A DNA stretch of 64,000 bases from Desulforamulus hydrothermalis Lam5 = DSM 18033. Lineage in GTDB: Bacteria > Bacillota > Desulfotomaculia > Desulfotomaculales > Desulfotomaculaceae. The translations under genes were made by a program, and so were the position numbers. Shown here one piece after another: positions 1-64,000 of the stretch. The stretch lies in NCBI RefSeq assembly GCF_000315365.1, contig NZ_CAOS01000001.1, forward strand, positions 125,456 through 189,455, written 5' to 3'. The notes below the pieces were generated by a model. The model was not told where the DNA came from and ran no database searches. It saw only the letters and a list, made by a program, of their open reading frames with translations. Within the stretch, counting starts at the first letter, position 1. The number at the start of each line of letters is the position of its first letter.

Positions 1-188
1 ATTACATTGGCCGCTTGCGGGCCGCGAGTACCTTCTACTATATCAAATTCTACCGGCTGACCTTCTTCCAGTGTGCGATAACCATCGGTTTGAATAGCAG
101 AATAATGAACAAAAACATCCGTGCCGGATTCGGCTTCGATAAATCCGTACCCCTTATTTGCGTTAAACCATTTAACCTTACCTTGCAA
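1..188 (-). CDS. Cold-shock protein, CspA family (3' end cut by window edge)
   Basis: Small nucleic-acid-binding OB-fold protein that acts as an RNA chaperone in the cytoplasm. The reverse strand reads from a TTG start at 188 through [14 protein letters not shown] (RNP1-type motif) and DVFVHYSAI (RNP2-type motif), the hallmarks of the family. GAGGAGG lies just upstream of the TTG, which fixes the start. About 62 of the usual 65-70 residues are visible; the stop codon lies outside the window. It is divergent from the BMP transporter operon. Family assignment is secure; the exact paralogue is not. Confidence 0.93.
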
Positions 189-377
189 TTTATTTCCTCC
201 TCAAAATTATATAAAGCAAAACTGCTTCTACCTTAAAGTATGGGCAATAAAATGCCAAGCTATTCCTTGTCTTTAAAATATTTAACAGGTTTCAAAGAGG
301 TTTCTGATCCAGGGGGTGAGAAAGGTCATAACAGAGCAGTTAAGATTTACGTCTTTAAAATGTAAGGAGGGTAAAAG

Positions 378-1487
378 GTGAAAAAAATTTTATGGTTTGT
401 TTTAATGTTAATGCTTGCCTTTAATTTGGCTGGCTGTGGCGGCGAGAAGCCCCAGGTGCAAGATGATAAAAAGCAAGCTGCATCGTCTGAAAAACTGAAA
501 ATTGCGTTTGTTTATGTGGGGCCGGTGGGTGATGGCGGCTGGAGCTATGCCCATGACCAGGGGCGCAAGTATTTAGAACAGCAAATACCGGATGTGGAAA
601 CCACTTACATTGAGTCTGTACCTGAAGGTGCTGATTCTGAACGGGTAATTACCGAACTGGTTGAAAAGGGTAATAAAATTATTTTTGCTACCAGTTTTGG
701 CTTTATGGACAGTGTGATTAAGGTGGCACAAAAATATCCTGATGTAAAGTTCTTGCATTGCTCCGGTTACAAAACCGCCGAAAATGTTGGTACTTATTTT
801 GGTCGTATGTACCAGGCCCGCTATCTTACGGGTATTGTAGCCGGTAAAACCACCCAAAGCAATGTCATCGGCTATGTGGCTGCTTTCCCCATTCCCGAAG
901 TAATTCGTGGCATTAATGCTTTTACTCTGGGGGTACGTTCTGTTAACCCCAACGCCAAGGTAAAAGTGGTTTGGACCAACACCTGGTATGATCCCGCCGC
1001 TGAAAAAGAAGCAGCCAAGAGTCTGCTGGAAGCCGGGGCGGATGTAATTACGCAGCACCAGGATACTCCCGGGCCCCAACAGGCGGCTGAAGAAAAAGGT
1101 AAGTTCAGTATAGGGTACAACAGCGACATGAGCAAAATGGCACCCAAGGCAGTATTGACTTCTGCCGTCTGGAATTGGGGTCCCTACTATGTGGAAACTG
1201 TGAAAGCCATTAAAGAAGGAACCTGGAAGAGCAACCAGTACTGGGGGCCCATGTCTGATCAAATTGTTGACCTGGCACCCTTTGGCCCGATGGTTCCGGA
1301 TGATGTAAAAAAATTGGTAGAAAATAAAAAACAAGAGATTATTTCCGGTAAATTTGACGTATTTACCGGCCCCATCAAAGACCAAACCGGCAAGGAGCGT
1401 GTAGCCGCCGGCCAGCAAATGTCGGATGCAGATATGCTTTCCTTTGACTGGTTTGTGGAAGGTGTAGAAGGTACCATACCCAAATAA
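378..1487 (+). CDS. BMP-family lipoprotein, nucleoside/purine ABC transporter binding protein
   Basis: Extracytoplasmic substrate-binding protein (369 aa) of the Med/PnrA (BMP) family, which feeds purine nucleosides or related ligands to an ABC importer. A hydrophobic signal ends in the lipobox LAGC with the lipidated cysteine at residue 20. The body carries the family's early VGPVGDGGW stretch. It is the first gene of an operon with one ATPase, two permeases and xpt, and this context makes a purine or purine-nucleoside ligand the best guess. Start ATG follows TAAGGAGG. A stem-loop at 1496-1524 separates it from the ATPase and may hold its mRNA at a higher level. Confidence 0.9.
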   Translation: MKKILWFVLMLMLAFNLAGCGGEKPQVQDDKKQAASSEKLKIAFVYVGPVGDGGWSYAHDQGRKYLEQQIPDVETTYIESVPEGADSERVITELVEKGNKIIFATSFGFMDSVIKVAQKYPDVKFLHCSGYKTAENVGTYFGRMYQARYLTGIVAGKTTQSNVIGYVAAFPIPEVIRGINAFTLGVRSVNPNAKVKVVWTNTWYDPAAEKEAAKSLLEAGADVITQHQDTPGPQQAAEEKGKFSIGYNSDMSKMAPKAVLTSAVWNWGPYYVETVKAIKEGTWKSNQYWGPMSDQIVDLAPFGPMVPDDVKKLVENKKQEIISGKFDVFTGPIKDQTGKERVAAGQQMSDADMLSFDWFVEGVEGTIPK

Positions 1488-1495
1488 AAATAATT

Positions 1496-1524
1496 GCTGC
1501 TGGCAGGCATGTCCTGCCAGCAGC
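1496..1524 (+). terminator. Intercistronic stem-loop (partial terminator or mRNA stabiliser)
   Basis: A perfect 12-bp GC-rich stem (GCTGCTGGCAGG with CCTGCCAGCAGC, 5-nt loop) lies between the binding-protein gene and the ATPase gene. It lacks a long T-tract, so it more likely attenuates transcription or protects the upstream mRNA than fully terminates. This is a common arrangement behind binding-protein genes. Confidence 0.6.
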
Positions 1525-1545
1525 TGAATTTAAGGGGAGAGGGTT

Positions 1546-3075
1546 GTGACTGCCGATTTTCTGGTGGAAATGAAGCAAATCAGCAAAAGATTTCCTGGCG
1601 TGTTGGCCAACGACTGTATCGATTTGCAGGTAAAGAGAGGCGAAGTCCTGGCCTTATTGGGTGAAAACGGCTCGGGCAAAAGCACTTTGATGTCTATATT
1701 GTCTGGGCTTTACCGCCCGGATGCCGGTGAGATATATATTGAAGGCAGAAAAGTAAACTTTAAATCTCCTCGCGATGCCATTGATGCCGGCATTGGCATG
1801 GTACACCAGCATTTTAAACAAGTAGATACTTTTTCGGTGGCTGAAAATATTATATTGGGCAGCAAAGAAAAAAAATGCCTGTTACAGGCAGGTAAAGCAG
1901 AAAAAGAAATTGCAGAAATTTCGCGGGGATATGGCCTGCAAGTTGAGCCAACCGCAAAAATATGGCAGTTATCCATTGCCGAACGCCAGCGGGTAGAGAT
2001 TGTTAAGATGCTCTATCGAGGGTCCAAGGTGTTAATTCTGGACGAGCCGACTGCGGTACTTACACCTCAGGAGGCCCGGGAACTGTTTCAGGTTATCCGC
2101 CAGATGACTGCCCGGGGTCAATCTATTATATTAATTACTCACAAGCTTAACGAAGTGATGGAAGTGGCAGACCGGGTTACCATTTTGCGCGGCGGCAGGG
2201 CGGTGGCCACCAGGGAAAGAAAACAGGTAAATCAACGGGAACTGGCCAGGCTGATGATGGGCCAGGATGTTGTTGTTCCCAGCCAAAAACAACCAGGGCA
2301 ATTCGGTGAGGAAATATTGCGGCTGGACAGAGCTTCTGCTGCCAGTGACAGCCGGCGACCTGGTTTGCAGGATATTACTTTAACCGTCAGACAGGGTGAA
2401 ATACTGGGCATTGCCGGTATTGCCGGCAATGGGAGGCGCGAGCTGGCAGAGGTGATTGCCGGGTTACGTCCCCTGGATGGCGGTAAAATTTATATTTGCG
2501 GTAAAGATGTGACCAATCTCTCACCCATGGAAATTATACAGGAAGGGGTTAGCTATATTCCTGAGGACCGCCTGGGTACCGGGTTGGTTCCCAACCTTGG
2601 AGCGGTGGATAATTTGATTTTAAAGGAATACCGCCGGCCCTGGCTAAGCAGGGGACCTTTTATTTGCCGGCGCAAGGCTGCGCAATTTGCCACCCGTCTG
2701 ATCCATGAGGTGGGTGTAAAAGTTACCGGTCTGGATGCCCCGGTGAAAAAACTTTCCGGAGGTAATTTGCAGCGTCTTTTGTTAGCCAGGGAACTGGCTT
2801 CCTCACCCAAAGTGATTGTTGCTGTTTACCCGGTACGTGGTTTAGATATTGCGGCGTCCGAGGCAGTGCATAAAATGCTGCTGGAGCAGCGAAGCAAAGG
2901 GGCAGCCATTGTGCTGATTTCCGAAGATTTGGAAGAACTTTTAAAGCTCTCGGACAACATTGGGGTTTTATATAAGGGGAGCTTGATGGGAGTGCTTCCG
3001 GTGGAGGAAGCAGAACCGGAAAAAATCGGATTGATGATGCTGGGAGTCCGACCGGGGGAGGTTTTGGCTTCATGA
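1546..3075 (+). CDS. ABC transporter ATPase, nucleoside/sugar type (two ATPase domains)
   Basis: Cytoplasmic ATP-binding subunit (509 aa) with two fused nucleotide-binding domains, as in RbsA- and YufO-type importers. The first domain has Walker A GENGSGKST near residue 39 and Walker B LILDEPTAVLTPQE near 168. The second has a degenerate P-loop GIAGNGRREL near 288 and the signature LSGGNLQR near 400. Its Walker B reads VIVAVYPVRGLD, without the usual DEPT, so the second site is probably weak or inactive, as is common in this family. GTG start after GGGGAGAGGG. The gene overlaps the next by an ATGA junction. Confidence 0.9.
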   Translation: MTADFLVEMKQISKRFPGVLANDCIDLQVKRGEVLALLGENGSGKSTLMSILSGLYRPDAGEIYIEGRKVNFKSPRDAIDAGIGMVHQHFKQVDTFSVAENIILGSKEKKCLLQAGKAEKEIAEISRGYGLQVEPTAKIWQLSIAERQRVEIVKMLYRGSKVLILDEPTAVLTPQEARELFQVIRQMTARGQSIILITHKLNEVMEVADRVTILRGGRAVATRERKQVNQRELARLMMGQDVVVPSQKQPGQFGEEILRLDRASAASDSRRPGLQDITLTVRQGEILGIAGIAGNGRRELAEVIAGLRPLDGGKIYICGKDVTNLSPMEIIQEGVSYIPEDRLGTGLVPNLGAVDNLILKEYRRPWLSRGPFICRRKAAQFATRLIHEVGVKVTGLDAPVKKLSGGNLQRLLLARELASSPKVIVAVYPVRGLDIAASEAVHKMLLEQRSKGAAIVLISEDLEELLKLSDNIGVLYKGSLMGVLPVEEAEPEKIGLMMLGVRPGEVLAS

Positions 3076-4166
3076 TCAGACTGGAAAAACGTTCAGCACC
3101 CTCGACGGCCGGAATGGTTTTAATACCTTTAACAGCGATTATCCTGGCCCTTTTAACGGGTGCTGTTTTTCTTTATATTAACGGAATAAACTCTTCCCGG
3201 GGTGTAGGCTTGGGACAGGTGGCCGCGGTTTATGCAGGGATGCTGGAGGGAGCATTTGGTTCTGCCTATGGCCTGTCGGAAACAATTGTTAAGGCAATTC
3301 CTTTAATGTTGTGCGGTCTTGGCGTATCAATAGCTTTCCGTATGCAGTTATGGAACATCGGAGCCGAAGGGCAATTTTATATGGGCGCTTTTGCGGCCGC
3401 CTGGGTGGCCTTGAGTTTCCCTGATTTGCCTGTTTATGTGATGCTGCCGGCCATGGTTTTGGCAGGTATGCTGTGCGGCGGCCTGTGGGGACTTATACCT
3501 GCTATTCCCAGAGCATACTTGGGCGTTAACGAAACCATAACCACCTTGATGCTGAATTATGTAGCCATTTTATGGGTAAATTACCTTGTTTTTGGTCCCT
3601 GGAAGGATCCCCAAGGAATGAATTTTCCGCTCAGCAAACCTTTTACAGCGGCGGCGGTTTTGCCTACTCTCGGTAACAGTCGGGTACATTTGGGCCTGGT
3701 TTTTGCCCTGTTGCTGGCATTTATGCTCTGGCTGGCCTTGCGGCAATCCCGCTGGGGTTATGAAATTACTGTGATTGGCGAAAGCCCTAAAGCAGCTTGT
3801 TATGCCGGCATGAATATCACCAAAAACATTTTGCTGGTTATGTTCCTGAGCGGCGCCATAGCAGGCCTGGCAGGCATGGCTGAGGTTTCGGCCATTGCGC
3901 AAAGAATGCAGCAGGGCTTGAGCCCGGGATATGGCTATACTGCCATTATTGTTGCCTGGTTAGCTAAATTAAATCCCTTTGCCATTATTTTAGTATCCTT
4001 TTTGCTGGGCGCTTTGCAGGTGGGAGGTTACAGCGTACAATCCATTGGTGTGCCGGCTGCCATAGTATTTATGATTCAAGGCGCGCTTTTGTTTTTTATA
4101 TTGGGTGGCGAGTTTTTTAACCGCTATAAAATTGTCCTGCAAGGCAAAACAAAGGTGGAGGTGTAG
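3072..4166 (+). CDS. ABC transporter permease, BMP/nucleoside type (subunit 1)
   Basis: Integral membrane subunit (364 aa) with about ten hydrophobic segments. The conserved cytoplasmic block RMQLWNIGAEGQFYMGA (about residues 90-106) is typical of permeases of BMP-linked importers (YufP/NupP-like). The ATG overlaps the stop of the ATPase gene, implying translational coupling. It pairs with the shorter permease encoded three bases downstream. Substrate is inferred from xpt in the same operon. Confidence 0.88.
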   Translation: MIRLEKRSAPSTAGMVLIPLTAIILALLTGAVFLYINGINSSRGVGLGQVAAVYAGMLEGAFGSAYGLSETIVKAIPLMLCGLGVSIAFRMQLWNIGAEGQFYMGAFAAAWVALSFPDLPVYVMLPAMVLAGMLCGGLWGLIPAIPRAYLGVNETITTLMLNYVAILWVNYLVFGPWKDPQGMNFPLSKPFTAAAVLPTLGNSRVHLGLVFALLLAFMLWLALRQSRWGYEITVIGESPKAACYAGMNITKNILLVMFLSGAIAGLAGMAEVSAIAQRMQQGLSPGYGYTAIIVAWLAKLNPFAIILVSFLLGALQVGGYSVQSIGVPAAIVFMIQGALLFFILGGEFFNRYKIVLQGKTKVEV

Positions 4167-4169
4167 CCG

Positions 4170-5102
4170 GTGACCCAGGACTTTGTCATAACAATTTTAG
4201 CCACCGCCATTACGGCAGGCACTCCCATTCTTTACGCTGCGCTGGGCGAGCTGCTGGCAGAGAGATGCGGCATTCTTAACCTGGGTGTCGAAGGCATGAT
4301 GTTGGTGGGTGCCGTAACCGGATTTGTGTTTGCTGTCCGCACTAACGATCCCTGGCTGGGGGTGCTGGCAGCCATGCTGGGAGGCGGTTGTCTGGCTTTA
4401 ATCCACGCTTTTTTGACAGTCACACTGCAAGCTAACCAGGTGGTCAGCGGTTTGGCTTTAACTTTGTTTGGTACCGGGTTATCCGGTTTTATCGGCAAAC
4501 CCTATATCGGCATACCGGTGGAAAATTCTTTCAAACCGGTAAGCCTGGGTTTTCTTAGCGATATACCCTTTCTGGGGCCGGTATTTTTTTACCATGATAT
4601 GCTGGTTTATATCACATATATTTTAGTGCCGCTGCTTTGGTTTTTTATCTACTATACGCGTCCCGGTTTGCACCTGCGGGCGGTGGGAGAAAACCCGGCC
4701 GCTGCTGATGCCATGGGTGTCAGCGTTTATAAATTAAGGTACTTGTATGTTTTTCTGGGCGGTACCCTGGCGGGAGTAGGCGGGGCTTATCTTTCTCTGG
4801 CTTATGCCCCCGCCTGGCTGGAAAACATGACGGCCGGCAGAGGCTGGATTGCGGTGGCACTGGTGATATTTGCTATTTGGAATCCTTTGCGGGCCATGCT
4901 GGGCAGTTATCTTTTCGGCGGTATTGATGCGCTGGGTTTTCGTGCCCAGGCCATGGGGATTATGATTCCTTCATTCTTTTTAAAAATGTTGCCCTACATC
5001 TTTACCATCCTGGTTCTGGTGATGGTGACTCGTAAAGCGATGGCCAACCGGGTGGGTGCGCCGGGTGCCCTTGGTTTGCCCTACGACCGTGAAGAACGCT
5101 GA
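4170..5102 (+). CDS. ABC transporter permease, BMP/nucleoside type (subunit 2)
   Basis: Second membrane subunit (310 aa), homologous to YufQ/NupQ-type permeases. ERCGILNLGVEGMMLVGA (about residues 30-47) is the family's conserved block. Eight or so membrane segments follow. The GTG start comes three bases after the preceding stop, with GGTGGAGGTG as ribosome binding site. It forms a heterodimeric channel with the preceding permease. Confidence 0.88.
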   Translation: MTQDFVITILATAITAGTPILYAALGELLAERCGILNLGVEGMMLVGAVTGFVFAVRTNDPWLGVLAAMLGGGCLALIHAFLTVTLQANQVVSGLALTLFGTGLSGFIGKPYIGIPVENSFKPVSLGFLSDIPFLGPVFFYHDMLVYITYILVPLLWFFIYYTRPGLHLRAVGENPAAADAMGVSVYKLRYLYVFLGGTLAGVGGAYLSLAYAPAWLENMTAGRGWIAVALVIFAIWNPLRAMLGSYLFGGIDALGFRAQAMGIMIPSFFLKMLPYIFTILVLVMVTRKAMANRVGAPGALGLPYDREER

Positions 5103-5120
5103 TTTATCAGGGGGTTTTTT

Positions 5121-5693
5121 ATGCAGCTTTTAAAAGAGAAAATTTTACATAACAGTCAAGTGGTTTCCGATCATATATTAAGGGTAGACTCGTTTATCAA
5201 TCATATGATTGACCCCGCTGTGATGCAGGAAATCGGACAGGAGTTTGCCCGCCGTTTTTCCGGTACGCAGATTACCAAAGTGTTAACGGTTGAAGCATCG
5301 GGCATTGCGGTGGGTTTGGCAACGGCCATGACCCTGGAAGTTCCGCTGTTGTTTGCCAAGAAAAAAAGACCCTCCACTTTACAGGGGGACTGTTATCTTG
5401 CTAATATTTACTCATTTACCAAAAACGAGTCGGTAGATATTTATGTTGCCAGTCAGTTTTTAAGTTGTCACGATCGGGTGCTGATAGTTGATGATTTTTT
5501 AGCCCGGGGCGAGGCACTGAAAGGATTGATCAGACTGGTTGAACAGGCGGGTGCTCATCTGGCGGGGGTGGGTATAGTAATTGAAAAACTGTTTCAGGGT
5601 GGGGGTAAAGCCCTGCGTGAACAGGGCGTCAGGATTGAGTCTTTAATTAGAATTAAAAGTATGGAGAATAAACAGCTGCATTTAGAAGAATAA
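5121..5693 (+). CDS. xpt: Xanthine phosphoribosyltransferase
   Basis: Purine salvage enzyme (190 aa) that converts xanthine and PRPP to XMP. The PRPP-binding loop is [14 protein letters not shown] (about residues 121-134). The N-terminal part [20 protein letters not shown] and length are those of the Xpt family rather than of adenine phosphoribosyltransferase. It closes the nucleoside-importer operon, linking import with salvage. I looked for a purine riboswitch upstream of the operon and did not find one. Confidence 0.9.
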
Positions 5694-5885
5694 GGCCGGC
5701 CTGCCGGCAGGGCAAGCATGTTGTAAAGCTTTAACGTTTCAAACGGTCTTTTGAACTCTGCCGGACACTTGTCTTAGCACCGCTTAATGAGCGAAACAGC
5801 AACCGGGGTAATTTTGTTAATACCGGCGGCTGGCTGGAACTTTCTGTTATGGCGTTACGTCAATTAAGTAACAGGAGGGAATTCT

Positions 5886-6776
5886 ATGCATAAGTCCGCA
5901 GGTAGTTATATAATTAGTGCTTTAATTATAGGTGCTGCTTTTTTTTGGCCGATGGGCCCGGGGCAAGCCGATGAAATCAAATTTGTGCCTAAAATTGAAA
6001 CCCCTGCCGGCAAGTCGTTATGTAATGAAGCAAATAAGCCGGTATCCTATGTAAACAGGGGCGAATTTGCGGTAAAGCTGGTAAATTATTTGGGGTTAAA
6101 CCTTGATAATTTTCGCTTTTTTAAAGCACCCGAAGTTTCAGACTTTTACGATGACGTGCCGGCTGGTTCACCACAGGCCAATGCCGTTATGATTTTAGCT
6201 TACAACGGTGCTTTGCCAACCACCGACAGGCTTTTCCGTCCGGCGGAAATATTATCAAGGGAAGAAATGGCGCAAGTGATAAGCTCTTTGTTGCGTCAAA
6301 AGGCTGCCGAACAGATAGAACCGCCTGCTGCCCTGCCGCCGATTAAAGATCTGGCTGCTGCCGGCAGCCGGGCAGTGGACGATATAAAATTGGTAGTAGG
6401 TTTAAATATTATGAGTTTAAACCGTGATGGCAGTTTTCTGCCCAAACAGGGTGTTACATCAGAAGAAGTGGTTGCTGCCTTAAAAGAAGTGAGGCAACTG
6501 GTCAGTGCAGGCGATGACGACGTGACAGCCAAAATTATTAGCGGGGCGGAAGGCGACAGAGTATTAGAAATTTCCTGGGGCGAAAAGCCTTCCAGCGGCT
6601 ATGAAATCTACATTGTGGATATTAAGTTGGAAGGCAATGTATTAACGGTTAATTATCAAACTAAAGAACCTTTGCCGGGTTCTTATAACTCGACAGTAAT
6701 TACTGAGCCGAAAGACAGCAAACCTATTCCGGTTAACTATCCGGCAGTGTTAAATATTAAATTAAACAAATTGTAA
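5886..6776 (+). CDS. Secreted protein with SLH-like region and PrcB-like C-terminal domain
   Basis: A 296-aa exported protein of unknown role. A signal peptide covers about residues 1-29. Residues 45-200 resemble S-layer homology repeats (VNRGEFAVKLVNYLG..., ...ILSREEMAQVISSLL), which usually bind secondary cell-wall polymers. Residues 215-290 (WGEKPSSGYEIYIVDI..., a beta-rich stretch with a late PLPGS) resemble the PrcB C-terminal domain of protease-associated proteins. Start ATG follows ACAGGAGGG. A strong terminator follows, so it is a single-gene unit. The domain calls are by eye. Confidence 0.65.
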   Translation: MHKSAGSYIISALIIGAAFFWPMGPGQADEIKFVPKIETPAGKSLCNEANKPVSYVNRGEFAVKLVNYLGLNLDNFRFFKAPEVSDFYDDVPAGSPQANAVMILAYNGALPTTDRLFRPAEILSREEMAQVISSLLRQKAAEQIEPPAALPPIKDLAAAGSRAVDDIKLVVGLNIMSLNRDGSFLPKQGVTSEEVVAALKEVRQLVSAGDDDVTAKIISGAEGDRVLEISWGEKPSSGYEIYIVDIKLEGNVLTVNYQTKEPLPGSYNSTVITEPKDSKPIPVNYPAVLNIKLNKL

Positions 6777-6790
6777 TTCTTATCAACTCA

Positions 6791-6838
6791 AAGGGAGGTT
6801 GCAATACTGCATTTTCGCAGTTGCAATTATCCCTTTTT
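6791..6838 (+). terminator. Rho-independent terminator
   Basis: AAGGGA pairs with TCCCTT around an inner stem TTGCAA..CTGC / GCAGTTGCAA, followed by TTTTTGTT. It terminates the SLH/PrcB-like gene. Confidence 0.8.
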
Positions 6839-6888
6839 GTTATTCTTAACATAATAAAATTCCCTGATCTTACGTTGCTTTAAAATGA

Positions 6889-6928
6889 CTGCTGCACCAT
6901 GAACTAAGCTGTTCGTAGTGCAGCAGCC
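6889..6928 (-). terminator. Stem-loop terminator of uspA (possibly bidirectional)
   Basis: CTGCTGCAC..GAAC pairs with GTTC..GTGCAGCAG. It lies just beyond the stop of the minus-strand UspA gene. The T-tract is weak on both strands. Confidence 0.6.
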
Positions 6929-6951
6929 TTATTTGTTGTATGGAGTTTTCG

Positions 6952-7389
6952 TCAGCGGATAATTAAGACCGGGCAGGAGGCGTGTCGAGAGACACGATTG
7001 CTGACACTTCCCATTAAATAGCCCTTTATTTCTCCTAAACCACGGCTTCCCAGGATGATTAAATCGTAATTTTCGGCCCGGGCTTTTTCTAAGATTTCGT
7101 CTGCCGGTTGCCCCATGACAATAAATGTATCAACAGCTATGTTATTACCACTAAACATAGAAATATATTGATCAAGTAATTCCTGGCCGTTTTTCATTAA
7201 TTCTTCAACAATGGCTTGCTGCGCCTGGCCTAAACGATCCACGGCCGTATTTACATAGGGAGGTAAACTGGGCACCACATGCATTAAAGTTATCTTGGCA
7301 GCCAGTTTTGCCGCTAACTCAACAGCATGGGACAGGGCCTTTCTGGCACGTTCAGAGCCGTCTAAGGGTACCAAAATTTTTTTATACAT
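6952..7389 (-). CDS. Universal stress protein, UspA family
   Basis: Cytoplasmic ATP-binding stress protein (145 aa). It begins MYKKILVPLDGSERARKAL and ends with the ATP-binding signature GSRGLGEIKGYLMGSVSNRV (G-x2-G-x9-G-S), then CPVLII. The ATG is preceded by AAGGAGGATATGCT. It stands alone, with its own terminator downstream. Family certain; specific stress role unknown. Confidence 0.92.
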   Translation of the reverse strand: MYKKILVPLDGSERARKALSHAVELAAKLAAKITLMHVVPSLPPYVNTAVDRLGQAQQAIVEELMKNGQELLDQYISMFSGNNIAVDTFIVMGQPADEILEKARAENYDLIILGSRGLGEIKGYLMGSVSNRVSRHASCPVLIIR

Positions 7390-7605
7390 AGCATATCCTC
7401 CTTGTTTTTAGGTGTAGTTCTCTTAAATATTAAAAATTCCTGCTATTTTGGGGAGGATATGCGCTGACTGATCTTCATCACCCCCTTCATGTTTGCCTGA
7501 TATACTTTATGAATGAATGGGCCCGTTTAGAATAATGTTTAAGAAGGGAATACTTGTATGCAGGACTAAAACCAGGTAAAAGTTCGTATTTTAAAATATT
7601 TGCTT

Positions 7606-7634
7606 TTGACAAACTTTAAGATTTATGCTATATT
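7606..7634 (+). promoter_or_regulatory. Sigma-A-type promoter of tRNA-Gly
   Basis: TTGACA at 7606-7611 and TATATT at 7629-7634 are separated by 17 bp and end 12 bp before the tRNA. Confidence 0.85.
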
Positions 7635-7646
7635 AACATTGTTGAT

Positions 7647-7721
7647 GCGGAAGTGGCTCAGTGGTAGAGCATCGCCTTGCCAAGGCGAGGGTCGCGGGTT
7701 CGAATCCCGTCTTCCGCTCCA
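7647..7721 (+). tRNA. tRNA-Gly(GCC)
   Basis: The 7-bp acceptor GCGGAAG/CTTCCGC, anticodon arm CGCCT-TGCC-AAGGCG with anticodon GCC, T-arm GCGGGTTCGAATCCCGT and encoded CCA at 7719-7721 are all visible. Confidence 0.97.
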
Positions 7722-7807
7722 GCTGTATCCAGCAGGGGGAAACCCTGCTTTTTGTGTTTCTTGTAAAACAATCTTGCAAACTTTTCTGAGGGAAGTAAGG
7801 GAAAGAC

Positions 7808-8458
7808 GTGAAAATACGCGTATATAAAAAGACGGGTAACCTGTATGATATTGAAGTTTTACATCCAAGGGCCACTGTGCAGGACTATCTGGATGCGGTT
7901 AACGAATTTATAGAAAAAAATACTGATCCTCCTTGCCGGGGTTGCGATGAATGCTGTTGGGAACGTATACCCCTGACCAGTATTGATGTTTATAATTATT
8001 TGCAACAAGCTAACCTGTTACAACTGGATAAACGCCGGCCGCTGCTGGATTTTCTGGAAAAGTATTGCTATGTATATGTGGAAGGCGGTGCGGTTGATAT
8101 CAGCCTGGGCTTCACCCTGGAAGGGGCTTGTATTTTTCTCAATCAACAAGAGCGAATTTGTTCCGCTTATGCATGCCGTTCCCTGGTTTGCCAGAGCTTT
8201 ATTTGCCTGGAGAGTACCTTAAGGGCACAGGAGTTGCGCTCAGAATTGGTAAATGCAGGCATGGATGAACTGGTGCGCCAGTGGCTGTGGCAAAGCCGCC
8301 AAGCAGGGCGTAAGCCGGTTGCGCATGAAGCACACAACCCTAACCCCAACCTGGCCGATTATCCAGCCAATGGCTTTACCGATAAAACCAGTTACCGCCA
8401 GGTTCTTTTAGCGGATATTTGCAGCCGGAAGCTGTGGAGCAAATTATATAAGCCCTAA
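7808..8458 (+). CDS. YkgJ-type cysteine-cluster protein
   Basis: A 216-aa protein with the cysteine arrangement of the YkgJ (CxxCxxCC) family, thought to bind an Fe-S cluster or zinc. The first set is CRGCDECC (residues 40-47). Further cysteines follow in CIFL..., ICSAYACRSLVCQSFIC. GTG start follows GGGAAGTAAGGGAAAGAC. Two small coiled-coil genes follow at short spacing and may be co-transcribed. Biochemical role unknown. Confidence 0.75.
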   Translation: MKIRVYKKTGNLYDIEVLHPRATVQDYLDAVNEFIEKNTDPPCRGCDECCWERIPLTSIDVYNYLQQANLLQLDKRRPLLDFLEKYCYVYVEGGAVDISLGFTLEGACIFLNQQERICSAYACRSLVCQSFICLESTLRAQELRSELVNAGMDELVRQWLWQSRQAGRKPVAHEAHNPNPNLADYPANGFTDKTSYRQVLLADICSRKLWSKLYKP

Positions 8459-8488
8459 AATAAGAAAAATTTTAATTTGGTGATCGGC

Positions 8489-8794
8489 ATGGTTACACAA
8501 ATTAAAGAAATTCGCAAGCGTAACCAATTAAAAAAATTAAACGCCTTGGTAAAGGAAATTTTGGAAGTCAGACAGTTTTTAAAATACTTTGATAACCTTA
8601 ACCTGCCGGATTACCAAGCGATGATTGATCAATTACCACAGGGCATTGAGCCGGGCTTGCTAATTCGTTTACAGCAGCGGCAGTCCTTGGCATATTATGG
8701 CTATTTTGAGCTTAAAGCACGGGAAGCAGCTTTAAAAAAAGCTATCCAAAAAGCTTCTGACGATTTGGATAACTTGTTAAAATTTGGGGAATAA
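8489..8794 (+). CDS. Small basic helical protein, tandem paralogue 1
   Basis: Not recognised. The 101-aa product is rich in Lys, Leu and Gln and predicted to be alpha-helical or coiled coil. ATG at 8489 is preferred over the upstream in-frame TTG at 8477 because GGTGAT at 8479-8484 sits at correct spacing. The N-terminus (MVTQIKEIRKRNQLKKLNAL) resembles that of the next gene (MVTDIRTYRHKQKLAHINEL), so the two probably arose by duplication. They follow the YkgJ-type gene on the same strand. Confidence 0.6.
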   Translation: MVTQIKEIRKRNQLKKLNALVKEILEVRQFLKYFDNLNLPDYQAMIDQLPQGIEPGLLIRLQQRQSLAYYGYFELKAREAALKKAIQKASDDLDNLLKFGE

Positions 8795-8801
8795 TAAATT
8801 T

Positions 8802-8993
8802 ATGGTAACTGATATTCGAACTTACCGGCATAAGCAAAAATTAGCCCATATCAATGAGCTGATCAAACAATTAATGCTTGTCAGGTCAGACATCCAAAGG
8901 TTGAAGATTGAAGAAGAGCGGTTGAAAAATGCCATTAGAGATTTGACCAAAGAATTAGCTTGGTCAGACCGGCCCAACATTTTACGCGAATAG
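8802..8993 (+). CDS. Small basic helical protein, tandem paralogue 2
   Basis: Not recognised. The 63-aa product is predicted to be one long amphipathic helix (about residues 10-55). The start is set at ATG 8802 because GGGGA lies just upstream and because the product then aligns from residue 1 with its upstream neighbour. It begins 8 bp after that gene stops. Confidence 0.55.
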   Translation: MVTDIRTYRHKQKLAHINELIKQLMLVRSDIQRLKIEEERLKNAIRDLTKELAWSDRPNILRE

Positions 8994-9030
8994 GGTCATT
9001 TGCCGGATTAACATGTGTCATGGAAAAAAC

Positions 9031-9060
9031 TGGGGATAAAACAGTGGATAATGTGGATAA
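9031..9060 (+). promoter_or_regulatory. Cluster of three DnaA-box-like 9-mers
   Basis: TGTGGATAA at 9052-9060 is a perfect reverse DnaA box (TTATCCACA). AGTGGATAA at 9043-9051 and TGGGGATAA at 9031-9039 each differ at one position, all in the same orientation. The spacing is 3 and 0 bp. No dnaA or origin genes are in the window, so this may be a secondary DnaA-binding locus or a DnaA-regulated site. Confidence 0.5.
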
Positions 9061-9299
9061 TTATGGAAGATGATTACAGCAATCCGCAATACTTGCAAAT
9101 TTGGCGAACCGGCAGGGGTTTCTGCGTAAAACAGCCGGGAAGTCAGCTATATAATTAGCGGTCAAAAACCGGCTTAGTTTTTAAATTTTTCTGTCAGATA
9201 AAAAGGATTACCGATAATTTTGCAGAATTAAGCATTAAAATTAAAACTCCGAGTCCAATAACCTGTAGACACTGTTATAAATTCTTGTAACATTGTTAT

Positions 9300-9420
9300 G
9301 GTTTTTGGACCGACAGGGTATGTTGGGAAACCGGCATGCCTCCCGTTGCGGAAAGGAGATGATAGACGACAGGTAATGCCGAGCTTTGTTTCCTTTTCCG
9401 GGGATAAAGCCCGGTTTTTT
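9300..9420 (+). promoter_or_regulatory. Moco/Tuco-type riboswitch with terminator platform
   Basis: The leader of the tungstate-binding-protein gene contains GCCTCCCGTTGCGGAAAGG followed by AGATGA and later AATGCCGAGC, matching my recollection of the molybdenum-cofactor RNA motif. CGGCAT near 9332 pairs with ATGCCG near 9376, closing a stem-loop whose CCTCC pairs with GGAG. An intrinsic terminator follows at 9398-9420 (CCGGG/CCCGG then TTTTTT), which implies ligand-induced transcription termination. The gene it controls handles tungstate, so the tungsten-cofactor variant is plausible. Confidence 0.82.
9398..9420 (+). terminator. Terminator of the Moco/Tuco-type riboswitch
   Basis: CCGGG at 9398-9402 pairs with CCCGG at 9410-9414, followed by six T residues. 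It lies 118 bp before the TupA-like start codon and is the presumed expression platform. Confidence 0.8.
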
Positions 9421-9538
9421 AATTGCCTTACCAAAGCCTGCAATACTGCTGTTGTTTCATGCCCATGGTCTGCGTTTTGTCTTAACAGGTTGATTAAGTA
9501 ATTTAGTTCAAATTGCTCTGTTTTAAAGGAGAGATTGC

Positions 9539-10426
9539 ATGATGCGTAAAATAAGTACTATTGCTGTAATTTTTGCACTGCTTGCTGCATTTATGGTTGG
9601 ATGTCAGGGTAAAAGCGAGCCCAAGGAGAACAGTAATGAGGCAGCCAAGCCGGAAACGCCGGATGTAATTTTAGCAACTACCACCAGCACCCAGGACAGC
9701 GGACTCCTTGATATTCTCATCCCGGATTTTGAAAAACAAACCGGCTACCGGGTTAAGGCTGTTGCGGTAGGAACCGGACAAGCCTTGAAAATGGGGGAAA
9801 AGGGAGAAGCCGACGTGCTGTTAACCCATGCTCCCAAGTCTGAAAAACCTTTGGTAGATGCCGGAGCGGTTATTAATTACCGGTTAGTGATGCACAATGA
9901 TTTTATTATTGTCGGGCCGGAGAATGACCCGGCCGGTGTAAAACAAGCCAGGAGCAGTAAGGAAGCTTTTCAAAAAATAGCAGCAAAGGGTGCGATTTTC
10001 GTTTCAAGAGGGGATGATTCAGGCACACATAAAAAAGAGCTCGCTCTCTGGGAGGCGGCCAAAATTGATCCGCAAGGACAGAAATGGTATCAGGAATCCG
10101 GCAGCGGCATGGGTCAAACATTGAACATCGCCAATGAAAAATTAGGTTATACCTTAACCGACAGGGCCACTTATCTTGCCCAGAAGAAAAATCTTAAACT
10201 TGTTATTGTTTCCCAGGGTGACAAAGATTTGCTTAATATTTACCATGTCATGCAAGTAAACCCCAATAAATTTTCCAAAGTTAACGCTGCCGGGGCTAAA
10301 GCGTTTGTGGAGTATATGATAAATCCTGATACTCAAAAAATAATCGGGGAGTTTGGTCGGGAGAAATACGGCGAATCTCTCTTTTCTCCGGACGCAGGAA
10401 AAGAAGCAAGTGAACCGGGTAAATAA
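9539..10426 (+). CDS. tupA: Tungstate ABC transporter substrate-binding lipoprotein, TupA-like
   Basis: Extracytoplasmic tungstate-binding protein (295 aa). A signal peptide with a lipobox ends in MVGCQG. The mature part starts ILATTTSTQDSGLLDILIPDFE and contains VGTGQALKMGEKGEADVLLTHAP and SRGDDSGTHKKELALW, all typical of TupA. The ATG follows AAAGGAGAG. The riboswitch upstream fits a role in Mo/W cofactor supply. The permease and ATPase genes usually found next to tupA are absent here; tRNA-Sec on the other strand comes next. Confidence 0.88.
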   Translation: MMRKISTIAVIFALLAAFMVGCQGKSEPKENSNEAAKPETPDVILATTTSTQDSGLLDILIPDFEKQTGYRVKAVAVGTGQALKMGEKGEADVLLTHAPKSEKPLVDAGAVINYRLVMHNDFIIVGPENDPAGVKQARSSKEAFQKIAAKGAIFVSRGDDSGTHKKELALWEAAKIDPQGQKWYQESGSGMGQTLNIANEKLGYTLTDRATYLAQKKNLKLVIVSQGDKDLLNIYHVMQVNPNKFSKVNAAGAKAFVEYMINPDTQKIIGEFGREKYGESLFSPDAGKEASEPGK

Positions 10427-10509
10427 GTATAACGTGAGCCGGCCCGATTTCTCCTTGCAAATGCAGGGGGTTACCAAGTGGCCGGCCGGGAATCAGCAAA
10501 CCACCAAAT

Positions 10510-10543
10510 TTTGAAGGCTTCCGATTGCTCGGAAGCCTTCAAA
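10510..10543 (-). terminator. Strong stem-loop behind tRNA-Sec
   Basis: A perfect 13-bp stem (TTTGAAGGCTTCC / GGAAGCCTTCAAA) lies just beyond the 3' end of selC and also downstream of tupA. On the minus strand it is followed by AATTT. It probably ends both transcripts. Confidence 0.65.
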
Positions 10544-10547
10544 TTAC

Positions 10548-10645
10548 TGGCGGGAGTGTGTGGGAATCGAACCCACCATGGACAGGAGCGCTGCCCAACG
10601 ACTGGTTTTGAAGACCAGGAGCACCACCAGGCACCATCCACTCCC
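10548..10645 (-). tRNA. selC: tRNA-Sec(TCA)
   Basis: Selenocysteine tRNA, about 95 nt plus an encoded CCA (10548-10550). The acceptor GGGAGTG pairs with CACTCCC. The anticodon arm CTGGT-CTTCAAA-ACCAG carries the anticodon TCA, which reads UGA. A long variable arm (GTTGGGCAGCGCTCCTGTCCA region) and T-arm GTGGGTTCGATTCCCAC follow. Its presence implies selenoprotein synthesis; selA, selB and selD are not in the window. Confidence 0.96.
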
Positions 10646-10678
10646 AAGGTATATCTAAAAGTTATTAATTTCCGTCTT

Positions 10679-10707
10679 ATTATAACATAGTAAAGGTTCG
10701 CAGACAA
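10679..10707 (-). promoter_or_regulatory. Promoter of tRNA-Sec
   Basis: On the minus strand TTGTCT (10702-10707) and TATAAT (10679-10684) are 17 bp apart, ending 33 bp before the tRNA 5' end. Confidence 0.75.
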
Positions 10708-10803
10708 TAAATTGTCGCCGGCAAATATGTTACTTGCGGTTTTGTTTGCCCGCCTCGGCTATGCCGGTCAACCTGCTTGTTTTTTATGTTAGCCGTTAGC
10801 TTG

Positions 10804-11103
10804 CTATTCCCGCTTAAAGGGAATGATTTTTCCTTTTTCAGATGTTTGATCCGGTTTTGGATGATCAGCCTGCGTCTCAGCGGAGCAACCTCCACAGCCG
10901 GGGCACCCACCGTTAAGATTGACCAGGCCGAATTGAAAAGCTGTTTTGAGAACTTCGTGTCCCAGCTTATCCAGTTTCGGATTATAATAAGGAAGAGTTT
11001 GGCTGTCATCGATATGCTGCAAAACTTGCAGAAGAAAACTGCGCATGGTTTCAGTATCAAGCAGATCCACGAGATCCCGGCGGGGAATAAATCTTTTTGT
11101 CAT
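10804..11103 (-). CDS. Uncharacterised protein with CPGCGGC motif
   Basis: Not recognised. A 99-aa cytoplasmic protein, mostly helical, with a late cysteine motif GGCPGCGGC (about residues 64-72) that could bind a metal or Fe-S cluster. The ATG at 11103 follows AGGAGAGATCACG, which supports translation. It lies upstream of selC on the same strand and diverges from the heme operon. Confidence 0.65.
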   Translation of the reverse strand: MTKRFIPRRDLVDLLDTETMRSFLLQVLQHIDDSQTLPYYNPKLDKLGHEVLKTAFQFGLVNLNGGCPGCGGCSAETQADHPKPDQTSEKGKIIPFKRE

Positions 11104-11299
11104 CGTGATCTCTCCTAAAAAATATTTATATTGGTAATTTCACCGCCCAGAGGGATTTTCCTGCAGGATCAAGATTTGCCGGTATAACAAAAATATGCCG
11201 GCTGAAGGTTAAGCTAAAAATAGAGGAATTTTTTAACTATTGGCGAATAAGTACCTGTTATGGTGGAAAGATACTCTCAAGTAGGTGACGGTTTGCAAT

Positions 11300-12262
11300 A
11301 TGCTGGATTTTTTCAGACAGGTTAGGGAAGACCTGGAATTAGTTGAACAGGAAATTAAAGCGGTTGTTCAATCCCGTGATCCACTGCTAACTCAAACATC
11401 CATGCACTTATTGAATGCCGGAGGAAAACGTTTACGTCCGGCTTTTGCGCTTTTGGCAGGTAAGTTATACAACTACAGCTTGGAAAAACTTTTGCCCCTG
11501 GCCGTGGCTTTAGAACTGATTCATATGGCATCATTGGTACATGACGATGTGGTGGATAATTCGCAGACCAGAAGGGGTACTCCCACAGTAAAAGCCAATT
11601 GGGGCAATGCCATATCCATGCACACAGGAGATTATCTGTTTGCCAAATCTCTGGTGCTTATTTCACAATATGAGAACCCGGTAATTGCCAAGGTGTTGGC
11701 AGAAACCAGTGTAAAAATGTGTGAAGGAGAAATTCACCAAATTTCTACCGCCTTCAAGGCGGATCAAAGTTGGCGCGACTATTTTTACCGCATAGAACGT
11801 AAAACGGCTTTGTTAATTGCGGCCAGTTGCCAGCTGGGAGCTGTGGCCGCCGGAGCACCGGTCCAGGACCGGCAGCGTTTAAGAAGGTTTGGCCACCAGT
11901 TAGGCATGGCTTTTCAGATTACTGATGATGTTTTGGATATGGTAGCTGACCAGTCTTTGCTGGGGAAACCCCTGGGGGGCGACCTGCGCCAGGGCATATT
12001 AACCATGCCGGTGCTTTATTCGCTGGAGAAAAGCCCGCAGCGCCGGCGCCTGCGGGAGCTGGTGGAGATACCAAACAAAACTGATGACCAGGTAAAAGAA
12101 GCTATAGATATTATTAAGGAAGCCGGGGGTATCGAATTTTCTTTTGAAGTAGCCCGCCGGTATATTGACAAAGCCAAAAACAATTTGGCATTACTGCCGG
12201 ACCGGCCGGTTAAACAGGCCTTTTATGAGATTGCAGACTTTATTGGCATTAGGAGGTTCTAA
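11300..12262 (+). CDS. Polyprenyl diphosphate synthase (HepT/IspB type)
   Basis: Long-chain trans-prenyl transferase (320 aa) that makes the menaquinone side chain by adding isopentenyl diphosphate units. The two aspartate-rich motifs are DDVVD (in HMASLVHDDVVDNSQTRRG) and DDVLD (in FQITDDVLDMV). The start is set at ATG 11300 because AGGTGA lies upstream; an in-frame GTG at 11285 is the alternative. It leads the heme operon, with 12-18 bp to the next gene, so quinone and heme supply may be co-ordinated. Product length (hepta or octa) cannot be read from sequence. Confidence 0.88.
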   Translation: MLDFFRQVREDLELVEQEIKAVVQSRDPLLTQTSMHLLNAGGKRLRPAFALLAGKLYNYSLEKLLPLAVALELIHMASLVHDDVVDNSQTRRGTPTVKANWGNAISMHTGDYLFAKSLVLISQYENPVIAKVLAETSVKMCEGEIHQISTAFKADQSWRDYFYRIERKTALLIAASCQLGAVAAGAPVQDRQRLRRFGHQLGMAFQITDDVLDMVADQSLLGKPLGGDLRQGILTMPVLYSLEKSPQRRRLRELVEIPNKTDDQVKEAIDIIKEAGGIEFSFEVARRYIDKAKNNLALLPDRPVKQAFYEIADFIGIRRF

Positions 12263-12274
12263 AAACAGCGATAC

Positions 12275-12916
12275 ATGGAAATGCTTTACCCTATTTTTGT
12301 TAAATTAGCCGGTCGGCTTTGTCTGGTGGTGGGCGGCGGCCAAGTGGCGGAACGGAAGGTCGGTTCGCTGCTGGAGTGCGGGGCCAGGGTAATAGTGGTG
12401 AGTCCGGAGGTTACCCCGGCCATTAAAGAATGGGCAGATCAGGGCAAATTGGAACTGCGCCGGCGAGCCTACCATACTTCTGACCTGGCAGGTGTTTTTC
12501 TGGTGTTTGCTGCCACCAACCGGTCAGAAATTAACCGGCAGGTGACTGAAGACTGTTTAGCCCGCAATCTGGCTGTCAATGTTGCGGATGATCCCGATGC
12601 TTGCAATTTTTATGTACCTTCAGTTATCCGGCGGGGCAAACTGGCCATAGCGGTTTCCACAGGCGGTGCCAGCCCGGCTTTGGCTGCCCGGATTAGGCGT
12701 CTGCTGGAACGGCAGTTTGGTCCCGAGTACCAGGAATTTATGGAAATACTGGCTGATGTGCGCAGTCAGGTGCTGCAGGATGTAACAGATATTGAGCAAA
12801 GAAGAAAGATCTTCAGTCACCTGGTGGAATCAGATATAATTGAGCTTTTAAGAAACAAGGAGTACGACCAGGTAAAGGAGCGCATTAAAAATGCTTATTG
12901 CGGTTATCGGCGTTAA
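12275..12916 (+). CDS. Precorrin-2 dehydrogenase (siroheme synthase N-terminal type)
   Basis: Oxidises precorrin-2 to sirohydrochlorin with NAD; homologues of the Met8p type can also insert iron (213 aa). The Rossmann motif is [14 protein letters not shown] near residue 22. [38 protein letters not shown] is the family signature block. It feeds sirohydrochlorin to the siroheme-dependent heme route encoded downstream. The C-terminal half suggests a bifunctional or SirC-like enzyme; ferrochelatase activity is not proven. It overlaps hemA by 26 bp. Confidence 0.88.
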
Positions 12917-14258
12917 CCACCGCACAGCACCGCTGGAAGTGCGGGAGAAACTGGCTTTTCCGGAATGGGGAATTAAGGATTGGCTGTGCAAACTGTTATC
13001 CTACCCTGGTATAGAGGGATGTGCTATCGTTTCTACCTGCAATCGAACCGAGATTTATATTGCCCCGCTGGAGCTGGATACGGGTATGAGCTCCGTATGG
13101 TCATTCTTATCCGAAAAGTCTGGCCTGGATATATCTGAGATTAAAAACTACACTTTTTGTCATACTTTATATGATGCTATCCGTCACCTGTTCCGGGTAG
13201 TATCCGGCTTGGATTCCATGATCTTGGGGGAAACCCAAATTTTGGGCCAGGTAAAAAAGGCTTACGAGCTGGCTTTGGCGGCCCAAAGCACTAATGTGGT
13301 GCTTAATACTTTATTCCAACAGGCCATTACCACCGGCAAGCGAGTGAGGACAGAAACCGGTATTGACCAAAATCCGGTTTCCATCCCCTACGCAGCGGTA
13401 GAACTGGCTAAGCAAAGTTTGGGCTCGCTGCAGGGTCGTTCCGTGTTGGTGGTGGGGGCCGGCGAAATGAGCGAACTGACAGTTGTTCATTTAGTTGCCA
13501 ACGGAGTCACCAGTGTGATTGTTTCTAATCGTTCATACGACCGGGCGGTGCAGCTGGCAGAAAAGTTTAACGGGTCGGCGGTTAAATTTGACCGGCTTTT
13601 TGAATATATGAATAAAGCAGATATTGTCATTTCCAGTACGGCAGCCCAACACTACGTGATAAAATATGCCGATATGAAGCAGGTTACGGAGCGCCGGGCC
13701 GGCAAAACCATTACGATGATAGATATTGCCGTCCCCCGGGATATTGATCCGGCAGTGCGTCAATTGCCGGGAGTTAATTTATATGATGTAGACCATTTGC
13801 AAAACGTGGTGGATGCTAATTTAGCCGAGCGAAGGCAGGCGGCCGTACAGGCAGAAGGAATTATTGAAGAAGAATTAAACGAATTTATGTGCTGGCTTTC
13901 TACCCGCTATGTTGTGCCGACCATCAGTGCTTTGAAAAAGCTGGGGGAAGAAATCAAGCAGCGAGAGTTGCAGCGAGCCTTTAACCGTTTGGGTGACTTA
14001 ACAGAGCGGGAAAGAAAAGTTATTGGTTCCCTGGCAAATTCAATTGTCAATCAATTACTCCACCACCCGGTTATTAAATTAAAGCAAGCTGCTCTCACAC
14101 CGGAAGGACATTTATATATCGAGATTGCCCAAAACATATTCAATTTAAATGTAGAAGGGAAGCCTTTGCAAAGAAAGAAAAAGGTAGCAGCCTGTTCCGC
14201 CACCGGTTGGGACAAGGGAATTACTGCAGTGGCGGCAGACAGCAGGCCGAGCGAATAA
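12891..14258 (+). CDS. hemA: Glutamyl-tRNA reductase
   Basis: First committed enzyme of C5 tetrapyrrole synthesis: reduces glutamyl-tRNA to glutamate-1-semialdehyde with NADPH (455 aa). The catalytic cysteine lies in [11 protein letters not shown] (about residue 50). [20 protein letters not shown] and the NADP domain with [15 protein letters not shown] follow. The C-terminal dimerisation domain is complete. The ATG follows AAAGGAG inside the end of the preceding gene. Partner enzyme HemL is encoded at the end of the same operon. Confidence 0.96.
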
Positions 14259-14274
14259 AAATGGGGAGGCTACC

Positions 14275-15204
14275 ATGAAACGTAAAATTACCGTAGGGAG
14301 CAGGGACAGTGCTCTGGCTTTGTGGCAGACCCGTTGGGTGGTTGAACAACTGCAACAGCAGAACCCTGATGTAACCTTTGAGATTGTTACCATGAAGACC
14401 AAAGGGGACAAAATGCTGGATGTGGCCCTGGCCAAAATTGGGGACAAAGGCCTTTTTACCAAGGAATTGGAAGTGGCCATGCAGTGCGGGGAAATTGATT
14501 TTGCTGTGCACAGCTTAAAGGATTTGCCCACTGTTTTACCCGCCGGCCTTACCATTGGGGCGGTTTGTCAGCGAGATAACCCGGGAGATGCACTGGTTTC
14601 CCGGGATGGCCGCAAGCTGGCTGAACTTCCCAGAGGGGCTCGCATCGGCACTTCATCGTTGCGCCGGTGTGCCCAGTTATTAAACTGCCGGCCCGATTTT
14701 CAACCGGTATCTTTGCGGGGCAATCTTAATACCCGTATGAAGAAGCTGGCAGCCGAAGGATTGGATGCCATTATCCTGGCGGCCGCCGGCCTTATCAGGC
14801 TGGGCTGGCAGGACATGATTGCGGAAATTATTTCTTTTGATATATGCTTGCCTGCTGTGGGACAGGGCGCCATTGCTGTAGAATGCCGGTCGGAGGATGA
14901 CTATATACTGAAGCTTTTGCAGGGTGTGGAGCATCCTGCTACCCGGGCCGCCACCAATGCAGAAAGAGCTTTGCTGCGGCACCTGGAAGGGGGCTGTCAG
15001 ATTCCCATTGGCGCCTATGGGGAAGTTGTTAGCGGCAAACTAAATTTAACCGCAGTTGTGGCTACGCTGGATGGCAGTCAGGTAATTCGGGCCGGGGGCG
15101 AAGCATTGCCGGACCAGGCAAATCAGTTGGGTATTGAAGTGGCAGAAAAATTGTTGGCGATGGGCGGTAAAAAAATATTGCAACAAGTCAGGGCAGGGGA
15201 ATGA
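14275..15204 (+). CDS. hemC: Hydroxymethylbilane synthase (porphobilinogen deaminase)
   Basis: Polymerises four porphobilinogens into hydroxymethylbilane (309 aa). Begins KITVGSRDSALALWQTRWV. The substrate-binding segments KDLPTVLP and GTSSLRR are present. The dipyrromethane cofactor cysteine is in LEGGCQIPIGAY (about residue 241). It overlaps the next gene by an ATGA-type junction. Confidence 0.96.
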   Translation: MKRKITVGSRDSALALWQTRWVVEQLQQQNPDVTFEIVTMKTKGDKMLDVALAKIGDKGLFTKELEVAMQCGEIDFAVHSLKDLPTVLPAGLTIGAVCQRDNPGDALVSRDGRKLAELPRGARIGTSSLRRCAQLLNCRPDFQPVSLRGNLNTRMKKLAAEGLDAIILAAAGLIRLGWQDMIAEIISFDICLPAVGQGAIAVECRSEDDYILKLLQGVEHPATRAATNAERALLRHLEGGCQIPIGAYGEVVSGKLNLTAVVATLDGSQVIRAGGEALPDQANQLGIEVAEKLLAMGGKKILQQVRAGE

Positions 15205-16742
15205 TGAATATGAACAAAGGTTATGTTTATCTGGTGGGAGCCGGCCCCGGCGATCCCGGTTTAATTACTGTAAAAGGTTTAAATTGTATTCGGCAAGCAG
15301 ACGTGCTGGTTTATGACCGCCTGGCAGGTCAGCGGCTGCTGGCCTATGCACGTCCGGATGCGGAGCTCATATATGTTGGCAAATCGCCGGAAAGGCATGC
15401 AATGCGGCAGGAAGAGATTAACCGGCTGCTGGTGGATAAAGCCAAAGAGGGTAAGCTGGTAACCCGCTTAAAGGGTGGTGATCCCTTTGTTTTCGGACGG
15501 GGTGGCGAAGAGGCGGAACTTCTGGTGGAAAACGGCATTCCCTTTGAAGTGGTACCCGGCATTACTTCTGCCGTTGCCGTACCGGCCTATGCCGGTATTC
15601 CGGTTACCCACCGGGGTTACACCTCCACACTGGCCATTATCACCGGCAACGAAGATCCCCATAAAGAAGATTCCGGCATAGCCTGGGATAAAATTGCCAC
15701 CGGCGCCGGTACACTGGTTTTTTTAATGGGTATGGGAAACCTGCCGGGTATCTGCCAAAAACTGATCGAGTTTGGCCGCTCACCGGCTACGCCGGTGGCG
15801 TTAATTCGCTGGGGTACCCGACCGGAGCAGAGAACCGTTACCGGTACTCTGGAAAACATTTACCACAAGGCAATGGCAGCCAACTTTAAAAATCCTGCCG
15901 TGATTGTGGTGGGAGAGGTGGTGCAGCTGCGGGAAAAACTATCTTGGTTTGAGAACCGGCCTTTGTTTGGGAAACGGATTATTGTCACCCGTTCCCGGGA
16001 ACAAGCCAGTGCCCTGTCTGCTGCCATCGAAGCGCTGGGGGGGGAAGCTTGGGAGTTTCCCACCATCCAAATTGAGCCACCGGACGATTTTACCGTGCTG
16101 GATAATGCCATTACAGATGTTCGCTCTTATCGCTGGGTGATTTTTACCAGTGTTAACGGTGTTAAAATGTTCTTTGACCGTATGCGGGTCAATAAAAAAG
16201 ACATCCGGGATTTAAGCGATGTTCGGCTGTGTGCCATTGGGCCGCGCACCAGGGAAGAATTAGAAAAACGCGGTTTATTAGTAGATTTTGTGCCGGGCGA
16301 ATACCGGGCGGAAGAAATAGTCGAGGGCTTAAAAAGCAAGATACTGCCCGGTGACCGGGTGCTGCTGCCCCGGGCGGACATTGCCCGTCAACTGCTGCCC
16401 CGGGCGCTGGCCGAGTTGGGAGCGGTGGTCCACGAAGTGACAGCATACCGTACAGTTTTGGGCAGCGGTGATGCTGCTGCCATTCGCCAGGCCCTGGCAG
16501 CCGGAGAAGTTAATGTAGTAACTTTTACCAGCTCGTCTACAGTTAAAAATTTTGTTAAACTAATAGGAGAAGAAGGTTTGCCGCAGTTGATGGAAAAAGT
16601 TGTGGTGGCCAGTATCGGCCCCATTACTTCCCAGACGGCCAGGGAGTTGGGCATGTCGGTTGACATTGAAGCCGGTGAGTATACCATTAACGGGTTGGTG
16701 CAAGCCATCACAGATTATTTTGCCGGCCGGGAGAGTGCCTGA
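15201..16742 (+). CDS. cobA-hemD: Fused uroporphyrinogen-III C-methyltransferase / uroporphyrinogen-III synthase
   Basis: Bifunctional 513-aa enzyme. Residues 1-245 are the SUMT (CobA) domain, with VYLVGAGPGDPGLITVKG, the VYVGKSPERHAMRQEEIN block and VVPGITSAVAVPAYAGIPVTHR; it methylates uroporphyrinogen III to precorrin-2 using SAM. Residues 255-505 are the HemD domain, which closes hydroxymethylbilane to uroporphyrinogen III. The fusion sends product straight towards precorrin-2, as expected for siroheme-dependent heme synthesis. The start overlaps the hemC stop. Confidence 0.94.
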   Translation: MMNMNKGYVYLVGAGPGDPGLITVKGLNCIRQADVLVYDRLAGQRLLAYARPDAELIYVGKSPERHAMRQEEINRLLVDKAKEGKLVTRLKGGDPFVFGRGGEEAELLVENGIPFEVVPGITSAVAVPAYAGIPVTHRGYTSTLAIITGNEDPHKEDSGIAWDKIATGAGTLVFLMGMGNLPGICQKLIEFGRSPATPVALIRWGTRPEQRTVTGTLENIYHKAMAANFKNPAVIVVGEVVQLREKLSWFENRPLFGKRIIVTRSREQASALSAAIEALGGEAWEFPTIQIEPPDDFTVLDNAITDVRSYRWVIFTSVNGVKMFFDRMRVNKKDIRDLSDVRLCAIGPRTREELEKRGLLVDFVPGEYRAEEIVEGLKSKILPGDRVLLPRADIARQLLPRALAELGAVVHEVTAYRTVLGSGDAAAIRQALAAGEVNVVTFTSSSTVKNFVKLIGEEGLPQLMEKVVVASIGPITSQTARELGMSVDIEAGEYTINGLVQAITDYFAGRESA

Positions 16743-16834
16743 CACCTCCCGACCGGATTAAATTTATAATAGACAGCTGAAAATTGTTCTAACATTAAAC
16801 TAATGCCAAAATTGCGCAGAAAAGTGGGAGTATT

Positions 16835-18007
16835 ATGATAAGTATCAGCAAATTGCTTTGTGGTACAGAAAACTTTGGCGATCACCTGCGCTATGCTCAT
16901 GGCGCCAAGGGGCAAGTACACGGTGCAGTGGCGGGTCATGGTCCGGTGGTAGTTTGGAATGCCACTCGGACTTGCAACCTGCGCTGCCGCCATTGTTATT
17001 CTGAATCTGACCATAAAAAATATGACGAGCTATCCACCCGGGAGGCCAAGCAGTTTATTGATGATCTGGCGGCCTTTCGGGTGCCGGTGCTGCTGCTTTC
17101 CGGAGGCGAACCCCTGTTGCGGCCGGATTTCTTTGAACTGGCCAGGTATGCCAGGCAGAAGGGCATTCGCATTACCGTTTCTACCAATGGCACCCTGATC
17201 AGTCCCGAGGTGGCGCGGCAGCTTAAAGAGGTCGGGGTTGGCTATGTGGGCATAAGTTTAGACGGCATCGGGGAAATTAATGACCGCTTTCGGGGGCGGG
17301 CGGGCGCCTATGAAGCTGCTTTGCAGGGTATCCGCAACTGCCTGGCCGTAGGCCAGCGGGTGGGCCTGCGTTTTACGGTCAACCGTCATAATTACCGGGA
17401 ATTAAACAATATTTTTGATCTGGTAGAAAAAGAAAACATTCCCAGAGTATGTTTTTACCACTTAGTTTATACCGGTCGCGGCAGTGAAATGGTTAAGGAG
17501 GATCTAACTCATGGGGAGAGCAGAGCTGCCCTTGATTTAATTATTGAACGCACCCTTGACTTGCACCGCCGGGGTTTTAATAAAGAAATCTTAACGGTTG
17601 ATAACCATGCTGATGCCGTCTATATTTATCTTAAATTGCTTCAGGATGACCCTGAACGAGCCCGGCAAGTTTACCGTTTGTTATCCTGCAATGGCGGTAA
17701 CCGGACCGGTATTGCTATAGGCGAGGTGGACTGGGAGGGCAATGTTCATGCAGACCAGTTTTCCCGCAATCACTGTTTTGGCAATGTGCGGCAAAGAAAA
17801 TTCAGTGATATTTGGACGGACCTCAGCCATCCCATCCTGGCCGGTTTGAAGAACCGCAAGCCTTTATTAAAGGGGCGCTGTGCCAGGTGCAAATGGTTGG
17901 ATTTATGCAACGGTAATTTCCGGGCCCGGGCAGAGGCGGTTTACGGCGATTTTTGGGCCGAAGATCCGGCTTGTTACCTAACGGATGAAGAAATAAGTCA
18001 CGCTTAA
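16835..18007 (+). CDS. Radical SAM protein NirJ1 / AhbC type (heme pathway)
   Basis: Radical SAM enzyme (390 aa) of the siroheme-dependent heme route, expected to remove acetate side chains from 12,18-didecarboxysiroheme to give Fe-coproporphyrin. The cluster motif is CNLRCRHC (residues 48-55, CX3CX2C), then LLLSGGEPLLRPD. The C-terminal region has further cysteines (CNGGN..., CARCKWLDLC) for auxiliary Fe-S clusters. Start ATG 16835 follows AAGTGGGAG, 92 bp after hemD. Assignment to AhbC rather than AhbD follows order and similarity to the NirJ1 subfamily. Confidence 0.85.
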   Translation: MISISKLLCGTENFGDHLRYAHGAKGQVHGAVAGHGPVVVWNATRTCNLRCRHCYSESDHKKYDELSTREAKQFIDDLAAFRVPVLLLSGGEPLLRPDFFELARYARQKGIRITVSTNGTLISPEVARQLKEVGVGYVGISLDGIGEINDRFRGRAGAYEAALQGIRNCLAVGQRVGLRFTVNRHNYRELNNIFDLVEKENIPRVCFYHLVYTGRGSEMVKEDLTHGESRAALDLIIERTLDLHRRGFNKEILTVDNHADAVYIYLKLLQDDPERARQVYRLLSCNGGNRTGIAIGEVDWEGNVHADQFSRNHCFGNVRQRKFSDIWTDLSHPILAGLKNRKPLLKGRCARCKWLDLCNGNFRARAEAVYGDFWAEDPACYLTDEEISHA

Positions 18008-18033
18008 ATCAAGCTAACGGGGGTGTTTTTACC

Positions 18034-19014
18034 TTGTCTGTTTTTCCTCATGTCAGGCACCGTCGCTTAAGGATGAACGAACAGGTCAGACGGTTGGTGC
18101 GGGAGAACCGCTTAACTGTAGATGATCTCATCTACCCGGTGTTTGCTACCTGTGGTCAGGGGGTGCGCCGGGCCTTTGACAGCATGCCGGGTGTTTATAA
18201 TCTTTCTGTGGATCTGCTGCTGGAAGAAGTAAAAAAAGTGCAGGAGCTGGGCATTCCCGGTGTGATTGTGTTTGGCGTGCCGGCAACCAAGGACGAGGTG
18301 GGGTCAGGCGCCTATGATCCCGACGGTGTTGTGCAGCAGGCGGTACGCGCCATTAAGCAGGCCTTTCCCAACCTGCTGGTGATAACCGATGTTTGCCTGT
18401 GCGAATATACCAGTCATGGTCACTGCGGCTTAATTAAAGGACAAAGGGTGGACAACGATACTACCTTGGCTTTGCTTGCCCAAACCGCCCTGTCGCATGT
18501 GCAGGCAGGGGCAGATATGGTGGCCCCGTCCGATATGATGGACGGGCGGGTGGCAGCTATCCGGGCCCGCTTGGATGCTGAGGGCTATTCAGATATTCCG
18601 ATCATGGCTTACTCGGCCAAATATGCTTCAGCTTACTACGGCCCCTTCCGGGAGGTGGCCGGTTCTGCCCCGCAGTTTGGTGACCGCAAAACCTATCAAA
18701 TGGACCCGGCTAACGGAGATGAAGCCCTGCGGGAAACCGCCCAGGACATTGCAGAAGGGGCGGATATTGTTATGGTGAAACCGGCACTGGCTTATATGGA
18801 TATAATTCGCCGTATTAAAGAGCAGACCGGCTATCCTGTAGCAGCTTATAATGTAAGCGGTGAGTACGCTATGGTGAAAGCAGCTGCCCAAAAGGGGTGG
18901 CTTGATGAACGGAGAATTGTCCTGGAGACATTGACCGGTCTCAAACGAGCCGGTGCAGATATTATCATAACTTATCATGCCCTGGAGGTTGCCCGCTGGT
19001 TAAAGGGGGTTTAA
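18034..19014 (+). CDS. hemB: Porphobilinogen synthase (delta-aminolevulinate dehydratase)
   Basis: Condenses two 5-aminolevulinates into porphobilinogen (326 aa). The Schiff-base lysines are in MAYSAKYASAYYGPFREVAGS and in VMVKPALAYMDI. The metal site DVCLCEYTSHGHCG is the cysteine-rich, zinc-type version. TTG start at 18034 with GGGGG upstream. It lies between the two radical SAM genes, 4 bp before nirJ2. Confidence 0.95.
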   Translation: MSVFPHVRHRRLRMNEQVRRLVRENRLTVDDLIYPVFATCGQGVRRAFDSMPGVYNLSVDLLLEEVKKVQELGIPGVIVFGVPATKDEVGSGAYDPDGVVQQAVRAIKQAFPNLLVITDVCLCEYTSHGHCGLIKGQRVDNDTTLALLAQTALSHVQAGADMVAPSDMMDGRVAAIRARLDAEGYSDIPIMAYSAKYASAYYGPFREVAGSAPQFGDRKTYQMDPANGDEALRETAQDIAEGADIVMVKPALAYMDIIRRIKEQTGYPVAAYNVSGEYAMVKAAAQKGWLDERRIVLETLTGLKRAGADIIITYHALEVARWLKGV

Positions 19015-19018
19015 CAAT

Positions 19019-20011
19019 TTGATTATTTCCTGGAATACTACCAATGCCTGCAATCTTTATTGCGCTCACTGCTACCGGGATGCCGGCATACGGGCGGAGG
19101 AAGAACTCAATACAGAACAAGGTAAAAAATTAATCAATGAAATTGCCGCTGCAGGCTTTAAGATTATGATTTTTAGCGGCGGGGAACCTTTGATGCGGCC
19201 GGATATATATGAACTGGTGGCTTACGCCAAGTCGCAGGGGCTGCGTCCGGTGCTTGGCAGCAACGGCACCCTGATCACTCTCGAAGCGGCGCAGCAGTTG
19301 AAAGAATGCGGGGCGGCCGGCATTGGGATCAGTTTAGACAGCGCCGACCCGGAAAAACATGACCGCTTTCGGGCGCAGGCAGGCTGCTGGCAGGCGGCGG
19401 TGGAGGGGATGCGCAATTGCCGCCGGGCCGGTCTGCCCTTTCAGGTTCATACCACGGTACTGGACTGGAATTATCACGAAGCGGAGGAATTAACCGACCT
19501 GGCAGTGCGTGAGGGGGCTGTGGCCCATCACTTTTTCTTCCTGGTACCTACCGGACGGGCGGTTAATATTGAAGAGGAATCCCTGCGGGCAGAACAGTAC
19601 GAGGGTTTGCTGCAGCGCATTATGGAAAAACAAAAGCAAGTAGACATTGAATTGAAGCCTACCTGTGCCCCTCAGTTTATGCGCATTGCCAGACAAATGG
19701 GGGTTGCGGTGCGTTTTCAGCGGGGCTGCCTGGCCGGTACCTCCTATTGCATTATCAGCCCTAAGGGGGATGTACAGCCCTGTGCCTATTTAAATATTCC
19801 ATTGGGTAATGTAAAAGAAACTTCCTTTGTGGATATCTGGCAGCACAGCCCTGTACTCAAGGAACTGCGCTCCCTTGAGTATAAAGGAGGCTGCGGTACC
19901 TGCGGCTACAAAAAAATTTGCGGCGGCTGCCGGGCCAGGGCTTATTTTTATCACGGAGATTATATGGCTGAGGAACCATGGTGCTTATACCACGGTCGAA
20001 AGGGGTATTAA
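19019..20011 (+). CDS. Radical SAM protein NirJ2 / AhbD type (heme synthase of the alternative pathway)
   Basis: Radical SAM enzyme (330 aa) expected to decarboxylate two propionates of Fe-coproporphyrin III to the vinyl groups of heme b. The motif CNLYCAHC sits very near the N-terminus (residues 11-18). A SPASM-like C-terminus carries C..CGTCGYKKICGGCRARA. TTG start after GGGGG; the short N-terminus leaves no better start. AhbD is inferred from gene order and from NirJ2-type features. Confidence 0.85.
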   Translation: MIISWNTTNACNLYCAHCYRDAGIRAEEELNTEQGKKLINEIAAAGFKIMIFSGGEPLMRPDIYELVAYAKSQGLRPVLGSNGTLITLEAAQQLKECGAAGIGISLDSADPEKHDRFRAQAGCWQAAVEGMRNCRRAGLPFQVHTTVLDWNYHEAEELTDLAVREGAVAHHFFFLVPTGRAVNIEEESLRAEQYEGLLQRIMEKQKQVDIELKPTCAPQFMRIARQMGVAVRFQRGCLAGTSYCIISPKGDVQPCAYLNIPLGNVKETSFVDIWQHSPVLKELRSLEYKGGCGTCGYKKICGGCRARAYFYHGDYMAEEPWCLYHGRKGY

Positions 20012-20476
20012 ATGCAGCTGGATCATCTGGACAGGCGACTTCTCAATCTGGTACAGACAGAATTCCCCATTTGCCCGCAGCCTTACCTGGCGTTGGCTGA
20101 AAAATTGGGGATTACTGAGCAGGAGGTTTTGCAACGCCTGGAACGGTTAATGCGGCAGGATGTGCTGCGACGCCTGGGAGGGGTTTTTGATTCCCGTAAA
20201 CTGGGGTACAAGGGTACCCTGTGTGCCATTAAGGTGCCGCCGGAACGTATTGACGAAGTTGCGGCCGTCATTAACAGTTATGTAGGAATTACCCATAATT
20301 ATTTGCGGGATCACGAATACAATATGTGGTTTACCATTTTGGCCCGGTCGTCAGCCAAGGTGGAGCAAATTCTTAGTGAAATCCGTGCCAAGACGGGTAT
20401 AGAAGAAATTATAAACCTACCGTCCCAGAGATTTTTTAAAGTGCTGGTAAAATTTGACGTTACTGATGAAGACTAA
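20012..20476 (+). CDS. ahbA: Siroheme decarboxylase subunit AhbA (Lrp/AsnC-like fold)
   Basis: A 154-aa protein with an AsnC-type N-terminal helix-turn-helix (LDHLDRRLLNLVQ...) and a ligand-binding domain with GVFDSRKLGYKGTLCAIKV and THNYLRDHEYNMWFTI. With AhbB it decarboxylates siroheme to 12,18-didecarboxysiroheme; the HTH fold is kept but the role is enzymatic. The ATG touches the preceding stop. It is 18 bp from ahbB, a homologue with the same layout. Confidence 0.88.
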   Translation: MQLDHLDRRLLNLVQTEFPICPQPYLALAEKLGITEQEVLQRLERLMRQDVLRRLGGVFDSRKLGYKGTLCAIKVPPERIDEVAAVINSYVGITHNYLRDHEYNMWFTILARSSAKVEQILSEIRAKTGIEEIINLPSQRFFKVLVKFDVTDED

Positions 20477-20493
20477 ATTAGGCGAGGGAGAAT

Positions 20494-20967
20494 ATGACCT
20501 TAAGTGAGCTGGATAAACGCATCATAATGGAATTGCAGGCGGGTTTGCCGCTGGTCAGCCGACCCTTTGAAGCATTGGCCAAAAGGCTGGGCATTACAGA
20601 AGAAGAATTTTTGGCCAGGGTTCATGCCATTCAACAAGCAGGCATTATGAGACGCATTGGAGCTGCCCTGCGGCATCACCGGGTAGGCTATACGGCTAAC
20701 GCCATGATTGTCTGGCAGATACCGGAGGAAAAAATAGCAGAAGTGGGGGAGCGCATGGCCCGGCTGCCTGAAGTAACCCACTGTTACCAGCGCGCAGCTT
20801 TACCCCAGTGGCCCTATAATTTTTATACAATGATTCATGGTCGCAGCCGGGAAGCCTGCCGGCAGATTGCCAAGAAGCTGGCTGATATAGCAGGCGTAGA
20901 TAACTACCGCCTTTTATATAGTGTTGCTGAACTGAAGAAAAGCAGTATGAAATATTTCATGGATTAG
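20494..20967 (+). CDS. ahbB: Siroheme decarboxylase subunit AhbB (Lrp/AsnC-like fold)
   Basis: A 157-aa paralogue of AhbA, with [31 protein letters not shown] at the N-terminus, then [25 protein letters not shown]. The conserved histidines ([13 protein letters not shown]) are those expected for siroheme binding in the AhbA/B pair. ATG follows GGCGAGGGAG. Confidence 0.88.
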
Positions 20968-20977
20968 GAGGATTTCC

Positions 20978-22276
20978 ATGGCTCCCAGTTATCAAAAATC
21001 CAACGAGTTGTTTGCCCAGGCTCAAATGGTGATTCCAGGCGGGGTCAACAGTCCGGTGCGGGCTTTCAAGTCAGTGGGCATGACCCCTCCCTTTATTGCC
21101 AGGGCTAACGGCTGCCGCCTGTGGGATGTAGACGGCAACGAGTATATTGATTATGTTTGCTCCTGGGGGCCCCTTATTTTGGGGCACCGTCACCCGGCTG
21201 TAATGCATGCGGTTCAGCGCTGTTTGGAAAGGGGCACCACCTACGGGGCTCCTACCGATTTAGAGCTAACCCTGGCCCAAATGGTAGTGGAAGCGTTACC
21301 TTCGGTGGAAATGGTGCGCATGGTCAATTCCGGTACGGAAGCCACCATGAGTGCCCTGCGTTTAGCCAGGGCATATACCAACCGCAGTAAAATTGTTAAA
21401 TTTGAAGGCTGTTATCATGGCCACCATGATTCCCTGTTAATTAAGGCCGGATCGGGAGCCCTAACCCACGGCGTGCCTACCAGCCCGGGTGTGCCCCTGG
21501 AACTTGCCGGGCATACTATCAATGCCCGCTATAATGATCTGGCCCTGCTGGAGAAAATTTTTGTTGAAGCAGGTTCTGAAATTGCAGCGGTAATTGTGGA
21601 ACCATTGGCCGGCAATATGGGCATTGTGCCGCCTGCCGAAGGATTCTTGCAGGGATTGCGTGATCTTTGTCATAAGTATGGTGCTTTGTTAATTTTTGAT
21701 GAAGTAATTACCGGCTTCCGTCTTGGATATGGCGGGGCCCAAACATATTATAACGTGCTGCCGGATTTAACCTGCCTGGGCAAAATCATTGGCGGCGGGT
21801 TGCCGGTTGGCGCTTACGGGGGTCGCCGGGAAATCATGCAAATGGTTTCACCCGCCGGTCCGGTTTACCAGGCCGGTACACTGTCCGGCAATCCGCTGGC
21901 TATGACAGCCGGTATTGCCACCCTGGAACAGTTGCAGCAGCCGGGGGTTTATGAGGAACTAAACCGTAAGTCTGGCTTGCTGGCCCAGGGTTTAAGCCAG
22001 GCCGCTCAGGCGGCCGGGGTGCCTGCCTGCCTTAACCGGGTAGAATCGCTGCAAACCTGTTTCTTTACCGGGCAGCCGGTGCGTGATTTTGCCGGCGCAT
22101 CCACTTCAGATACCAAGCGTTACGCCGTTTTCTTTAAATGCATGCTGGAACAAGGTATTTATTTAGCTCCTTCCCAGTTTGAGGCACTCTTTATTTCCAC
22201 CGCCCATACCGACAGCGATATTGAACGTACCGTAGAAGCAGCTTACCATGCATTTAAAGCGGCGTCTCAAATATAA
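20978..22276 (+). CDS. hemL: Glutamate-1-semialdehyde 2,1-aminomutase
   Basis: PLP enzyme (432 aa) that converts glutamate-1-semialdehyde to 5-aminolevulinate, the second step of the C5 pathway. The PLP lysine is in [16 protein letters not shown] (about residue 267). The N-terminal [15 protein letters not shown] and [16 protein letters not shown] are diagnostic. It is the last gene of the heme operon, with a terminator just downstream. ATG follows TTAGGAGGATTTCC. Confidence 0.96.
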
Positions 22277-22293
22277 TAATACTGCCAAAATGT

Positions 22294-22330
22294 AAGGACA
22301 GGTTGGGACAGCGAACCTGTCCTTTGTTTA
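22294..22330 (+). terminator. Terminator of the heme operon
   Basis: AAGGACAGGTT pairs with AACCTGTCCTT (11 bp) followed by TGTTTAAAA. Confidence 0.8.
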
Positions 22331-22354
22331 AAAAAATAAGAGGAGGTTTTTGAC

Positions 22355-22666
22355 ATGATTATTACCACTACCCCCACTGTTGAAGGGAAACCAATCCGGC
22401 AGTATTATGGTTTGGTTTGCGGGGAAGCCATTATGGGGGCCAACATAGTCAGGGATATTTTTGCCAGCATTACGGATATTGTGGGCGGACGCAGCGGTGC
22501 CTACGAAGGCAAATTAGCCCATGCCCGGCAGCTGGCCCTGGAAGAAATGACTGAACAGGCCCGCCGCTTAGGGGCCAATGCGGTGGTAGGTGTTGACCTG
22601 GACTATGAAGTAATTCGGGAAGGCATGCTGATGGTAACCGCCAGCGGCACAGCAGTTACAATTTAG
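22355..22666 (+). CDS. YbjQ-family protein
   Basis: A 103-aa cytoplasmic protein of the YbjQ/UPF0145 family (sometimes called heavy-metal-binding domain). Diagnostic features are [51 protein letters not shown] and a late MVTASGTAV. Function unproven; pentameric assemblies are known in the family. ATG follows AAGAGGAGG. Confidence 0.88.
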
Positions 22667-22676
22667 CTACCTGAGC

Positions 22677-22700
22677 AAAAGCACAGCCTTGGCTGTGCTT
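22677..22700 (+). terminator. Terminator hairpin of ybjQ, left copy of a duplicated pair
   Basis: The stem GCACAGCC/GGCTGTGC is preceded by AAAA. The same hairpin with one loop base changed recurs at 22814-22839. The two copies bracket a 113-bp repeat element. Confidence 0.7.
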
Positions 22701-22813
22701 CAGACTGTAGACAAAGGTGTAAAACAAAGCGAGGTGGTTTTATGATCCCCTGTCGGTGCGTAGACCGGAGCCAAAGGGGATCATAAACCACCGATAATAT
22801 TTGTCGACACTCG
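22701..22813 (-). mobile_element. Terminal-inverted-repeat element, copy A (internally deleted, 113 bp)
   Basis: On the minus strand it has the same ends as copy B: near-terminal GTGTCGACAAA at the left, TTTGTCTACAGTCTG at the right, and inner inverted repeats GGTGGTTTATGATCCCC / GGGGATCATAAAACCACC. The middle of copy B (about 150 bp) is missing, and the join lies at CCGACAG, a 7-mer repeated at both deletion ends in copy B. It is flanked by two copies of one terminator hairpin. It has no coding capacity. Confidence 0.75.
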
Positions 22814-22839
22814 AAAAGCACAGCCCTGGCTGTGCTTTT
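22814..22839 (-). terminator. Terminator hairpin of cheW, right copy of a duplicated pair
   Basis: AAAAGCACAGCC / GGCTGTGCTTTT is symmetrical and serves the minus-strand cheW-like gene. It is a near-identical direct repeat of the hairpin at 22677-22700. Confidence 0.75.
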
Positions 22840-22846
22840 AGACGGA

Positions 22847-23266
22847 TTACAGTACCGTATCTAAATTTATCAGCAGCCAGAGCTGGTCCCCCTTCTTGAC
22901 GACACCCTTAAGGAAATCCACATTGTCCCCGATCATGTTGGGAGGTTCCACTTCATTTTCCGTATACCGTCCCACCTCGAGAACACTGTCTACAATCATC
23001 CCCACCTTATTGCCCTTGTTTTCCACCACAATGATCCGGGTATCTTCGTTTTGTTCGGTTTCCGGCAGGCCAAGGCGGCGGTTAAGGCTGATTACCGGCA
23101 GGATGGTGCCGCGCAAATTAATAATGCCTTCAATATAATAACTGGTATTGGGCAGGCGGGTCACTTCCGCCATGCGGATAATTTCCTGGGTTTCGTGAAT
23201 AGGAAGGGCATATTGCTGATCGTTAAGTTGAAACACTACCAGCTGCTCTTCTTGACCAACGGCCAT
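22847..23266 (-). CDS. CheW-like chemotaxis coupling protein
   Basis: A 139-aa single CheW domain that couples chemoreceptors to the CheA kinase. Typical features are LVVFQLNDQQYALPIHETQEIIRM, INLRGTILPVISLNRRLGLP and a late VDSVLEV. ATG at 23266 is chosen because GAGGAG lies 8 bp upstream; the in-frame GTG at 23275 overlaps that ribosome binding site. No cheA is nearby. The chemoreceptor-like proteins at 36 and 58 kb are possible partners. Confidence 0.9.
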   Translation of the reverse strand: MAVGQEEQLVVFQLNDQQYALPIHETQEIIRMAEVTRLPNTSYYIEGIINLRGTILPVISLNRRLGLPETEQNEDTRIIVVENKGNKVGMIVDSVLEVGRYTENEVEPPNMIGDNVDFLKGVVKKGDQLWLLINLDTVL

Positions 23267-23540
23267 TAAAATCACTCCTCGTGTGTTAAATTGGACTTGG
23301 GCTGGAGCCTAAGTTTTAACGTCTTTATCAATAACAGGTGTCTGTCCTAAAACGGTTAGTTAGATATTCTACACCGGGGTAAAATATTCCTTTGTTAGCC
23401 AGAATGTCAAACTTTGTATTTTTTTGTTTTGTGTTATTACAAAAAAATTAAATTCTTGCTAAAATAGCTAAAATAAATTGACTGATAATTTTATATAAGT
23501 ATAATTAAATTAACACCTGACAAATACGGGTTAACCCGGT

Positions 23541-23670
23541 TTGGAGGGTATGACAACGCATAGTGTTTCCCTGAGGAGAAAGGCCGGCGGCCTTGGACCA
23601 AGGGGTACGCCTTTTGGGGTGTACACTACCCGTCTCTGCCTTTCTCCGGCATGTGACGGGTTTTATTTTT
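23541..23670 (+). promoter_or_regulatory. Structured leader RNA (attenuator or riboswitch candidate) of the hydrogenase-maturation operon
   Basis: The leader can form a perfect 10-bp stem, GGAGAAAGGC (23575-23584) with GCCTTTCTCC (23638-23647). It encloses hairpin AAGGCC/GGCCTT and hairpin GTACGCC/GGTGTAC. The 3' arm overlaps an intrinsic terminator (ACCCGTC 23628-23634 with GACGGGT 23655-23661, then TTTATTTTT), so the two folds exclude each other. GGGTA..AGTGT at 23546-23566 can also pair with ACACTACCC at 23623-23631. It matches no riboswitch class I can recall. Confidence 0.7.
23628..23670 (+). terminator. Terminator within the hydrogenase-maturation leader
   Basis: ACCCGTC/GACGGGT (7 bp) and an inner TGCC/GGCA are followed by nine residues, mostly T. 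It ends just before the ribosome binding site of the TM1266-type gene, so read-through is needed for expression. Confidence 0.75.
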
Positions 23671-23683
23671 GGAGGTGGCTGCT

Positions 23684-23932
23684 TTGCATCGTCGTATCGG
23701 GGTGGTGGGCATTGTGATTGAAGATCGCAACAAAGCTCCGGAGATAAATAACATTCTGAGCCGGTACTCAGAAATTATTATCGGCCGCATGGGCATACCC
23801 CATAAAGAAAGGGGCCTTTCTGTTATTTCCCTCATCGTGGAAGGCACCAATGATGAAATCGGGGCCATGACAGGCAAGTTGGGCAATATCAAGGGAGTTC
23901 AGGTAAAATCTGCCCTCAGCACAAAATATTAG
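23684..23932 (+). CDS. TM1266-type iron-only hydrogenase system regulator
   Basis: Small ACT-like protein (82 aa) found beside [FeFe]-hydrogenase genes and presumed regulatory. It reads HRRIGVVGIVIEDRNKAPEIN..., then IIGRMGIPHKERGLSVISLIVEGTNDEIGAMTGKLGNIKGVQVKSA, the family pattern. The TTG at 23684 is chosen because GGAGGT at 23671 precedes it by 7 bp; the longer frame would place the ribosome binding site inside the gene. It heads the aspartase-hydF-hydE-hydG operon. Ligand and mode of action unknown. Confidence 0.85.
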   Translation: MHRRIGVVGIVIEDRNKAPEINNILSRYSEIIIGRMGIPHKERGLSVISLIVEGTNDEIGAMTGKLGNIKGVQVKSALSTKY

Positions 23933-23935
23933 GGG

Positions 23936-25381
23936 GTGAGCAAGCTGCAGTACCGCATTGAGCAAGATCTTATCGGCCCCAAAGAAATTCCGGCGGCAGC
24001 CTATTATGGTATTCATACGGCACGGGCAGCAGAAAACTTTAATGTATCAGGGCAAAGGGTGCATCCTGAACTTATCAAAGCAATGGCTGTGGTAAAACAG
24101 GCAGCTGCCGAAACCAACATAGCACTAGGCTTGTTGGAGCCCAACCTGGGCAGCGCTGTTTTTCAGGCGGCGGCAGAGGTGGCAGAAGGGAAACTGGCCG
24201 ATCAGTTTATTGTGGATGCCCTGCAAGGAGGAGCGGGTACTTCCACTAACATGAATGTTAACGAAGTAATTGCCAACCGGGCCATCGAAATTTTAGGTGG
24301 CAGGAAAGGCGATTATTCTCTGGTGCACCCGGTAAATCACGTTAACATGTCCCAGTCAACCAACGATGTATACCCTACCGCCCTGCGGATTGCCGCTATC
24401 CGTTTGCTGGCACGCCTCTCCCAGGCCTGTGCCAATTTGCAGGGGGCCCTGCAGGCAAAAGAGGCAGAATTTGCCGGGGTATTAAAGGTTGGCCGCACCC
24501 AGTTGCAGGATGCCGTGCCAATTACCCTGGGCCAGGAGTTTGCCGCCTGGGCAGAAGCCATTGCCCGGGATCGCTGGCGCTTATACAAGGTGGAAGAACG
24601 TTTGCGGCAAGTTAACCTGGGCGGCACAGCGGTAGGGACCGGGCTGAATGCCGAGCGCAAATACATCTACTCGGTGATTGAACGGCTCAGGGCCTTAACC
24701 GGACTGGGATTGGCCCGTAACGAAAATATGATTGACGGTACGCAAAATGCTGATGTTTTTGTAGAGGTGGCGGGACTGGTCAAGGCTAATGCTGCCAGCC
24801 TGGTTAAAATAGCCGGGGATTTGCGGCTCCTGGCCTCCGGTCCCCGGGCGGGCCTGGGAGAAATCAGACTGCCGGACCTGCAAGCCGGTTCCTCTATTAT
24901 GCCGGGAAAAGTAAACCCGGTATTGCCGGAAATGATTACCCAGGTGGCCTACCAGGCCATGGCTCAGGATTTGGCCATTACCCTGGCGGTACAGGCGGGG
25001 CAGTTGGAACTGAATGCTTTCCTGCCCCTGGTGGCTGCCAATCTGTTGCCGGCCCTGGAAACCCTCAGCAAGGCCATAAACCTGTTAGCGGAACGTTGTA
25101 TTAAAGGGATTCAAGCGGTACCTGAAAAATGTTTGGCCCACCTGCACAACAGTGTAGGCGTGATTACCGCCCTCATGCCCCTGGTGGGCTATGATACGGC
25201 TTCTGAACTGGCTAAAGCCGCTTTAAGAAGCGGTCGCCCGGTGAGGGATGTGATTTTGCAAGCGGGCTTATTTACAGAAGCTGAATTGGATCAACTGCTA
25301 AGACCGGAGGAAGTGACCCGGCCGGGGATGGCGGGCAAGCGCAAAGCCAAAAGCCAGTATAATCTGAAGGGGGTAACCTGA
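23936..25381 (+). CDS. aspA: Aspartate ammonia-lyase
   Basis: Converts L-aspartate to fumarate and ammonia (481 aa). The superfamily signature GSSIMPGKVNPV is at about residues 318-329; the N-terminus YRIEQDLIGPKEIPAAAYYGIHTARAAENF is aspartase-like rather than fumarase-like. GTG start at 23936 with AGGGGG upstream. It lies between the TM1266-type regulator and hydF, a recurring position in maturation clusters, where ammonia for the azadithiolate bridge is a possible but unproven purpose. Its stop overlaps the hydF start by one base. Confidence 0.87.
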   Translation: MSKLQYRIEQDLIGPKEIPAAAYYGIHTARAAENFNVSGQRVHPELIKAMAVVKQAAAETNIALGLLEPNLGSAVFQAAAEVAEGKLADQFIVDALQGGAGTSTNMNVNEVIANRAIEILGGRKGDYSLVHPVNHVNMSQSTNDVYPTALRIAAIRLLARLSQACANLQGALQAKEAEFAGVLKVGRTQLQDAVPITLGQEFAAWAEAIARDRWRLYKVEERLRQVNLGGTAVGTGLNAERKYIYSVIERLRALTGLGLARNENMIDGTQNADVFVEVAGLVKANAASLVKIAGDLRLLASGPRAGLGEIRLPDLQAGSSIMPGKVNPVLPEMITQVAYQAMAQDLAITLAVQAGQLELNAFLPLVAANLLPALETLSKAINLLAERCIKGIQAVPEKCLAHLHNSVGVITALMPLVGYDTASELAKAALRSGRPVRDVILQAGLFTEAELDQLLRPEEVTRPGMAGKRKAKSQYNLKGVT

Positions 25382-26610
25382 TGGACAGCACACCAAGAGG
25401 AAATCGGCTTCATATAGCTATCTTCGGGCGGCGCAACGCCGGTAAGTCCAGTTTGATAAATGCACTGACCAACCAGGATATTGCTGTTGTATCCCATGTG
25501 CCAGGTACCACCACTGACCCGGTGTACAAAGCCATGGAGATTTTGCCGGTGGGTCCGGTGGTAATTATTGACACTGCGGGCATTGATGATACCGGACAAC
25601 TGGGCGAACTTAGAGTACAGCGGTCTCTTGAAGTATTAAATAAAGCTGACCTGGTACTGCTGGTAATGGATGCCGGCGCCGGGCTAAGCGAATTTGAACA
25701 GGACATTGTATCCCGCTGCCAAACCAAAAAGCTGCCGGTAGTGGCGGTACTGAATAAAACAGACCAATATCCGGTAAATCAGCAGCAAGTTGATGAAATT
25801 AAAGAAAAACTGGCACTGGAACCGGTGGCGGTGAGCGCTCTTACCGGTACCGGTATCTCTGAATTGAAAATAGCAATAATCAAAGCCGCCCCCCCCGCTT
25901 GGGATGACCAGACAATTGTAGGTGACCTGCTGAATCCCGGGGACGTGGCTGTACTGGTTGTACCTATTGATCTGGCGGCGCCCAAGGGGCGGTTAATTTT
26001 GCCCCAGGTGCAAACCATCCGGGATATTTTGGATCACGATGCCATGGCCTATGTAGTAAAGGAAAGGGAATTAAAGGAGTGTATAGCATCTTTAAATAAA
26101 AAACCCAGGATTGTGATTACCGACTCCCAGGCTTTTCTCAAAGCAGATGCTGATACGCCGCCGGATGTCCTGTTAACTTCCTTTTCTATCCTGTTTGCCC
26201 GTTATAAAGGGGATTTAGAAACCCTGGTGGCAGGGGCAAAAGCTATTGAAAAATTAAAGCCGGGTGATAAAGTGCTGATAGCCGAGGCATGCACCCATCA
26301 CCGGATGGAAGACGATATCGGTACCGTCAAGATACCACGCTGGCTGCGCCAGATTGTGGGCGGTGATTTGGATTTTCATTGGTGCAGCGGGCACCGGTTC
26401 CCGGCGGATCTGTCGGAATATAAGCTGGTGGTGCACTGCGGCTCCTGTATGATTAACCGGCGGGAAATGCTGTCCCGCATTATGCAGGTGCAACAGGCGG
26501 GTGTTCCTATTGTTAATTACGGGGTGTGCATAGCCTATGTGCAAGGCATTCTCAGACGGGCCCTGTCCCCCTTCCCGGTGTTACAAGAGATGCTGGATGA
26601 TTTAGATTAA
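25381..26610 (+). CDS. hydF: [FeFe]-hydrogenase maturation GTPase HydF
   Basis: Scaffold on which the H-cluster 2Fe subcluster is built (409 aa). N-terminal GTPase: Walker A GRRNAGKSSL (about residues 16-25), switch region GTTTDPV, DTAGIDD and NKTD. The C-terminal [4Fe-4S] site is formed by EACTHHR and HCGSC. It is coupled to the aspartase upstream and is 24 bp from hydE. Confidence 0.95.
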   Translation: MDSTPRGNRLHIAIFGRRNAGKSSLINALTNQDIAVVSHVPGTTTDPVYKAMEILPVGPVVIIDTAGIDDTGQLGELRVQRSLEVLNKADLVLLVMDAGAGLSEFEQDIVSRCQTKKLPVVAVLNKTDQYPVNQQQVDEIKEKLALEPVAVSALTGTGISELKIAIIKAAPPAWDDQTIVGDLLNPGDVAVLVVPIDLAAPKGRLILPQVQTIRDILDHDAMAYVVKERELKECIASLNKKPRIVITDSQAFLKADADTPPDVLLTSFSILFARYKGDLETLVAGAKAIEKLKPGDKVLIAEACTHHRMEDDIGTVKIPRWLRQIVGGDLDFHWCSGHRFPADLSEYKLVVHCGSCMINRREMLSRIMQVQQAGVPIVNYGVCIAYVQGILRRALSPFPVLQEMLDDLD

Positions 26611-26634
26611 TTTGCCCACAAAGGGGGATTGCCT

Positions 26635-27720
26635 GTGCGGCAAGATTTTATCAAAGCATTTAACAAGGCAGCCGATGGCAGCCAACTAACCAGAGCAGAT
26701 CTTACAGTGCTGCTGCAAGCCCAAGCGGGAGAAGAGGAAGCAAAATTATTTGAACTGGCCGATGCGGTGCGGCAGAAAAATTTTGGTAATGCAGTACACC
26801 TGCGGGGCATTATTGAGTTTTCTAATTTCTGCCGTAACGACTGCCACTACTGCGGATTGCGGCGCAGCAACCGGGCCATTCGCCGTTACCGCATACCGCT
26901 GCCGGAAATTGTGGCTACCGCCAAATATGCTGCTGATTTAGGTTACGGTACCATCGTTTTACAGGCCGGGGAGGATCCCGCCTATTCAGGTGAACAATTG
27001 GCTGAGATGATCCGCCAAGTCAAGGAAGCAGGTGACTTTGCTGTCACCGTTTGTGTGGGCGAACGCAGCCGGCGTGATTATGAACTCATGAGAGAAGCAG
27101 GTGCGGATCGCTATTTGCTAAAACACGAAACAGCGGATGCCGCGTTGTTTGCCGGCCTGCGGCCGGGCACCTCGCTGGCAGAACGGATCAAGCGGCTGAA
27201 ATGGCTGCGCGAATTGGGTTACCAGGTTGGCTCCGGCAATATGGTAGGGCTGCCGGGACAGACGGTGGAAACTTTGGCGGATGACCTCCTGCTCTTAAAG
27301 GAATTGGATGTGGAAATGGCCGGCATCGGACCTTTTATTCCCCATCACCAGACACCGTTAAAGGACAGTCCGGCCGGAGATTTAAAGCAAACCCTAAAAA
27401 CCCTGGCAGTGGCAAGAATCCTCCTGCCGCAAACCCACCTGCCGGCCACCACCGCCATCGGCACCTTGCACCCGGCAGGACGCCGGATGGCCCTGGCCTG
27501 CGGTGCCAATGTAATCATGCCTAATTTGTCACCGGCCGGCTATCGCCAATTGTATCAAATTTATCCGGAAAAGGCCGGGAGTAAAGAAAACCCGGAGGAA
27601 TCTCACGAAAAGATAGCCAGGCTGGTAAAAGAAGCGGGGCGGTATATTAGTACGGGTCGGGGCGACAGCCCCAAGGAAATATTTAAAAAAAGTCCGGACA
27701 CTTGGGCCGGAGAAAGGTAA
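26635..27720 (+). CDS. hydE: [FeFe]-hydrogenase maturation radical SAM protein HydE
   Basis: Radical SAM enzyme (361 aa) that acts on the iron synthon made by HydG. Cluster motif FCRNDCHYCGL (CX3CX2C, about residues 64-71) with the downstream VLQAGEDP block. GTG at 26635 is preferred to the TTG at 26629 because GGGGG at 26622-26626 then has proper spacing. It is immediately followed by hydG. Confidence 0.93.
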   Translation: MRQDFIKAFNKAADGSQLTRADLTVLLQAQAGEEEAKLFELADAVRQKNFGNAVHLRGIIEFSNFCRNDCHYCGLRRSNRAIRRYRIPLPEIVATAKYAADLGYGTIVLQAGEDPAYSGEQLAEMIRQVKEAGDFAVTVCVGERSRRDYELMREAGADRYLLKHETADAALFAGLRPGTSLAERIKRLKWLRELGYQVGSGNMVGLPGQTVETLADDLLLLKELDVEMAGIGPFIPHHQTPLKDSPAGDLKQTLKTLAVARILLPQTHLPATTAIGTLHPAGRRMALACGANVIMPNLSPAGYRQLYQIYPEKAGSKENPEESHEKIARLVKEAGRYISTGRGDSPKEIFKKSPDTWAGER

Positions 27721-27730
27721 GGTGAGCCTG

Positions 27731-29197
27731 ATGGCAATTAACAAGGCGGAGATTTATCATAACCAGTGGGAACCGGCAGATTTTATTAAGGAAGAAGAAA
27801 TCAACCGTATGCTGGAGGAAGCTAAACAAGCTCCGGCGGCCTGCGTCAGAGAGATAATTGAAAAGGCACGGCAGGCCCGGGGGCTGACGCCGGAAGAAGT
27901 AGCCGTTTTGCTGCAAAATGAAGATGAAGAACTGCTGTCTTTAATGTATGAAGTGGCTAGGGAAATAAAGCTGAAGATTTACGGCAAACGTCTGGTCTTG
28001 TTTGCCCCGCTGTATATCAGTGATCACTGTGTCAATAACTGTGTTTATTGCGGCTACCGCCGGGATAACAAGTTTAAACGCCGCAAATTAACCCAGGAGG
28101 AAGTGGCAGAAGAAGTAAAAATTTTGGAATCAATGGGACACAAGAGGTTGGCCTTGGAAGCCGGCGAACACCCGGGAGAATGTCCGATTGAGTATGTGCT
28201 GGAATGCTTAAACACAATTTACAGTATTAAATTTGACAATGGCAGCATCCGCCGCTGCAACGTCAATATTGCCGCCACCACTATTGAAGATTATAAGAAA
28301 CTGAAAGATGCCGGCATTGGTACTTATATCTTATTCCAGGAAACCTATCACCGGGCCACTTATCAAAAGATGCACCCCAGCGGCCCCAAGGCTGATTATG
28401 ATTGGCATACCACCGCCCACGACCGGGCTATGATGGCCGGTATTGATGATGTTGGCTTTGGTGTACTGTTTGGCCTGTACGATTACAAATTTGAAGTTTT
28501 GGGTCTGTTGATGCATGCTTTGCATTTGGAAGAACGTTTCGGTGTAGGTCCGCATACCATTTCGGTGCCGCGCTTACGGCCGGCCCTGGGAGTGGATTAC
28601 AACAGCTTCCCCTATTTAGTAAATGACGACCAGTTTATGAAACTGGTAGCTATTATTCGCCTGGCAGTTCCCTATACCGGCATGATTATTTCCACCCGGG
28701 AACGGCCCGCTTATCGTGATATGTTGTTGAACTACGGCATATCACAAATTTCTGCCGGCTCCTGTACCGGCGTAGGCGGCTACAAACGGGAACTGCAGCG
28801 TCAGCAATGCCTGGCTGAGGGTGGCAGCCGGTGCGGCGGCGAACAAGATGCCCCGCAGTTCAGCGTGGATGACCACCGTACACCGGATGAGGTATTGCGC
28901 AGCGTCTGCCAATCCGGTTGGCTGCCCAGCTACTGCACAGCCTGCTACCGTAAAGGGCGCACCGGCGACAGGTTCATGGCCCTGGCCAAAAGCGGTGAAA
29001 TTCAAAACGTTTGCCAGCCCAATGCTATCCTTACCTTTAAAGAATACCTGCTTGACTATGCTTCGCCTGAGACCAGGGCAGTGGGAGAAGAAACCATTCG
29101 CCGGCACCTGGCCGAAATCAGCAACCCGCAAATCAGAAAAATTACAGAAGAACGTCTTAAACAAATTGAAGCCGGGGAAAGAGACCTGTATTTCTAG
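27731..29197 (+). CDS. hydG: [FeFe]-hydrogenase maturation radical SAM protein HydG
   Basis: Cleaves tyrosine to give the CO and cyanide ligands of the H-cluster (488 aa). The SAM cluster motif is CVNNCVYCGYRR (about residue 98). The C-terminal auxiliary-cluster motif CTACYRKGRTGDRFM is present, which separates HydG from ThiH. ATG at 27731 has AAGGTGAG at good spacing; a GTG at 27722 is the alternative. It ends the operon; a duplicated terminator and repeat element copy B follow. Confidence 0.95.
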   Translation: MAINKAEIYHNQWEPADFIKEEEINRMLEEAKQAPAACVREIIEKARQARGLTPEEVAVLLQNEDEELLSLMYEVAREIKLKIYGKRLVLFAPLYISDHCVNNCVYCGYRRDNKFKRRKLTQEEVAEEVKILESMGHKRLALEAGEHPGECPIEYVLECLNTIYSIKFDNGSIRRCNVNIAATTIEDYKKLKDAGIGTYILFQETYHRATYQKMHPSGPKADYDWHTTAHDRAMMAGIDDVGFGVLFGLYDYKFEVLGLLMHALHLEERFGVGPHTISVPRLRPALGVDYNSFPYLVNDDQFMKLVAIIRLAVPYTGMIISTRERPAYRDMLLNYGISQISAGSCTGVGGYKRELQRQQCLAEGGSRCGGEQDAPQFSVDDHRTPDEVLRSVCQSGWLPSYCTACYRKGRTGDRFMALAKSGEIQNVCQPNAILTFKEYLLDYASPETRAVGEETIRRHLAEISNPQIRKITEERLKQIEAGERDLYF

Positions 29198-29216
29198 GCA
29201 ATTTCTAAGTGCGTAC

Positions 29217-29241
29217 AAAAGTGGGTGATTTACCCACTTTT
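29217..29241 (+). terminator. Terminator hairpin of hydG, left copy of an exact 25-bp duplication
   Basis: GTGGGT/ACCCAC flanked by AAAA and TTTT. The same 25 bp recur at 29506-29530 without a change, on the other side of repeat element copy B. Confidence 0.8.
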
Positions 29242-29505
29242 CAGCGTGTCAACAAATATTAGCGGTGGTTTATGATCCCCTTTGGCTCCGGTCTACGCAC
29301 CGACAGCACTATGATTCGCTACGGTGGCCATTGGGGTCGCCTCAAACGGGCCCTCCTGGCCCGGTTCGGCTGGCGCCCACGTCCTGTGGGCGCCACCCCA
29401 ATGGCTCCTTTCGCTCATCAAGTGCTGTAACCGGTGCTTCGACAAGTCGCCGACAGGGGATCATAAATCACCTTACTTTGTTTTACAACCTTTGTCTACA
29501 GTCTG
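29242..29505 (+). mobile_element. Terminal-inverted-repeat element, copy B (264 bp)
   Basis: The element starts CAGCGTGTCAACAAA and ends TTTGTCTACAGTCTG, which are imperfect inverted repeats. Inner inverted repeats are GGTGGTTTATGATCCCC and GGGGATCATAAATCACC. A GC-rich hairpin (TGGCGCCCACG..GTGGGCGCCA) lies in the middle. The ORFs across it are not conserved in the other copies, so it is non-coding, like a MITE. It lies exactly between two identical 25-bp terminator hairpins, as if these were a target duplication. No transposase is in the window. Confidence 0.78.
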
Positions 29506-29537
29506 AAAAGTGGGTGATTTACCCACTTTTGTATTTT
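29506..29537 (+). terminator. Terminator hairpin, right copy, with T-tract
   Basis: Identical to 29217-29241 and followed by GTATTTTTT. It isolates the next gene from the hydG transcript. Confidence 0.8.
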
Positions 29538-29590
29538 TTGCGGGCAAGTTATAATATTAACTTAGCATAATACTTCAGGGGGTTTTTCTC

Positions 29591-30202
29591 TTGTCAAACA
29601 ACGAGGTGCATGTGGCGCGGTATTTGACCATTGCAGCAGACTTGGCAGACCGCATTGTACGGGGCGAATATCCGGAAGGACATAAAATTTTTGGTCGGTC
29701 TACCCTGGCAGGCAAATATAACGTATCGCCGGAAACCATTCGGCGGGCTTTAACTCTCTTGCAGGAAGCGGGAATTGTTGAAGTGGCTGCCGGCGTAGGG
29801 GTGGTGGTAAAGTCAGTGGCGGCGGCCGGAAAATATTTGGATGATTTTGATCAACGGCAGGCATTGGTTAGTATTCACGAGAGATTGCACCAACTGGTCA
29901 AGGAAAGAGATCGACTGAATCATGAAATCTCACGGTTGACAGAAGAATTAATGGAACACACACTTCTTTTGGAAACCAAGTTGTATAAAATAGAAGATTG
30001 GAAAGTGGTGCCGGATTCGCCTTTAGTTGGACAAACTTTGTCCCAAAGCAAATTATGCAACCAAAAAGTGCTGGCGATCCAGCGTGTGGGCCAGGAAGAT
30101 ATTTTGGACCCCAAGCCAGACAGCGTCATTCAAGCGGGTGATATTTTAACCATTTATGGCCGCCTGGATCCTGCTCTCCGGCAGGGATTAATCCGGGTTT
30201 AG
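29591..30202 (+). CDS. GntR-type regulator with RCK_C (TrkA-C) domain, BusR-like
   Basis: A 203-aa DNA-binding protein. Residues 8-75 form a GntR winged helix (GRSTLAGKYNVSPETIRRALTLLQEAGIVEV). A coiled coil spans about 90-125. Residues 128-203 are an RCK_C domain (PLVGQTLSQSKL..., IQAGDILTIYGR). This GntR-coil-RCK_C layout is that of BusR, the c-di-AMP-responsive repressor of osmolyte uptake genes. TTG start after GGGGG. It stands before a c-di-AMP riboswitch gene, which supports c-di-AMP as ligand. An inverted repeat AAGTTA-N6-TAACTT at 29546 overlaps a TATAAT and may be its own operator. Confidence 0.8.
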   Translation: MSNNEVHVARYLTIAADLADRIVRGEYPEGHKIFGRSTLAGKYNVSPETIRRALTLLQEAGIVEVAAGVGVVVKSVAAAGKYLDDFDQRQALVSIHERLHQLVKERDRLNHEISRLTEELMEHTLLLETKLYKIEDWKVVPDSPLVGQTLSQSKLCNQKVLAIQRVGQEDILDPKPDSVIQAGDILTIYGRLDPALRQGLIRV

Positions 30203-30279
30203 CCAGGACCACCGCACCGGATGAAAAACATAAAGAATTTTTGTGCCGGCAGGGCAGACATGGTTTGCCGTATTCTGAA

Positions 30280-30306
30280 ACGGGGGATGATTAGCCCTCG
30301 TTTTTA
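30280..30306 (+). terminator. Terminator of the BusR-like gene
   Basis: ACGGGGG pairs with CCCTCGT (one G-T pair) and is followed by TTTTTATTG. Confidence 0.7.
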
Positions 30307-30335
30307 TTGTTGTAACAGTCATTTTATGATATAAT
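30307..30335 (+). promoter_or_regulatory. Promoter of the c-di-AMP riboswitch transcript
   Basis: TTGTTG at 30307-30312 and TATAAT at 30330-30335 are 17 bp apart. They follow the preceding terminator directly, so the aminomutase gene has its own transcription unit. Confidence 0.7.
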
Positions 30336-30339
30336 GGAA

Positions 30340-30495
30340 CAGGCAACTTGTTTTTTTAATGGCGTTGCCTGGAAAAAAATAGCTTAATCCCGGGATGGGA
30401 GCGGAGGAACCATTTATGGGGTGAATCCTGTGCTTGTGTGCAGGTAGGGTTTTAACCTTTCGACCCGAACCCGTCAGCTAACTTCGTAAGCTATA
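30340..30495 (+). promoter_or_regulatory. c-di-AMP riboswitch (ydaO/yuaA type)
   Basis: The conserved blocks of the ydaO class are all visible: GGGAGCGGAGGAACCA, TGGGGTGAATCC, AGGGTTTTAACCTTTCGACCCGAACCCGTCAGCTAAC and a closing GTAAGCT. AGCTTA near 30381 pairs with TAAGCT at 30487-30492 as P1. An extra AGGCAAC/GTTGCCT hairpin lies at 30340-30369. No intrinsic terminator separates P1 from the gene; the ribosome binding site lies 9 bp after P1, which suggests translational control. Members of this class normally switch genes off when c-di-AMP is high. Confidence 0.92.
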
Positions 30496-30513
30496 AAGAA
30501 AGGGAGGATGCAA

Positions 30514-31782
30514 GTGTCTGTTAATTTACGGCAGGAAGAAGTGCAACTGGAGAGCAAGAAAAGGCTTATTGCATTGCAAAGGGCAAAAGAACTGAGATCT
30601 CGTATTGACGGTTATTTAAAAAACAAAGCTAACATCCCCAGTGGCTTTGAGGTGCAGGAAGCATATCAACAGGCAAAACACAAGCTGCTGCAGGTTTTGC
30701 AGGCCACTGAAGACCAATGGCATGACTGGCACTGGCAAATGGCTAATCGCATCAGCGACGTCACCGTAATAAGTCAACTGCTTAATTTAGATGCTGCAGA
30801 ACTGCAAGCTGTTCAACGGGTAGGGCGTCAGTACAGGTGGGCGGTTTCACCCTACTATATGGCTTTGGCCATGGCCGGTGGTATAAACGGACCGGTGTGG
30901 CGGCAGGCTGTACCCAGTATTGAGGAAGTGCAAGATCGTTCGGGTCTGGAAGATCCTATGGGGGAAGAATTTACCTCGCCTGCCCCGGCAGTCACCAGGC
31001 GTTATCCAGACCGTTTAATTATTAATGTTACCAACCAGTGTGCCATGTACTGTCGGCACTGCCAGCGCCGCCGCAATATCGGTGAGCTTGATTTACACAA
31101 ACCACGTAAAATATTAGAAGCCGCCCTGCAATATGTGCGGGAGAATAAAGAAATCAGAGATGTATTAATTACCGGCGGCGATGCTTTGCTGTTATCAGAT
31201 AAACAACTGGATTGGTTGTTAAGCCAATTAGATCAAATTCCCCATGTTGAAATCAAGCGGATCGGTACCCGTACACCGGTTACTCTGCCCCAAAGAATTA
31301 CCCCGGAACTATGCGCCGTCTTAGAAAAATACCCGCCCATTTATATTAACACACAGTTTAATCACCCCCTGGAAGTTACTCCTGAAGCCAAAAAAGCCTG
31401 TGATATGTTGATTAAAGCAGGGGTAGTATTAGGCAACCAGGCCGTCCTGTTAAAAGACATTAACAATGACCCGGATGTAATGAAACGGCTAAACCATAAA
31501 CTGTTGCAAATCAGGGTGCGCCCCTATTATATTTTTCACGCCAAGGCTGTCAAGGGAACCAGGCATTTTATCACCGGTGTTAATGACGGCATAAATATTA
31601 TGGAGCAGTTACGGGGTTATACTTCCGGTTTGGCGGTTCCCACTTATATTATCAACGCTCCCAACGGTTACGGTAAGACGCCGGTATTACCGCAGTATAT
31701 TGTAGAAAACCATAATACGCACGTAACCCTGCGCACATGGGAAAAACGAATTATCCCTTACAACGTTAAGTGTAAACAGTAA
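30514..31782 (+). CDS. eam: Glutamate 2,3-aminomutase (KamA-family radical SAM, PLP)
   Basis: Radical SAM/PLP enzyme (422 aa) expected to convert L-glutamate to beta-glutamate, a compatible solute. Cluster motif CAMYCRHC (C176, C180, C183). PLP lysine in NGYGKTPVLP (K388). Lysine 2,3-aminomutase binds its substrate amine with two aspartates spaced 37 residues apart (YYIYQCD and VVDAP); here these positions read HAK (K344) and INAP (N381), again 37 apart, which is the substitution described for glutamate 2,3-aminomutase. GTG 30514 is chosen since GGGAGG lies 6 bp upstream; the ATG at 30508 abuts it. Confidence 0.85.
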   Translation: MSVNLRQEEVQLESKKRLIALQRAKELRSRIDGYLKNKANIPSGFEVQEAYQQAKHKLLQVLQATEDQWHDWHWQMANRISDVTVISQLLNLDAAELQAVQRVGRQYRWAVSPYYMALAMAGGINGPVWRQAVPSIEEVQDRSGLEDPMGEEFTSPAPAVTRRYPDRLIINVTNQCAMYCRHCQRRRNIGELDLHKPRKILEAALQYVRENKEIRDVLITGGDALLLSDKQLDWLLSQLDQIPHVEIKRIGTRTPVTLPQRITPELCAVLEKYPPIYINTQFNHPLEVTPEAKKACDMLIKAGVVLGNQAVLLKDINNDPDVMKRLNHKLLQIRVRPYYIFHAKAVKGTRHFITGVNDGINIMEQLRGYTSGLAVPTYIINAPNGYGKTPVLPQYIVENHNTHVTLRTWEKRIIPYNVKCKQ

Positions 31783-31789
31783 TCCATCT

Positions 31790-31827
31790 AAAAAATCCTG
31801 TCACTAAATTATGACAGGATTTTTTAG
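31790..31827 (+). terminator. Terminator of the aminomutase gene
   Basis: A perfect 14-bp stem, AAAAAATCCTGTCA with TGACAGGATTTTTT, works in both directions. Confidence 0.9.
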
Positions 31828-31833
31828 ATGTAA

Positions 31834-31885
31834 TTGACAAGAACATTTGTTTGGTATTAAAATCATATTAATAAAACAAATGTTC
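31834..31885 (+). promoter_or_regulatory. Promoter with two LexA(DinR)-like boxes
   Basis: TTGACA at 31834-31839 and TAAAAT at 31858-31863 (18 bp apart) form a promoter. GAACATTTGTTT at 31841-31852 and its exact reverse complement AAACAAATGTTC at 31874-31885 each match the Gram-positive SOS box GAAC-N4-GTTC at all but one position. One box lies between -35 and -10 and the other just past the start site, ideal for repression. Confidence 0.65.
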
Positions 31886-31900
31886 GGGAGTGATTAGAAT

Positions 31901-32107
31901 ATGATAAAAGGAGCTCAATTGCCCGTGGCTTATCAGCCTGCAGCCGCTGATTCAAAGGTCACTCAGCCGGAAGTGTCCTTAACCGAAGAAGTGTTGGCGT
32001 GGCTGGAGCATGAAGATACGCCGGCTGCCAGGAGGACTGCCCAAACTATCTGTGTGTTTGGCGGAGTATTCTTAGCTGCTCAGATAATCAGGTTTTTTAT
32101 TTCTTAA
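31901..32107 (+). CDS. Small membrane protein, probably SOS-controlled
   Basis: Not recognised. A 68-aa protein with a soluble acidic N-terminal part and one C-terminal membrane segment (about residues 49-66, ICVFGGVFLAAQIIRFF), with arginines just before it. ATG follows GGGAGTGATT at good spacing. It is a single-gene unit between two terminators. The LexA-like boxes in its promoter suggest induction by DNA damage; small membrane proteins of this kind in other Gram-positives delay cell division, but that role here is only a guess. Confidence 0.65.
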   Translation: MIKGAQLPVAYQPAAADSKVTQPEVSLTEEVLAWLEHEDTPAARRTAQTICVFGGVFLAAQIIRFFIS

Positions 32108-32136
32108 CCGGAAACTGTGACCGGTTATTTTTTTTA
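32106..32136 (+). terminator. Terminator of the small membrane protein gene
   Basis: AACCGG pairs with CCGGTT, followed by a run of eight T residues. Confidence 0.85.
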
Positions 32137-32183
32137 TTCCGGTTCATAATAAAAAAGACGGTTTGGATTTAAGGAGGCATCCA

Positions 32184-33260
32184 GTGACCAAAGTGTATGT
32201 TTTGGGGGCGGGGGCCGCAGCAGCCTATACAGGTTCTTATCTGAGAGAAACCAGCCCGGTGGCGAAAAACTTTTTCCAGAAAGCCATGCGTGTTATTGAT
32301 ATTCACAAAATTAAAGACCGTTATTTTGCTGATGAGGCATTAGACTTCCGCCATATATTTAATTTTATTAAAAAATTTTGGGGCATTAACCGGGAACAAA
32401 TTGACCGGGCCAATCTGGATATGGAAGAAGTTCTAACCCTGTTAAACATTGAAATGGAGGAGGACAGAGAGGAGCAAGACAGTTTATTGCTGGCCTATGA
32501 AGAGTACCTGTTATTAATGGCGCTGACCTTCGATAAGATTTTGTACGGCAAACCATGCCCCTATCACCATAGCATTGCCCAATCATTAAAACCTGGCGAT
32601 ACCGTCATCTCATTTAATTATGAGTTATTAATGGATTATGCTTTGCGCCATCTGGTTAGCAGCAATAGCAAATGGTATATCAAGGACGGCTATGGAATTA
32701 ATTGTGTTTCCTTAAGCAGCGCGCATCGCCGGAGCAGCTTGCCTGACCCAGCGGCCGGCAGTTCAAATGTTAAACTGTTAAAATTACATGGGTCCTTAAA
32801 CTGGCTGTATTGCCCGCAGTGCGGTCAATTGTATGCCTATGAGCACCGAAACGCCAAGGGGCAAAGCATAATTATTCATGGTATGGCCAATATGATTCAA
32901 TGCACGGCTGCTCACTGCTGCCACAGGCTAAGCAGGGTGATCATCCCACCCACCCTAATGAAAAACTACCAGTCCATTCCCTTTATCCCGCATTTATGGC
33001 GGCAAGCCAGAAATGCTTTGCAGCAGGCCAAAGAAATCATTGTCATTGGTTATTCCTTTCCCGCCACCGATTTCAGGTCAAATTGGCTGTTTCGCAAGGC
33101 GATGGTAAATAATAAATCACTTCAAAAAGTAGTTATTGTGGACACAGCGGAAGGCTATCCGTTAAAAAAATTGCTGGAGAAACATAGGAGTATCTTTCGG
33201 GTGGATGATTTGGTGTTTTACAACAGTTTTCCTCAATTTGCCGCCGCCCTGGAACAATAA
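32184..33260 (+). CDS. SIR2-like domain protein
   Basis: A 358-aa protein with the SIR2-like Rossmann arrangement. N-terminal VYVLGAGAAAAYTG binds nucleotide; SFNYELLMDYALR supplies the catalytic-type asparagine; LKLHGSLNW the histidine; VIGYSFPATD is the late conserved block. A zinc ribbon CPQC...C...HCC is inserted as in sirtuins. Such stand-alone proteins are NAD-consuming effectors of phage defence in some systems and uncharacterised in others. GTG at 32184 is set by AAGGAGG. No partner gene is adjacent. Confidence 0.72.
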   Translation: MTKVYVLGAGAAAAYTGSYLRETSPVAKNFFQKAMRVIDIHKIKDRYFADEALDFRHIFNFIKKFWGINREQIDRANLDMEEVLTLLNIEMEEDREEQDSLLLAYEEYLLLMALTFDKILYGKPCPYHHSIAQSLKPGDTVISFNYELLMDYALRHLVSSNSKWYIKDGYGINCVSLSSAHRRSSLPDPAAGSSNVKLLKLHGSLNWLYCPQCGQLYAYEHRNAKGQSIIIHGMANMIQCTAAHCCHRLSRVIIPPTLMKNYQSIPFIPHLWRQARNALQQAKEIIVIGYSFPATDFRSNWLFRKAMVNNKSLQKVVIVDTAEGYPLKKLLEKHRSIFRVDDLVFYNSFPQFAAALEQ

Positions 33261-33283
33261 CAGAATAATGAAAGAATGAGCGG

Positions 33284-33444
33284 CCATAATATCAGTAAAC
33301 CCACCCGTCGCTTGTGGGATGCGCGGAAAGGTTAACGGGCAAAGGTGTCAACAAAACCACTGGACAAACCGACACCCGGGGCAAGGTAAGGGGTTGCCTT
33401 GCCGGCCGACCCTCTGTTTGTTTGCGGGGGTCGGTTTATTATGA
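33284..33444 (+). ncRNA. GC-rich structured region ending in a terminator (candidate RNA element)
   Basis: The 341-bp gap behind the SIR2-like gene holds several stems: CCCAC/GTGGG at 33292-33312, GGTGTC/GACACC near 33345-33375, GGCAAGG/CCTTGCC near 33380-33400, and CCGACCC/GGGTCGG followed by TTTATTA (to about 33441). It may be just a terminator, or the leader of the zinc-ribbon gene downstream, or a small RNA. I recognise no known class. Confidence 0.35.
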
Positions 33445-33601
33445 CTATTAGTATATAACATATATTTATTTATGACATAATAATATTGCTTTAAGGTTGT
33501 TATCAGGAATATAATATACTAAATAATATAAACTAACTGAATATTTAATCAATAATTATCCGGGTAATACTTTTCACACTAACCATGAGGAGGCGATTCA
33601 A

Positions 33602-33817
33602 TTGACCCAATTTATTAAAAAGTGCCCTGATTGCGGCTGTAACCTGGTAGAGAGATTGGTTAACGTTGATGTGAAGGATGACCTGGAGGTTTGTCATGCT
33701 GAATCGATACCGGTTCTTGTTTGTGCCAACGAAAAATGCAGCAACCGGGAAAAATACTTTGCTCCCTTTTCCTTTAACCTGTTAAAAATGAAGTGTCCGG
33801 AAATAAATAAGTGGTAA
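33602..33817 (+). CDS. Small zinc-ribbon-like protein
   Basis: Not recognised beyond a metal-binding pattern. The 71-aa product has CPDCGC at residues 8-13 and CANEKCSN near residue 41, consistent with one zinc ribbon. TTG start 9 bp after GAGGAGG. A GC-rich terminator follows. Confidence 0.6.
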   Translation: MTQFIKKCPDCGCNLVERLVNVDVKDDLEVCHAESIPVLVCANEKCSNREKYFAPFSFNLLKMKCPEINKW

Positions 33818-33827
33818 TTGGTAAGTT

Positions 33828-33870
33828 GGGTTGGCGTTCACGTGAGGGCGCCAACCCGCTGTCTGTTTTG
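33828..33870 (+). terminator. Terminator of the zinc-ribbon gene
   Basis: GGGTTGGCG pairs with CGCCAACCC (9 bp), followed by a T-rich stretch CTGTCTGTTTTG. Confidence 0.6.
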
Positions 33871-33876
33871 TTAAGT

Positions 33877-33954
33877 ACAATGGCCGGTGCTTTGTTGCCG
33901 GCCAGGAATCATAAAGCCGCCTCGAGATTTTGGCATACCTTTGTCAACAGCCTG
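33877..33954 (+). repeat. Degraded right end of the inverted-repeat element (fragment D)
   Basis: CCGGTGCTT..., AATCATAAAGCCGCCTCG and ACCTTTGTCAACAGCCTG match, with substitutions, the right third of copies B and C in the same order. The left part is missing, apparently replaced by the zinc-ribbon gene and its terminator. Confidence 0.5.
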
Positions 33955-34052
33955 CTTCAGCCGGGACATGCTTGCTAAAAGATAAATTAATCCTATAATA
34001 AATAATATAACTATGCAGTTATTATCTTAACGTTAAGTCGGGAGGTGGCAAA

Positions 34053-34385
34053 GTGAAAATAGGTCAGCTTGAAAAGCCTGCCTTTACAGCCTTTCGCAAG
34101 GATTTTTTAGCTTTAGCAGGGGAAATTGCCGGTTGTCAGGTTAATGCCGGGGCAGTATGGCAGCACATCGGCAGCAGTGAATGCAGAGAACAAATAATTA
34201 AAGAATTTATCCGCAGCATGGAAGAACGTTATGGTTTTGCCATTGTTCTCAAAAGCCCTCTGCATGACCGGCCGGGTTCGGTTGAAGGCGTAGTAGGAGA
34301 ACTTTACCATGTATTTTCTACCATGTTTCTGGTAGAAGTTATAAACAGCAAAATTCGTGCCGGAGAAAAACATGTAGAAGTGTAA
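34053..34385 (+). CDS. Conserved-looking hypothetical protein
   Basis: Not recognised. A 110-aa soluble, mainly helical protein with an FAIVLKSPLHDRPGSVEGVVGELYHVFSTMF stretch in the middle, without membrane segments or clear motifs. GTG start after GGGAGGTGG supports translation. It is a single gene between the zinc-ribbon gene and the tRNA-Leu genes. Confidence 0.55.
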   Translation: MKIGQLEKPAFTAFRKDFLALAGEIAGCQVNAGAVWQHIGSSECREQIIKEFIRSMEERYGFAIVLKSPLHDRPGSVEGVVGELYHVFSTMFLVEVINSKIRAGEKHVEV

Positions 34386-34530
34386 AGGGGCTGATTTAAG
34401 ACAGTTACATCTATTAATTACGTTTAATTACGTTGCGGACACCTTGGCAGAAGTTAAGCAAAGGCTGCATGCCGCCGGTGCTTTAGCAAATCACAACAGG
34501 GGATTTTTAAATTGCCGTAATGTTGTCAAC

Positions 34531-34563
34531 AAAAAACATCCGGCGATAAGCCGGATGTTTTTT
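34531..34563 (-). terminator. Terminator of the first tRNA-Leu
   Basis: ACATCCGG/CCGGATGT with six or more A/T on both sides. On the minus strand it follows the CCA end directly. Confidence 0.85.
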
Positions 34564-34651
34564 TGGTGCGGCAGAAGGGACTTGAACCCCCACGTGCGTA
34601 CTGCACATAAGAACCTGAATCTTACGCGTCTGCCAATTCCGCCACTGCCGC
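34564..34651 (-). tRNA. tRNA-Leu(CAG), copy 1
   Basis: On the minus strand the acceptor GCGGCAG/CTGCCGC, the anticodon arm TAAGA-TTCAGGT-TCTTA (anticodon CAG), a long variable arm and T-arm GGGGGTTCAAGTCCC are visible. CCA is encoded at 34564-34566. Confidence 0.97.
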
Positions 34652-34693
34652 ATATTTATTTTGCAACGGGCGCCTTGCCCGCCGACAAATGTT

Positions 34694-34722
34694 ATTATAG
34701 CGTAATAATATTTAACATGCAA
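34694..34722 (-). promoter_or_regulatory. Promoter of tRNA-Leu copy 1
   Basis: Minus-strand TTGCAT (34717-34722) and TATAAT (34694-34699), 17 bp apart. Confidence 0.8.
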
Positions 34723-34794
34723 GAGTAATATAATAAAATTTTAACATTTATTTTACCCGACCGGCATAATATTCCTCCGGCGAAACCAGCAAAG

Positions 34795-34831
34795 AAAAAA
34801 TACCCCGCAGTTAACCTGCGAGGTGTTTTTT
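34795..34831 (-). terminator. Terminator of the second tRNA-Leu
   Basis: CACCTCGCAG/CTGCGGGGT on the minus strand, flanked by A and T runs, directly after the tRNA CCA end. Confidence 0.8.
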
Positions 34832-34918
34832 GGTGCGGCAGAAGGGACTTGAACCCCCACGTGCGTACTGCACATAAGAACCTGAATCTTACGCGTCTGC
34901 CAATTCCGCCACTGCCGC
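34831..34918 (-). tRNA. tRNA-Leu(CAG), copy 2
   Basis: Identical to copy 1 across the tRNA. Encoded CCA at 34831-34833. It has its own promoter and terminator, and the flanking sequences differ, so only the tRNA has been duplicated or kept identical. Confidence 0.97.
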
Positions 34919-34955
34919 TTAATAATTGATAAACTGCTTGCTCAATGCAATAGTG

Positions 34956-34984
34956 ATTATAGCAAAGATTATTTGTTTGTGCAA
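34956..34984 (-). promoter_or_regulatory. Promoter of tRNA-Leu copy 2
   Basis: Minus-strand TTGCAC (34979-34984) and TATAAT (34956-34961), 17 bp apart. Confidence 0.8.
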
Positions 34985-35207
34985 GGGCTAAAATTATAAA
35001 ACTTTTGTTTTGCAAAAAAAGCCCCGGCGCATATTTACCGGGAAAAGAGGCCTAACTTTCAAGTGTAATGTTATTATGTCACATTTTGACGATTTATACT
35101 GAAAGATAACTGACAATTCTTTAGTTTTAAATTAAATTTATATTAGACTTAAATAAAATGAAACGGAACAGAAAACAATATTAAAAACTACTTGGAGGAA
35201 ATTAACC

Positions 35208-35351
35208 ATGCGCAAAAGAATAAGGGGTTCGCTCAAACATGTGGGCAGCATGAGGGAAACCGTCGGCTACCAAGCCATCTGGGAAACCGGCCGGGCAGGG
35301 GAAATGAAGAAAAGACAGCGCCTCAGCGGTATTAATCAACCCGCCACTTAA
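35208..35351 (+). CDS. Small basic protein of 47 residues, hypothetical
   Basis: Not recognised. An ATG at 35208 follows CTTGGAGGAAATTAACC, an excellent ribosome binding site. The product (MRKRIRGSLKHVGSMRETVG..., ending SGINQPAT) is strongly basic and has no membrane segment. A terminator-like stem follows at 35409. The good initiation signals and own terminator argue for a real gene; coding conservation would have to be tested. Confidence 0.5.
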   Translation: MRKRIRGSLKHVGSMRETVGYQAIWETGRAGEMKKRQRLSGINQPAT

Positions 35352-35408
35352 GAAGGGCAGGAACATTAAGACGGCCTGTTCAGACTGTTTAAGATATTTA
35401 TTTCAACC

Positions 35409-35446
35409 AAAGGGGGCCGGCCTGGTATGACGGCACCTCTTTTATA
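35409..35446 (+). terminator. Terminator of the 47-residue ORF
   Basis: AAGGGG(G)CCG pairs with CGGCACCTCTT (one G-T, one bulge), followed by TTTATATT. Confidence 0.55.
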
Positions 35447-35454
35447 TTAAAAAG

Positions 35455-35502
35455 AAAGACTGTCTTTAAAAGATCCTTGAAGATCTTATAAAGACAGTCT
35501 TT
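35455..35502 (-). terminator. Terminator of the Glu-Tyr-Gln tRNA cluster
   Basis: AAAGACTGTCTTT pairs perfectly with AAAGACAGTCTTT around an inner AAGATC/GATCTT. On the minus strand it is followed by CTTTTTAAT. Confidence 0.85.
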
Positions 35503-35506
35503 TAAA

Positions 35507-35581
35507 TGGCTGGGGCGGCTGGATTCGAACCAACGAATGCCGATTCCAAAGACCGGTGCCTTACCGCTTGGCGACGCCCCA
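35507..35581 (-). tRNA. tRNA-Gln(TTG)
   Basis: Minus strand: acceptor TGGGGCG/CGCCCCA, anticodon arm CCGGT-CTTTGGA-ATCGG (anticodon TTG), T-arm with GGTTCGAATCC, encoded CCA at 35507-35509. Confidence 0.97.
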
Positions 35582-35584
35582 TTA

Positions 35585-35670
<86 letters not shown>

Positions 35671-35677
35671 GCTAAAA

Positions 35678-35753
35678 TGGTGACCCCTACGGGATTCGAA
35701 CCCGTGTTACCGCCGTGAAAGGGCGGTGTCTTAGACCACTTGACCAAGGGGCC
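35678..35753 (-). tRNA. tRNA-Glu(TTC)
   Basis: Minus strand: acceptor GGCCCCT/AGGGGTC, anticodon arm CCGCC-CTTTCAC-GGCGG (anticodon TTC), T-arm CGGGTTCGAATCCCG, encoded CCA at 35678-35680. First gene of the three-tRNA unit. Confidence 0.97.
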
Positions 35754-35780
35754 GTAAGGTATTAACCAGCGACGAAACTT

Positions 35781-35809
35781 ATTATAACAAAACATTTTGG
35801 CTGTAGCAA
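35781..35809 (-). promoter_or_regulatory. Promoter of the Glu-Tyr-Gln tRNA unit
   Basis: Minus-strand TTGCTA (35804-35809) and TATAAT (35781-35786), 17 bp apart, 27 bp before tRNA-Glu. Confidence 0.82.
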
Positions 35810-35977
35810 GTATTTTTAATAAAAAAATTTGGGTGTTATTTTAGTGTGATAAATACTTTATTATGTTTAATTTTCTGTTAATTAGTAAAATAATGTAGAA
35901 TGATTAGGAAATATGTGCTAAGATGTCTTTAAAATAGTATTTCGCATCATAATCTTTCGTGTCATAAGGGGGAAACT

Positions 35978-37912
35978 ATGCTGAAGCAAGTGGTTTATAC
36001 AGATAAAGAACGGTGCCGCCTGTGTTCTGCCTGCTTGCAAGTCTGCCATACCAAGTCCATAAAAACAGACCAGGGCAAAGCAGAAATTATTGCTGACAGT
36101 TGCCTTAGCTGTGGCCTTTGTATCGGCGTGTGCAGCAAGGGGGCCAAAAGATATTTAGACAGCACCCAGGCGGTACAGCAATTGCTGGCTGCCAGGCAAT
36201 GCGCACTGGTGCTGGCTCCCTCTTATGTTATTGTAGCTAAAAAAAGATATGGCTGCTCGCCGGAACAATTTGCTGCAGCCATGAAAAAGTTAGGTTTCAG
36301 TTTGGTGTATGAAGCCGGTTTTGGCGCCGATGTGGTAACCAAAGTATACCTGGATTACCTTGCACAACGAATTAACGAAAAGGGCAGAGAAAACACCCAT
36401 GTTATTACCAGTCCTTGTCCTTCCCTGATGAATTATGTGGAAAAACATGTGCCGGAATTAATTGAAGAATTTGCGCCGGTGTTAAGCCCGATGGCTGCCC
36501 AGGCCTTACTGGTGAAGCATTGGACCAAGGATAAGGCGGCCATTATCGGAGCCAGTCCCTGCGTGGCTAAAAAATCCGAACTGCTGGATGAACAGCTGGG
36601 ATTGTTTGACGCTGTCTTGAGATTTGAAGAGCTGTGCAACTGGCTGGATAATGCCAACATTAAGCCATCCGTCCTGCCGCCAATAGAGGGTGACGGCATT
36701 GAGGCCTTATACGGGGCAGGGTTTCCCATTTCCGGCGGGCTTACCAAAACGCTGGAGCAATTTTCAGGTAAGCTGGAATTAAATCCTATCGGGGATGATA
36801 TTTTAATTTTAGAGGGCGAGGACAGGAGTATTGAGTTTCTCAAGCACATGGCTTTGGACAAAAAGAAAGACAATAATTTAAAGGGTTACCCTTTATTAAT
36901 TGATATTTTGTACTGCGAAGGCTGCATTGTGGGTAAAGCCATGGGAGTAAAAGGCAGCCTGCTGGAAAACAAAAAAATTGTGGCAGACTATACCCGGCAT
37001 CGTTTTGCCAAAATGCAAAAAAAAGGTTTATTTAAAAAATATAACGGATACCGTTTTGTGGTAAAAAACACGGTCCAGGCTCCGGAATTTAAAGAGTGGC
37101 TGGCTGTTGTCGAAAAGTTGATCCAAGAAAAACGCTTTTGGCGCTCCTGGCAAAACCGCAAGTACATGAGAAAAATGCCCTCCGAACAGGAGTTAAGGGC
37201 TATCTTGCAGCAGGACGGCAAATTTACTCCGGAGGATGAGTTAAATTGCCGGGCCTGCGGTTACAGGAGCTGTCGGGAGCGGGCCATAGCCGTATATAAC
37301 CAGGAGAACACAGCGGGTGGTTGTATTGTTTATCAAAAGGAACGGGCCGAACAGCTGCATGAGGCAGCCCGTAAAGTAAATGAAGTGGTGCTTGCCAATA
37401 CGGAAGCGTTAATTGCAACAACTAACGAGATTGTATCCGGGAACCAGAATAATGCTGACATGGCCGGTCGCCTGTTGGGCAATATTGAAACCCATGATGA
37501 GGAAATCAAACAGCTGCATGAGAAGGTAAAGGCTGTAATGGAAACTTTCAGCTTTTTTACGGAAGTAGCACATAACATAGCGGCCATTGCGGACCAAACC
37601 AAGATGTTGAGTCTTAATGCGCAAATTGAAGCAGCCCGGGCCGGTGAACACGGGCGGGGTTTCGCGGTGGTGGCCGGCGAAGTAATGAAGCTGTCTTCTG
37701 ATACCCATGAAAAATTAAAGGCTATCCATACTTATCAAGAGCAGGTGGCGCAGCATCAAAAAGAATTGGAAAAACTAATCAGCAACCTTCGGCAGGAGTC
37801 GGAACAAATTCATGAGCTGGCTAATTCCTCTGCTGCCGTGGCCCAACAGATTGCTGCCGCTTCTCAAGAGCTTTTTGCAGCCACCGAAAACCTGAAATCA
37901 ATTATTAAATAG
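35978..37912 (+). CDS. Cytoplasmic receptor: ferredoxin + [FeFe]-hydrogenase-like + Fe-S + chemoreceptor signalling domain
   Basis: A 644-aa fusion without signal or membrane segment. Residues 8-60 hold two [4Fe-4S] ferredoxin motifs ([22 protein letters not shown]). Residues 75-380 resemble the H-cluster domain: TSPCPS (about 142), [10 protein letters not shown] (about 192) and [11 protein letters not shown] (about 313), the last with CX2C rather than the CX3C of catalytic enzymes. [13 protein letters not shown] near 423 is a further Fe-S motif. Residues 455-644 are a methyl-accepting-type domain with [26 protein letters not shown]. It probably senses H2 or redox state and signals through CheA/CheW. 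ATG follows AAGGGGG. Confidence 0.85.
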
Positions 37913-37918
37913 TTGATT

Positions 37919-37956
37919 AACCGGGCCGGCCTGACAATTGTCAGGCCGGCCCGGTT
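37919..37956 (+). terminator. 38-bp perfect palindrome, terminator of the receptor gene
   Basis: A perfect 17-bp arm (AACCGGGCCGGCCTGAC...) pairs around AATT. It is followed by ATAT rather than a full T-tract. It starts 6 bp past the stop. Confidence 0.7.
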
Positions 37957-38065
37957 ATATGCCATATGGTCGACACAGGAAAATTTATTTTTTTGTAATA
38001 TTTAAGTTAAGCAAAATCAATACATATTTGATATCATCAAAGATACAGACTGCCGAAAAGGCTTC

Positions 38066-38120
38066 TTTTGCTGATCAAGGCTGTTACCGGTGCATCAACA
38101 GGTTGTCGGCCGGGTGGTAT
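38066..38120 (+). repeat. Degraded internal fragment of the inverted-repeat element (fragment E)
   Basis: GCTGATCAAGGCTGTTACCG followed by GTGCATCAACA..GTCGGCCGGG resembles the stretch GCTCATCAAGTGCTGTTACC, GTGCTTCAACAAGTCGCCGG of copy C. The flanking inverted repeats are lost. It lies just upstream of the kinase gene. Confidence 0.4.
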
Positions 38121-38167
38121 ACACACCGGCAGGTTTACCGACAGTAAAAACGGTGGGGGGTAGCGGT

Positions 38168-41100
38168 GTGAGAAACAAGATAATACAATTACTCACCCAA
38201 AACGAAGACAAGATTGTGGCCAGTTTAATTGATTACGCCAAGGCCGGTGATTTTACGCGCTTTAATTCTACCCGCCGGGAAAATTGGCGTATTTCTGTAC
38301 AAGAAATAATTAAATGCCTGACTGATTACTTTGATAACTGTGCAACCGAGACTGTCCGGGTTGCTGAAACGGCAAGCGAGCACCCTGCTGTGCAATTGGG
38401 TATTAAAAGTGCCAGAACTCACCGAGCCATGGGTATTACCTTAGCCATGTTTTTAGGTTTGTTTAAGTATTATCGACGGTCATATTTAGATGTTGTTAAC
38501 GAAAGTAATTTGTCCAAAGAAGAAAAAGCACAGGCCGGTGAGGCCTTGAACATTTTTTTTGACCGCTTTGAAATTAGTTTTTGCAGTGAATGGGTCGGGG
38601 AAGGACCTGATTCCCGGCTGCTTGAGCTGCAGGCAGCCAACCGCACCCTAACCAATGAAAAAAACAAGCTAAGAACCATCTTTGAAAGCATGACCGAGTG
38701 TGTATTTGTGGTTGATGACAAGATGGAGATTACCGAAATAAACGCGGCTGCCGCTGCTTATTTTGAAATCAGACCGGATGAAATTATTGGCATGAGCTGC
38801 GCTCAACTGTTGGGCTGCCGGTGTCAAAAAGAAAACTGTCACCTCTACCAGGCTATGAAAAAAGGTGGTTGTTATAAAGATATTGAGGTTGAGGTTAATA
38901 CCCGGCGGGGACGCCGGCGCATCCTGACCAGCGGCTCTTTTTTGCATGATGCAAGCGGTCGGTACGCCGGCGGTGTGTGCGTTTTTGTGGATATTACCGA
39001 GCGTACCCTGATGGAACAAACTTTGCGTTTACACATGCATGCCAATAACAGTTCCATTGAATGTGTTACTATTTTTGACGCAAGCGCCCGGTTAATATAT
39101 GCCAATCCGGCTGCTCTTGGGTTATTGGGTTGCCGTCAAGAGGATATTTATGGCATGGGTATTGAAGATGTATACCGGGGCGGGGAAAAATTGCTGCTGT
39201 CTTTGATGCGGGGTGATTCCTGGCGGGGCGAGTTAAGCCAAAAAAATCACATTCTCTATGTACATGCCAATCCCATCCGGCTTCCCGGCGGTAAAATTAT
39301 TGGTTTTTATGTGGCATCCAGAGATATAACCAACCATAAACTAACCCAATTGAAATTACAGCAGGCCCGGGAAGAAACCGAGCGGGAGGCTGCCAAGCTG
39401 AGGGCGATTGTTTCGGCAATGAATGCCTCTATTGCCTTGGCCAATGCAGATGATGTGATTACCGAGGTTAATGAGCAGTGTGCCTTGATGATGGGAAAAA
39501 CACGCCAGGAATTGATCGGCAGGAGGATCTGGGAGCTGCACAGCGGCGATACCCTGGAAAAACTTACATCTCTGGTGCAGCTTTATCGTACCCGGCCTGA
39601 TCACCCCCGCACCACCGTTACCCGACGGTTAAATAATATGGATGTGATTATGAGTATCCAGCCGATTTACCGTGATAATATCTATGACGGCATATTATTA
39701 ATGATGGTTGACGTTACCGAGGTAGCGGAAGCCAAAAGACAGGCAGAACAAGCACGGCTGGCGGCCGAACAGGCAAGTCGGGCCAAATCGGAATTTCTGG
39801 CTAACATGAGCCATGAAATAAGGACCCCTATGAACGGGATTCTTGGTTTTGCCGAGGTATTATTGCAGCAAAATCTGACCCATGAGCAGACGGAAAGCGT
39901 TAAAGTAATTCAACAGTGCGGTGAACAATTGCTGGAACTTATTAATGATATATTGGATTTGTCTAAAATTGAGTCCGGCAAATTGGTGCTCGAAAGGACC
40001 GATTTTAGTTTGCGCAAGCTCATCCATGAAGCAGTCAGCCTGGTTGAACCCAAACTGGCGGCGCGTAATGTTGAAATGATCATCCAACTGCAGCAAGACC
40101 TGCCGGATTATTTTAAGGGTGATCCCACCAGGATTCGTCAAATATTAAACAACCTGCTGTCTAATGCTGCTAAATTTACCCACCGGGGCTATGTTAAAAT
40201 TAGTGTTGCCGGTGAAGGTCCGGTGCAGGAAAATGAAATCAAACTTAAGTTTATTGTAGAAGATACCGGCATCGGTATCCCTAAGGACAAACTGGAGCTT
40301 ATCTTTCAAGCCTTCACTCAGGCCGACGGTTCCACCACCAGAAAATACGGCGGCACAGGCCTGGGCCTCACCATCAGCCGGAACCTTGCCCAACTGATGG
40401 GCGGCCGGATTACGGTTGCCAGTGAAGAGAACAGCGGCTCCCAATTCACCTTGACCTTACCGTTAACTGTACTGGCCGTTGAAGGATCGCTGCCTTTAAA
40501 AGAACCGGATCAGGAAACAATGGGAGTTGTGCTGCTGGTGGAAGATGATTGGACCAGTCAGCAGTTAATTGCCAATTACCTGGAAAAAGCAGGTTACCGG
40601 GTAATTGCCACGGACCAGGGCAAACAAGCCCTGACCATGGCCAAGATTTACCGGCCGGATGTCATTATTTTAGATATCTTGCTGCCAGACCTGAGTGGCT
40701 GGGAAGTATTGGAAAAGATTAAAAGACACGAACAAACCCAGGATATTCCTGTTGTTGTTTGTACTGTGCTGCCCGAAAAGGATAAGGCCTTTTCGCTGGG
40801 CGCGGTGGATTTTATTCAGAAACCGGTGTCGGGTCAAAATCTCATCAAGCGTCTCAATAAACTGACCATGTCACGCCAGATCCAGGACACTCATGTAGTG
40901 CTGGTTGATGACGACAAACCGGTACTGGAATTTTTGCATAATGTGGTGGGCCGTGCCGGCTACCAGACCCACAGCTTTCTAAATGCTGAGGAGGCTCTGG
41001 CATATATTTTTAGCGGCGGTAAAGCTCATGCCGTTATTTTAGATCTGATGATGCCGCAAGTGGACGGTTTTGAGTTTCTTAACAGGCTGCGGGCCGCACA

Positions 41101-41962
41101 GCAATTTAAGCATATTCCTGTCTTAATCAATACAGGCAAAGAATTAACAGAGATTGACTACCAAAAATTAAACGATAAATATGAAAGAATTTTAAACAAA
41201 AGTTTTGTACGGGCTGACATCTTGCTGGAAGAGCTGGCGCAGCTAATTAAAAACGGCATTGCCGGAAAAAGTATGCAACAGGCGGGGCAGCAGCGTGTTC
41301 GTATCTTGTTGGCGGAGGATAACCATTTTAACCAGCGTTTAATGGTACAGCTGCTGGCGGCTGAATTCCAGGTAACAGTGGCCGAAAACGGCTTGCAAGC
41401 TCTGCAAGCTCTTGAACGGAATCGCTTTGACCTTATCTTGATGGATATGCAAATGCCTGTTATGGACGGTTATGAAGCCACGCGGCAAATTCGCAGTCAG
41501 AAAAAATATCAGGATATCCCCATTATAGCCCTGACGGCTCATGCCATGAAAGGAGATGAAGAAAAATGCTTGGCGGCCGGCTGTGACGGCTATCTGGCCA
41601 AGCCTGTTAAGCGCGATGTGTTGTTGCGCACCATTGACAAGTTTATTTCTCACCGTACAAGGGATAAAAAGCAGCGCGTCAGAGAGCAGGGGGTTGAATC
41701 CCTGGTGCCCTGGTATTTACAGGATTTGGCGGAAGAAATGGCTAAGCTTAAACATGCTGCCTTGGTGCATGATTTTACAACTGTCAGGTATATCGGTCAC
41801 GGCTTAAAAGGTTCTGGCGGGGCGTATGGTTTTCCGGAATTTTCAGACCTGGGCGCGGATATTGAAAGGGCGGCCTTGCAAGAGGATGCGGAACTGGTGA
41901 AAAAACTGGTGAACCGCTTACGTGAACTTTATACCCAGGTATTGGAAGAGGAACTGCAATAA
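38168..41962 (+). CDS. Hybrid sensor histidine kinase: RsbRD-like, three PAS, kinase, three receivers, Hpt
   Basis: A 1264-aa soluble phosphorelay protein. Residues 1-130 resemble the RsbRD N-terminal sensor domain. PAS-type regions begin near 171, 288 and 414. The kinase dimerisation histidine is H549 (NMSHEIRTPMNG) and the ATPase part has NLLSNAAKFT and EDTGIGIP. Receivers follow with D836, D959 and D1093 as probable phosphoacceptors, then an Hpt domain with H1211 (YIGHGLKGSGG). GTG 38168 has GGTGGGGGG upstream; the 26-codon in-frame extension to 38090 runs into repeat fragment E and lacks a ribosome binding site. Output unknown. Confidence 0.88.
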   Translation: MRNKIIQLLTQNEDKIVASLIDYAKAGDFTRFNSTRRENWRISVQEIIKCLTDYFDNCATETVRVAETASEHPAVQLGIKSARTHRAMGITLAMFLGLFKYYRRSYLDVVNESNLSKEEKAQAGEALNIFFDRFEISFCSEWVGEGPDSRLLELQAANRTLTNEKNKLRTIFESMTECVFVVDDKMEITEINAAAAAYFEIRPDEIIGMSCAQLLGCRCQKENCHLYQAMKKGGCYKDIEVEVNTRRGRRRILTSGSFLHDASGRYAGGVCVFVDITERTLMEQTLRLHMHANNSSIECVTIFDASARLIYANPAALGLLGCRQEDIYGMGIEDVYRGGEKLLLSLMRGDSWRGELSQKNHILYVHANPIRLPGGKIIGFYVASRDITNHKLTQLKLQQAREETEREAAKLRAIVSAMNASIALANADDVITEVNEQCALMMGKTRQELIGRRIWELHSGDTLEKLTSLVQLYRTRPDHPRTTVTRRLNNMDVIMSIQPIYRDNIYDGILLMMVDVTEVAEAKRQAEQARLAAEQASRAKSEFLANMSHEIRTPMNGILGFAEVLLQQNLTHEQTESVKVIQQCGEQLLELINDILDLSKIESGKLVLERTDFSLRKLIHEAVSLVEPKLAARNVEMIIQLQQDLPDYFKGDPTRIRQILNNLLSNAAKFTHRGYVKISVAGEGPVQENEIKLKFIVEDTGIGIPKDKLELIFQAFTQADGSTTRKYGGTGLGLTISRNLAQLMGGRITVASEENSGSQFTLTLPLTVLAVEGSLPLKEPDQETMGVVLLVEDDWTSQQLIANYLEKAGYRVIATDQGKQALTMAKIYRPDVIILDILLPDLSGWEVLEKIKRHEQTQDIPVVVCTVLPEKDKAFSLGAVDFIQKPVSGQNLIKRLNKLTMSRQIQDTHVVLVDDDKPVLEFLHNVVGRAGYQTHSFLNAEEALAYIFSGGKAHAVILDLMMPQVDGFEFLNRLRAAQQFKHIPVLINTGKELTEIDYQKLNDKYERILNKSFVRADILLEELAQLIKNGIAGKSMQQAGQQRVRILLAEDNHFNQRLMVQLLAAEFQVTVAENGLQALQALERNRFDLILMDMQMPVMDGYEATRQIRSQKKYQDIPIIALTAHAMKGDEEKCLAAGCDGYLAKPVKRDVLLRTIDKFISHRTRDKKQRVREQGVESLVPWYLQDLAEEMAKLKHAALVHDFTTVRYIGHGLKGSGGAYGFPEFSDLGADIERAALQEDAELVKKLVNRLRELYTQVLEEELQ

Positions 41963-42092
41963 ACAGATTATAAATTATCAATAAGTTTTTGTGAAAAATT
42001 TATTTTGTCCGTGCTAACAGGATAAATGAACATGCAAAGCGAATATTGTTTTTAAAATTAGCCGTTGGCAGAATATCAGGGAGTGAGAAAGA

Positions 42093-43169
42093 ATGAAGAT
42101 CACAGTACAACCGCTGCAAGAACAAGAACTTAAACCGTTATTTCAAGATGCATCTCAATTGGGTTTTGGGCGCATTTTTACTGACCGTATGTTTACCATG
42201 CGGTATCAAGATAAAGCCTGGGTTGAACCAACTATAGAAAAATACAGGAACTTCAGCCTGGATCCCTCTGCCTGTGTATTTCACTATGCACAGGAAATAT
42301 TTGAAGGAATGAAAGCCTACGCCTCGGAAGACGGCAGAATTCTTTTGTTCCGGCCGGAACAAAATGTTAAAAGAATGAACCGTTCGGCGGAACGGTTGGT
42401 TATGCCAACCATTCCGGAACAAGATATGCTGCAGGCCATCGCTGAGCTGGTGGTGGCAGAAAAGAGGTGGATCCCCCGGGCCCCGGGCACATCTTTGTAC
42501 ATTCGGCCTACCATGATTGCCACTGAGCCGTTTTTAGGGGTGCATCCTTCCGCTGAATATTTGTTTTACATTATTTTGAGCCCGGTGGGTGCTTATTATA
42601 AAGAGGGCTTTAAACCTGTCAGGCTTTATGTAGAAGATACTTTTGTGCGGGCTGCTGTGGGCGGTGTCGGAGATATTAAAACCGGCGGCAACTATGCAGC
42701 CAGCTTAATGGCAGGCTACCTGGCCCAGCAGAAAGGCTTTTCCCAGGTATTGTGGCTGGATGCCCGGGAACGCAAGTATGTTGAAGAAGTCGGAGCTATG
42801 AACATGTTCTTTGTTTTTGGTGACAAACTGGTCACCCCTGCCTTAACCGGGTCTATTTTGCCCGGAATAACCCGGGCTTCCGTTCTGGAACTGGCCCAAT
42901 ACCTGGGTTTAGCCACCGAGGAAAGGCCCGTCAGCATAGACGAAGTAATTGAGGGAATAGCCAACGGTGAAATTACTGAGGCTTTTGGTTCAGGCACAGC
43001 CGCAGTAATTTCACCTGTCGGATCACTGTTCTTTAAAGATAAAGAATATGTCATTAACAATAATCAAGTTGGGCCTGTAACGCAAAAACTGTATGACAAG
43101 CTGGTAAACATTCAATATGGAAAAGAAACGGACCCCTTTGGCTGGGTTAAGGAAATCGGAAGGCTATAA
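42093..43169 (+). CDS. ilvE: Branched-chain amino acid aminotransferase
   Basis: PLP enzyme (358 aa) that transfers amino groups between glutamate and the 2-oxo acids of Leu, Ile and Val. The PLP lysine is in GDIKTGGNYAAS (about residue 197). YAQEIFEGMKAY and EAFGSGTAAVISPVG are diagnostic of the large (eukaryote-like, class II) BCATs. ATG follows CAGGGAGTGAG. I found no T-box leader. It is a single-gene unit. Confidence 0.94.
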   Translation: MKITVQPLQEQELKPLFQDASQLGFGRIFTDRMFTMRYQDKAWVEPTIEKYRNFSLDPSACVFHYAQEIFEGMKAYASEDGRILLFRPEQNVKRMNRSAERLVMPTIPEQDMLQAIAELVVAEKRWIPRAPGTSLYIRPTMIATEPFLGVHPSAEYLFYIILSPVGAYYKEGFKPVRLYVEDTFVRAAVGGVGDIKTGGNYAASLMAGYLAQQKGFSQVLWLDARERKYVEEVGAMNMFFVFGDKLVTPALTGSILPGITRASVLELAQYLGLATEERPVSIDEVIEGIANGEITEAFGSGTAAVISPVGSLFFKDKEYVINNNQVGPVTQKLYDKLVNIQYGKETDPFGWVKEIGRL

Positions 43170-43190
43170 ATTAAACATGTGCTAAATTAA

Positions 43191-43240
43191 AGGCTGTCCC
43201 AAGAGGTTAGCAAAATAACCTGTTTGAGGGCAGCTTCTTT
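43191..43240 (+). terminator. Terminator of ilvE
   Basis: AGGCTGTCCC...GAGGGCAGCTT with an inner AGGTTA/TAACCT stem, followed by CTTTTGTTG. Confidence 0.75.
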
Positions 43241-43380
43241 TGTTGTTCTGTTTTAAATAAACACTAAACCAATGCAATATTCTGAAAATTATTTTTAGGG
43301 TTAACCATAGGCGGCAGGAGTTTTTTGATAAAAGTAGAAACAATCTATAGTATAATCGCAGGGCAAGGGAGGTTTGCAAA

Positions 43381-43539
43381 TTGCAAGCTTTGCTGGAACA
43401 AATCTCTAAAGACAGGGAAAAATTTATTGCCTTTTTGCAATATTTAATAGATACCGGGCGGCTTACCGAAGATGAGGTTATCAGCATTATCAGGCAATGC
43501 AGGTTATCTGTAAAAGAAAATGTACAAGAAGATAATTAA
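43381..43539 (+). CDS. Small acidic helical protein, tandem paralogue 1
   Basis: Not recognised. A 52-aa protein (QALLEQISKDREKFIAFLQY...) predicted as two helices. TTG at 43381 follows AAGGGAGG. A TATAAT lies at 43351-43356. The pattern LL.....E.F..FLQYL......T..E matches the next small gene, suggesting duplication. Confidence 0.55.
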   Translation: MQALLEQISKDREKFIAFLQYLIDTGRLTEDEVISIIRQCRLSVKENVQEDN

Positions 43540-43679
43540 AAAACTTAAATTATTTTATATGAAAATTAAAACTTTTCGATATAGAATGTTTTTTGTCAAA
43601 GCTTAGCAGGAAAAGCTTGTGAAATGTAGTATTTGTCTTATTAATGACTTTGTATTTTATGTGACATAGATTGGGGGTC

Positions 43680-43880
43680 ATGGCCATTTTTAAGCTGCAC
43701 GAACTGCTAAGTGAAAATGAAGACATGCTCATGTGTTTTTTGAATTATTTACAAATCAACAAAAAAATAACCGAAGAAGAAATTAACGCTTTCATGCAGC
43801 TTTATGAGGAGCAGAAAACCGTTTCTCAAAGTCAAAAGAGAAAATACCGCAGCCTAAAAGACCTACAATTTATCAAGTAA
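43680..43880 (+). CDS. Small helical protein, tandem paralogue 2
   Basis: Not recognised. A 66-aa protein: MAIFKLHELLSENEDMLMCF, then LNYLQINKKITEEEINAFMQ and a basic tail. It aligns with the preceding small protein over residues 5-45. ATG at 43680 with GGGGG just upstream; a longer in-frame start at 43671 would bury that site. A terminator follows. Confidence 0.55.
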   Translation: MAIFKLHELLSENEDMLMCFLNYLQINKKITEEEINAFMQLYEEQKTVSQSQKRKYRSLKDLQFIK

Positions 43881-43883
43881 TTT

Positions 43884-43912
43884 AAACACCGGTTTGACCT
43901 GGTGTTTTTTGT
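43884..43912 (+). terminator. Terminator of the small-protein gene
   Basis: AAACACC pairs with GGTGTTT, followed by TTTGTTTTT. Confidence 0.8.
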
Positions 43913-43988
43913 TTTTGGCTGAATTGATGTTTTAGATAAATTTTTTTATAATATTCTAAGGGGCTTATAATACAGAAAGGAGAGTTCT

Positions 43989-44876
43989 ATGGTCAGAAAA
44001 CAATGCTATAAGTTGTGTAAAAGGGTGTTTTTCCTAACTTTGGGCGCATTAATCACCGCTGTCGGACTTGAATTATTTATCATTCCTAATAAATTAGTTG
44101 ACGGCGGAATTATTGGAATTTCTATTATGGCCAGCTATTTGACCAAATTGCCGCTGGCAATTTTTATTGTCGGCTTAAACATACCTTTTTTAGTTCTGGG
44201 TTATCTTCACATAGGGAAAACTTTTGCCTTATCTACGCTTTACTCAGTATCGGCTTTGGCTTACTTTACCACTGTGCTGCATTCGTTTCCTGCCTTCACC
44301 AGGGACATCCTGTTAGGAACGGTTTTTGGCGGTATTGTGCTGGGGGTAGGGGTGGGCCTTATTTTACGTTATGGCGGCTCACTGGATGGTACGGAAATTA
44401 CTGCCCTTATTATCAGCCCGCGTTTTTGTTTTTCTGTGGGAGAAGTAGTGATGTTTTTTAATATTTTTATTTTAGGCAGCGCCGGTTTTGTGTACGGCTG
44501 GGAAAATGCCATGTATTCCCTCATTGCCTATTTTATTGCTTATAAAACCATTGATTTGGTATTAGAAGGTTTTGATGAATCCAAATCAGTGATGATTATT
44601 TCCGATCGCTCACATGAAATATCCGAAGCCATTTTGCACCGTTTGGGCCGGGGGGTTACCCATTTTTATGCCAAGGGCGGCTATACTCAAGAGGATAAAG
44701 AAGTACTGTATACTGTAGTTACACGGTTGGAAATAGCAAAATTAAGAAGTATTGTTTATGATTTTGATCCGGAGGCTTTTCTGGCCATTGAGGAGGTACA
44801 TGACGTACAAGGCGGCAGGTTTAAGAAGAAGGCCATTCACGGCAAACAAACCAATCCACAACAAGTTGCCCAGTGA
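43989..44876 (+). CDS. YitT-family membrane protein
   Basis: A 295-aa membrane protein with five or six hydrophobic segments in residues 12-195, then a cytoplasmic DUF2179-type domain (KSVMIISDRSHEISEAIL, VTHFYAKGGYTQEDKEVLYTVV). Family hallmarks are ALITAVGLELFIIPNKLVDGGIIGIS and YGGSLDGTEITALI. Transport role is unproven. ATG follows AAAGGAGAG. Confidence 0.9.
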   Translation: MVRKQCYKLCKRVFFLTLGALITAVGLELFIIPNKLVDGGIIGISIMASYLTKLPLAIFIVGLNIPFLVLGYLHIGKTFALSTLYSVSALAYFTTVLHSFPAFTRDILLGTVFGGIVLGVGVGLILRYGGSLDGTEITALIISPRFCFSVGEVVMFFNIFILGSAGFVYGWENAMYSLIAYFIAYKTIDLVLEGFDESKSVMIISDRSHEISEAILHRLGRGVTHFYAKGGYTQEDKEVLYTVVTRLEIAKLRSIVYDFDPEAFLAIEEVHDVQGGRFKKKAIHGKQTNPQQVAQ

Positions 44877-44890
44877 CCTAACAAGTAAAC

Positions 44891-44926
44891 GAAAGACCGT
44901 CAGTCCGCACCGGACTGACGGTCTTT
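44891..44926 (+). terminator. Bidirectional terminator between yitT-like gene and tRNA-Pro
   Basis: A perfect 16-bp stem, AAAGACCGTCAGTCCG with CGGACTGACGGTCTTT, serves both converging transcripts. Confidence 0.88.
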
Positions 44927-44931
44927 TCGTT

Positions 44932-45008
44932 TGGTCGGGGTGACACGATTTGAACGTGCGACCCCCTGCTCCCAAGGCAGGTGCGCTACCAAGCTGCGCC
45001 ACACCCCG
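44932..45008 (-). tRNA. tRNA-Pro(TGG)
   Basis: Minus strand: acceptor CGGGGTG/CACCCCG, anticodon arm CCTGC-CTTGGGA-GCAGG (anticodon TGG), T-arm with GTTCAAAT, encoded CCA at 44932-44934. Confidence 0.96.
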
Positions 45009-45031
45009 ATTTTGTTTTTCTGACAAATGCT

Positions 45032-45060
45032 ATTGTAACAAATTATGATGGCTTTGGCAA
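45032..45060 (-). promoter_or_regulatory. Promoter of tRNA-Pro
   Basis: Minus-strand TTGCCA (45055-45060) and TACAAT (45032-45037), 17 bp apart. Confidence 0.78.
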
Positions 45061-45075
45061 TAGTGAAATCAGAAT

Positions 45076-45154
45076 AAAAAAACAGTCCAGCCATATTGCT
45101 GGACGGGGAGAGATAGAACTCACCAAAGCGGAGTATTAATATTTTTGACCAAAA
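45076..45154 (-). ncRNA. Candidate small RNA gene
   Basis: On the minus strand a promoter (TTGACA at 45185-45190, TATATT at 45161-45166, 18 bp apart) is followed, about 50 nt past the predicted start, by an intrinsic terminator (GTCCAGC/GCTGGAC at 45084-45104 then TGTTTTTTT). No ORF with a ribosome binding site lies between. The stretch CTATCTCTCCCC just before the stem is C-rich and could pair with Shine-Dalgarno sequences. It is independent of tRNA-Pro, which has its own promoter. Confidence 0.5.
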
Positions 45155-45274
45155 AAAATTAATATATTCATTTAACGGGGAACTTGTCAAGAAAGATAGG
45201 AAAAAAATGGTCATAATGTGGACAAATTCTGATATACATTTTATTAAAATTGCCAGCCCGGAGGTGGGAAGGTT

Positions 45275-46438
45275 ATGTATGGCCAACGACTGTTATACTG
45301 TATTACCGTTTTTTTAATATTTTTTATTACTGCATCACCGGTTAGAGCTAATCCGGTGACCAACAATCCGGCAGTGCCGGAAAAACTTGACGCACCGAGG
45401 GTAACCAGTAAAATTTTTCTCATCATTGTGGATGGCCTGCAGGCGGCAACATTGCAAAAAACCTCTGCTCCCAATATCAACGGAATGGCCAATGCAGGGG
45501 TGAGAGCCGCCGAAGTGGTAACAGTGTTTCCCGATACCAGCCAGGCCACAGTGGCATCAATATTAACGGGAATGCTGCCGGAACAGCATAAGTTTATTAA
45601 ATCAGGAAGCCGTCCGGCAGGAAAAACTATTCAGGCCATCATGGAAGAAAAAAAAATAAATACAGCTTTTTTTGGTGTGTCTGATGAATTAAAGCCTTTA
45701 TTGGCCAGGGGTGGTTATCACTGCAGCGGTCCCTTTAACGGTAAAGATGAATTGGTTATCAATAACCTTTTACATGAATGGTCCCAGAGCCAAGCCTACT
45801 TAAACATTGTTGTATTGCCCGAACTTCACGGTATACTGGATAAATACGGGGCCGACAGCAATGAATATAAGACGGCGGTGACCAGAACAGATACTCACAT
45901 AGGCAGGTTGTTGAAAAAACTGCATGACGAAAACAGCTACGAAAACAGTATGATCATCATTACCGGCACCCTGGGGGCACCGCCTTTAATCATGAAGGGG
46001 CTGCCTTTTAAGGAGAGTGCCGTCATTCCTCCGGTAAGCCTTTGCGATATTGCTCCTACCATAGGGTATTTAAACGGTATCAAGTTAGAAAATATAGCAG
46101 GCTTAGTATTGTGGAACTCTTTTAAAGAGGTTGGCGGGCAGTCTGAGGAGTATTTGTTAAACGAAAGAATTAAGGACCTTAGTCTGGCCAATGCAAAACT
46201 GATGCAAGATATGAGCCGGCTGCAGCAAGAGAAACTGCTGGTAAAACAGCAGCAGGACATCGTAGCCAGGGAGAAAGAGGACATCCAGCGACAAATAGAA
46301 ATACGGGACGGCAAAATTAAAGCGCTGGAAAAGCGAATTAGTTTATACCATGCAATAGCTCTGGTGCTGCTGGCTTTGGCAGCTGGCGGATATGTGTTCT
46401 TATACAAAATATTGCGCAAAAGATTTTTAATGTTTTAG
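45275..46438 (+). CDS. Membrane-anchored alkaline-phosphatase-fold protein
   Basis: A 387-aa exported protein. A signal peptide ends near SPVRA (residue 25). Residues 45-285 show the alkaline phosphatase/phosphodiesterase fold: IFLIIVDGLQAATL with the metal-binding Asp, FPDTSQATVASILTGMLPEQH with the nucleophile region, and late metal-site-like TDTHIGRLL. Residues 290-350 form a coiled coil and 358-380 a membrane segment, so the domain is held on the outer face. Some usual metal ligands near the end are not obvious, so activity is uncertain. ATG follows GGAGGTGGGAAGG. Confidence 0.72.
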   Translation: MYGQRLLYCITVFLIFFITASPVRANPVTNNPAVPEKLDAPRVTSKIFLIIVDGLQAATLQKTSAPNINGMANAGVRAAEVVTVFPDTSQATVASILTGMLPEQHKFIKSGSRPAGKTIQAIMEEKKINTAFFGVSDELKPLLARGGYHCSGPFNGKDELVINNLLHEWSQSQAYLNIVVLPELHGILDKYGADSNEYKTAVTRTDTHIGRLLKKLHDENSYENSMIIITGTLGAPPLIMKGLPFKESAVIPPVSLCDIAPTIGYLNGIKLENIAGLVLWNSFKEVGGQSEEYLLNERIKDLSLANAKLMQDMSRLQQEKLLVKQQQDIVAREKEDIQRQIEIRDGKIKALEKRISLYHAIALVLLALAAGGYVFLYKILRKRFLMF

Positions 46439-46448
46439 TAAAAACTAA

Positions 46449-46478
46449 GAAGTGGCCTGTCGGCCACTTCTATTTTTC
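46449..46478 (+). terminator. Terminator shared by converging genes
   Basis: AGAAGTGGCC/GGCCACTTCT followed by ATTTTT. The stem overlaps the stop codon of the minus-strand gene. Confidence 0.8.
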
Positions 46479-47513
46479 GCCAAACTTAAATTGTAAGGCT
46501 ATGCTGTTGAGACGATCCAGGTAGCGCATAAGTTTTTTGCAGGCAGTTTTAATTTCTTTCAGGTATTCCTGCTGGTTTAGGGTGGCTTCAGCGGGCGAGT
46601 TGTCCGGTGAGGATGGTTCCGGCTCCCTCAGAGATTGCATAATTTTTCCGGCAGCCAGAACGGACTGCTCTGATCTGTTGTAAATTATCTGGGCAGTGTA
46701 GTTGATATCATGCACAGAGGTTTGGATTGATTGAAATAAAACGCTTAAATGCTGAGTCATGGTGTTAAAGGCGGCGGCCAGGCTGCCTAATTCATCTTGG
46801 TTAAATACCCGCACGTGGCCGGAAAAATCACCGGTTGCAACACGGTCTGTGGCCTCCGTTAACGCCTTGACAGGACGCTGCACCAGTCTGATGATAATAA
46901 GCCGGCTGATAATCAGCCCGGCCACAATAGCCAGGAGAGAAGTGTACAGTTGATTATAGGCCGTAGTTAGCAAATGGTTGCTGATATAACTTAAATCTGC
47001 TTCCATCCAGAAATAACCCACCGGAGCTTGCTGGCGGGGGGCAATGGGTGATACAAACACCATCGTCAGCGGACGGCCTTTAATATCTGTTTTATAATCA
47101 AGTAAATCCTTGTTTTGTGTTATGGCAGTTTTAACTACCTGGCCGGTAAGTTTGCTGTTTATTAAATTTTTATCTGTTGCCATAACCACCGTACCGGATA
47201 AATCCAAAACAGCCACTTTTTTCACAAAGGGGTCCCGCTCCAGGTGATCCATGATATTGCTTAAAAGGGCGGTGTTGTTGCCGCGCAAGTAGTCGGCAGC
47301 AAAGGCGCTGACGGTTCTGGCCGTTATCCAACCGCGGTTTTGTGCTTCTTCCAGCATAATCACCCGGTTGCGTAAATAAGAATTAATTCCTACACAAATC
47401 ATAAGAAAAATAATCAGCAAGGTAATGCCGAGACTTAGTTTAAACCCCAAGGAGAACCTGCCGGTTGTCTGGCGGGGCCGGTAATTCCTTAATCTGTTAA
47501 TCAATTTTAACAC
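46470..47513 (-). CDS. Membrane sensor-like protein with extracytoplasmic domain and HAMP, no output domain
   Basis: A 347-aa protein. Membrane segments lie at about residues 24-46 and 190-212, with an extracytoplasmic Cache-like domain between them (VLDLSGTVVMATDKNLINSKLTG, GYFWMEADLSYI). A HAMP domain follows (RPVKALTEATDRVATGDFSG..., DELGSLAAAFNTMT) and then about 90 residues of helix. There is no methyl-accepting hairpin, kinase or GGDEF domain, so how it signals is unclear. It is the last gene of the Tad locus; its start overlaps the DUF192 gene. Confidence 0.75.
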   Translation of the reverse strand: MLKLINRLRNYRPRQTTGRFSLGFKLSLGITLLIIFLMICVGINSYLRNRVIMLEEAQNRGWITARTVSAFAADYLRGNNTALLSNIMDHLERDPFVKKVAVLDLSGTVVMATDKNLINSKLTGQVVKTAITQNKDLLDYKTDIKGRPLTMVFVSPIAPRQQAPVGYFWMEADLSYISNHLLTTAYNQLYTSLLAIVAGLIISRLIIIRLVQRPVKALTEATDRVATGDFSGHVRVFNQDELGSLAAAFNTMTQHLSVLFQSIQTSVHDINYTAQIIYNRSEQSVLAAGKIMQSLREPEPSSPDNSPAEATLNQQEYLKEIKTACKKLMRYLDRLNSIALQFKFGEK

Positions 47514-47856
47514 CTCCGACTATGGCCAGTGTATCGCCATGTTCAATACAGCCGGCTTTAATACTGCCCAAGGGTAATTCCACTGCCACAACAGCCCTTG
47601 GGACATATGGGCTGAGGCGCCAAGGCACCATGTTTTCCTGCAGACGGACAACCGTTCCTTGCTTGTCCAGAAAGACCAGGTCTATGGCAAACTGCATAAA
47701 AAAGGTATGCACCGCAGAACAGGGATAAAGCACTAAAGCCTGGCCGGCGGGCAGGTGCTTGCGGCCCAGTAACCCTTTTAATCTCAGCCAAAAGGTATCG
47801 GCCAGATTAACCTGTTGTGCAATGATAGTGTTCTTAGTACAATTTACCAATTGCAT
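47497..47856 (-). CDS. DUF192 family protein
   Basis: A 119-aa DUF192 protein, family function unknown. Hallmarks are FWLRLKGLLGRKHLPAGQAL, HTFFMQFAIDLVFLDKQGTVV and AVVAVELPLGSIKAGCIEHGD. ATG at 47856 is set by AAGGAGAAAGTT; the longer frame would overlap tadC. DUF192 genes often accompany Tad/type II secretion genes. Confidence 0.85.
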   Translation of the reverse strand: MQLVNCTKNTIIAQQVNLADTFWLRLKGLLGRKHLPAGQALVLYPCSAVHTFFMQFAIDLVFLDKQGTVVRLQENMVPWRLSPYVPRAVVAVELPLGSIKAGCIEHGDTLAIVGGVKID

Positions 47857-47866
47857 AACTTTCTCC

Positions 47867-48799
47867 TTAATTGGCAAAGGCTTTCATGATTTGCAGTACG
47901 GCGGGTCCTAACAAAATAACAAAGATGGCCGGGAAAATAAACAGTACCATAGGAAATAACATTTTTATGGGAGCTTTCATGGCCATTTCTTCACTCCTCT
48001 GACGGCGCTTTTGCCGCATTTGCCGGGCCTGGGTGCGCAGAACATTGCCCATGCTGATACCCAGGGTATCAGCCAGAATAATTGAACCGCAAAAGCCCGA
48101 CAGGTCATCCACTGCTACCCGGTCGGCCATATCCCGCAGGGCTTCCCGGCGTGGTTTACCCATATGACATTCCTGCAGCATGATCGCAAATTCATCAGCC
48201 AGCACGCCCCGGGTCTTCTCAGCTACTTTCATTAAAGCTCCGTCAAATCCCAGGCCTGCTTCAACACTGACCGTTAATAAATCCAGTGCATCGGGCAATG
48301 CTTTTTCCACCTGGGTTTTCCGCTGTTTGATTCTGGCCTGCAGGTACAGGTCAGGACCCAGCCAGCCTACAAGAATCCCCACACCTGACAGAAAAACGGC
48401 CTGAGGCAGTGATTTGCTTGTTAACCCGGCCCAGGACCAGATTAAGAAACCAACCCCGAGGGCACCCAGGTATTTAATAACCATCCATTCCCGGGCATTA
48501 AGGTTACCCGGGCTGCCGGCCGCAACTGTTTTTTTTTGCAGTTCAACCTCCCGGGCAGCCGGCATGATGCGAGCCAGCAACCTGGCAATGCCGGCCAGGG
48601 CAGGGCGGATGGCTCTTTGATAGAGGGGTACACTTAATTCTAATTCCCTTACCGGCACCGGGGCGGGGGAACCTACTACTTGTTCGATGCGCTGGGCCAT
48701 TTGCAAACGCTGCCCAAAAAGAAATGTGTAAATTACCAGGGCGCCGAAGGAAACAGCAAAGAAAACCAGCCCTATGGAAATGTACAGCCAACTTTCCAT
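47867..48799 (-). CDS. tadC: Tad pilus assembly membrane protein TadC-like
   Basis: Inner-membrane platform protein (310 aa) of the type II secretion F (GspF) family. Four hydrophobic segments (about 5-27, 110-150, 275-305). The F-domain signature is ALPDALDLLTVSVEAGLGFDGALMKVAEKT. Works with TadB to anchor the Flp pilus machine. It follows tadB by 3 bp. Confidence 0.9.
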   Translation of the reverse strand: MESWLYISIGLVFFAVSFGALVIYTFLFGQRLQMAQRIEQVVGSPAPVPVRELELSVPLYQRAIRPALAGIARLLARIMPAAREVELQKKTVAAGSPGNLNAREWMVIKYLGALGVGFLIWSWAGLTSKSLPQAVFLSGVGILVGWLGPDLYLQARIKQRKTQVEKALPDALDLLTVSVEAGLGFDGALMKVAEKTRGVLADEFAIMLQECHMGKPRREALRDMADRVAVDDLSGFCGSIILADTLGISMGNVLRTQARQMRQKRRQRSEEMAMKAPIKMLFPMVLFIFPAIFVILLGPAVLQIMKAFAN

Positions 48800-48802
48800 T
48801 TT

Positions 48803-49774
48803 TTACACCTCGATATCTACAATCTTTTTAATCAGGAAAACGCCCATCAGTTCAGAAATAACGGCGGCAGCCACCAGAAGCAAACCAACCGGACTGGTGA
48901 ATAAGGTCATTAAATAAGTTGGGCTGATGACAAACATGACGGCCGTCAAGGCCAGCGGCAGCAGACCGATAACATACCCGGAAATTCTGCCCTGGGCGGT
49001 CAGAGTGCGTATTTGACCTTTAATACGTACCCGCTCCCGGATGGTTTCAGCAATATTATCCAGCACTTCGGCCAGGTTGCCGCCAACCTGGCGCTGGATT
49101 AAAACGGCTGTTACCAGCAAATCCAGATCATCGCTTTTTACCCGCTGGGTCATATTTTGCAAGGCTTCTTCTGCCGGCGTACCCAGGTTAATTTCTTTAA
49201 AGGTACGGCCAAACTCTTTGGATATAGGGTCCGGCAATTCTTTGCGCACCATATCCATAGCTTGTAAAAAACTAAAGCCGGACCGCAAGGAGTTTGACAT
49301 AATCACCAGGGCATCACCGATTTGTGAGTTAAATTTAAGCAACCTTTTGTGACGGGTCAGCCGGACTAAGAAAAACGGTATCAGCAGGCCAATCAGGGCA
49401 GCTATCAGGCCTAAAACCAGGTTTAGAGTTAACATCAAAAAGAATAAGCCGCTGCCCAAACCGGCCAGCAAAACCAGAACCACAAACTCTTCGCCACGCA
49501 GGGGAATATCTGCTTTAGTCAGTTCGCTTTCCATTCGTTTACTGATGGCCCGCTTGGCAAAAAGACGGCTTGCCCGTTCTAATAATTGCCGCCAGGCGGA
49601 AGCGCCGGTGTCCTCAAGATGGTTTCTGTTTAACCTCTGACGTAAGGATTGGGCGGTTAATTTTTTTATGCGCAGGTTTACTTCCCATCTGTCTCCGGCC
49701 AAAAGCTGGTGTATTCCCAGGATCATTAAGCTGCCGGCAATAAAAACAAGCATCGCAATTTTATCCAGGGACAT
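48803..49774 (-). CDS. tadB: Tad pilus assembly membrane protein TadB-like
   Basis: GspF-family platform protein (323 aa), paired with TadC. Signature FNSQIGDALVIMSNSLRSGFSFLQAMDMVRKELPDPISKEF followed by GNLAEVLDNIAETIRER. Membrane segments near the N-terminus, at 100-140 and 265-315. Confidence 0.9.
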   Translation of the reverse strand: MSLDKIAMLVFIAGSLMILGIHQLLAGDRWEVNLRIKKLTAQSLRQRLNRNHLEDTGASAWRQLLERASRLFAKRAISKRMESELTKADIPLRGEEFVVLVLLAGLGSGLFFLMLTLNLVLGLIAALIGLLIPFFLVRLTRHKRLLKFNSQIGDALVIMSNSLRSGFSFLQAMDMVRKELPDPISKEFGRTFKEINLGTPAEEALQNMTQRVKSDDLDLLVTAVLIQRQVGGNLAEVLDNIAETIRERVRIKGQIRTLTAQGRISGYVIGLLPLALTAVMFVISPTYLMTLFTSPVGLLLVAAAVISELMGVFLIKKIVDIEV

Positions 49775-49795
49775 AGCAGACTCCTCCTCTTATCG

Positions 49796-51169
49796 CTAGA
49801 AAACGGAAGGGCTGAAAATATCCGGGGGCAGTTTAAAACCGGCGGACTCCAGCCGGTGTATAAATTTAGGCCGGATACCGCTGCTTTGAAAGGTGCCTTT
49901 AACCCTGCCGTTTTCGTCTACGCCGGTTTGCCGGAAGGTAAATAGGTCTTGCAGCACAATAACCTCGCCTTCCATGCCTTGAACTTCCGTAATATGAGTA
50001 ATTTTACGGGTACCGTCTCGAAAACGGTTTTGCTGAATTATTAAGTCGATAGCGGAAGAAATTTGTTCCCGGATGGCTCGTACAGGAAGATCCATGCCGG
50101 CCATTAACACCATGGTTTCCAAGCGGGATAACATATCTCGCGGGGTGTTGGCATGGCCGGTGGTTAAGGAACCGTCATGGCCGGTGTTCATGGCTTGCAG
50201 CATATCCAAGGCTTCGCCGCTGCGCACTTCACCAACCACAATGCGTTCCGGCCGCATACGCAAACTGTTGCGTACCAGGTCTCGGATAGTGATGGCACCC
50301 TTGCCTTCAATGTTAGGCGGACGGCTTTCCAAGGTAATGACATGTTCCTGGCGTAATTGAAGTTCAGCCGCGTCTTCTATGGTGATAATTCTCTCATCCG
50401 CCGGGATAAAAGAGGAAAGTACGTTTAAGGTGGTGGTTTTACCACTGCCGGTACCGCCTGAAACTACAATGTTAAGCCGGGCTTTTACACAGGCCTCCAG
50501 GAACTGGGCCATTTGGGGTGTCAGGGTGCCAAATTTAATTAAATCTTCTACGGTATAAGGATCCCTGGCAAATTTACGTATGGTAACAGTAGGACCGTTT
50601 AAGGCCAGCGGCGGAATAATGGCATTGACTCGTGAGCCGTCGGGTAAACGGGCATCCACCATGGGCATGCTTTCATCAATCCGTCTTCCAATGGGGGCGA
50701 CAATTTTTTCAATGATGTGAAGAACATGGGCGCTGTCACGAAATTTAACGCCGGTTAAGATTAATTTGCCGTCCCTTTCTACATAAACCTGGTTAGGGCC
50801 GTTTACCATTACCTCTGAAATATTGGGGTCGTTAAGCAGCGGGGTGATGGGGCCAAAGCCAATTGTTTCATCAATAATTTCCGCCACTATAAGCTGCCGC
50901 TGGGTACGGGCCAGATTTTCATTTTCTTCATCCAGCAATTCATTAACCAGGCTTTCTATTTTTTGAGCTAATAAGTCAGGGTTTTCCTTAACGTCCTCCG
51001 GCAAATCTTTTAATTTGGCAATTACCTTTTTATGGAGGGTAAGGGTAAGTTCCTGGAACTGGCTTTTGTGATGCTGGCGCAGGTCGCGCCGGGTGTGGTT
51101 AAATTCAGGTTGCTCAACTTGTTCCTGCTGTAGAATTTTTTGTTTTTCCAGTCTTTGTAACAGTGACAT
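49796..51169 (-). CDS. cpaF: Tad pilus secretion ATPase CpaF/TadA
   Basis: Cytoplasmic hexameric ATPase (457 aa) that powers Flp pilin assembly. Walker A is VVSGGTGSGKTTTLNVLSSF; then IITIEDAAELQL, RMRPERIVVGEVRSGEALDMLQAMNTGHDGSLTTGHANT. ATG at 51169 is chosen because GGAG lies 7 bp before it and the longer frame would run into cpaE. Confidence 0.94.
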   Translation of the reverse strand: MSLLQRLEKQKILQQEQVEQPEFNHTRRDLRQHHKSQFQELTLTLHKKVIAKLKDLPEDVKENPDLLAQKIESLVNELLDEENENLARTQRQLIVAEIIDETIGFGPITPLLNDPNISEVMVNGPNQVYVERDGKLILTGVKFRDSAHVLHIIEKIVAPIGRRIDESMPMVDARLPDGSRVNAIIPPLALNGPTVTIRKFARDPYTVEDLIKFGTLTPQMAQFLEACVKARLNIVVSGGTGSGKTTTLNVLSSFIPADERIITIEDAAELQLRQEHVITLESRPPNIEGKGAITIRDLVRNSLRMRPERIVVGEVRSGEALDMLQAMNTGHDGSLTTGHANTPRDMLSRLETMVLMAGMDLPVRAIREQISSAIDLIIQQNRFRDGTRKITHITEVQGMEGEVIVLQDLFTFRQTGVDENGRVKGTFQSSGIRPKFIHRLESAGFKLPPDIFSPSVF

Positions 51170-51179
51170 GTGATCACTC

Positions 51180-52409
51180 CTAGAAGCTGAATAAGCGTCC
51201 GATAATAGATCGTTTGGTTTCAGCGGGGGATTGTTTTTCACTGTTGGCCTGGGGAGAACCGGCCAGACTGTGGGCCAGATTTATTACAGCTTCCGCTAAC
51301 TTGCTGTTTGGCTGTACCATGACGGCCGGCAGTCCTTTATTGACAGAATGACGGACAACCTTTTCATCATGCGGAATGACGGCATAAGCGGTCCGATTAA
51401 ATGATTTTTCCAATTCAGATATTTTAATGCCGCCTTCCATACCTGCACCGTTAATAATCAGTTTTAATTTATCGCTGTAACCCAAGGTGGTTAAAATATC
51501 CAGGGAGGTTTTAACATGTTTAACGCAAGGCAGATCCTGGCTAAGCAGTAACAATATTTGGCTGGCTGCATCCAAGGCGGCCAGGTTAATGTCGTTATAC
51601 AAGGGTGATGTATCAATGACAATATAATCAAAGTTTTCCTGTAAAATGGGCAGCAATTCTTCTACCCGCTGTAAGGTAATTAATTCAGCCTGCTCCGGGC
51701 TGAGGGGGGCCGGCAATATTTTTGTTCCGGACAAATGGGGCAGCAGGTAGCTTTCTACTAAACTTATATCCAAATTATCTGTTTCCTGAGCCAATTCAGC
51801 CAGAGTACCCCTGACGGTGATGTTCAACATGACGCTGATATCCCCGCCCGGCAGGTCTAAATCCACCAACACGACTTTCTTTTTGGTGTTTTGAGCCAGG
51901 GCAACAGCCAGATTTGAGGCCAGTACGGTTTTACCGACGCCTCCTTTGGAACAAAACAAGGTTATAATTTTTCCTTTGGCAGCTTTAAGCCTTGGACTGG
52001 CTTGGCTTGACAGCCCTAAAAAACTTAAACGTTTCTTATTGGATTCGTATACCCGGCGGATGACATCTGCCAGTTCATGGCTGCTAAAAGGCTTCACCAG
52101 GTATTCCCGGGCTCCTGCTGCCATGGCACGGCGCAGGTATTCCTGCTCCCCTTGAATTGAAATGATAATAACCGAACATTCCGGACAATTGTTAGCAATG
52201 CTTTCGGTGGCTTGAATGCCGTCCATTTTTGGCATGTTGATATCCATTAACACAACATCAGGCTTCAGGCCGGCTGCCATAGCAATAGCTTCTTCACCGT
52301 CCGATGCTTCGCCGATGACGGTAATATCATCTTCAAAGTAAAGCAGCCGTTTAATATCTTCACGGGTGTTGGCAATATCATCAACCACCAGCACTTTTAT
52401 TTCTGACAT
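51180..52409 (-). CDS. cpaE: CpaE/TadZ-like protein: receiver domain + ParA/MinD-type ATPase
   Basis: Localisation factor for the Tad machine (409 aa). The N-terminal receiver domain is complete, VLVVDDIANTREDIKRLL with phosphoacceptor Asp in VVLMDINMPKMDG. The C-terminal ATPase has the deviant Walker A CSKGGVGKTVLASNLA (about residue 152) and VVLVDLDLPGGDISVML. Most CpaE proteins have a degenerate receiver; this one appears able to be phosphorylated. Confidence 0.9.
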   Translation of the reverse strand: MSEIKVLVVDDIANTREDIKRLLYFEDDITVIGEASDGEEAIAMAAGLKPDVVLMDINMPKMDGIQATESIANNCPECSVIIISIQGEQEYLRRAMAAGAREYLVKPFSSHELADVIRRVYESNKKRLSFLGLSSQASPRLKAAKGKIITLFCSKGGVGKTVLASNLAVALAQNTKKKVVLVDLDLPGGDISVMLNITVRGTLAELAQETDNLDISLVESYLLPHLSGTKILPAPLSPEQAELITLQRVEELLPILQENFDYIVIDTSPLYNDINLAALDAASQILLLLSQDLPCVKHVKTSLDILTTLGYSDKLKLIINGAGMEGGIKISELEKSFNRTAYAVIPHDEKVVRHSVNKGLPAVMVQPNSKLAEAVINLAHSLAGSPQANSEKQSPAETKRSIIGRLFSF

Positions 52410-52423
52410 GGTGCATCCTCCTT

Positions 52424-53128
52424 TTAACGAACCAGGTTTTGCATACGGGCGGAGGGCAGGGCAAGGGTGCCGGCATCTTTGGGTGACCGCAGCATTAACC
52501 GGATTTTGCCGCTTTCTGCAGCTAAGGTCAGGGGCGGCGCCTGTTCTGGTTTTACAGCCAGAGTAACTGTCTGGGCGTTGACTTTTTTATCCCCCTTTTG
52601 CACACTGTCCATGGATTGACCTACCGCCAAAACGGAAATGTTTTGCAGCAGCAGGGAGGTGAGGGTGTTTTTTTCCGGTTCGTAATCAAAAGTAACCAGA
52701 ACATCGACATGGTCGCCGGGACGCAATAAACCGGCCACGCCGCTGACATCATCCACCGCCACAGTTAACGCCCGCTGGCCTTCAGGAATGGAGAGGGAAA
52801 GGCCGCCGGAAGGATCATTATCTTTATGCAGGCGGCTTAATAAAATGGGTTCTTCGGGGTAAAGTTCCGTGCGGGCAATCTTTCCTGCCACTTCATTAAT
52901 GTCCATGGCAGTGCCGGGCTGAATTAACTCAACCGGGATATCTTTAACCCGCAGCATTTGTTCGGTAATCATGGTTTTAGGACCGATGGTTTGACGGGGA
53001 ACCACCACCTGTTTAAAGTTGCCGGAAGATCGATAGGATTTCTTTAAGCTGTCTAAATATTGGTAAACGCCAAAGGCAGCTGCCAGCCCAAATATAATGG
53101 CGAGTAAAAACACCAGTTTGTTACGCAT
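52424..53128 (-). CDS. cpaB: Flp pilus assembly protein CpaB/RcpC-like
   Basis: A 234-aa protein with one N-terminal membrane anchor (about residues 4-24) and an SAF domain (VVPRQTIGPKTMITEQMLRVKDIPVELIQPG) followed by the RcpC-type region GQRALTVAVDDVSGVAGLLRPGDHVDVLVTF. In diderms it meets the secretin; here, without a secretin gene, it presumably acts at the cell wall. Confidence 0.9.
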   Translation of the reverse strand: MRNKLVFLLAIIFGLAAAFGVYQYLDSLKKSYRSSGNFKQVVVPRQTIGPKTMITEQMLRVKDIPVELIQPGTAMDINEVAGKIARTELYPEEPILLSRLHKDNDPSGGLSLSIPEGQRALTVAVDDVSGVAGLLRPGDHVDVLVTFDYEPEKNTLTSLLLQNISVLAVGQSMDSVQKGDKKVNAQTVTLAVKPEQAPPLTLAAESGKIRLMLRSPKDAGTLALPSARMQNLVR

Positions 53129-53142
53129 TTTGTTTCCTCCTG

Positions 53143-54084
53143 TTATTGCACCAATTTAGCTGTCCGTAGCCCGTAATCCACCTGATTGAGGCTTCCTTCA
53201 CCTTCGGCCAAGGTTTTAACAAACCGGCCGGTGATTTCTATGGAACCGGCGTCCCTCACATCATCCACTAAAAAAGCTGCAAACCCTACCACGGTAACCG
53301 GCTTATGCCCGTTTAATTGGTCATAGTGCACCACCGGCAGCTTTAATAACCGGGGACAGTCCGGTTGAAAATGCTCGTGGGTGCAGTTGTGGGTGCATTT
53401 AGCTATCCGTTGGGAGATGCCCTCAATGGTTTTTTGTTTTTTAACCCCGGTTAAGGTGTCAATTTCATAACTAACTTTAATGATGCCTTCATAGCCGTTG
53501 GCCAAATAATAGGAAAAATCTTTGGCGCCGGCACTGTTGGGAAAATCCAGTGCGCCAAAGTTGCCGGGACCAAAATCTGCATCCTTTGAACGGAGGGTGT
53601 ACGGCTGGCCAAATACCAGCGGTTGGGTATCCGGTATAAAAAGGGGGGCTGCGCCGTAAACCGAGGTAATAGGCATTACTTGGGCGGTAGCCTGGGACTG
53701 CAGTTGTAGCGAAGAAAAGCCCCAAATTTTCCCCAGCACATATTCAACAGTTTTGCTGGCAATTACTTGAACTCCTACATACTGTGAGCTGTCCAGATCA
53801 GGTACCAGTTTTACTTCCACCTGATTCACCTGCAGGCCGTTGGCCTGGGCATAAGATTGCGCAATCTGGGAAGCCAGCGCCGGATTTTCAGGTAACTCTT
53901 GCACGCCGGCTAAAGCGGCAGCGTCTGCTGCATTGGCCAATTTACTTTTGTTGAAAGCCACCAGGCCAAAATCGGTTACCAGGGCCAGGGCTCCTATCAG
54001 CACGGTCATGGCCAGGGATACCAGCACAACTGCCAAGCCTTGCTCATCTTTTAATAATTTTTGTGCCAGTAATTTTATTTTCAC
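53143..54084 (-). CDS. TadG-like pilus-associated protein
   Basis: A 313-aa protein with the Tad-type N-terminus: KDEQGLAVVLVSLAMTVLIGALALVTDFGLV, then NKSKLANAADAAALAGVQEL. The large external part has a cysteine cluster (CTHNCTHEHFQPDCPR, about residues 235-250) that may be disulfide-bonded or bind metal. Probably cell-surface and pilus-linked. Confidence 0.82.
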   Translation of the reverse strand: MKIKLLAQKLLKDEQGLAVVLVSLAMTVLIGALALVTDFGLVAFNKSKLANAADAAALAGVQELPENPALASQIAQSYAQANGLQVNQVEVKLVPDLDSSQYVGVQVIASKTVEYVLGKIWGFSSLQLQSQATAQVMPITSVYGAAPLFIPDTQPLVFGQPYTLRSKDADFGPGNFGALDFPNSAGAKDFSYYLANGYEGIIKVSYEIDTLTGVKKQKTIEGISQRIAKCTHNCTHEHFQPDCPRLLKLPVVHYDQLNGHKPVTVVGFAAFLVDDVRDAGSIEITGRFVKTLAEGEGSLNQVDYGLRTAKLVQ

Positions 54085-54095
54085 TTCCGGTCACC

Positions 54096-54518
54096 TCATT
54101 CAATACGCATGGTTATCTGGGCCTGCACAATAAAAGGGTTGGGCATGATATCGCTCAGAAGCGGGGTATATAAGTCAACCGGATATTTTACTGAAACAGT
54201 TAAAGGGACGCCGGTGGTTCGGTTGGCCGGCGAGGCGGGAGTAACCTCAATAATTAATTTGTCAGGTTCCAACCAGGAAGCTGTTGACTCAACTTTTTGT
54301 TTGATAAATGCATCATCTTGTCCTGTGTGTATAACGGTGGCCCGGGCAGCTTCCCGGGCAGCGTGGGTGACTGTTAAGTAAGTGAAGAAGATACGACCGA
54401 ATTCGATGGTACACATTAAGAGAAGTACCAGGATCGGCAGGATCAGGGCCAGCTCCACCAGTGTTTGACCCTGTTGGTTTTTTCTTAGTTTATAAAAACT
54501 TTGCAACAACTCCATCAC
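54096..54518 (-). CDS. TadE-like pseudopilin
   Basis: A 140-aa protein with the TadE-type N-terminus RKNQQGQTLVELALILPILVLLLMCTIEFGRIFFTYLTVTHAAREAARATVIH. QG-QTLVE is the probable prepilin peptidase site, with Glu at +5. Stop overlaps the start of the peptidase gene region by 4 bp. Confidence 0.88.
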   Translation of the reverse strand: MMELLQSFYKLRKNQQGQTLVELALILPILVLLLMCTIEFGRIFFTYLTVTHAAREAARATVIHTGQDDAFIKQKVESTASWLEPDKLIIEVTPASPANRTTGVPLTVSVKYPVDLYTPLLSDIMPNPFIVQAQITMRIE

Positions 54519-55027
54519 CTCAAAATATAGGTGGCCAGTGTACCGGCTGCGATGGCCATACCATAAGGAAAGGCATCGCCGGCTTTAGCCGTAGCCAAGG
54601 TGCCAAAGGTGTTTACTTTCGGCATGCCCGGTATAAAAGTTAAAATAATCATTTTGAAAGTTGTCAGCAACCGGCCGGATTTGGCCAGCTGGACGATGGC
54701 AATCAGGCCACCCACCAGGGCCGTACATAAAAAACAGAACCAGACAAATTGCGGGCCCTGCCAAGCGCCGATAACCGCCAGGAGTTTTACATCACCGGCT
54801 CCCATGCCTCCTAAAACAAAAGGAATAAACAGCAAAACCAACCCCAGCAAGGTACCCTGCAGACTGGTTAACAGGCCGCTCAGGCCGCCGCTGCTTCCAT
54901 GATATAGCAGGGCCAAAAGAAAGGCCGGCAGGAGGAGCGCATTATATATTTTTCTGTACCTCAGGTCGGTATAGACAGAGATTAAAATTACCACAACTAT
55001 AGCCATGTCCGGCAGCATGTTTGCCAT
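54515..55027 (-). CDS. cpaA: Type IV/Flp prepilin peptidase (A24, CpaA/TadV)
   Basis: A 170-aa membrane aspartyl protease with about six hydrophobic segments. Catalytic aspartates: YTDLRYRKIYN near residue 20 and GGMGAGDVKLLAVIG near 75 (GxGD motif). It cuts the leader of the Flp pilins encoded just upstream. Confidence 0.92.
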   Translation of the reverse strand: MANMLPDMAIVVVILISVYTDLRYRKIYNALLLPAFLLALLYHGSSGGLSGLLTSLQGTLLGLVLLFIPFVLGGMGAGDVKLLAVIGAWQGPQFVWFCFLCTALVGGLIAIVQLAKSGRLLTTFKMIILTFIPGMPKVNTFGTLATAKAGDAFPYGMAIAAGTLATYILR

Positions 55028-55098
55028 TCCCTTCTTAATAATTGACCCTACTTAGAGAGCTAAGTAGGGTCGCTGTATATTACCGGTTGCCAGCTAAA

Positions 55099-55284
55099 TT
55101 ATTGACCGCCGCCGGCACCGCCTACGGCATCTTTAACCTGGGTAAACTTGGTATTGAGGTTAGTTCCTAATAATTGAAGAGTGCCGATTACCACTACGGC
55201 AATCAAGGCTAAAATCAGGCCGTATTCTGCCATACCCTGACCGTTTTCGTCCTGCAGTAAATTTACAAATAAATTCTTCATCAT
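55099..55284 (-). CDS. flp: Flp-type pilin
   Basis: Major pilin subunit (61 aa). The leader MMKNLFVNLLQDENG is cut before QGMAEYGLILALIAVVVIGT, with Glu at +5 and Tyr at +6 as in Flp pilins. ATG follows AAGGGGATTTC. It is the likely main subunit of the pilus. Confidence 0.92.
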   Translation of the reverse strand: MMKNLFVNLLQDENGQGMAEYGLILALIAVVVIGTLQLLGTNLNTKFTQVKDAVGGAGGGQ

Positions 55285-55297
55285 GAAATCCCCTTTC

Positions 55298-55480
55298 TTA
55301 GAAATTAGTTCCGGAGGTTAGTTTGTCGGCTACCGGTTCGATGCCCGACGGGATGGCTTTAACCATTGATTGAAATGAGGCTAGAATAAATAAAACAATA
55401 AGGGCAATGATTAAGCCATATTCAGCCACCCCCTGGGCACATTCCTCATACCACAATTGGATAAATCGATCCAGTTTCAG
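55298..55480 (-). CDS. Second Flp-type pilin, probable CTG start
   Basis: First gene of the Tad operon. The core ECAQGVAEYGLIIALIVLFI is a Flp pilin helix, but the residue before the cut site is Ala, not Gly. There is no ATG, GTG or TTG at a sensible place. A CTG at 55480 follows GGAGAGGGGTGG and gives 60 residues, matching the 61-residue neighbour. Longer starts (ATG 55555, TTG 55585) fall at or before the predicted transcription start and have no ribosome binding site. Minor or variant pilin; start uncertain. Confidence 0.6.
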   Translation of the reverse strand: MKLDRFIQLWYEECAQGVAEYGLIIALIVLFILASFQSMVKAIPSGIEPVADKLTSGTNF

Positions 55481-55556
55481 CCACCACCCCTCTCCATGTA
55501 ATTGACGGGTTGTCCTTTCTGTTAACAGATTAACAGTTTTTACCGCTGCTGACATG

Positions 55557-55585
55557 ATTCTACAGTCATAAAATATGACCGACAA
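55557..55585 (-). promoter_or_regulatory. Promoter of the Tad operon
   Basis: Minus-strand TTGTCG (55580-55585) and TAGAAT (55557-55562), 17 bp apart. Two direct repeats of TCTGATT on the minus strand at about 55616-55636 lie upstream of the -35 and may be an activator site. Confidence 0.5.
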
Positions 55586-55675
55586 CTGTCACAAATGATG
55601 TCACACCAAAGTCTTACCGCAATCAGACTTTAATCAGATTTTGGCACCGGCAATCAGTATATTTCCTGGCTACAA

Positions 55676-55703
55676 AACAAAAAACCTGAGCTTTTTGCTC
55701 AGG
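55676..55703 (-). terminator. Terminator of the DegS/DegU-like operon
   Basis: Minus strand: CCTGAGC/GCTCAGG followed by TTTTTTGTTTTG. Confidence 0.88.
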
Positions 55704-55706
55704 CGA

Positions 55707-56363
55707 TTAAATTTCAACCAGTTTTTCTTTAATGGCGTACAGGGCGGCTTGAGTGCGGTCTTCCACACCAATTTTATTAAAAATGCTGGTCAGGTGGTTT
55801 TTTACGGTCTTTTCACTGATAAACAGCGTTTTGGCAATAGCTTTGTTGCTCTGTCCTTTAGCCACCTGCTTGAGTACTTCAATTTCCCGCTCTGTGAGCA
55901 AATGGTGTTTTTTTTCGGTATGGTCGCCGCAACTGAGGCGGCTGAATTCGGCCAGCACCCGGGCAGTCATGGCAGGGGGAATAAAGGACTCGCCCCGTGC
56001 TACCCCTTGAATGGTTTTAACCAGCTGATCGGGATGTACATCCTTTAATACATAGCCGGCAATGCCGTATTTAATTAACTCGAATAAATACTCATCCTGG
56101 TCATGAATGGTGAGGGCAATAATGCCAATATGAGGTTTGCTTTCTTTAATTTTTCGACAGGCCTCGATGCCGTTCATGACCGGCATATTAATATCCATCA
56201 ATACAATATCTACCTGGTTGTGATGACAAAAGTCCACCGCCTGCTGCCCGTCCGCTACTTCCCCGACAACATTGATACCGGGCTCAATAGAAAGTATTTT
56301 ACGTAAGCCTTCTCTGATCAGGGCATGGTCGTCGGCAATCAATAAATTAATCGGCTGATGCAA
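55707..56363 (-). CDS. NarL/DegU-type response regulator
   Basis: A 218-aa two-component regulator. Receiver domain: LLIADDHALIREGLRKIL, phosphoacceptor Asp in VDIVLMDINMPVMNG. LuxR-type helix-turn-helix at the C-terminus: LTEREIEVLKQVAKGQSNKAIAKTLFISEKTVKNHLTSIFNKIGVEDRTQAALYA. It is 17 bp behind its kinase and upstream of the Tad operon on the same strand, so it may control the pilus. Confidence 0.92.
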   Translation of the reverse strand: MHQPINLLIADDHALIREGLRKILSIEPGINVVGEVADGQQAVDFCHHNQVDIVLMDINMPVMNGIEACRKIKESKPHIGIIALTIHDQDEYLFELIKYGIAGYVLKDVHPDQLVKTIQGVARGESFIPPAMTARVLAEFSRLSCGDHTEKKHHLLTEREIEVLKQVAKGQSNKAIAKTLFISEKTVKNHLTSIFNKIGVEDRTQAALYAIKEKLVEI

Positions 56364-56380
56364 AATAACACCTCCCTGAT

Positions 56381-57529
56381 TTATGATAGATCATTTAACG
56401 GCAGCCAAAAATTAACTTCGGTACCTTTTCCGGGTGCTGAAGATATGGTTAAACCGCCCTTAAGAAGCTGAATTCTTTCTTTCATGCCTAACAAGCCGTA
56501 ACCGCCGCTGCCGTCACGGCGCGGTTTTTGGGTTTCCATACAAAAGCCGCAACCGTCATCTTTTATATATACGTTAATGCGTTTCGGTATCAGCTCCATT
56601 TTTATCACAACATGCCTGGCATGAGCATGTTTTTTTACGTTGGTTAATGCCTCTTGGATAATCCTGAAAGCCGCTACTTCCAGAGAAGTATCAAACCGCT
56701 GTTCTTTACCCATTAAAACAAACTCAACTTGCATATTGTTTTGTGTTTTATAATCTTCCAGGTAACGTTTAATGGCCGGTACTAAACCTAAATCATCCAG
56801 CACCATGGGCCTTAAGTCAAAGATTATTTTACGTACATCCTGCAGGCTTTGGCGAACCAGCTGCTGCAGTGACAGCAGCTCCCCTCTGACCAAGCCGGGG
56901 TTGATTTCCAATAGTTTTAAACAAAATTCTGCCCGCATAACAATATTAGCCATGGATTGGGCAGGGCCGTCGTGAATTTCCCGGGCTACCCGTTTGCGTT
57001 CTTCCTCCTGGGCCCGAATAATAGAAATACCCAGCTGCTGCATATCATGTAAATTGCCCAGCTTTTGGCTCAAACCGGAAAGATCGTTGCTCAAGAACTG
57101 TAAAGCCATGCCTACCTGCGAAACCAATTTTTCGGCTCGCTCAGCGGTATCACGCATCCTTTTTAAAGATAATTCCAAATGGTCCCGCTTAAAACGTAAA
57201 GTTTTTTCTTCTTCCCGCAGCATGACCAGTTTTAGTTGAATAAGTTGGGCTTGTTCGTAGGCTTCTTTAATGTCATTTTCGGCGAAACGATGAAAATCCT
57301 TGCTGACTTCCATTAAACGAATTCTGGCTTTGCGTTCTGCCACCTCCAGTTGGCTTACTTGCTTGATAACAACAGCAACCTGGTTTTTGATTTGGTTAAT
57401 TTCTGCTTCCACCCTTTGGCATTCTAACAGGGCACTTTCTGCAATGTGATAGATTTGTTCCTTGCTGCTTTCAATAACAGCCACTGTTTCTTTGATAATG
57501 TTGTCCAGAACTTTAATGTCGATTTCCAT
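56381..57529 (-). CDS. DegS-type soluble sensor histidine kinase
   Basis: A 382-aa cytoplasmic kinase without membrane segments. Residues 1-170 are a long coiled-coil DegS-type sensor. The phosphoacceptor is in EERKRVAREIHDGPAQSMANIV (HisKA_3). The ATPase part has EALTNVKKHAHARHV and DDGCGF, ending with GYGLLGMKERIQLLKGG. Cognate regulator directly downstream. Confidence 0.92.
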   Translation of the reverse strand: MEIDIKVLDNIIKETVAVIESSKEQIYHIAESALLECQRVEAEINQIKNQVAVVIKQVSQLEVAERKARIRLMEVSKDFHRFAENDIKEAYEQAQLIQLKLVMLREEEKTLRFKRDHLELSLKRMRDTAERAEKLVSQVGMALQFLSNDLSGLSQKLGNLHDMQQLGISIIRAQEEERKRVAREIHDGPAQSMANIVMRAEFCLKLLEINPGLVRGELLSLQQLVRQSLQDVRKIIFDLRPMVLDDLGLVPAIKRYLEDYKTQNNMQVEFVLMGKEQRFDTSLEVAAFRIIQEALTNVKKHAHARHVVIKMELIPKRINVYIKDDGCGFCMETQKPRRDGSGGYGLLGMKERIQLLKGGLTISSAPGKGTEVNFWLPLNDLS

Positions 57530-57649
57530 AAGCCAGACCCGCCATTCGCAGATGTTAACATATTTTCGGTATTCGTAGAAAAAGCAAAAACTCCTGCCGC
57601 TGCAAATTAATCGGTGCTAGGTAAAATTTCCTATTTTTCGCAACCGATG

Positions 57650-57892
57650 GGTGGTTTGTGATCCCCTTTGGCTCCGGTCTACGCACCGACAGCACGATGA
57701 TTCGCTACGGTGGCCCTTGGGGTCGCCTCAACCGGGCCCTCCTGGCCCGGTTCGGGCGGCGCCCACGTCCTGTGTGCGCCACCCCAATGGCTCCTTTGCT
57801 CATCAAGTGCTGTTACCGGTGCTTCAACAAGTCGCCGGCAGGGGATCATAAAACCACCTTGTCATTGTTTTACAACCTTTGTCTACAGTCTG
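57650..57892 (+). mobile_element. Terminal-inverted-repeat element, copy C (about 243 bp, left end truncated or changed)
   Basis: From GGTGGTTTGTGATCCCC to GTCTACAGTCTG the sequence is nearly identical to copy B, including the central GC-rich hairpin. The outermost left end (GTGTCAACAAATATT) is absent. No duplicated terminator flanks it. It lies in the divergent gap between the DegS-like kinase and a chemoreceptor. The gap 57530-58017 otherwise holds only AT-rich sequence with no gene I can support. Confidence 0.75.
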
Positions 57893-58017
57893 CTAAAATG
57901 AGATTTTACTTATGTTAGAGAAATTTAAACTGTTTTTTACAATGAGGTAAATTGACTGTATTAATCTTAAGTTAGTTTAAAATAGCAAAAAATGGTTTGC
58001 TGATGGGAGGAGTCTTG

Positions 58018-59820
58018 TTGATAAAATTTACAAACATGCCAAAACGACGGTTATTTTCAGAACAAGTATTTGTAAAAAAAATTTACAATAATCCTTTATT
58101 TAAGTGGTGTTCTTTTTCTCGAAGATTAAACCGTGTTTTGTCTTTTTGCGTTCATAAAAAAATCCTGGCCAACATGACCTTACAGTGGAAACTGGTGCTA
58201 ACGTTTGCTGTAATTATCGCATTAATTAATTTGGCTATGGGAGTCAGTATTTTTCGAGAGGCAGAGTCCACCGTCAGCCAGTTAACGGCCAACCGAATAA
58301 AAGTTACGGCTGCCGACAATGCCGATAAGATTTCCATTATGTTACACAGTATGGATAAACGTGAAATTGCAAATAAAACAGATTATTATTTGACCAAGCA
58401 GCGCAATGCCTACAAAGCTCTTAATTATCGGGCCTATGTTGATGTAATCGATACCGGCGGGAACTCGGTGGTAAAGGACAAATATGAGCAACCAATCAAG
58501 CCGCAAAGATCAGAGATAACTTTTTTGCTGCAGCAAGCAAGTAAAGGGGGAACCGTTTCCGCACCCTTAGGGGGTGTCCTTTGCACAGTGGTGTTGGAAC
58601 CGATCGCCGGCAGAGATTGGTATTTTGTGGCGGGAGTTGCGGAGGAAGATTTTCTGGCGCCGGTAAAGCAGATGCAATTAACCGCCCTGGGTGTAGGATT
58701 ATTGGCTTTTATCATTGCCACTGTTGTCTGTGTGCTGGGTACCCGAAAATTCTGCCGGCCTTTGCAACAAATGATGGACACCATGGAACGGGCACGGGGT
58801 GGCGATTTAACCGTACGGGTGCCGGAAACCGGTACAGGCCCTGAATTTAACCGGGTGGGAGCTTGTTTTAACAGTATGCTGGCGGATTTTGGGGCTTTAT
58901 TGCATGATTTAAACCAAACAGCTGCTGTATTGTCAGACAGCAGCCAGGATATGAGCAAAGTTGCCAACCGCCAACTGTCTGCTGTAGAAAGAACCAACCA
59001 GGCTGTTCAGACCATGTCTGCCGCAGTGCAGCAAATTTCGGCAACCGTGCAGGAAACACAGGTTTCCGGCCAGGCTATGCTTGCTTCTGCAGAGGAAGGA
59101 ACAGCAGCCGTAAATAAACTGGTTGAAGTAATTAACCAGAATCACCAAGCCATTGCTGAACAGGCTGTGTCTGTTGGCAGTTTAGGTCAGCGAATTCAAG
59201 AAGTGAGCCGGCTGTTGGATTTAATAAGAAAAATTTGCCAGGACACGCACTTATTAGCGCTTAACGCTTCTATTGAAGCAGCCAGGGCGGGTGAGCACGG
59301 CAGGGGTTTTGCTGTAGTGGCTGCCGAAGTCAGACGCCTGGCGGAGGAAACTGCTGCCACTACCAAAGAGGTGGAGCAAATTATCGCTGCTATCGTGCGG
59401 GAAAATAACCAAGTGCTAAATAAAGTTGACGACAGTAAAAAAATTGCCGACGAAGGTTTGACTGCTACTTTGCACGCTCAAGAAGCCTTACGTAAAATTG
59501 CTGACAATGTTGAATTGACCGGACAACAAATTAATCAAATTTATTTTGATGCAGAAAAAATCTCCCGGGGTACCTTTACAGTGGAAGAATTAATTAAACA
59601 ACTGGCAGGCGGGGCTGATACAGAAACGGACAACCAACAGGCCACGGCCCGTCAAGTTGCCCGCACAGCCGACGTGCTTAATCAATTATCCGAGACCTTG
59701 AAGGCTAAATTAGAAGGTTTTGTTTTGGACCGGCACCGGCAGGAGGCAGCAAACATTCTTTTATCGGATCCCGAGGCAGTGCCGGGAAAGGCTGAAGAAC
59801 AGGCGGCGGAGATACTTTAA
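58018..59820 (+). CDS. Methyl-accepting chemotaxis protein
   Basis: A 600-aa chemoreceptor. Unusually long basic N-terminal tail (about 45 residues), then membrane segments at about 55-75 and 218-240 with an extracytoplasmic sensor between. A HAMP domain ([14 protein letters not shown]) follows, then the signalling domain with [45 protein letters not shown]. Start TTG 58018 is chosen for spacing from GGGAGGAG at 58005-58012. Confidence 0.9.
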
Positions 59821-59986
59821 TAGAAAATTAACATGGTCTTAACTGATTATTTACGGTAAACAACCTGTTTGTTAACAATGGCCCGCTAAAATGCAATAGG
59901 GAGGTGGGGAACAGAAAAAGCAAACAGCGGGGCTTTTCAACTTGATGAGTCCCATATCAAGTACATAAAAATAAAGGAGGAGTATT

Positions 59987-60847
59987 ATGTTTAAGAACAC
60001 TAAAAAGCTTATGCCGGTATTTGCCGTGATCCTGGCAATTGCGGTTGCCTTGGCCGGCTGCGGCAAGCAAGAAGGGGCACCCAAGGCAGAAGGCGAAAAG
60101 AAAGCTGAAGGATTATCCGGTTCTATCACCATTGCCGGTTCCACATCTGTGCAGCCTGTCTCTGAAGAACTGGCCAAAGCATTTATGGCTAAAAATCCTG
60201 GCGTAACTGTTAATGTACAGGGTGGCGGTTCTTCGGCCGGTGTAAAGGCAGCTAACGAAGGTGCAGCCCAAATTGGCGCTTCCTCCCGGGAGTTAAAGGA
60301 AGAAGAAAAAGGCCTGGGTCTTACCGAAACCAAAATAGCCCTGGATGGTATTGCGGTAGTGGTTAACTCTAAAAATCAGGTGTCCGAGTTAACCATGGAG
60401 CAGGTTAAAGGTATTTTCTCCGGCAAAATTACCAACTGGAAAGAAGTTGGCGGCAAAGATGCACCCATTAACGTGGTTAACCGTGAAGAAGGTTCCGGTA
60501 CGCGTGGTGCTTTTGAAGAACTGGTATTAGGTAAAGATGCCAAGTTTACTGAAAAAGCTCTAACCCAGCCCTCCACCGGCGCAGTGCGTACCACCGTGGC
60601 CGGCGACGAAAATGCCATTGGTTATGTTTCGCTGGGTTCTCTTAATCAAGAGGTAAAAGGTATTAAGGTTGACGGGGCTGAACCCACCATAGACAACGTC
60701 AAAAACGGTTCCTTTAAAATCTCCCGTCCCTTCCTGTATCTGACCAAAGGTGAAATGAACGAAGTAACTAAAGCATATATTGACTTTGTCATGAGCGAAG
60801 AAGGTCAAAAAATTGTTAAAGAAGCTCATTTCATTCCTGTAAAATAA
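59987..60847 (+). CDS. pstS: Phosphate ABC transporter substrate-binding lipoprotein
   Basis: A 286-aa phosphate-binding protein. Lipobox ALAGCG with cysteine near residue 25. The mature part has SITIAGSTSVQPVSEELAKAF, NVQGGGSSAGVKAA, IGASSRELKEEE and NREEGSGTRGAFEELV, all of which line the phosphate site in PstS. ATG follows AAGGAGGAG. A stem-loop separates it from pstC. Confidence 0.94.
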   Translation: MFKNTKKLMPVFAVILAIAVALAGCGKQEGAPKAEGEKKAEGLSGSITIAGSTSVQPVSEELAKAFMAKNPGVTVNVQGGGSSAGVKAANEGAAQIGASSRELKEEEKGLGLTETKIALDGIAVVVNSKNQVSELTMEQVKGIFSGKITNWKEVGGKDAPINVVNREEGSGTRGAFEELVLGKDAKFTEKALTQPSTGAVRTTVAGDENAIGYVSLGSLNQEVKGIKVDGAEPTIDNVKNGSFKISRPFLYLTKGEMNEVTKAYIDFVMSEEGQKIVKEAHFIPVK

Positions 60848-60891
60848 ATAAGTTACCAGACGAAGAATCATCTGACAAAATGAAAGGGTAA

Positions 60892-60916
60892 GGGGGGTTG
60901 TTTTTGGCAACCCTCC
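60892..60916 (+). terminator. Intercistronic stem-loop between pstS and pstC
   Basis: GGGGGGTTG pairs with CAACCCTCC (one mismatch). No T-tract, so it probably lowers read-through or stabilises pstS mRNA. Confidence 0.55.
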
Positions 60917-60943
60917 ATGCCTGTTTTGTGAGAGGAAAATGCT

Positions 60944-61795
60944 ATGAAAAAAATTCATGAGAAATTAATTGAAAAGCTATTATTAATCAGCGCCATAGTT
61001 GCTGTTTTAGCGGTAACTTTAATTACGTATTTTATTTTTGTCGACGGCTTGCCGGTTATGCAGAAGTACGGCCTGACAAATTTTATTGCCAGCAGCGACT
61101 GGCACCCGCTGGACAAACAATTCGGTTTGCTGCCTATGATTGCCGGTTCATTTTTAGTTACCCTGGGAGCCCTGGCTATCGGGGTGCCGCTTAGTATAGG
61201 ATGTGCCATTTTTTTGGCGGAGATTGCGCCGAAACAGGTAACCGGGGTTATTCGCCCGGCCATTGAGCTGTTGGCCGGTATTCCTTCCGTAGTTTACGGG
61301 TTTTACGGCTTGGTAATTCTGGTGCCGTTAATTCGAGAGCTGTTTGGGGGCAGAGGTTTTAGTATTTTAGCCGGTTCTGTCGTCCTGGCCATTATGATCC
61401 TGCCCACTGTTGTAAATATATCCGAGGATGCCATTCGTGCCGTCCCCAGGGAATATAAAGAAGGCTCCCTGGCACTGGGGGCCACTCACTGGCAAACCAT
61501 TAAAAAAGTCATCATTCCCAGTGCCCGTTCCGGCATACTGACAGCTGTCGTGCTGGGTATGGGGAGAGCAATCGGTGAGACTATGGCCGTAATTATGGTG
61601 GTTGGCAACGTGGCATCCCTGCCGGAAAGCATTTTGGATCCTGTAAGAACTTTGACCGGTAATATAGCCATAGAGATGGGCTATGCTGCCGGTGAGCATG
61701 CCCAGGCGCTGTTTGCTACAGGCATTGTTTTGTTTGTTATTATTATGATTTTAAATTTCCTGGTGGCCTTGGTGCCCAAAAGGATAGGTGAGTAA
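60944..61795 (+). CDS. pstC: Phosphate ABC transporter permease PstC
   Basis: A 283-aa permease with six membrane segments. The binding-protein-dependent transport motif reads PREYKEGSLALGATHWQTIKKVIIPSARSGILTAVVLGMGRAIGETMAVIMVVG. PLSIGCAIFLAEIAPKQV near residue 87 is typical of PstC. It is 1 bp from pstA. Confidence 0.94.
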   Translation: MKKIHEKLIEKLLLISAIVAVLAVTLITYFIFVDGLPVMQKYGLTNFIASSDWHPLDKQFGLLPMIAGSFLVTLGALAIGVPLSIGCAIFLAEIAPKQVTGVIRPAIELLAGIPSVVYGFYGLVILVPLIRELFGGRGFSILAGSVVLAIMILPTVVNISEDAIRAVPREYKEGSLALGATHWQTIKKVIIPSARSGILTAVVLGMGRAIGETMAVIMVVGNVASLPESILDPVRTLTGNIAIEMGYAAGEHAQALFATGIVLFVIIMILNFLVALVPKRIGE

Positions 61796-61796
61796 G

Positions 61797-62645
61797 ATGC
61801 AAAAAATAAGGGCTTTTGTGTATTGGGAAGAAAAAATTGCCCGTGGATTTCTCTGGGCTTCGGTCCTGGTTACCGTGGGGGCATTGCTGGCTGTTATTTT
61901 TCATATCATGCAGCATGGTTTGGTTCATGTGAATTGGCGTTTTTTAACGCAAGAACCGCTTTTCATGGGCAAAGAAGGCGGTATTTTTCCTACTATAGTC
62001 AGTACCGTATATCTGATACTGATTTCCCTGGCCATTGCTACACCTATTGGTATTATGGCAGCTGTTCAGCTAACTGAATACACTAAAAAGGGACCACTGG
62101 TAAAAATTATTCGGTTTGCCACCGAAACTTTAGCTGGTATTCCCTCGATTATTTTTGGTTTGTTTGGTTTTGCTTTTTTGGTTTTATTTATGGGATTTTC
62201 CTGGTCGTTGTTGTCGGGCGGTTTAACTTTGGCATTTATGGTACTGCCAACCATTGTTCGTACCAGTGAAGAAGCCATTAAAAGCGTGCCCGTAAGCTAC
62301 CGGGAAGGCAGTATGGCTCTGGGTGCAACCAAATGGCAAACGGTCTGGAGGATTGTTTTGCCCAGTGCGTTACCCGGAATTGTCACCGGTGTAATATTAA
62401 GCATCGGCCGGGTGGTGGGAGAAACCGCTGCAGTGATTCTGACTGCCGGCAGCTCACTTAATATCCCTTCCTCTGTCATGGATCCGGCCCGCAGTATGTC
62501 GGTACATCTATATATTTTAGCGATGGAAGGCATTTCTATGGAAAAGGCCTATGCTACCGCCACTGTGTTAATTATTCTTATCTTTATCATTAATACTATA
62601 GCAAACCGTATCATGCGCAAAATGAGCTCCAATTTGACAGGTTAG
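61797..62645 (+). CDS. pstA: Phosphate ABC transporter permease PstA
   Basis: A 282-aa permease, partner of PstC, with VSYREGSMALGATKWQTVWRIVLPSALPGIVTGVILSIGRVVGETAAVI. ATG 61797 has AGGTGAG at good spacing; an in-frame GTG at 61788 is the alternative. The expected pstB (ATPase) and phoU genes do not follow; the next gene is a DnaD protein. Confidence 0.93.
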   Translation: MQKIRAFVYWEEKIARGFLWASVLVTVGALLAVIFHIMQHGLVHVNWRFLTQEPLFMGKEGGIFPTIVSTVYLILISLAIATPIGIMAAVQLTEYTKKGPLVKIIRFATETLAGIPSIIFGLFGFAFLVLFMGFSWSLLSGGLTLAFMVLPTIVRTSEEAIKSVPVSYREGSMALGATKWQTVWRIVLPSALPGIVTGVILSIGRVVGETAAVILTAGSSLNIPSSVMDPARSMSVHLYILAMEGISMEKAYATATVLIILIFIINTIANRIMRKMSSNLTG

Positions 62646-62649
62646 GTTT

Positions 62650-62722
62650 TTAATACTCCCTGCTGCTTTTAGTGAAAAAATTAAGCGGGAGTAAACTAAA
62701 AGCAGCCGGCCTAAAGTATTAT
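62650..62722 (+). other. Long stem-loop between pstA and the dnaD-like gene
   Basis: TAATAC (62650) pairs with GTATTA (62717), and inside it GCTGCTTTTAGT (62662-62673) pairs perfectly with ACTAAAAGCAGC (62695-62706). TACTCCC (62654) could alternatively pair with GGGAGTA (62687). There is no T-tract after it, so it is more likely a processing or regulatory structure than a terminator. Confidence 0.5.
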
Positions 62723-62821
62723 CTGAGGGAGCTTTACCGTAACTTTGTCGACAAACAGATGTGGACAAGGCTGCCAACCTTACCATAAAATAATGAGAGG
62801 AATTCAGGAGGGGGTTGGGGC

Positions 62822-63649
62822 ATGTCGCACAAAAACAGTTACGCAGTCAAAAAAGAGTTTGATGCTACCAACATGACCGTTTACTTTGGTGCCGCCATTT
62901 TTACGGGTGGCATGACAAGCATACCGAACCTTTTTTTAAAGCATTACCGGGATGTGGGTATTTCTGATTCGGAAATGATGCTGATTTTACAGCTGTTAAG
63001 GTTGCGTCATGAAGAACAGTTATTAATGCCTGGCGTAGAAATACTGGCCGGCTGCTTATCGGCTGAACCGCTGCAAATAGAAAGGCAAATTAAAAACCTG
63101 CTTGATAAAAAAATTCTTGGCATAACCAATTATTATACCGCAGACGGCACCGTTAAACAGGGTTATGACTTTGAACCCCTGGTATTTGAACTGTCAGAGG
63201 TGTGGGCCCTTAACCAAAAAAAAGAGTTGGATCGCATTGCAGAAAAATTGCATGCTGACTCAGCACAACTGCCCTTGCAAGATGATGAGGGGATTGCGGC
63301 TAACCCGCTGGAACAGGATTTGTGCCATGTTTTTGAAAATGAGTTTGGCCGGTTACTTTCCCCGATGGAGATTGAACAAATTGTCGGCTGGTTATCAGAA
63401 CATGACAGTGAGCTTATATTAGAGGCCTTAAGACAAGCGGTTATCCGCGGCAAGCATAATTTTAAATATATTGGCAGTATTTTGCGGGAGTGGCACAAAA
63501 ACAACATTCGCACATTGCATGAAGTGCAGGCCTATCAACAGCGTTTTGAACAAAACAAGCATAAACAAGGTCAGCGCAAGTCCGGCATAGACCCTGTCAA
63601 TAAAGCGGATCAAAAGAAAAAATTTTTAATGAGATCAATGTACAGTTAA
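62822..63649 (+). CDS. DnaD domain protein (replication initiation/primosome type)
   Basis: A 275-aa DNA-binding protein. Residues 1-130 form a winged-helix part (GGMTSIPNLFLKHYRDVGISDSEMMLILQLLRLRHEE). The C-terminal DnaD domain has FENEFGRLLSPMEIEQIVGWL and LEALRQAVIRGKHNFKYIGSILREWHKNNI, with the YIG...W motif used for DNA binding. It likely helps load the replicative helicase. ATG follows GAGGGGGTTGGGGC. No dnaC/dnaI gene follows. Confidence 0.9.
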   Translation: MSHKNSYAVKKEFDATNMTVYFGAAIFTGGMTSIPNLFLKHYRDVGISDSEMMLILQLLRLRHEEQLLMPGVEILAGCLSAEPLQIERQIKNLLDKKILGITNYYTADGTVKQGYDFEPLVFELSEVWALNQKKELDRIAEKLHADSAQLPLQDDEGIAANPLEQDLCHVFENEFGRLLSPMEIEQIVGWLSEHDSELILEALRQAVIRGKHNFKYIGSILREWHKNNIRTLHEVQAYQQRFEQNKHKQGQRKSGIDPVNKADQKKKFLMRSMYS

Positions 63650-63653
63650 TCAG

Positions 63654-63675
63654 AACGCCCTTAAGGGCGTTTTGT
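63654..63675 (+). terminator. Terminator of the dnaD-like gene
   Basis: AACGCCC pairs with GGGCGTT, followed by TTGTGATTTT. Confidence 0.75.
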
Positions 63676-63741
63676 GATTTTAAGGTGTATAATCTTTACA
63701 AAACTGTACAAACTATCATTTGGGTAAGAAAGGAGGAACCA

Positions 63742-64000
63742 ATGAACAAGAAGTACCGTAAAATCGCCACTGTAATGGCGGTTGTGTTAGCAGTCGCCTC
63801 TGGGCTGGTTGGCGTTGCAGCAGCTGCGGAGGAGGCCTGCGACGGTGCGGGCGGTTTAGAATTTGACGGGGCAGAACCGGACCGATCGTATCAGGAAATA
63901 AGTTACATTGTGAAACCGGGGGATACCCTGTATCAGATTTGCCGGGATTATAACGTGTCCTTGGGACATCTGATGCGAGCTAACAACTTAAAATACACCG
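63742..64000 (+). CDS. Secreted LysM protein (3' end cut by window edge)
   Basis: About 86 residues are visible. A signal peptide covers MNKKYRKIATVMAVVLAVAS through AAAAE. After an acidic linker a LysM peptidoglycan-binding domain starts, ISYIVKPGDTLYQICRDYNVSLGHLMRANNL. ATG follows AAGGAGGAACC. The catalytic part, if any (for example a cell-wall hydrolase), lies beyond the window. Confidence 0.85.
   Translation, partial: MNKKYRKIATVMAVVLAVASGLVGVAAAAEEACDGAGGLEFDGAEPDRSYQEISYIVKPGDTLYQICRDYNVSLGHLMRANNLKYT

Follow-up and report, generated by a model that had tools for sequence, protein, structure and literature searches.

A short mobile element between duplicated terminator-like hairpins in Desulforamulus hydrothermalis: a probable MITE of an IS1182-family insertion sequence with a TwoAYGGAY core

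The window, i.e., the whole stretch of 64,000 nucleotides that was analysed (G000:C1:125456-189455), belongs to the 2.69-Mb genome of Desulforamulus hydrothermalis Lam5, which is assembled in 16 contigs. It carries copies of a short element at three places (Table 1). According to a preliminary description of this DNA, copy B is flanked by identical 25-bp hairpins, and the hairpins around copy A are near-identical to each other and differ in sequence from those of copy B; both statements were confirmed. The third copy is absent from that description.

Table 1. Features of the element copies in the window, and matching sites in D. putei
Feature	Position	Strand	Remarks
Site A, left hairpin copy	22677..22700	.	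Orthologous D. putei site has one hairpin
Copy A, coreless 114-bp MITE form	22701..22814	-	Internal junction common to most of the 12 copies in the 100-126 bp class
Site A, right hairpin copy	22814..22839	.	Boundary base in common with the element
Site B, left hairpin copy	29217..29241	.	19 nt past the stop codon of ORF 27722-29197
Copy B, full-length 264-bp MITE	29242..29505	+	Imperfect 15-bp terminal inverted repeats, fold-back interior
TwoAYGGAY RNA core within copy B	29290..29444 (L010 546-700)	-	RF01731, 58.9 bits (gathering score 43)
Site B, right hairpin copy	29506..29530	.	Identical to the left 25-bp copy, T-rich run after it
Third MITE copy (L011), left-truncated	57643..57892 (start approximate)	+	Flanks uninformative
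D. putei single-hairpin sites	L009 (site A), L012, L026, L036, L037, L038, L046, L065, L073, L074

When the genome was searched with the right end of the element, TTTGTCTACAGTCTG, 72 matches were obtained at no more than one mismatch. The left end gave 87 matches at no more than three mismatches, and the reversed pattern gave none for either end. We retrieved 90 loci: 70 stretches that together held all 72 right-end matches, plus another 20 for the left end. Other left-end matches were left out. Paired ends defined 75 copies, and 15 loci had no paired ends. The left and right flanks of each copy were compared by local alignment score, and 5,550 mismatched left/right pairs served as the null, with their 99th percentile as the threshold. 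Flank similarity exceeded this level in 61 of the 75 copies (median score 34 vs 10). After removal of eight mispaired or degenerate rows (L017, L052, L059, L071, L202, L205, L207, L219), the flanks were duplicated in 61/67 copies of the curated set, and 20 duplications were identical base for base. It is clear that the hairpin duplication seen around copies A and B is real and general across the family. The preliminary description had asked whether other copies lie between duplicated hairpins, and this check came out in its favour. Its view that the hairpins are specific to each locus, and behave as long target-site duplications, was borne out by the same comparison.

The copies ranged from 42 to 272 bp, the typical member being a fold-back element of roughly 265 bp. 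Duplication was found for 43 of 44 full-length copies, 10 of 12 copies of 100-126 bp, all four of 36-70 bp and four of the seven others. Inverted repeats (arm length 6 bp or more) adjoined the left side of the element in 45/67 copies and its right side in 46/67; of 804 nearby control stretches, 29 had one. The duplication of whole hairpins is not an absolute rule, as a few MITE copies and some of the related insertion sequences described below deviate from it. At L053, L064 and L218, for instance, the palindromic duplication was short or absent, the sites being AT-rich and without a clear hairpin. A tandem arrangement of element, hairpin and element was noted at L215 (G000:C11:28482 onward) and L156 (G038:C33), where the hairpin copy on the right has a further element end behind it.

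The insertion sites look like intrinsic terminators. With crude gene calls, in which the longest open stretch was taken as the gene (copy B itself was misassigned in this way), at least one neighbouring open stretch pointed toward the element in 58/67 copies, and the distance from the stop codon to the edge of the element, hairpin included, had a median of 34 nt (n = 77). A T-run or A-run was present at an outer hairpin edge in 55 of the 61 duplicated copies. On average, T made up 5.4 of the 10 nt at the outer side of the outer hairpin copy, compared with 1.9 of 6 nt at the inner edge. As most of the T-run stays on the outside of the outer copy, a transcript would be expected to traverse the element and to end only at the distal hairpin. 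Both neighbours keep a hairpin, whereas the preliminary description had each keep its terminator; the complete terminator would be the far one. The further proposal that insertion does no polar harm is plausible and was not shown; preserved termination remains an inference.

Orthologous sites in the closest relative, D. putei DSM 12395 (G001), were compared with the filled sites of D. hydrothermalis. Among 16 co-linear pairs listed, eight had a clean single hairpin in D. putei, and L012 and L037 were added from a separate comparison. At these ten sites the single hairpin is homologous in sequence to the D. hydrothermalis pair, so the expectation that empty sites would have one hairpin was fulfilled; at L038 one of the two D. 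hydrothermalis hairpin copies is damaged. A related element was present at the D. putei site for L010 and L218, and a short single palindrome for L027. The pairs for L028, L029, L205 and L219 were not clean, and the comparison was uninformative for L011 and L039. At site B, four regions were read of eight same-genus relatives. A single hairpin stands downstream of the same gene, which we take to be hydG, in three of them (L113, L114, L116), and D. putei (L110) has a remnant of a related element. The site of the remaining pair, L040 (G000:C13:64099-64155), is filled both in D. hydrothermalis and in D. putei (L151, 18909-19175), at the same hairpin and in a region 95-96% identical; the two elements there are of opposite orientation and measure 57 bp and 265 bp.

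The transposase-bearing element with the same ends that the preliminary description had envisaged was found in relatives. Two of them, D. putei and G008, carry a 1.6-kb insertion sequence (IS) that shares with the MITE the ends CAGACTGTNGACAAAG and TTTGTCNACAGTCTG. The similarity is restricted to these ends (15 bp), and the interior of the MITE is not derived from the IS. The D. putei transposase (490 residues) matched the IS1182 model NF033551 with 456 bits against a cut-off of 270, and had the Pfam domains DUF772 and DDE_Tnp_1_6. Most of the 25 plasmid matches listed for it (50-58% identity) are annotated as IS1182 family. In the D. hydrothermalis genome no close parent transposase was found, the best match having 25% identity (E 3e-4). 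Candidates C6 and C12 were rejected as weak and as unrelated copies. Candidate C5, presumably an IS1634-type gene (a label given from its appearance, without a family search), lacks the element ends. As the assembly consists of 16 contigs, a collapsed repeat cannot be excluded as the cause of the missing autonomous partner. The element qualifies as a MITE of an IS1182-family IS by its shortness, the lack of a transposase gene and the shared terminal inverted repeats. The additional criterion of an autonomous partner in the same genome is not met, the partner being in D. putei and G008.

The parent IS itself has the palindromic targets known for some IS1182 members. In the complete genome of G008, each of five full IS copies is flanked by identical palindromes of 21-27 bp in direct orientation, and a filled/empty pair is available: G008 has two palindrome copies at L183, and G003 has one at L188. 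Tenericutes bacterium MO-XQ, whose transposase is 44% identical, has nine copies, eight of them with a duplicated hairpin on either side; two of the nine do not differ in their flanks and could represent a single locus that was duplicated. Taking autonomous IS copies from Desulforamulus to Tenericutes together, 21/27 were duplicated at the 99% point of 700 mismatched pairs. Six plasmid IS loci were read, and duplication was seen in Peribacillus L361, Cetobacterium L364, Acetoanaerobium L365 and, by eye, Enterococcus L366. Peribacillus L362 has two different hairpins, and Arthrobacter L363 is unclear. Of the six IS copies without duplication, five lie between two complete hairpins that differ from each other, as do four of the five MITE copies read in G007. 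Simple duplication of a palindrome does not explain copies with different hairpins on either side. Complete but differing hairpins were noted on both sides at L298, L299, L301, L316 and L323 (IS flanks) and at L276-L279. D. putei also has a second family of short elements with IS1182-type ends and another interior (L193-L195, L153), one copy of which lies between duplicated TGGTAAAAATATATTTTTACCA palindromes.

The length of the duplication follows that of the palindrome. A stricter palindrome finder was applied to the 48 copies whose duplications are 85% identical or more. The two lengths differed by no more than 2 nt in 88% of these copies; permutation gave a mean of 45%, and the correlation was r = 0.70. 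With a laxer finder the correlation was near zero, because that finder picked outliers. A duplication as long as the palindrome is what would be expected if both transposon ends attacked a cruciform at its two 5' feet. We propose that an IS1182-family transposase uses the palindromes of intrinsic terminators as targets, the palindrome being extruded as a cruciform; the distance between the two cuts would then equal exactly one palindrome, and after repair of the gaps a full hairpin would stand on either side of the element. The cruciform state and the attack at the 5' feet are inferred, and no transposition has been observed. Likewise, that the MITE was mobilised in trans is only an inference, since the D. 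hydrothermalis genome now lacks such a transposase. That the element targets terminator hairpins and copies the whole hairpin, as had been suggested from copies A and B, agrees with the 61 duplicated copies and with the tracking of palindrome length. Our preferred reading, to which we give a probability of about 0.88, is that the element is a MITE of an IS1182-family IS whose transposase targets terminator palindromes and duplicates the whole palindrome, and that the TwoAYGGAY core is its cargo.

The flanking hairpins could be accounted for in other ways. That nearly every element end adjoins a hairpin might mean that the hairpin belongs to the mobile element and moves with it, but the hairpin sequences vary by locus and match the local empty site, and mismatched left and right hairpins are dissimilar. 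The locus-specific sequences rule this account out, and we attach practically no weight to it. Alternatively, the element may insert between terminators that are already paired, for example those of convergent genes, and duplicate nothing. The two different complete hairpins at 5/27 IS copies and at 4/5 G007 elements would suit such an insertion. It is contradicted by the ten empty sites with one hairpin, by the clean G008/G003 pair, and by filled-site hairpins that are near-identical and specific to the locus, 61/67 exceeding the mismatched-pair null. The single-hairpin empty sites reject it for the bulk of the copies; it could survive only for the unmatched class, and we consider it very improbable. 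For the unmatched class, one complex might capture two different hairpins, one with each IS end, the intervening DNA being deleted or inverted, or later recombination between IS copies might have swapped the flanks. Of the six IS copies that lack a duplication, five still have complete hairpins of different sequence at their two ends, and Peribacillus L362 is of the same kind. Ordinary homologous recombination between copies would yield the same picture as the capture of two hairpins (reciprocal partners outside the retrieved loci were not covered), and we allow this explanation only a slim chance. Duplication of the palindrome by the IS1182-family transposase remains the reading that we adopt for the family.

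The core of the full-length MITE matched the Rfam RNA TwoAYGGAY (RF01731) at about 50-65 bits, above the gathering score of 43, on the strand opposite to that of the first reading. RF01731 matches were present in 27/113 genomes of the order, four of which have at least 22 copies. In G016, which belongs to another family, TwoAYGGAY elements have IS1182-type ends, and several duplicated hairpins were seen by eye. In G019 and G046 the cores lie in unrelated outer arms, and no duplicated hairpins were seen around these elements. The multi-copy cores at L281-L285 (G046) and L286-L290 (G019) have entirely different arms. Such cores, with other arms and no visible duplication, may be carried by other mobile vehicles.

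Is the core an RNA cargo, or merely a DNA structure that serves as a fold-back in transposition or replication? For the latter speaks the fold of the whole full-length element back on itself (MFE -135.7), as does the lack of a preferred orientation of the RNA with respect to tandem genes (sense in 19 cases, antisense in 16, with crude gene calls). Against it, the coreless 115-bp subfamily reached at least nine distinct hairpin sites, with 10/12 copies duplicated (two of these share flanks); since this subfamily moved, the core is not needed for mobility. The occurrence of the core with unrelated arms in G019 and G046 also argues against a mere DNA structure. In a common fold of 20 cores from 11 genomes, double-sided changes occurred at 29 of the 34 pairs (without a shuffle control), and GGA was kept in both hairpin loops in 18 of the 20 sequences, which satisfies the criterion of two GGA loops. 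Of 265 columns, 70 are fully conserved; the GG columns of the loops make up only 4 of these and so are not strong evidence alone. Private isolated substitutions were rarer in the core than in the arms (23/5,348 vs 24/2,359 cells, p = 0.004). The direction was the same with all singletons, and also gap-free for the 264- and 265-bp copies; it was not reproduced in the two usable 266-bp copies. This suggests that the core is under constraint in inserted copies, although gene conversion could contribute. A role as DNA structure only thus stays possible, and we do not favour it over the cargo reading.

TwoAYGGAY has been proposed to bind CsrA, according to the part of PMC4333381 accessible to us. 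CsrA is encoded in 22 of the 27 genomes with RF01731 and in 40 of the 86 without (p = 0.0017, uncorrected for kinship); G068 has six RF01731 matches and no CsrA match. Support for CsrA sequestration is indirect only, transcription and CsrA binding being putative. One may speculate that the MITE is a transposable CsrA sponge, which spreads a CsrA-binding RNA by way of terminators; transcripts of any upstream gene would include this RNA as a 3' extension and stop at the duplicated terminator. We regard this as rather unlikely on present evidence. If it were true, the copy number of the MITE would set a CsrA-titrating dose, and the orphan RNA would be the cargo of terminator-targeting mobile elements. 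The location of a suspected CsrA-binding orphan RNA inside mobile elements makes a direct test possible.

The findings may be set beside known systems. Direct repeats of the IS1182 family range from 0 to 60 bp. The elements described here exploit terminators and yet leave a hairpin to both neighbours. IS1634 and IS1549 also make long direct repeats of variable length, for which there was no model at that time (in the accessible part of PMC2266710); their transposases are of another family. The MITE cores agree with RF01731 in scoring above its gathering score; the difference is that TwoAYGGAY is not described as part of a mobile element in the portion of PMC4333381 at our disposal. We found no report of a mobile TwoAYGGAY in the open-access literature, nor of whole-hairpin duplication by IS1182 beyond one hypothetical pathway; subscription reviews and ISfinder were not covered, and we make no claim of absence. 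That the core of the MITE is this orphan Rfam RNA is new, and it is the more surprising part, though less certain in function. Palindromic targets were attributed to some IS1182 members by Siguier et al. 2015, as quoted in PMC4923244 and PMC5678879. IS1272 and TnSha1 of Staphylococcus resemble the present IS in the name of the transposase family and in taking hairpins, many of them terminators, as targets (PMC4923244, PMC5678879, as far as these were available). They differ in outcome: from what could be consulted of Furi et al. (PMC4923244), they make deletions, not duplications, at the target, IS1272 removing the stem-loop. The present element keeps and duplicates the whole stem-loop, and hence does not meet the pattern of stem-loop replacement, i.e., hairpin loss without duplication. 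Beside the stem-loop-replacing model of IS1272, Wan et al. 2017 (PMC5678879, Fig. 13) drew a hypothetical branch, pathway b, for which the accessible text gives no example. The present loci fit pathway b. A known transposase family thus acts in a way that had been drawn but, in the open-access papers covered, not shown, and the loci offer natural, replicated evidence, with empty sites, for a rule that the duplication equals the palindrome, earlier only drawn for IS1182-type transposases.

What the first reader, a model, noticed from the sequence alone, without database searches (positions are those of the whole stretch)
23541..23670. Uncatalogued structured leader controlling the [FeFe]-hydrogenase maturation operon
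Seen: a perfect 10-bp long-range stem (23575-23584 with 23638-23647) that holds two inner hairpins and cannot coexist with a terminator directly before the first ribosome binding site. A second pairing (23546-23566 with 23623-23631) would form a pseudoknot with the long stem. This is the design of a riboswitch or protein-controlled attenuator, but it matches none of the classes I know. The ligand might relate to H-cluster assembly (iron, SAM, tyrosine) or be bound by the TM1266-type protein encoded next.
Basis: partly seen in the sequence, partly recalled or inferred. Interest (0 to 1): 0.8.

Follow-up and report, generated by a model that had tools for sequence, protein, structure and literature searches.

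The report
New attenuator RNA for hydrogenase maturation
The leader in front of this bacterium's hydrogenase-assembly genes is a real, uncatalogued RNA switch, found in the same place in dozens of anaerobic bacteria, which probably shuts off transcription through a terminator when a still unknown signal (perhaps the small protein encoded next to it) holds it folded.

Summary
The RNA begins near 23511, outside the given coordinates, and consists of two tandem, pseudo-symmetric stem-loops (D1 23512-23551, D2 23569-23605), then an intrinsic terminator (23628-23670).

No Rfam family matches (E up to 10). Covariance models found relatives in many families of the phylum, almost always directly upstream of TM1266, hydE, hydG or aspA/hydF. 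On 65 leaders the structure covaries strongly (score 0.476; shuffled 0.197 +- 0.010; slid at most 0.162). The antiterminator co-varies with each leader's own terminator (z = -8.5, 0/20,000 permutations).

Best reading: a transcription attenuator, OFF when D1/D2 are stabilised. TM1266 protein as effector (PyrR-like) is slightly favoured over a direct metabolite or ion riboswitch. Reasons: the RNA was seen only in genomes that carry TM1266, and the RNA-TM1266 pair also heads ABC-importer operons without nearby hyd genes. Neither the effector nor the direction of control was tested. No description of it was found in the literature held.

The parts
23478..23505 (+). sigma-70-like promoter TTGACT / 16 nt / TATAAT; puts the RNA start at about 23511-23513, the first bases of D1
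   Evidence: sequence read directly; start site inferred
23512..23551 (+). domain D1: closing stem P1 (ACCT 23515-23518 with GGGT 23546-23549), tandem purine mismatch GA/GA (23519-23520, 23544-23545), stem P2 (CAAAT 23521-23525 with GTTTG 23539-23543), apical CGGG/CCCG (23527-23530, 23535-23538)
   Evidence: covariation on 26 and 65 leaders; same fold is the window's MFE; R2 hit 23511-23608, 84.5 bits
23555..23567 (+). small linker hairpin AACGC-ATA-GTGTT; variable, short or absent in other families
   Evidence: genus alignment and window MFE
23569..23605 (+). domain D2, same architecture as D1: CCCT 23569-23572 with GGGG 23602-23605, mismatch GA/AA, GG 23575-23576 with CC 23598-23599, apical AAGGCC/GGCCTT (about 23580-23593)
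   Evidence: covariation incl. GG/CC, GA/UC, GC/GC, GU/AC; window MFE
23575..23584 (+). antiterminator, 5' strand GGAGAAAGGC (inside D2)
   Evidence: pairs with 23638-23647; co-varies with own terminator in 69 leaders, z = -8.5
23605..23624 (+). genus-level hairpin GTACGCC/GGTGTAC between D2 and terminator
   Evidence: genus alignment; not conserved outside close relatives
23638..23647 (+). antiterminator, 3' strand GCCTTTCTCC (inside the terminator hairpin)
23628..23670 (+). intrinsic terminator: hairpin 23628-23661 (about -18 kcal/mol) and T run 23661-23670
   Evidence: 94 of 123 leaders have such a hairpin
23671..23675 (+). Shine-Dalgarno GGAGG of the first gene
   Evidence: sequence
23684..23932 (+). 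TM1266-like protein (PF21699); start likely TTG 23684 (ORF caller gives 23669)
   Evidence: Pfam E 1.8e-33, weak NikR_C similarity
23936..25381 (+). aspA, aspartate ammonia-lyase
   Evidence: ORF and homology; role of ammonia-lyases in DTMA synthesis: PMC11736057
25381..26610 (+). hydF
   Evidence: ORF; conserved operon
26629..27720 (+). hydE
   Evidence: ORF; conserved operon
27722..29197 (+). hydG
   Evidence: TIGR03955 663 bits

Best explanation
The leader is a transcription attenuator with three exclusive helices. D1 and D2 are the sensing stem-loops; each is pseudo-two-fold symmetric (two copies of a CCU-GA / RA-GGG internal loop in opposite orientation around a short helix). If the nascent D2 is not stabilised, its 5' strand pairs with the terminator's 5' arm (antiterminator) and RNA polymerase reads into TM1266-aspA-hydF-hydE-hydG. 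If an effector stabilises D1/D2, the antiterminator cannot form, the terminator does, and the operon is OFF (feedback repression). Shown: the RNA, its structure, the antiterminator/terminator alternative, the gene association. Inferred: the direction of control. Inferred and uncertain: the effector, most likely the TM1266-type protein acting as a PyrR-like autoregulatory RNA-binding protein, probably with a small-molecule signal linked to H-cluster assembly.
For: Covariation 0.476 vs shuffled 0.197 +- 0.010, slid at most 0.162. Antiterminator matches its own terminator better than swapped ones, z -8.5; the D1 strand shows little such effect (own -8.49 vs permuted -8.03 sd 0.27). Predicted folds of the growing transcript: antiterminator at 23647, terminator at 23661. 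RNA before TM1266/hyd genes in 33 of 35 places of the phylum search, one other at a contig end, and within 450 nt upstream of TM1266 in 65 of 80 named loci, all on the coding strand. For TM1266: it is usually the first gene; all 33 RNA-positive genomes of the phylum sample carry TM1266 and 16 of 16 genomes checked, including cases with the RNA away from TM1266; no hit at 14 hydG loci from TM1266-less genomes; in Sedimentibacter/Tissierellia loci and L133 the RNA-TM1266 pair heads an ABC importer operon with no hyd genes among the hits; extra copies just after TM1266 in three loci; two-fold symmetric target suits a homo-oligomer.
Against: No RNA binding by TM1266-type proteins is known to me or was found. 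Co-occurrence is partly expected because TM1266 is common in hyd operons, and genomes are not independent. The 14 hydG loci carried only 1.5 kb flanks and may miss the operon leader. In the g26 genomes and in the second G005/G002 copies the RNA stands before other genes without adjacent TM1266. Internal-loop conservation could equally be a ligand pocket.
Confidence: 0.48

Rival explanations
1. A true riboswitch: D1 and D2 bind a small molecule or metal ion directly (two sites, possibly cooperative), with the same OFF expression platform. Candidates are an H-cluster pathway metabolite, Fe(II), or the substrate of the co-regulated SsuABC-like importer.
For: Highly conserved internal-loop nucleotides in two tandem similar domains; regulation of both biosynthesis genes and an importer; RNA away from TM1266 in several genomes; tandem aptamers are common in riboswitches (PMC9481103, PMC7266159).
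Against: The smallest versions are about 32 nt with two near-identical internal loops and no junction, small for a metabolite aptamer; strict co-occurrence with TM1266 is not required by this model.
Confidence: 0.38
2. Same RNA, opposite sign: the effector stabilises the read-through form and switches the operon ON, as EutV/ANTAR or LicT do.
For: Antiterminator and D2 share one strand, so either form could be the bound one; ANTAR and RAT systems use stem-loops near terminators (PMC3369936, retrieved).
Against: The conserved symmetric fold is D1/D2, which excludes the antiterminator; the antiterminator sequence itself drifts while keeping complementarity, as an expression platform does.
Confidence: 0.11
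3. No RNA function: conserved DNA operator or chance conservation upstream of a conserved operon.
For: Inverted-repeat character; position close to the promoter.
Against: Compensatory changes with G-U pairs, including almost invariant U-G pairs (64 of 65 and 64 of 64 leaders), do not fit a DNA dyad; co-variation with the terminator; all 70 hits on one strand.
Confidence: 0.02

Closest known systems
PyrR-controlled attenuators of the pyr operon (Bacillus)
   Same: Attenuators with an anti-antiterminator stem-loop that excludes an antiterminator; regulator gene at the head of the operon; several attenuators per operon, as in loci with a copy before and after TM1266 (comparison from general knowledge).
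   Different: TM1266 is not a PyrR homologue (PF21699, NikR_C-like); the RNA sequence and its symmetric tandem form differ; binding untested here.
LicT/BglG RAT hairpins and ANTAR two-hairpin elements
   Same: Short stem-loops with two internal loops (RAT) or tandem stem-loops (ANTAR) next to a terminator, bound by dimeric proteins (general knowledge; PMC3369936).
   Different: Those proteins promote read-through; the first gene here encodes a TM1266-like protein; conserved nucleotides differ; the proposed sign is opposite.
Tandem-domain riboswitches (glycine; Moco/Wco doublets)
   Same: Two similar sensing domains in series sharing one expression platform (PMC7266159, PMC9481103); Wco riboswitches occur near hydrogenase genes (PMC9481103).
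   Different: No Rfam match to any of these; the window's own Moco riboswitch at 9235-9374 is unrelated in sequence; ligand unknown.
   Same: Terminator-type leaders with G-rich segments gave weak false hits.
   Different: No tRNA-binding or T-box core in this leader; those hits disappeared with models R2/R3.

Membership tests
Any Rfam 15 family | covariance-model score above the gathering cut-off | tested here: not met
   No hit at gathering for the leader in the window or in 18 homologous loci; best chance hit E 2.5 at permissive setting.
Intrinsic-terminator attenuator (kind of mechanism) | terminator hairpin with U run before the first gene | tested here: met
   23628-23670; 94 of 123 leaders.
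Intrinsic-terminator attenuator (kind of mechanism) | conserved alternative pairing excluding the terminator | tested here: met
   z -8.5 in the swap test.
Riboswitch | direct ligand binding by RNA without protein | not testable with these tools
   needs in-line probing or calorimetry.
Riboswitch | conserved, covarying structure with conserved unpaired nucleotides | tested here: met
PyrR-type protein-controlled attenuator | regulator encoded in the controlled operon | tested here: met
   TM1266 is usually the first gene; that it is a regulator is only an annotation.
PyrR-type protein-controlled attenuator | regulator is a PyrR homologue | tested here: not met
   PF21699 TM1266-like.
PyrR-type protein-controlled attenuator | protein binds the anti-antiterminator RNA | not testable with these tools
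   co-occurrence only.
T-box leader | T-box covariance-model match | tested here: not met
   no Rfam hit.

The most novel reading that the evidence does not exclude
TM1266-type proteins (NikR-C-like fold, function unknown) are a new family of RNA-binding attenuation proteins, and the tandem two-fold symmetric stem-loops are their dedicated target; together they form a portable regulatory module that links H-cluster assembly to uptake of a precursor by an ABC importer.
Probability: 0.42. Interest if true: 0.86.

Novelty: new variant of a known kind. Interest (0 to 1): 0.76.

Why it matters
How anaerobes control synthesis of the H-cluster, the most active hydrogen-making cofactor, is largely unknown. 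A widespread dedicated RNA switch before hydEFG gives a direct handle on that regulation, points to a function for the orphan protein TM1266, and ties a co-regulated ABC importer to the pathway, which may help identify a missing precursor. It also gives a ready-made covariance signature for annotating H-cluster operons.

Tried and rejected
A GGGU/ACCC multi-stem junction closing on the terminator arm, my early idea, fails for the same reason. Register of the D2 closing stem: C-U/A-G pairing as first modelled (R2) versus the register with U-G next to the mismatch; the second covaries better and mirrors D1. Model R1, which included the terminator, gave false hits (T-boxes L031, L037, L043; Moco L063; pyr leader L044; noise L033, L036, L057, L061, L062, L064-L067); these contexts did not recur with R2. 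The class search only repeated the order. Ligand by genes: the importer is SsuA-like by family, but the substrate cannot be named from sequence. Literature: no paper on an RNA leader of hyd maturation genes found; motif surveys PMC11109978, PMC8632094, PMC2864571 and PMC6429828 do not mention hydrogenase. Weinberg 2017 (gkx699) is not held, so its full motif list could not be read; its motifs are covered only as far as they are in Rfam. Supplementary motif lists were not searchable.

Full report
1. What is in the window. The window lies in a genome of the Desulforamulus genus: the nearest relative, G001, has a 119,324-base contig that matches the named record of Desulforamulus putei DSM 12395 (inference from contig length and sequence). 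The operon is TM1266-like protein, aspA, hydF, hydE, hydG (23684-29197). A sigma-70-like promoter (TTGACT 23478, TATAAT 23500-23505) places the RNA start at about 23511 (inferred).

2. Conservation inside the genus. All eight same-genus genomes searched have the leader before TM1266, and one (G004) has a second copy before an unlinked hydG. No Rfam family matches it at E up to 10, nor its homologues at gathering thresholds.

3. Homologues outside. A first covariance model (R1) found copies in other families of the order and in the phylum sample, with some false hits. A second model, R2, was restricted to the sensing core without the terminator. In 398 phylum genomes it gave 35 places at E <= 0.01; 33 lie before TM1266 or hyd genes, one lies at a contig end (L086), one is a second copy in G005 before an unknown gene. 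Gene context was not used in the search, so this is independent evidence. Hits run down to E about 0.006 without an unrelated gene appearing.

4. Named organisms. Eighty TM1266 loci from named genomes were searched with the third model, R3: 70 hits at E <= 1, all on the coding strand of TM1266; 65 of 80 loci have a hit ending within 450 nt upstream of it. At E <= 0.01 there are 51 hits in 48 loci. Carriers include Desulfofundulus, Desulfoscipio, Moorella mulderi, Syntrophomonas zehnderi, Thermosyntropha, Caloramator, Fervidicella and Tepidanaerobacter; weaker hits, resting on position as well as score, include Caldicoprobacter, Sedimentibacter and Clostridium sp. CX1.

5. Structure. The core is two tandem stem-loops of the same plan. 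D1: N-CCU, GA, a short helix, GGG-loop-CCUG, the helix's other strand, RA, GGG-N. D2: (C)CCU, G(A/C), a 2-4 bp helix, AGGG-loop-CCUG, other strand, AA, GGGG. Each is pseudo-two-fold symmetric: the mismatch CCU-GA/RA-GGG appears twice, facing each way. Some leaders have one domain only (f14 leaders; Sedimentibacter, 32 nt: TCTAAGCTTAAGGATTTTTCTAAGAGCAAGGA). On 65 leaders 87.1% of cells pair, 255 cells change on both sides (shuffled 91 +- 8), score 0.476 against 0.197 +- 0.010 shuffled and at most 0.162 slid. Caveats: I derived the structure from these sequences by eye and the alignment was fitted to a related model, which favours it; shuffles ignore relatedness. The size of the effect, the slid controls and the independent gene context make chance implausible.

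6. Switching. The 10-bp stem is the D2 5' strand paired with the terminator's 5' arm and loop. In 69 non-redundant leaders with a nearby terminator this duplex is stronger with the leader's own terminator (-12.34 kcal/mol) than with swapped ones (-9.54, sd of permuted means 0.33; 0 of 20,000; z -8.5) or with shuffled arms (-8.65, 0 of 200). The D1 strand shows little such effect (-8.49 versus -8.03, sd 0.27). Examples: GGAGAAAG/CTTTCTCC here, GCGAGAAG/CTTTTCGC in f14, GCGAAGAAGGG/CCCTTTTTTCGC in L128. In folding of growing transcripts the antiterminator is best at 23647 and the terminator at 23661. The D2 fold and the antiterminator use the same strand, so stabilising D2 favours termination. 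That the operon is then OFF is an inference.

7. Effector. Two models remain. For TM1266: position as first gene; presence in all 33 RNA-positive genomes of the phylum sample (207 of 398 genomes overall have TM1266) and in 16 of 16 others checked (overlapping set); no hit at the hydG loci of 14 genomes lacking TM1266, although those loci have short flanks; and, most telling, RNA-TM1266-ABC importer operons without hyd genes among the hits in Sedimentibacter, Tissierellia and G393. Loci L158, L152 and L203 carry a copy before and another just after TM1266, which recalls the multiple attenuators of the pyr operon. For a riboswitch: conserved loop nucleotides, and copies far from TM1266. A rough estimate: 14 of 80 TM1266-negative genomes have hydG, so about one in seven hydG genomes may lack TM1266; 33 of 33 would then have a chance of about 1%, before allowing for shared ancestry. 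This leans to TM1266 but does not decide.

8. The importer. In g26 genomes the RNA precedes an SsuABC-like transporter (TIGR01728 above cut-off). In L192 (Anaerovorax MAG) the RNA precedes permease-ATPase-binding protein-TM1266-hydE-hydF, with a binding protein 67% identical to the g26 one. So the importer is tied to H-cluster maturation in two lineages. A more distant NitT/TauT-type importer follows TM1266 in Sedimentibacter. The substrate is unknown; a precursor of the cofactor is my guess.

9. Known or new. No paper found describes this element, but Weinberg 2017 and supplementary motif lists could not be read. As a kind of mechanism, attenuation is well known; the RNA class, its symmetric tandem design and its link to H-cluster genes appear new.

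Noticed in passing
L192:2291-4965; L050:1588-4359; L051: The RNA precedes an SsuABC-like importer, alone in g26 genomes and in one operon with TM1266-hydE-hydF in an Anaerovorax MAG; a candidate importer of an H-cluster precursor.
   Followed up: partly
L161, L166, L159, L147, L133 (also L153, L157, L177, L189, L190, L197): Single-domain RNA, TM1266, then a binding protein, permease and ATPase of the NitT/TauT type; no hyd genes among the hits in the five loci examined in full.
   Followed up: partly
L041:2235-2964 (minus), L042:2621-3345: Second, diverged copy of the RNA in two Desulforamulus genomes before a 183-aa protein with no Pfam or NCBIfam match.
   Followed up: partly
G000:C1:149148, C12:58553, C3:429623: The window's genome has three TM1266-family proteins; the other two are diverged and lie elsewhere.
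   Followed up: no
window 29290-29444 (minus): TwoAYGGAY RNA (RF01731, 58.9 bits), an orphan motif, on the opposite strand just downstream of hydG.
   Followed up: no
window 9235-9374 and 30371-30507: Moco/tungsten-cofactor riboswitch and c-di-AMP riboswitch, both clear Rfam hits.
   Followed up: no
window 10552-10645 (minus): Selenocysteine tRNA gene (RF01852).
   Followed up: no
window 16835-22276: Cluster that looks like the siroheme-dependent heme pathway: two radical-SAM proteins, hemB, two Lrp-like AhbA/B-type proteins and hemL (by reading the ORFs; not searched).
   Followed up: no
G072:C1:943748-945310, G043:C1:3508693-3510210: HydG in two g26 genomes matches its model in two pieces within one open frame of 510-525 aa, suggesting an insertion near model position 354.
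   Followed up: no
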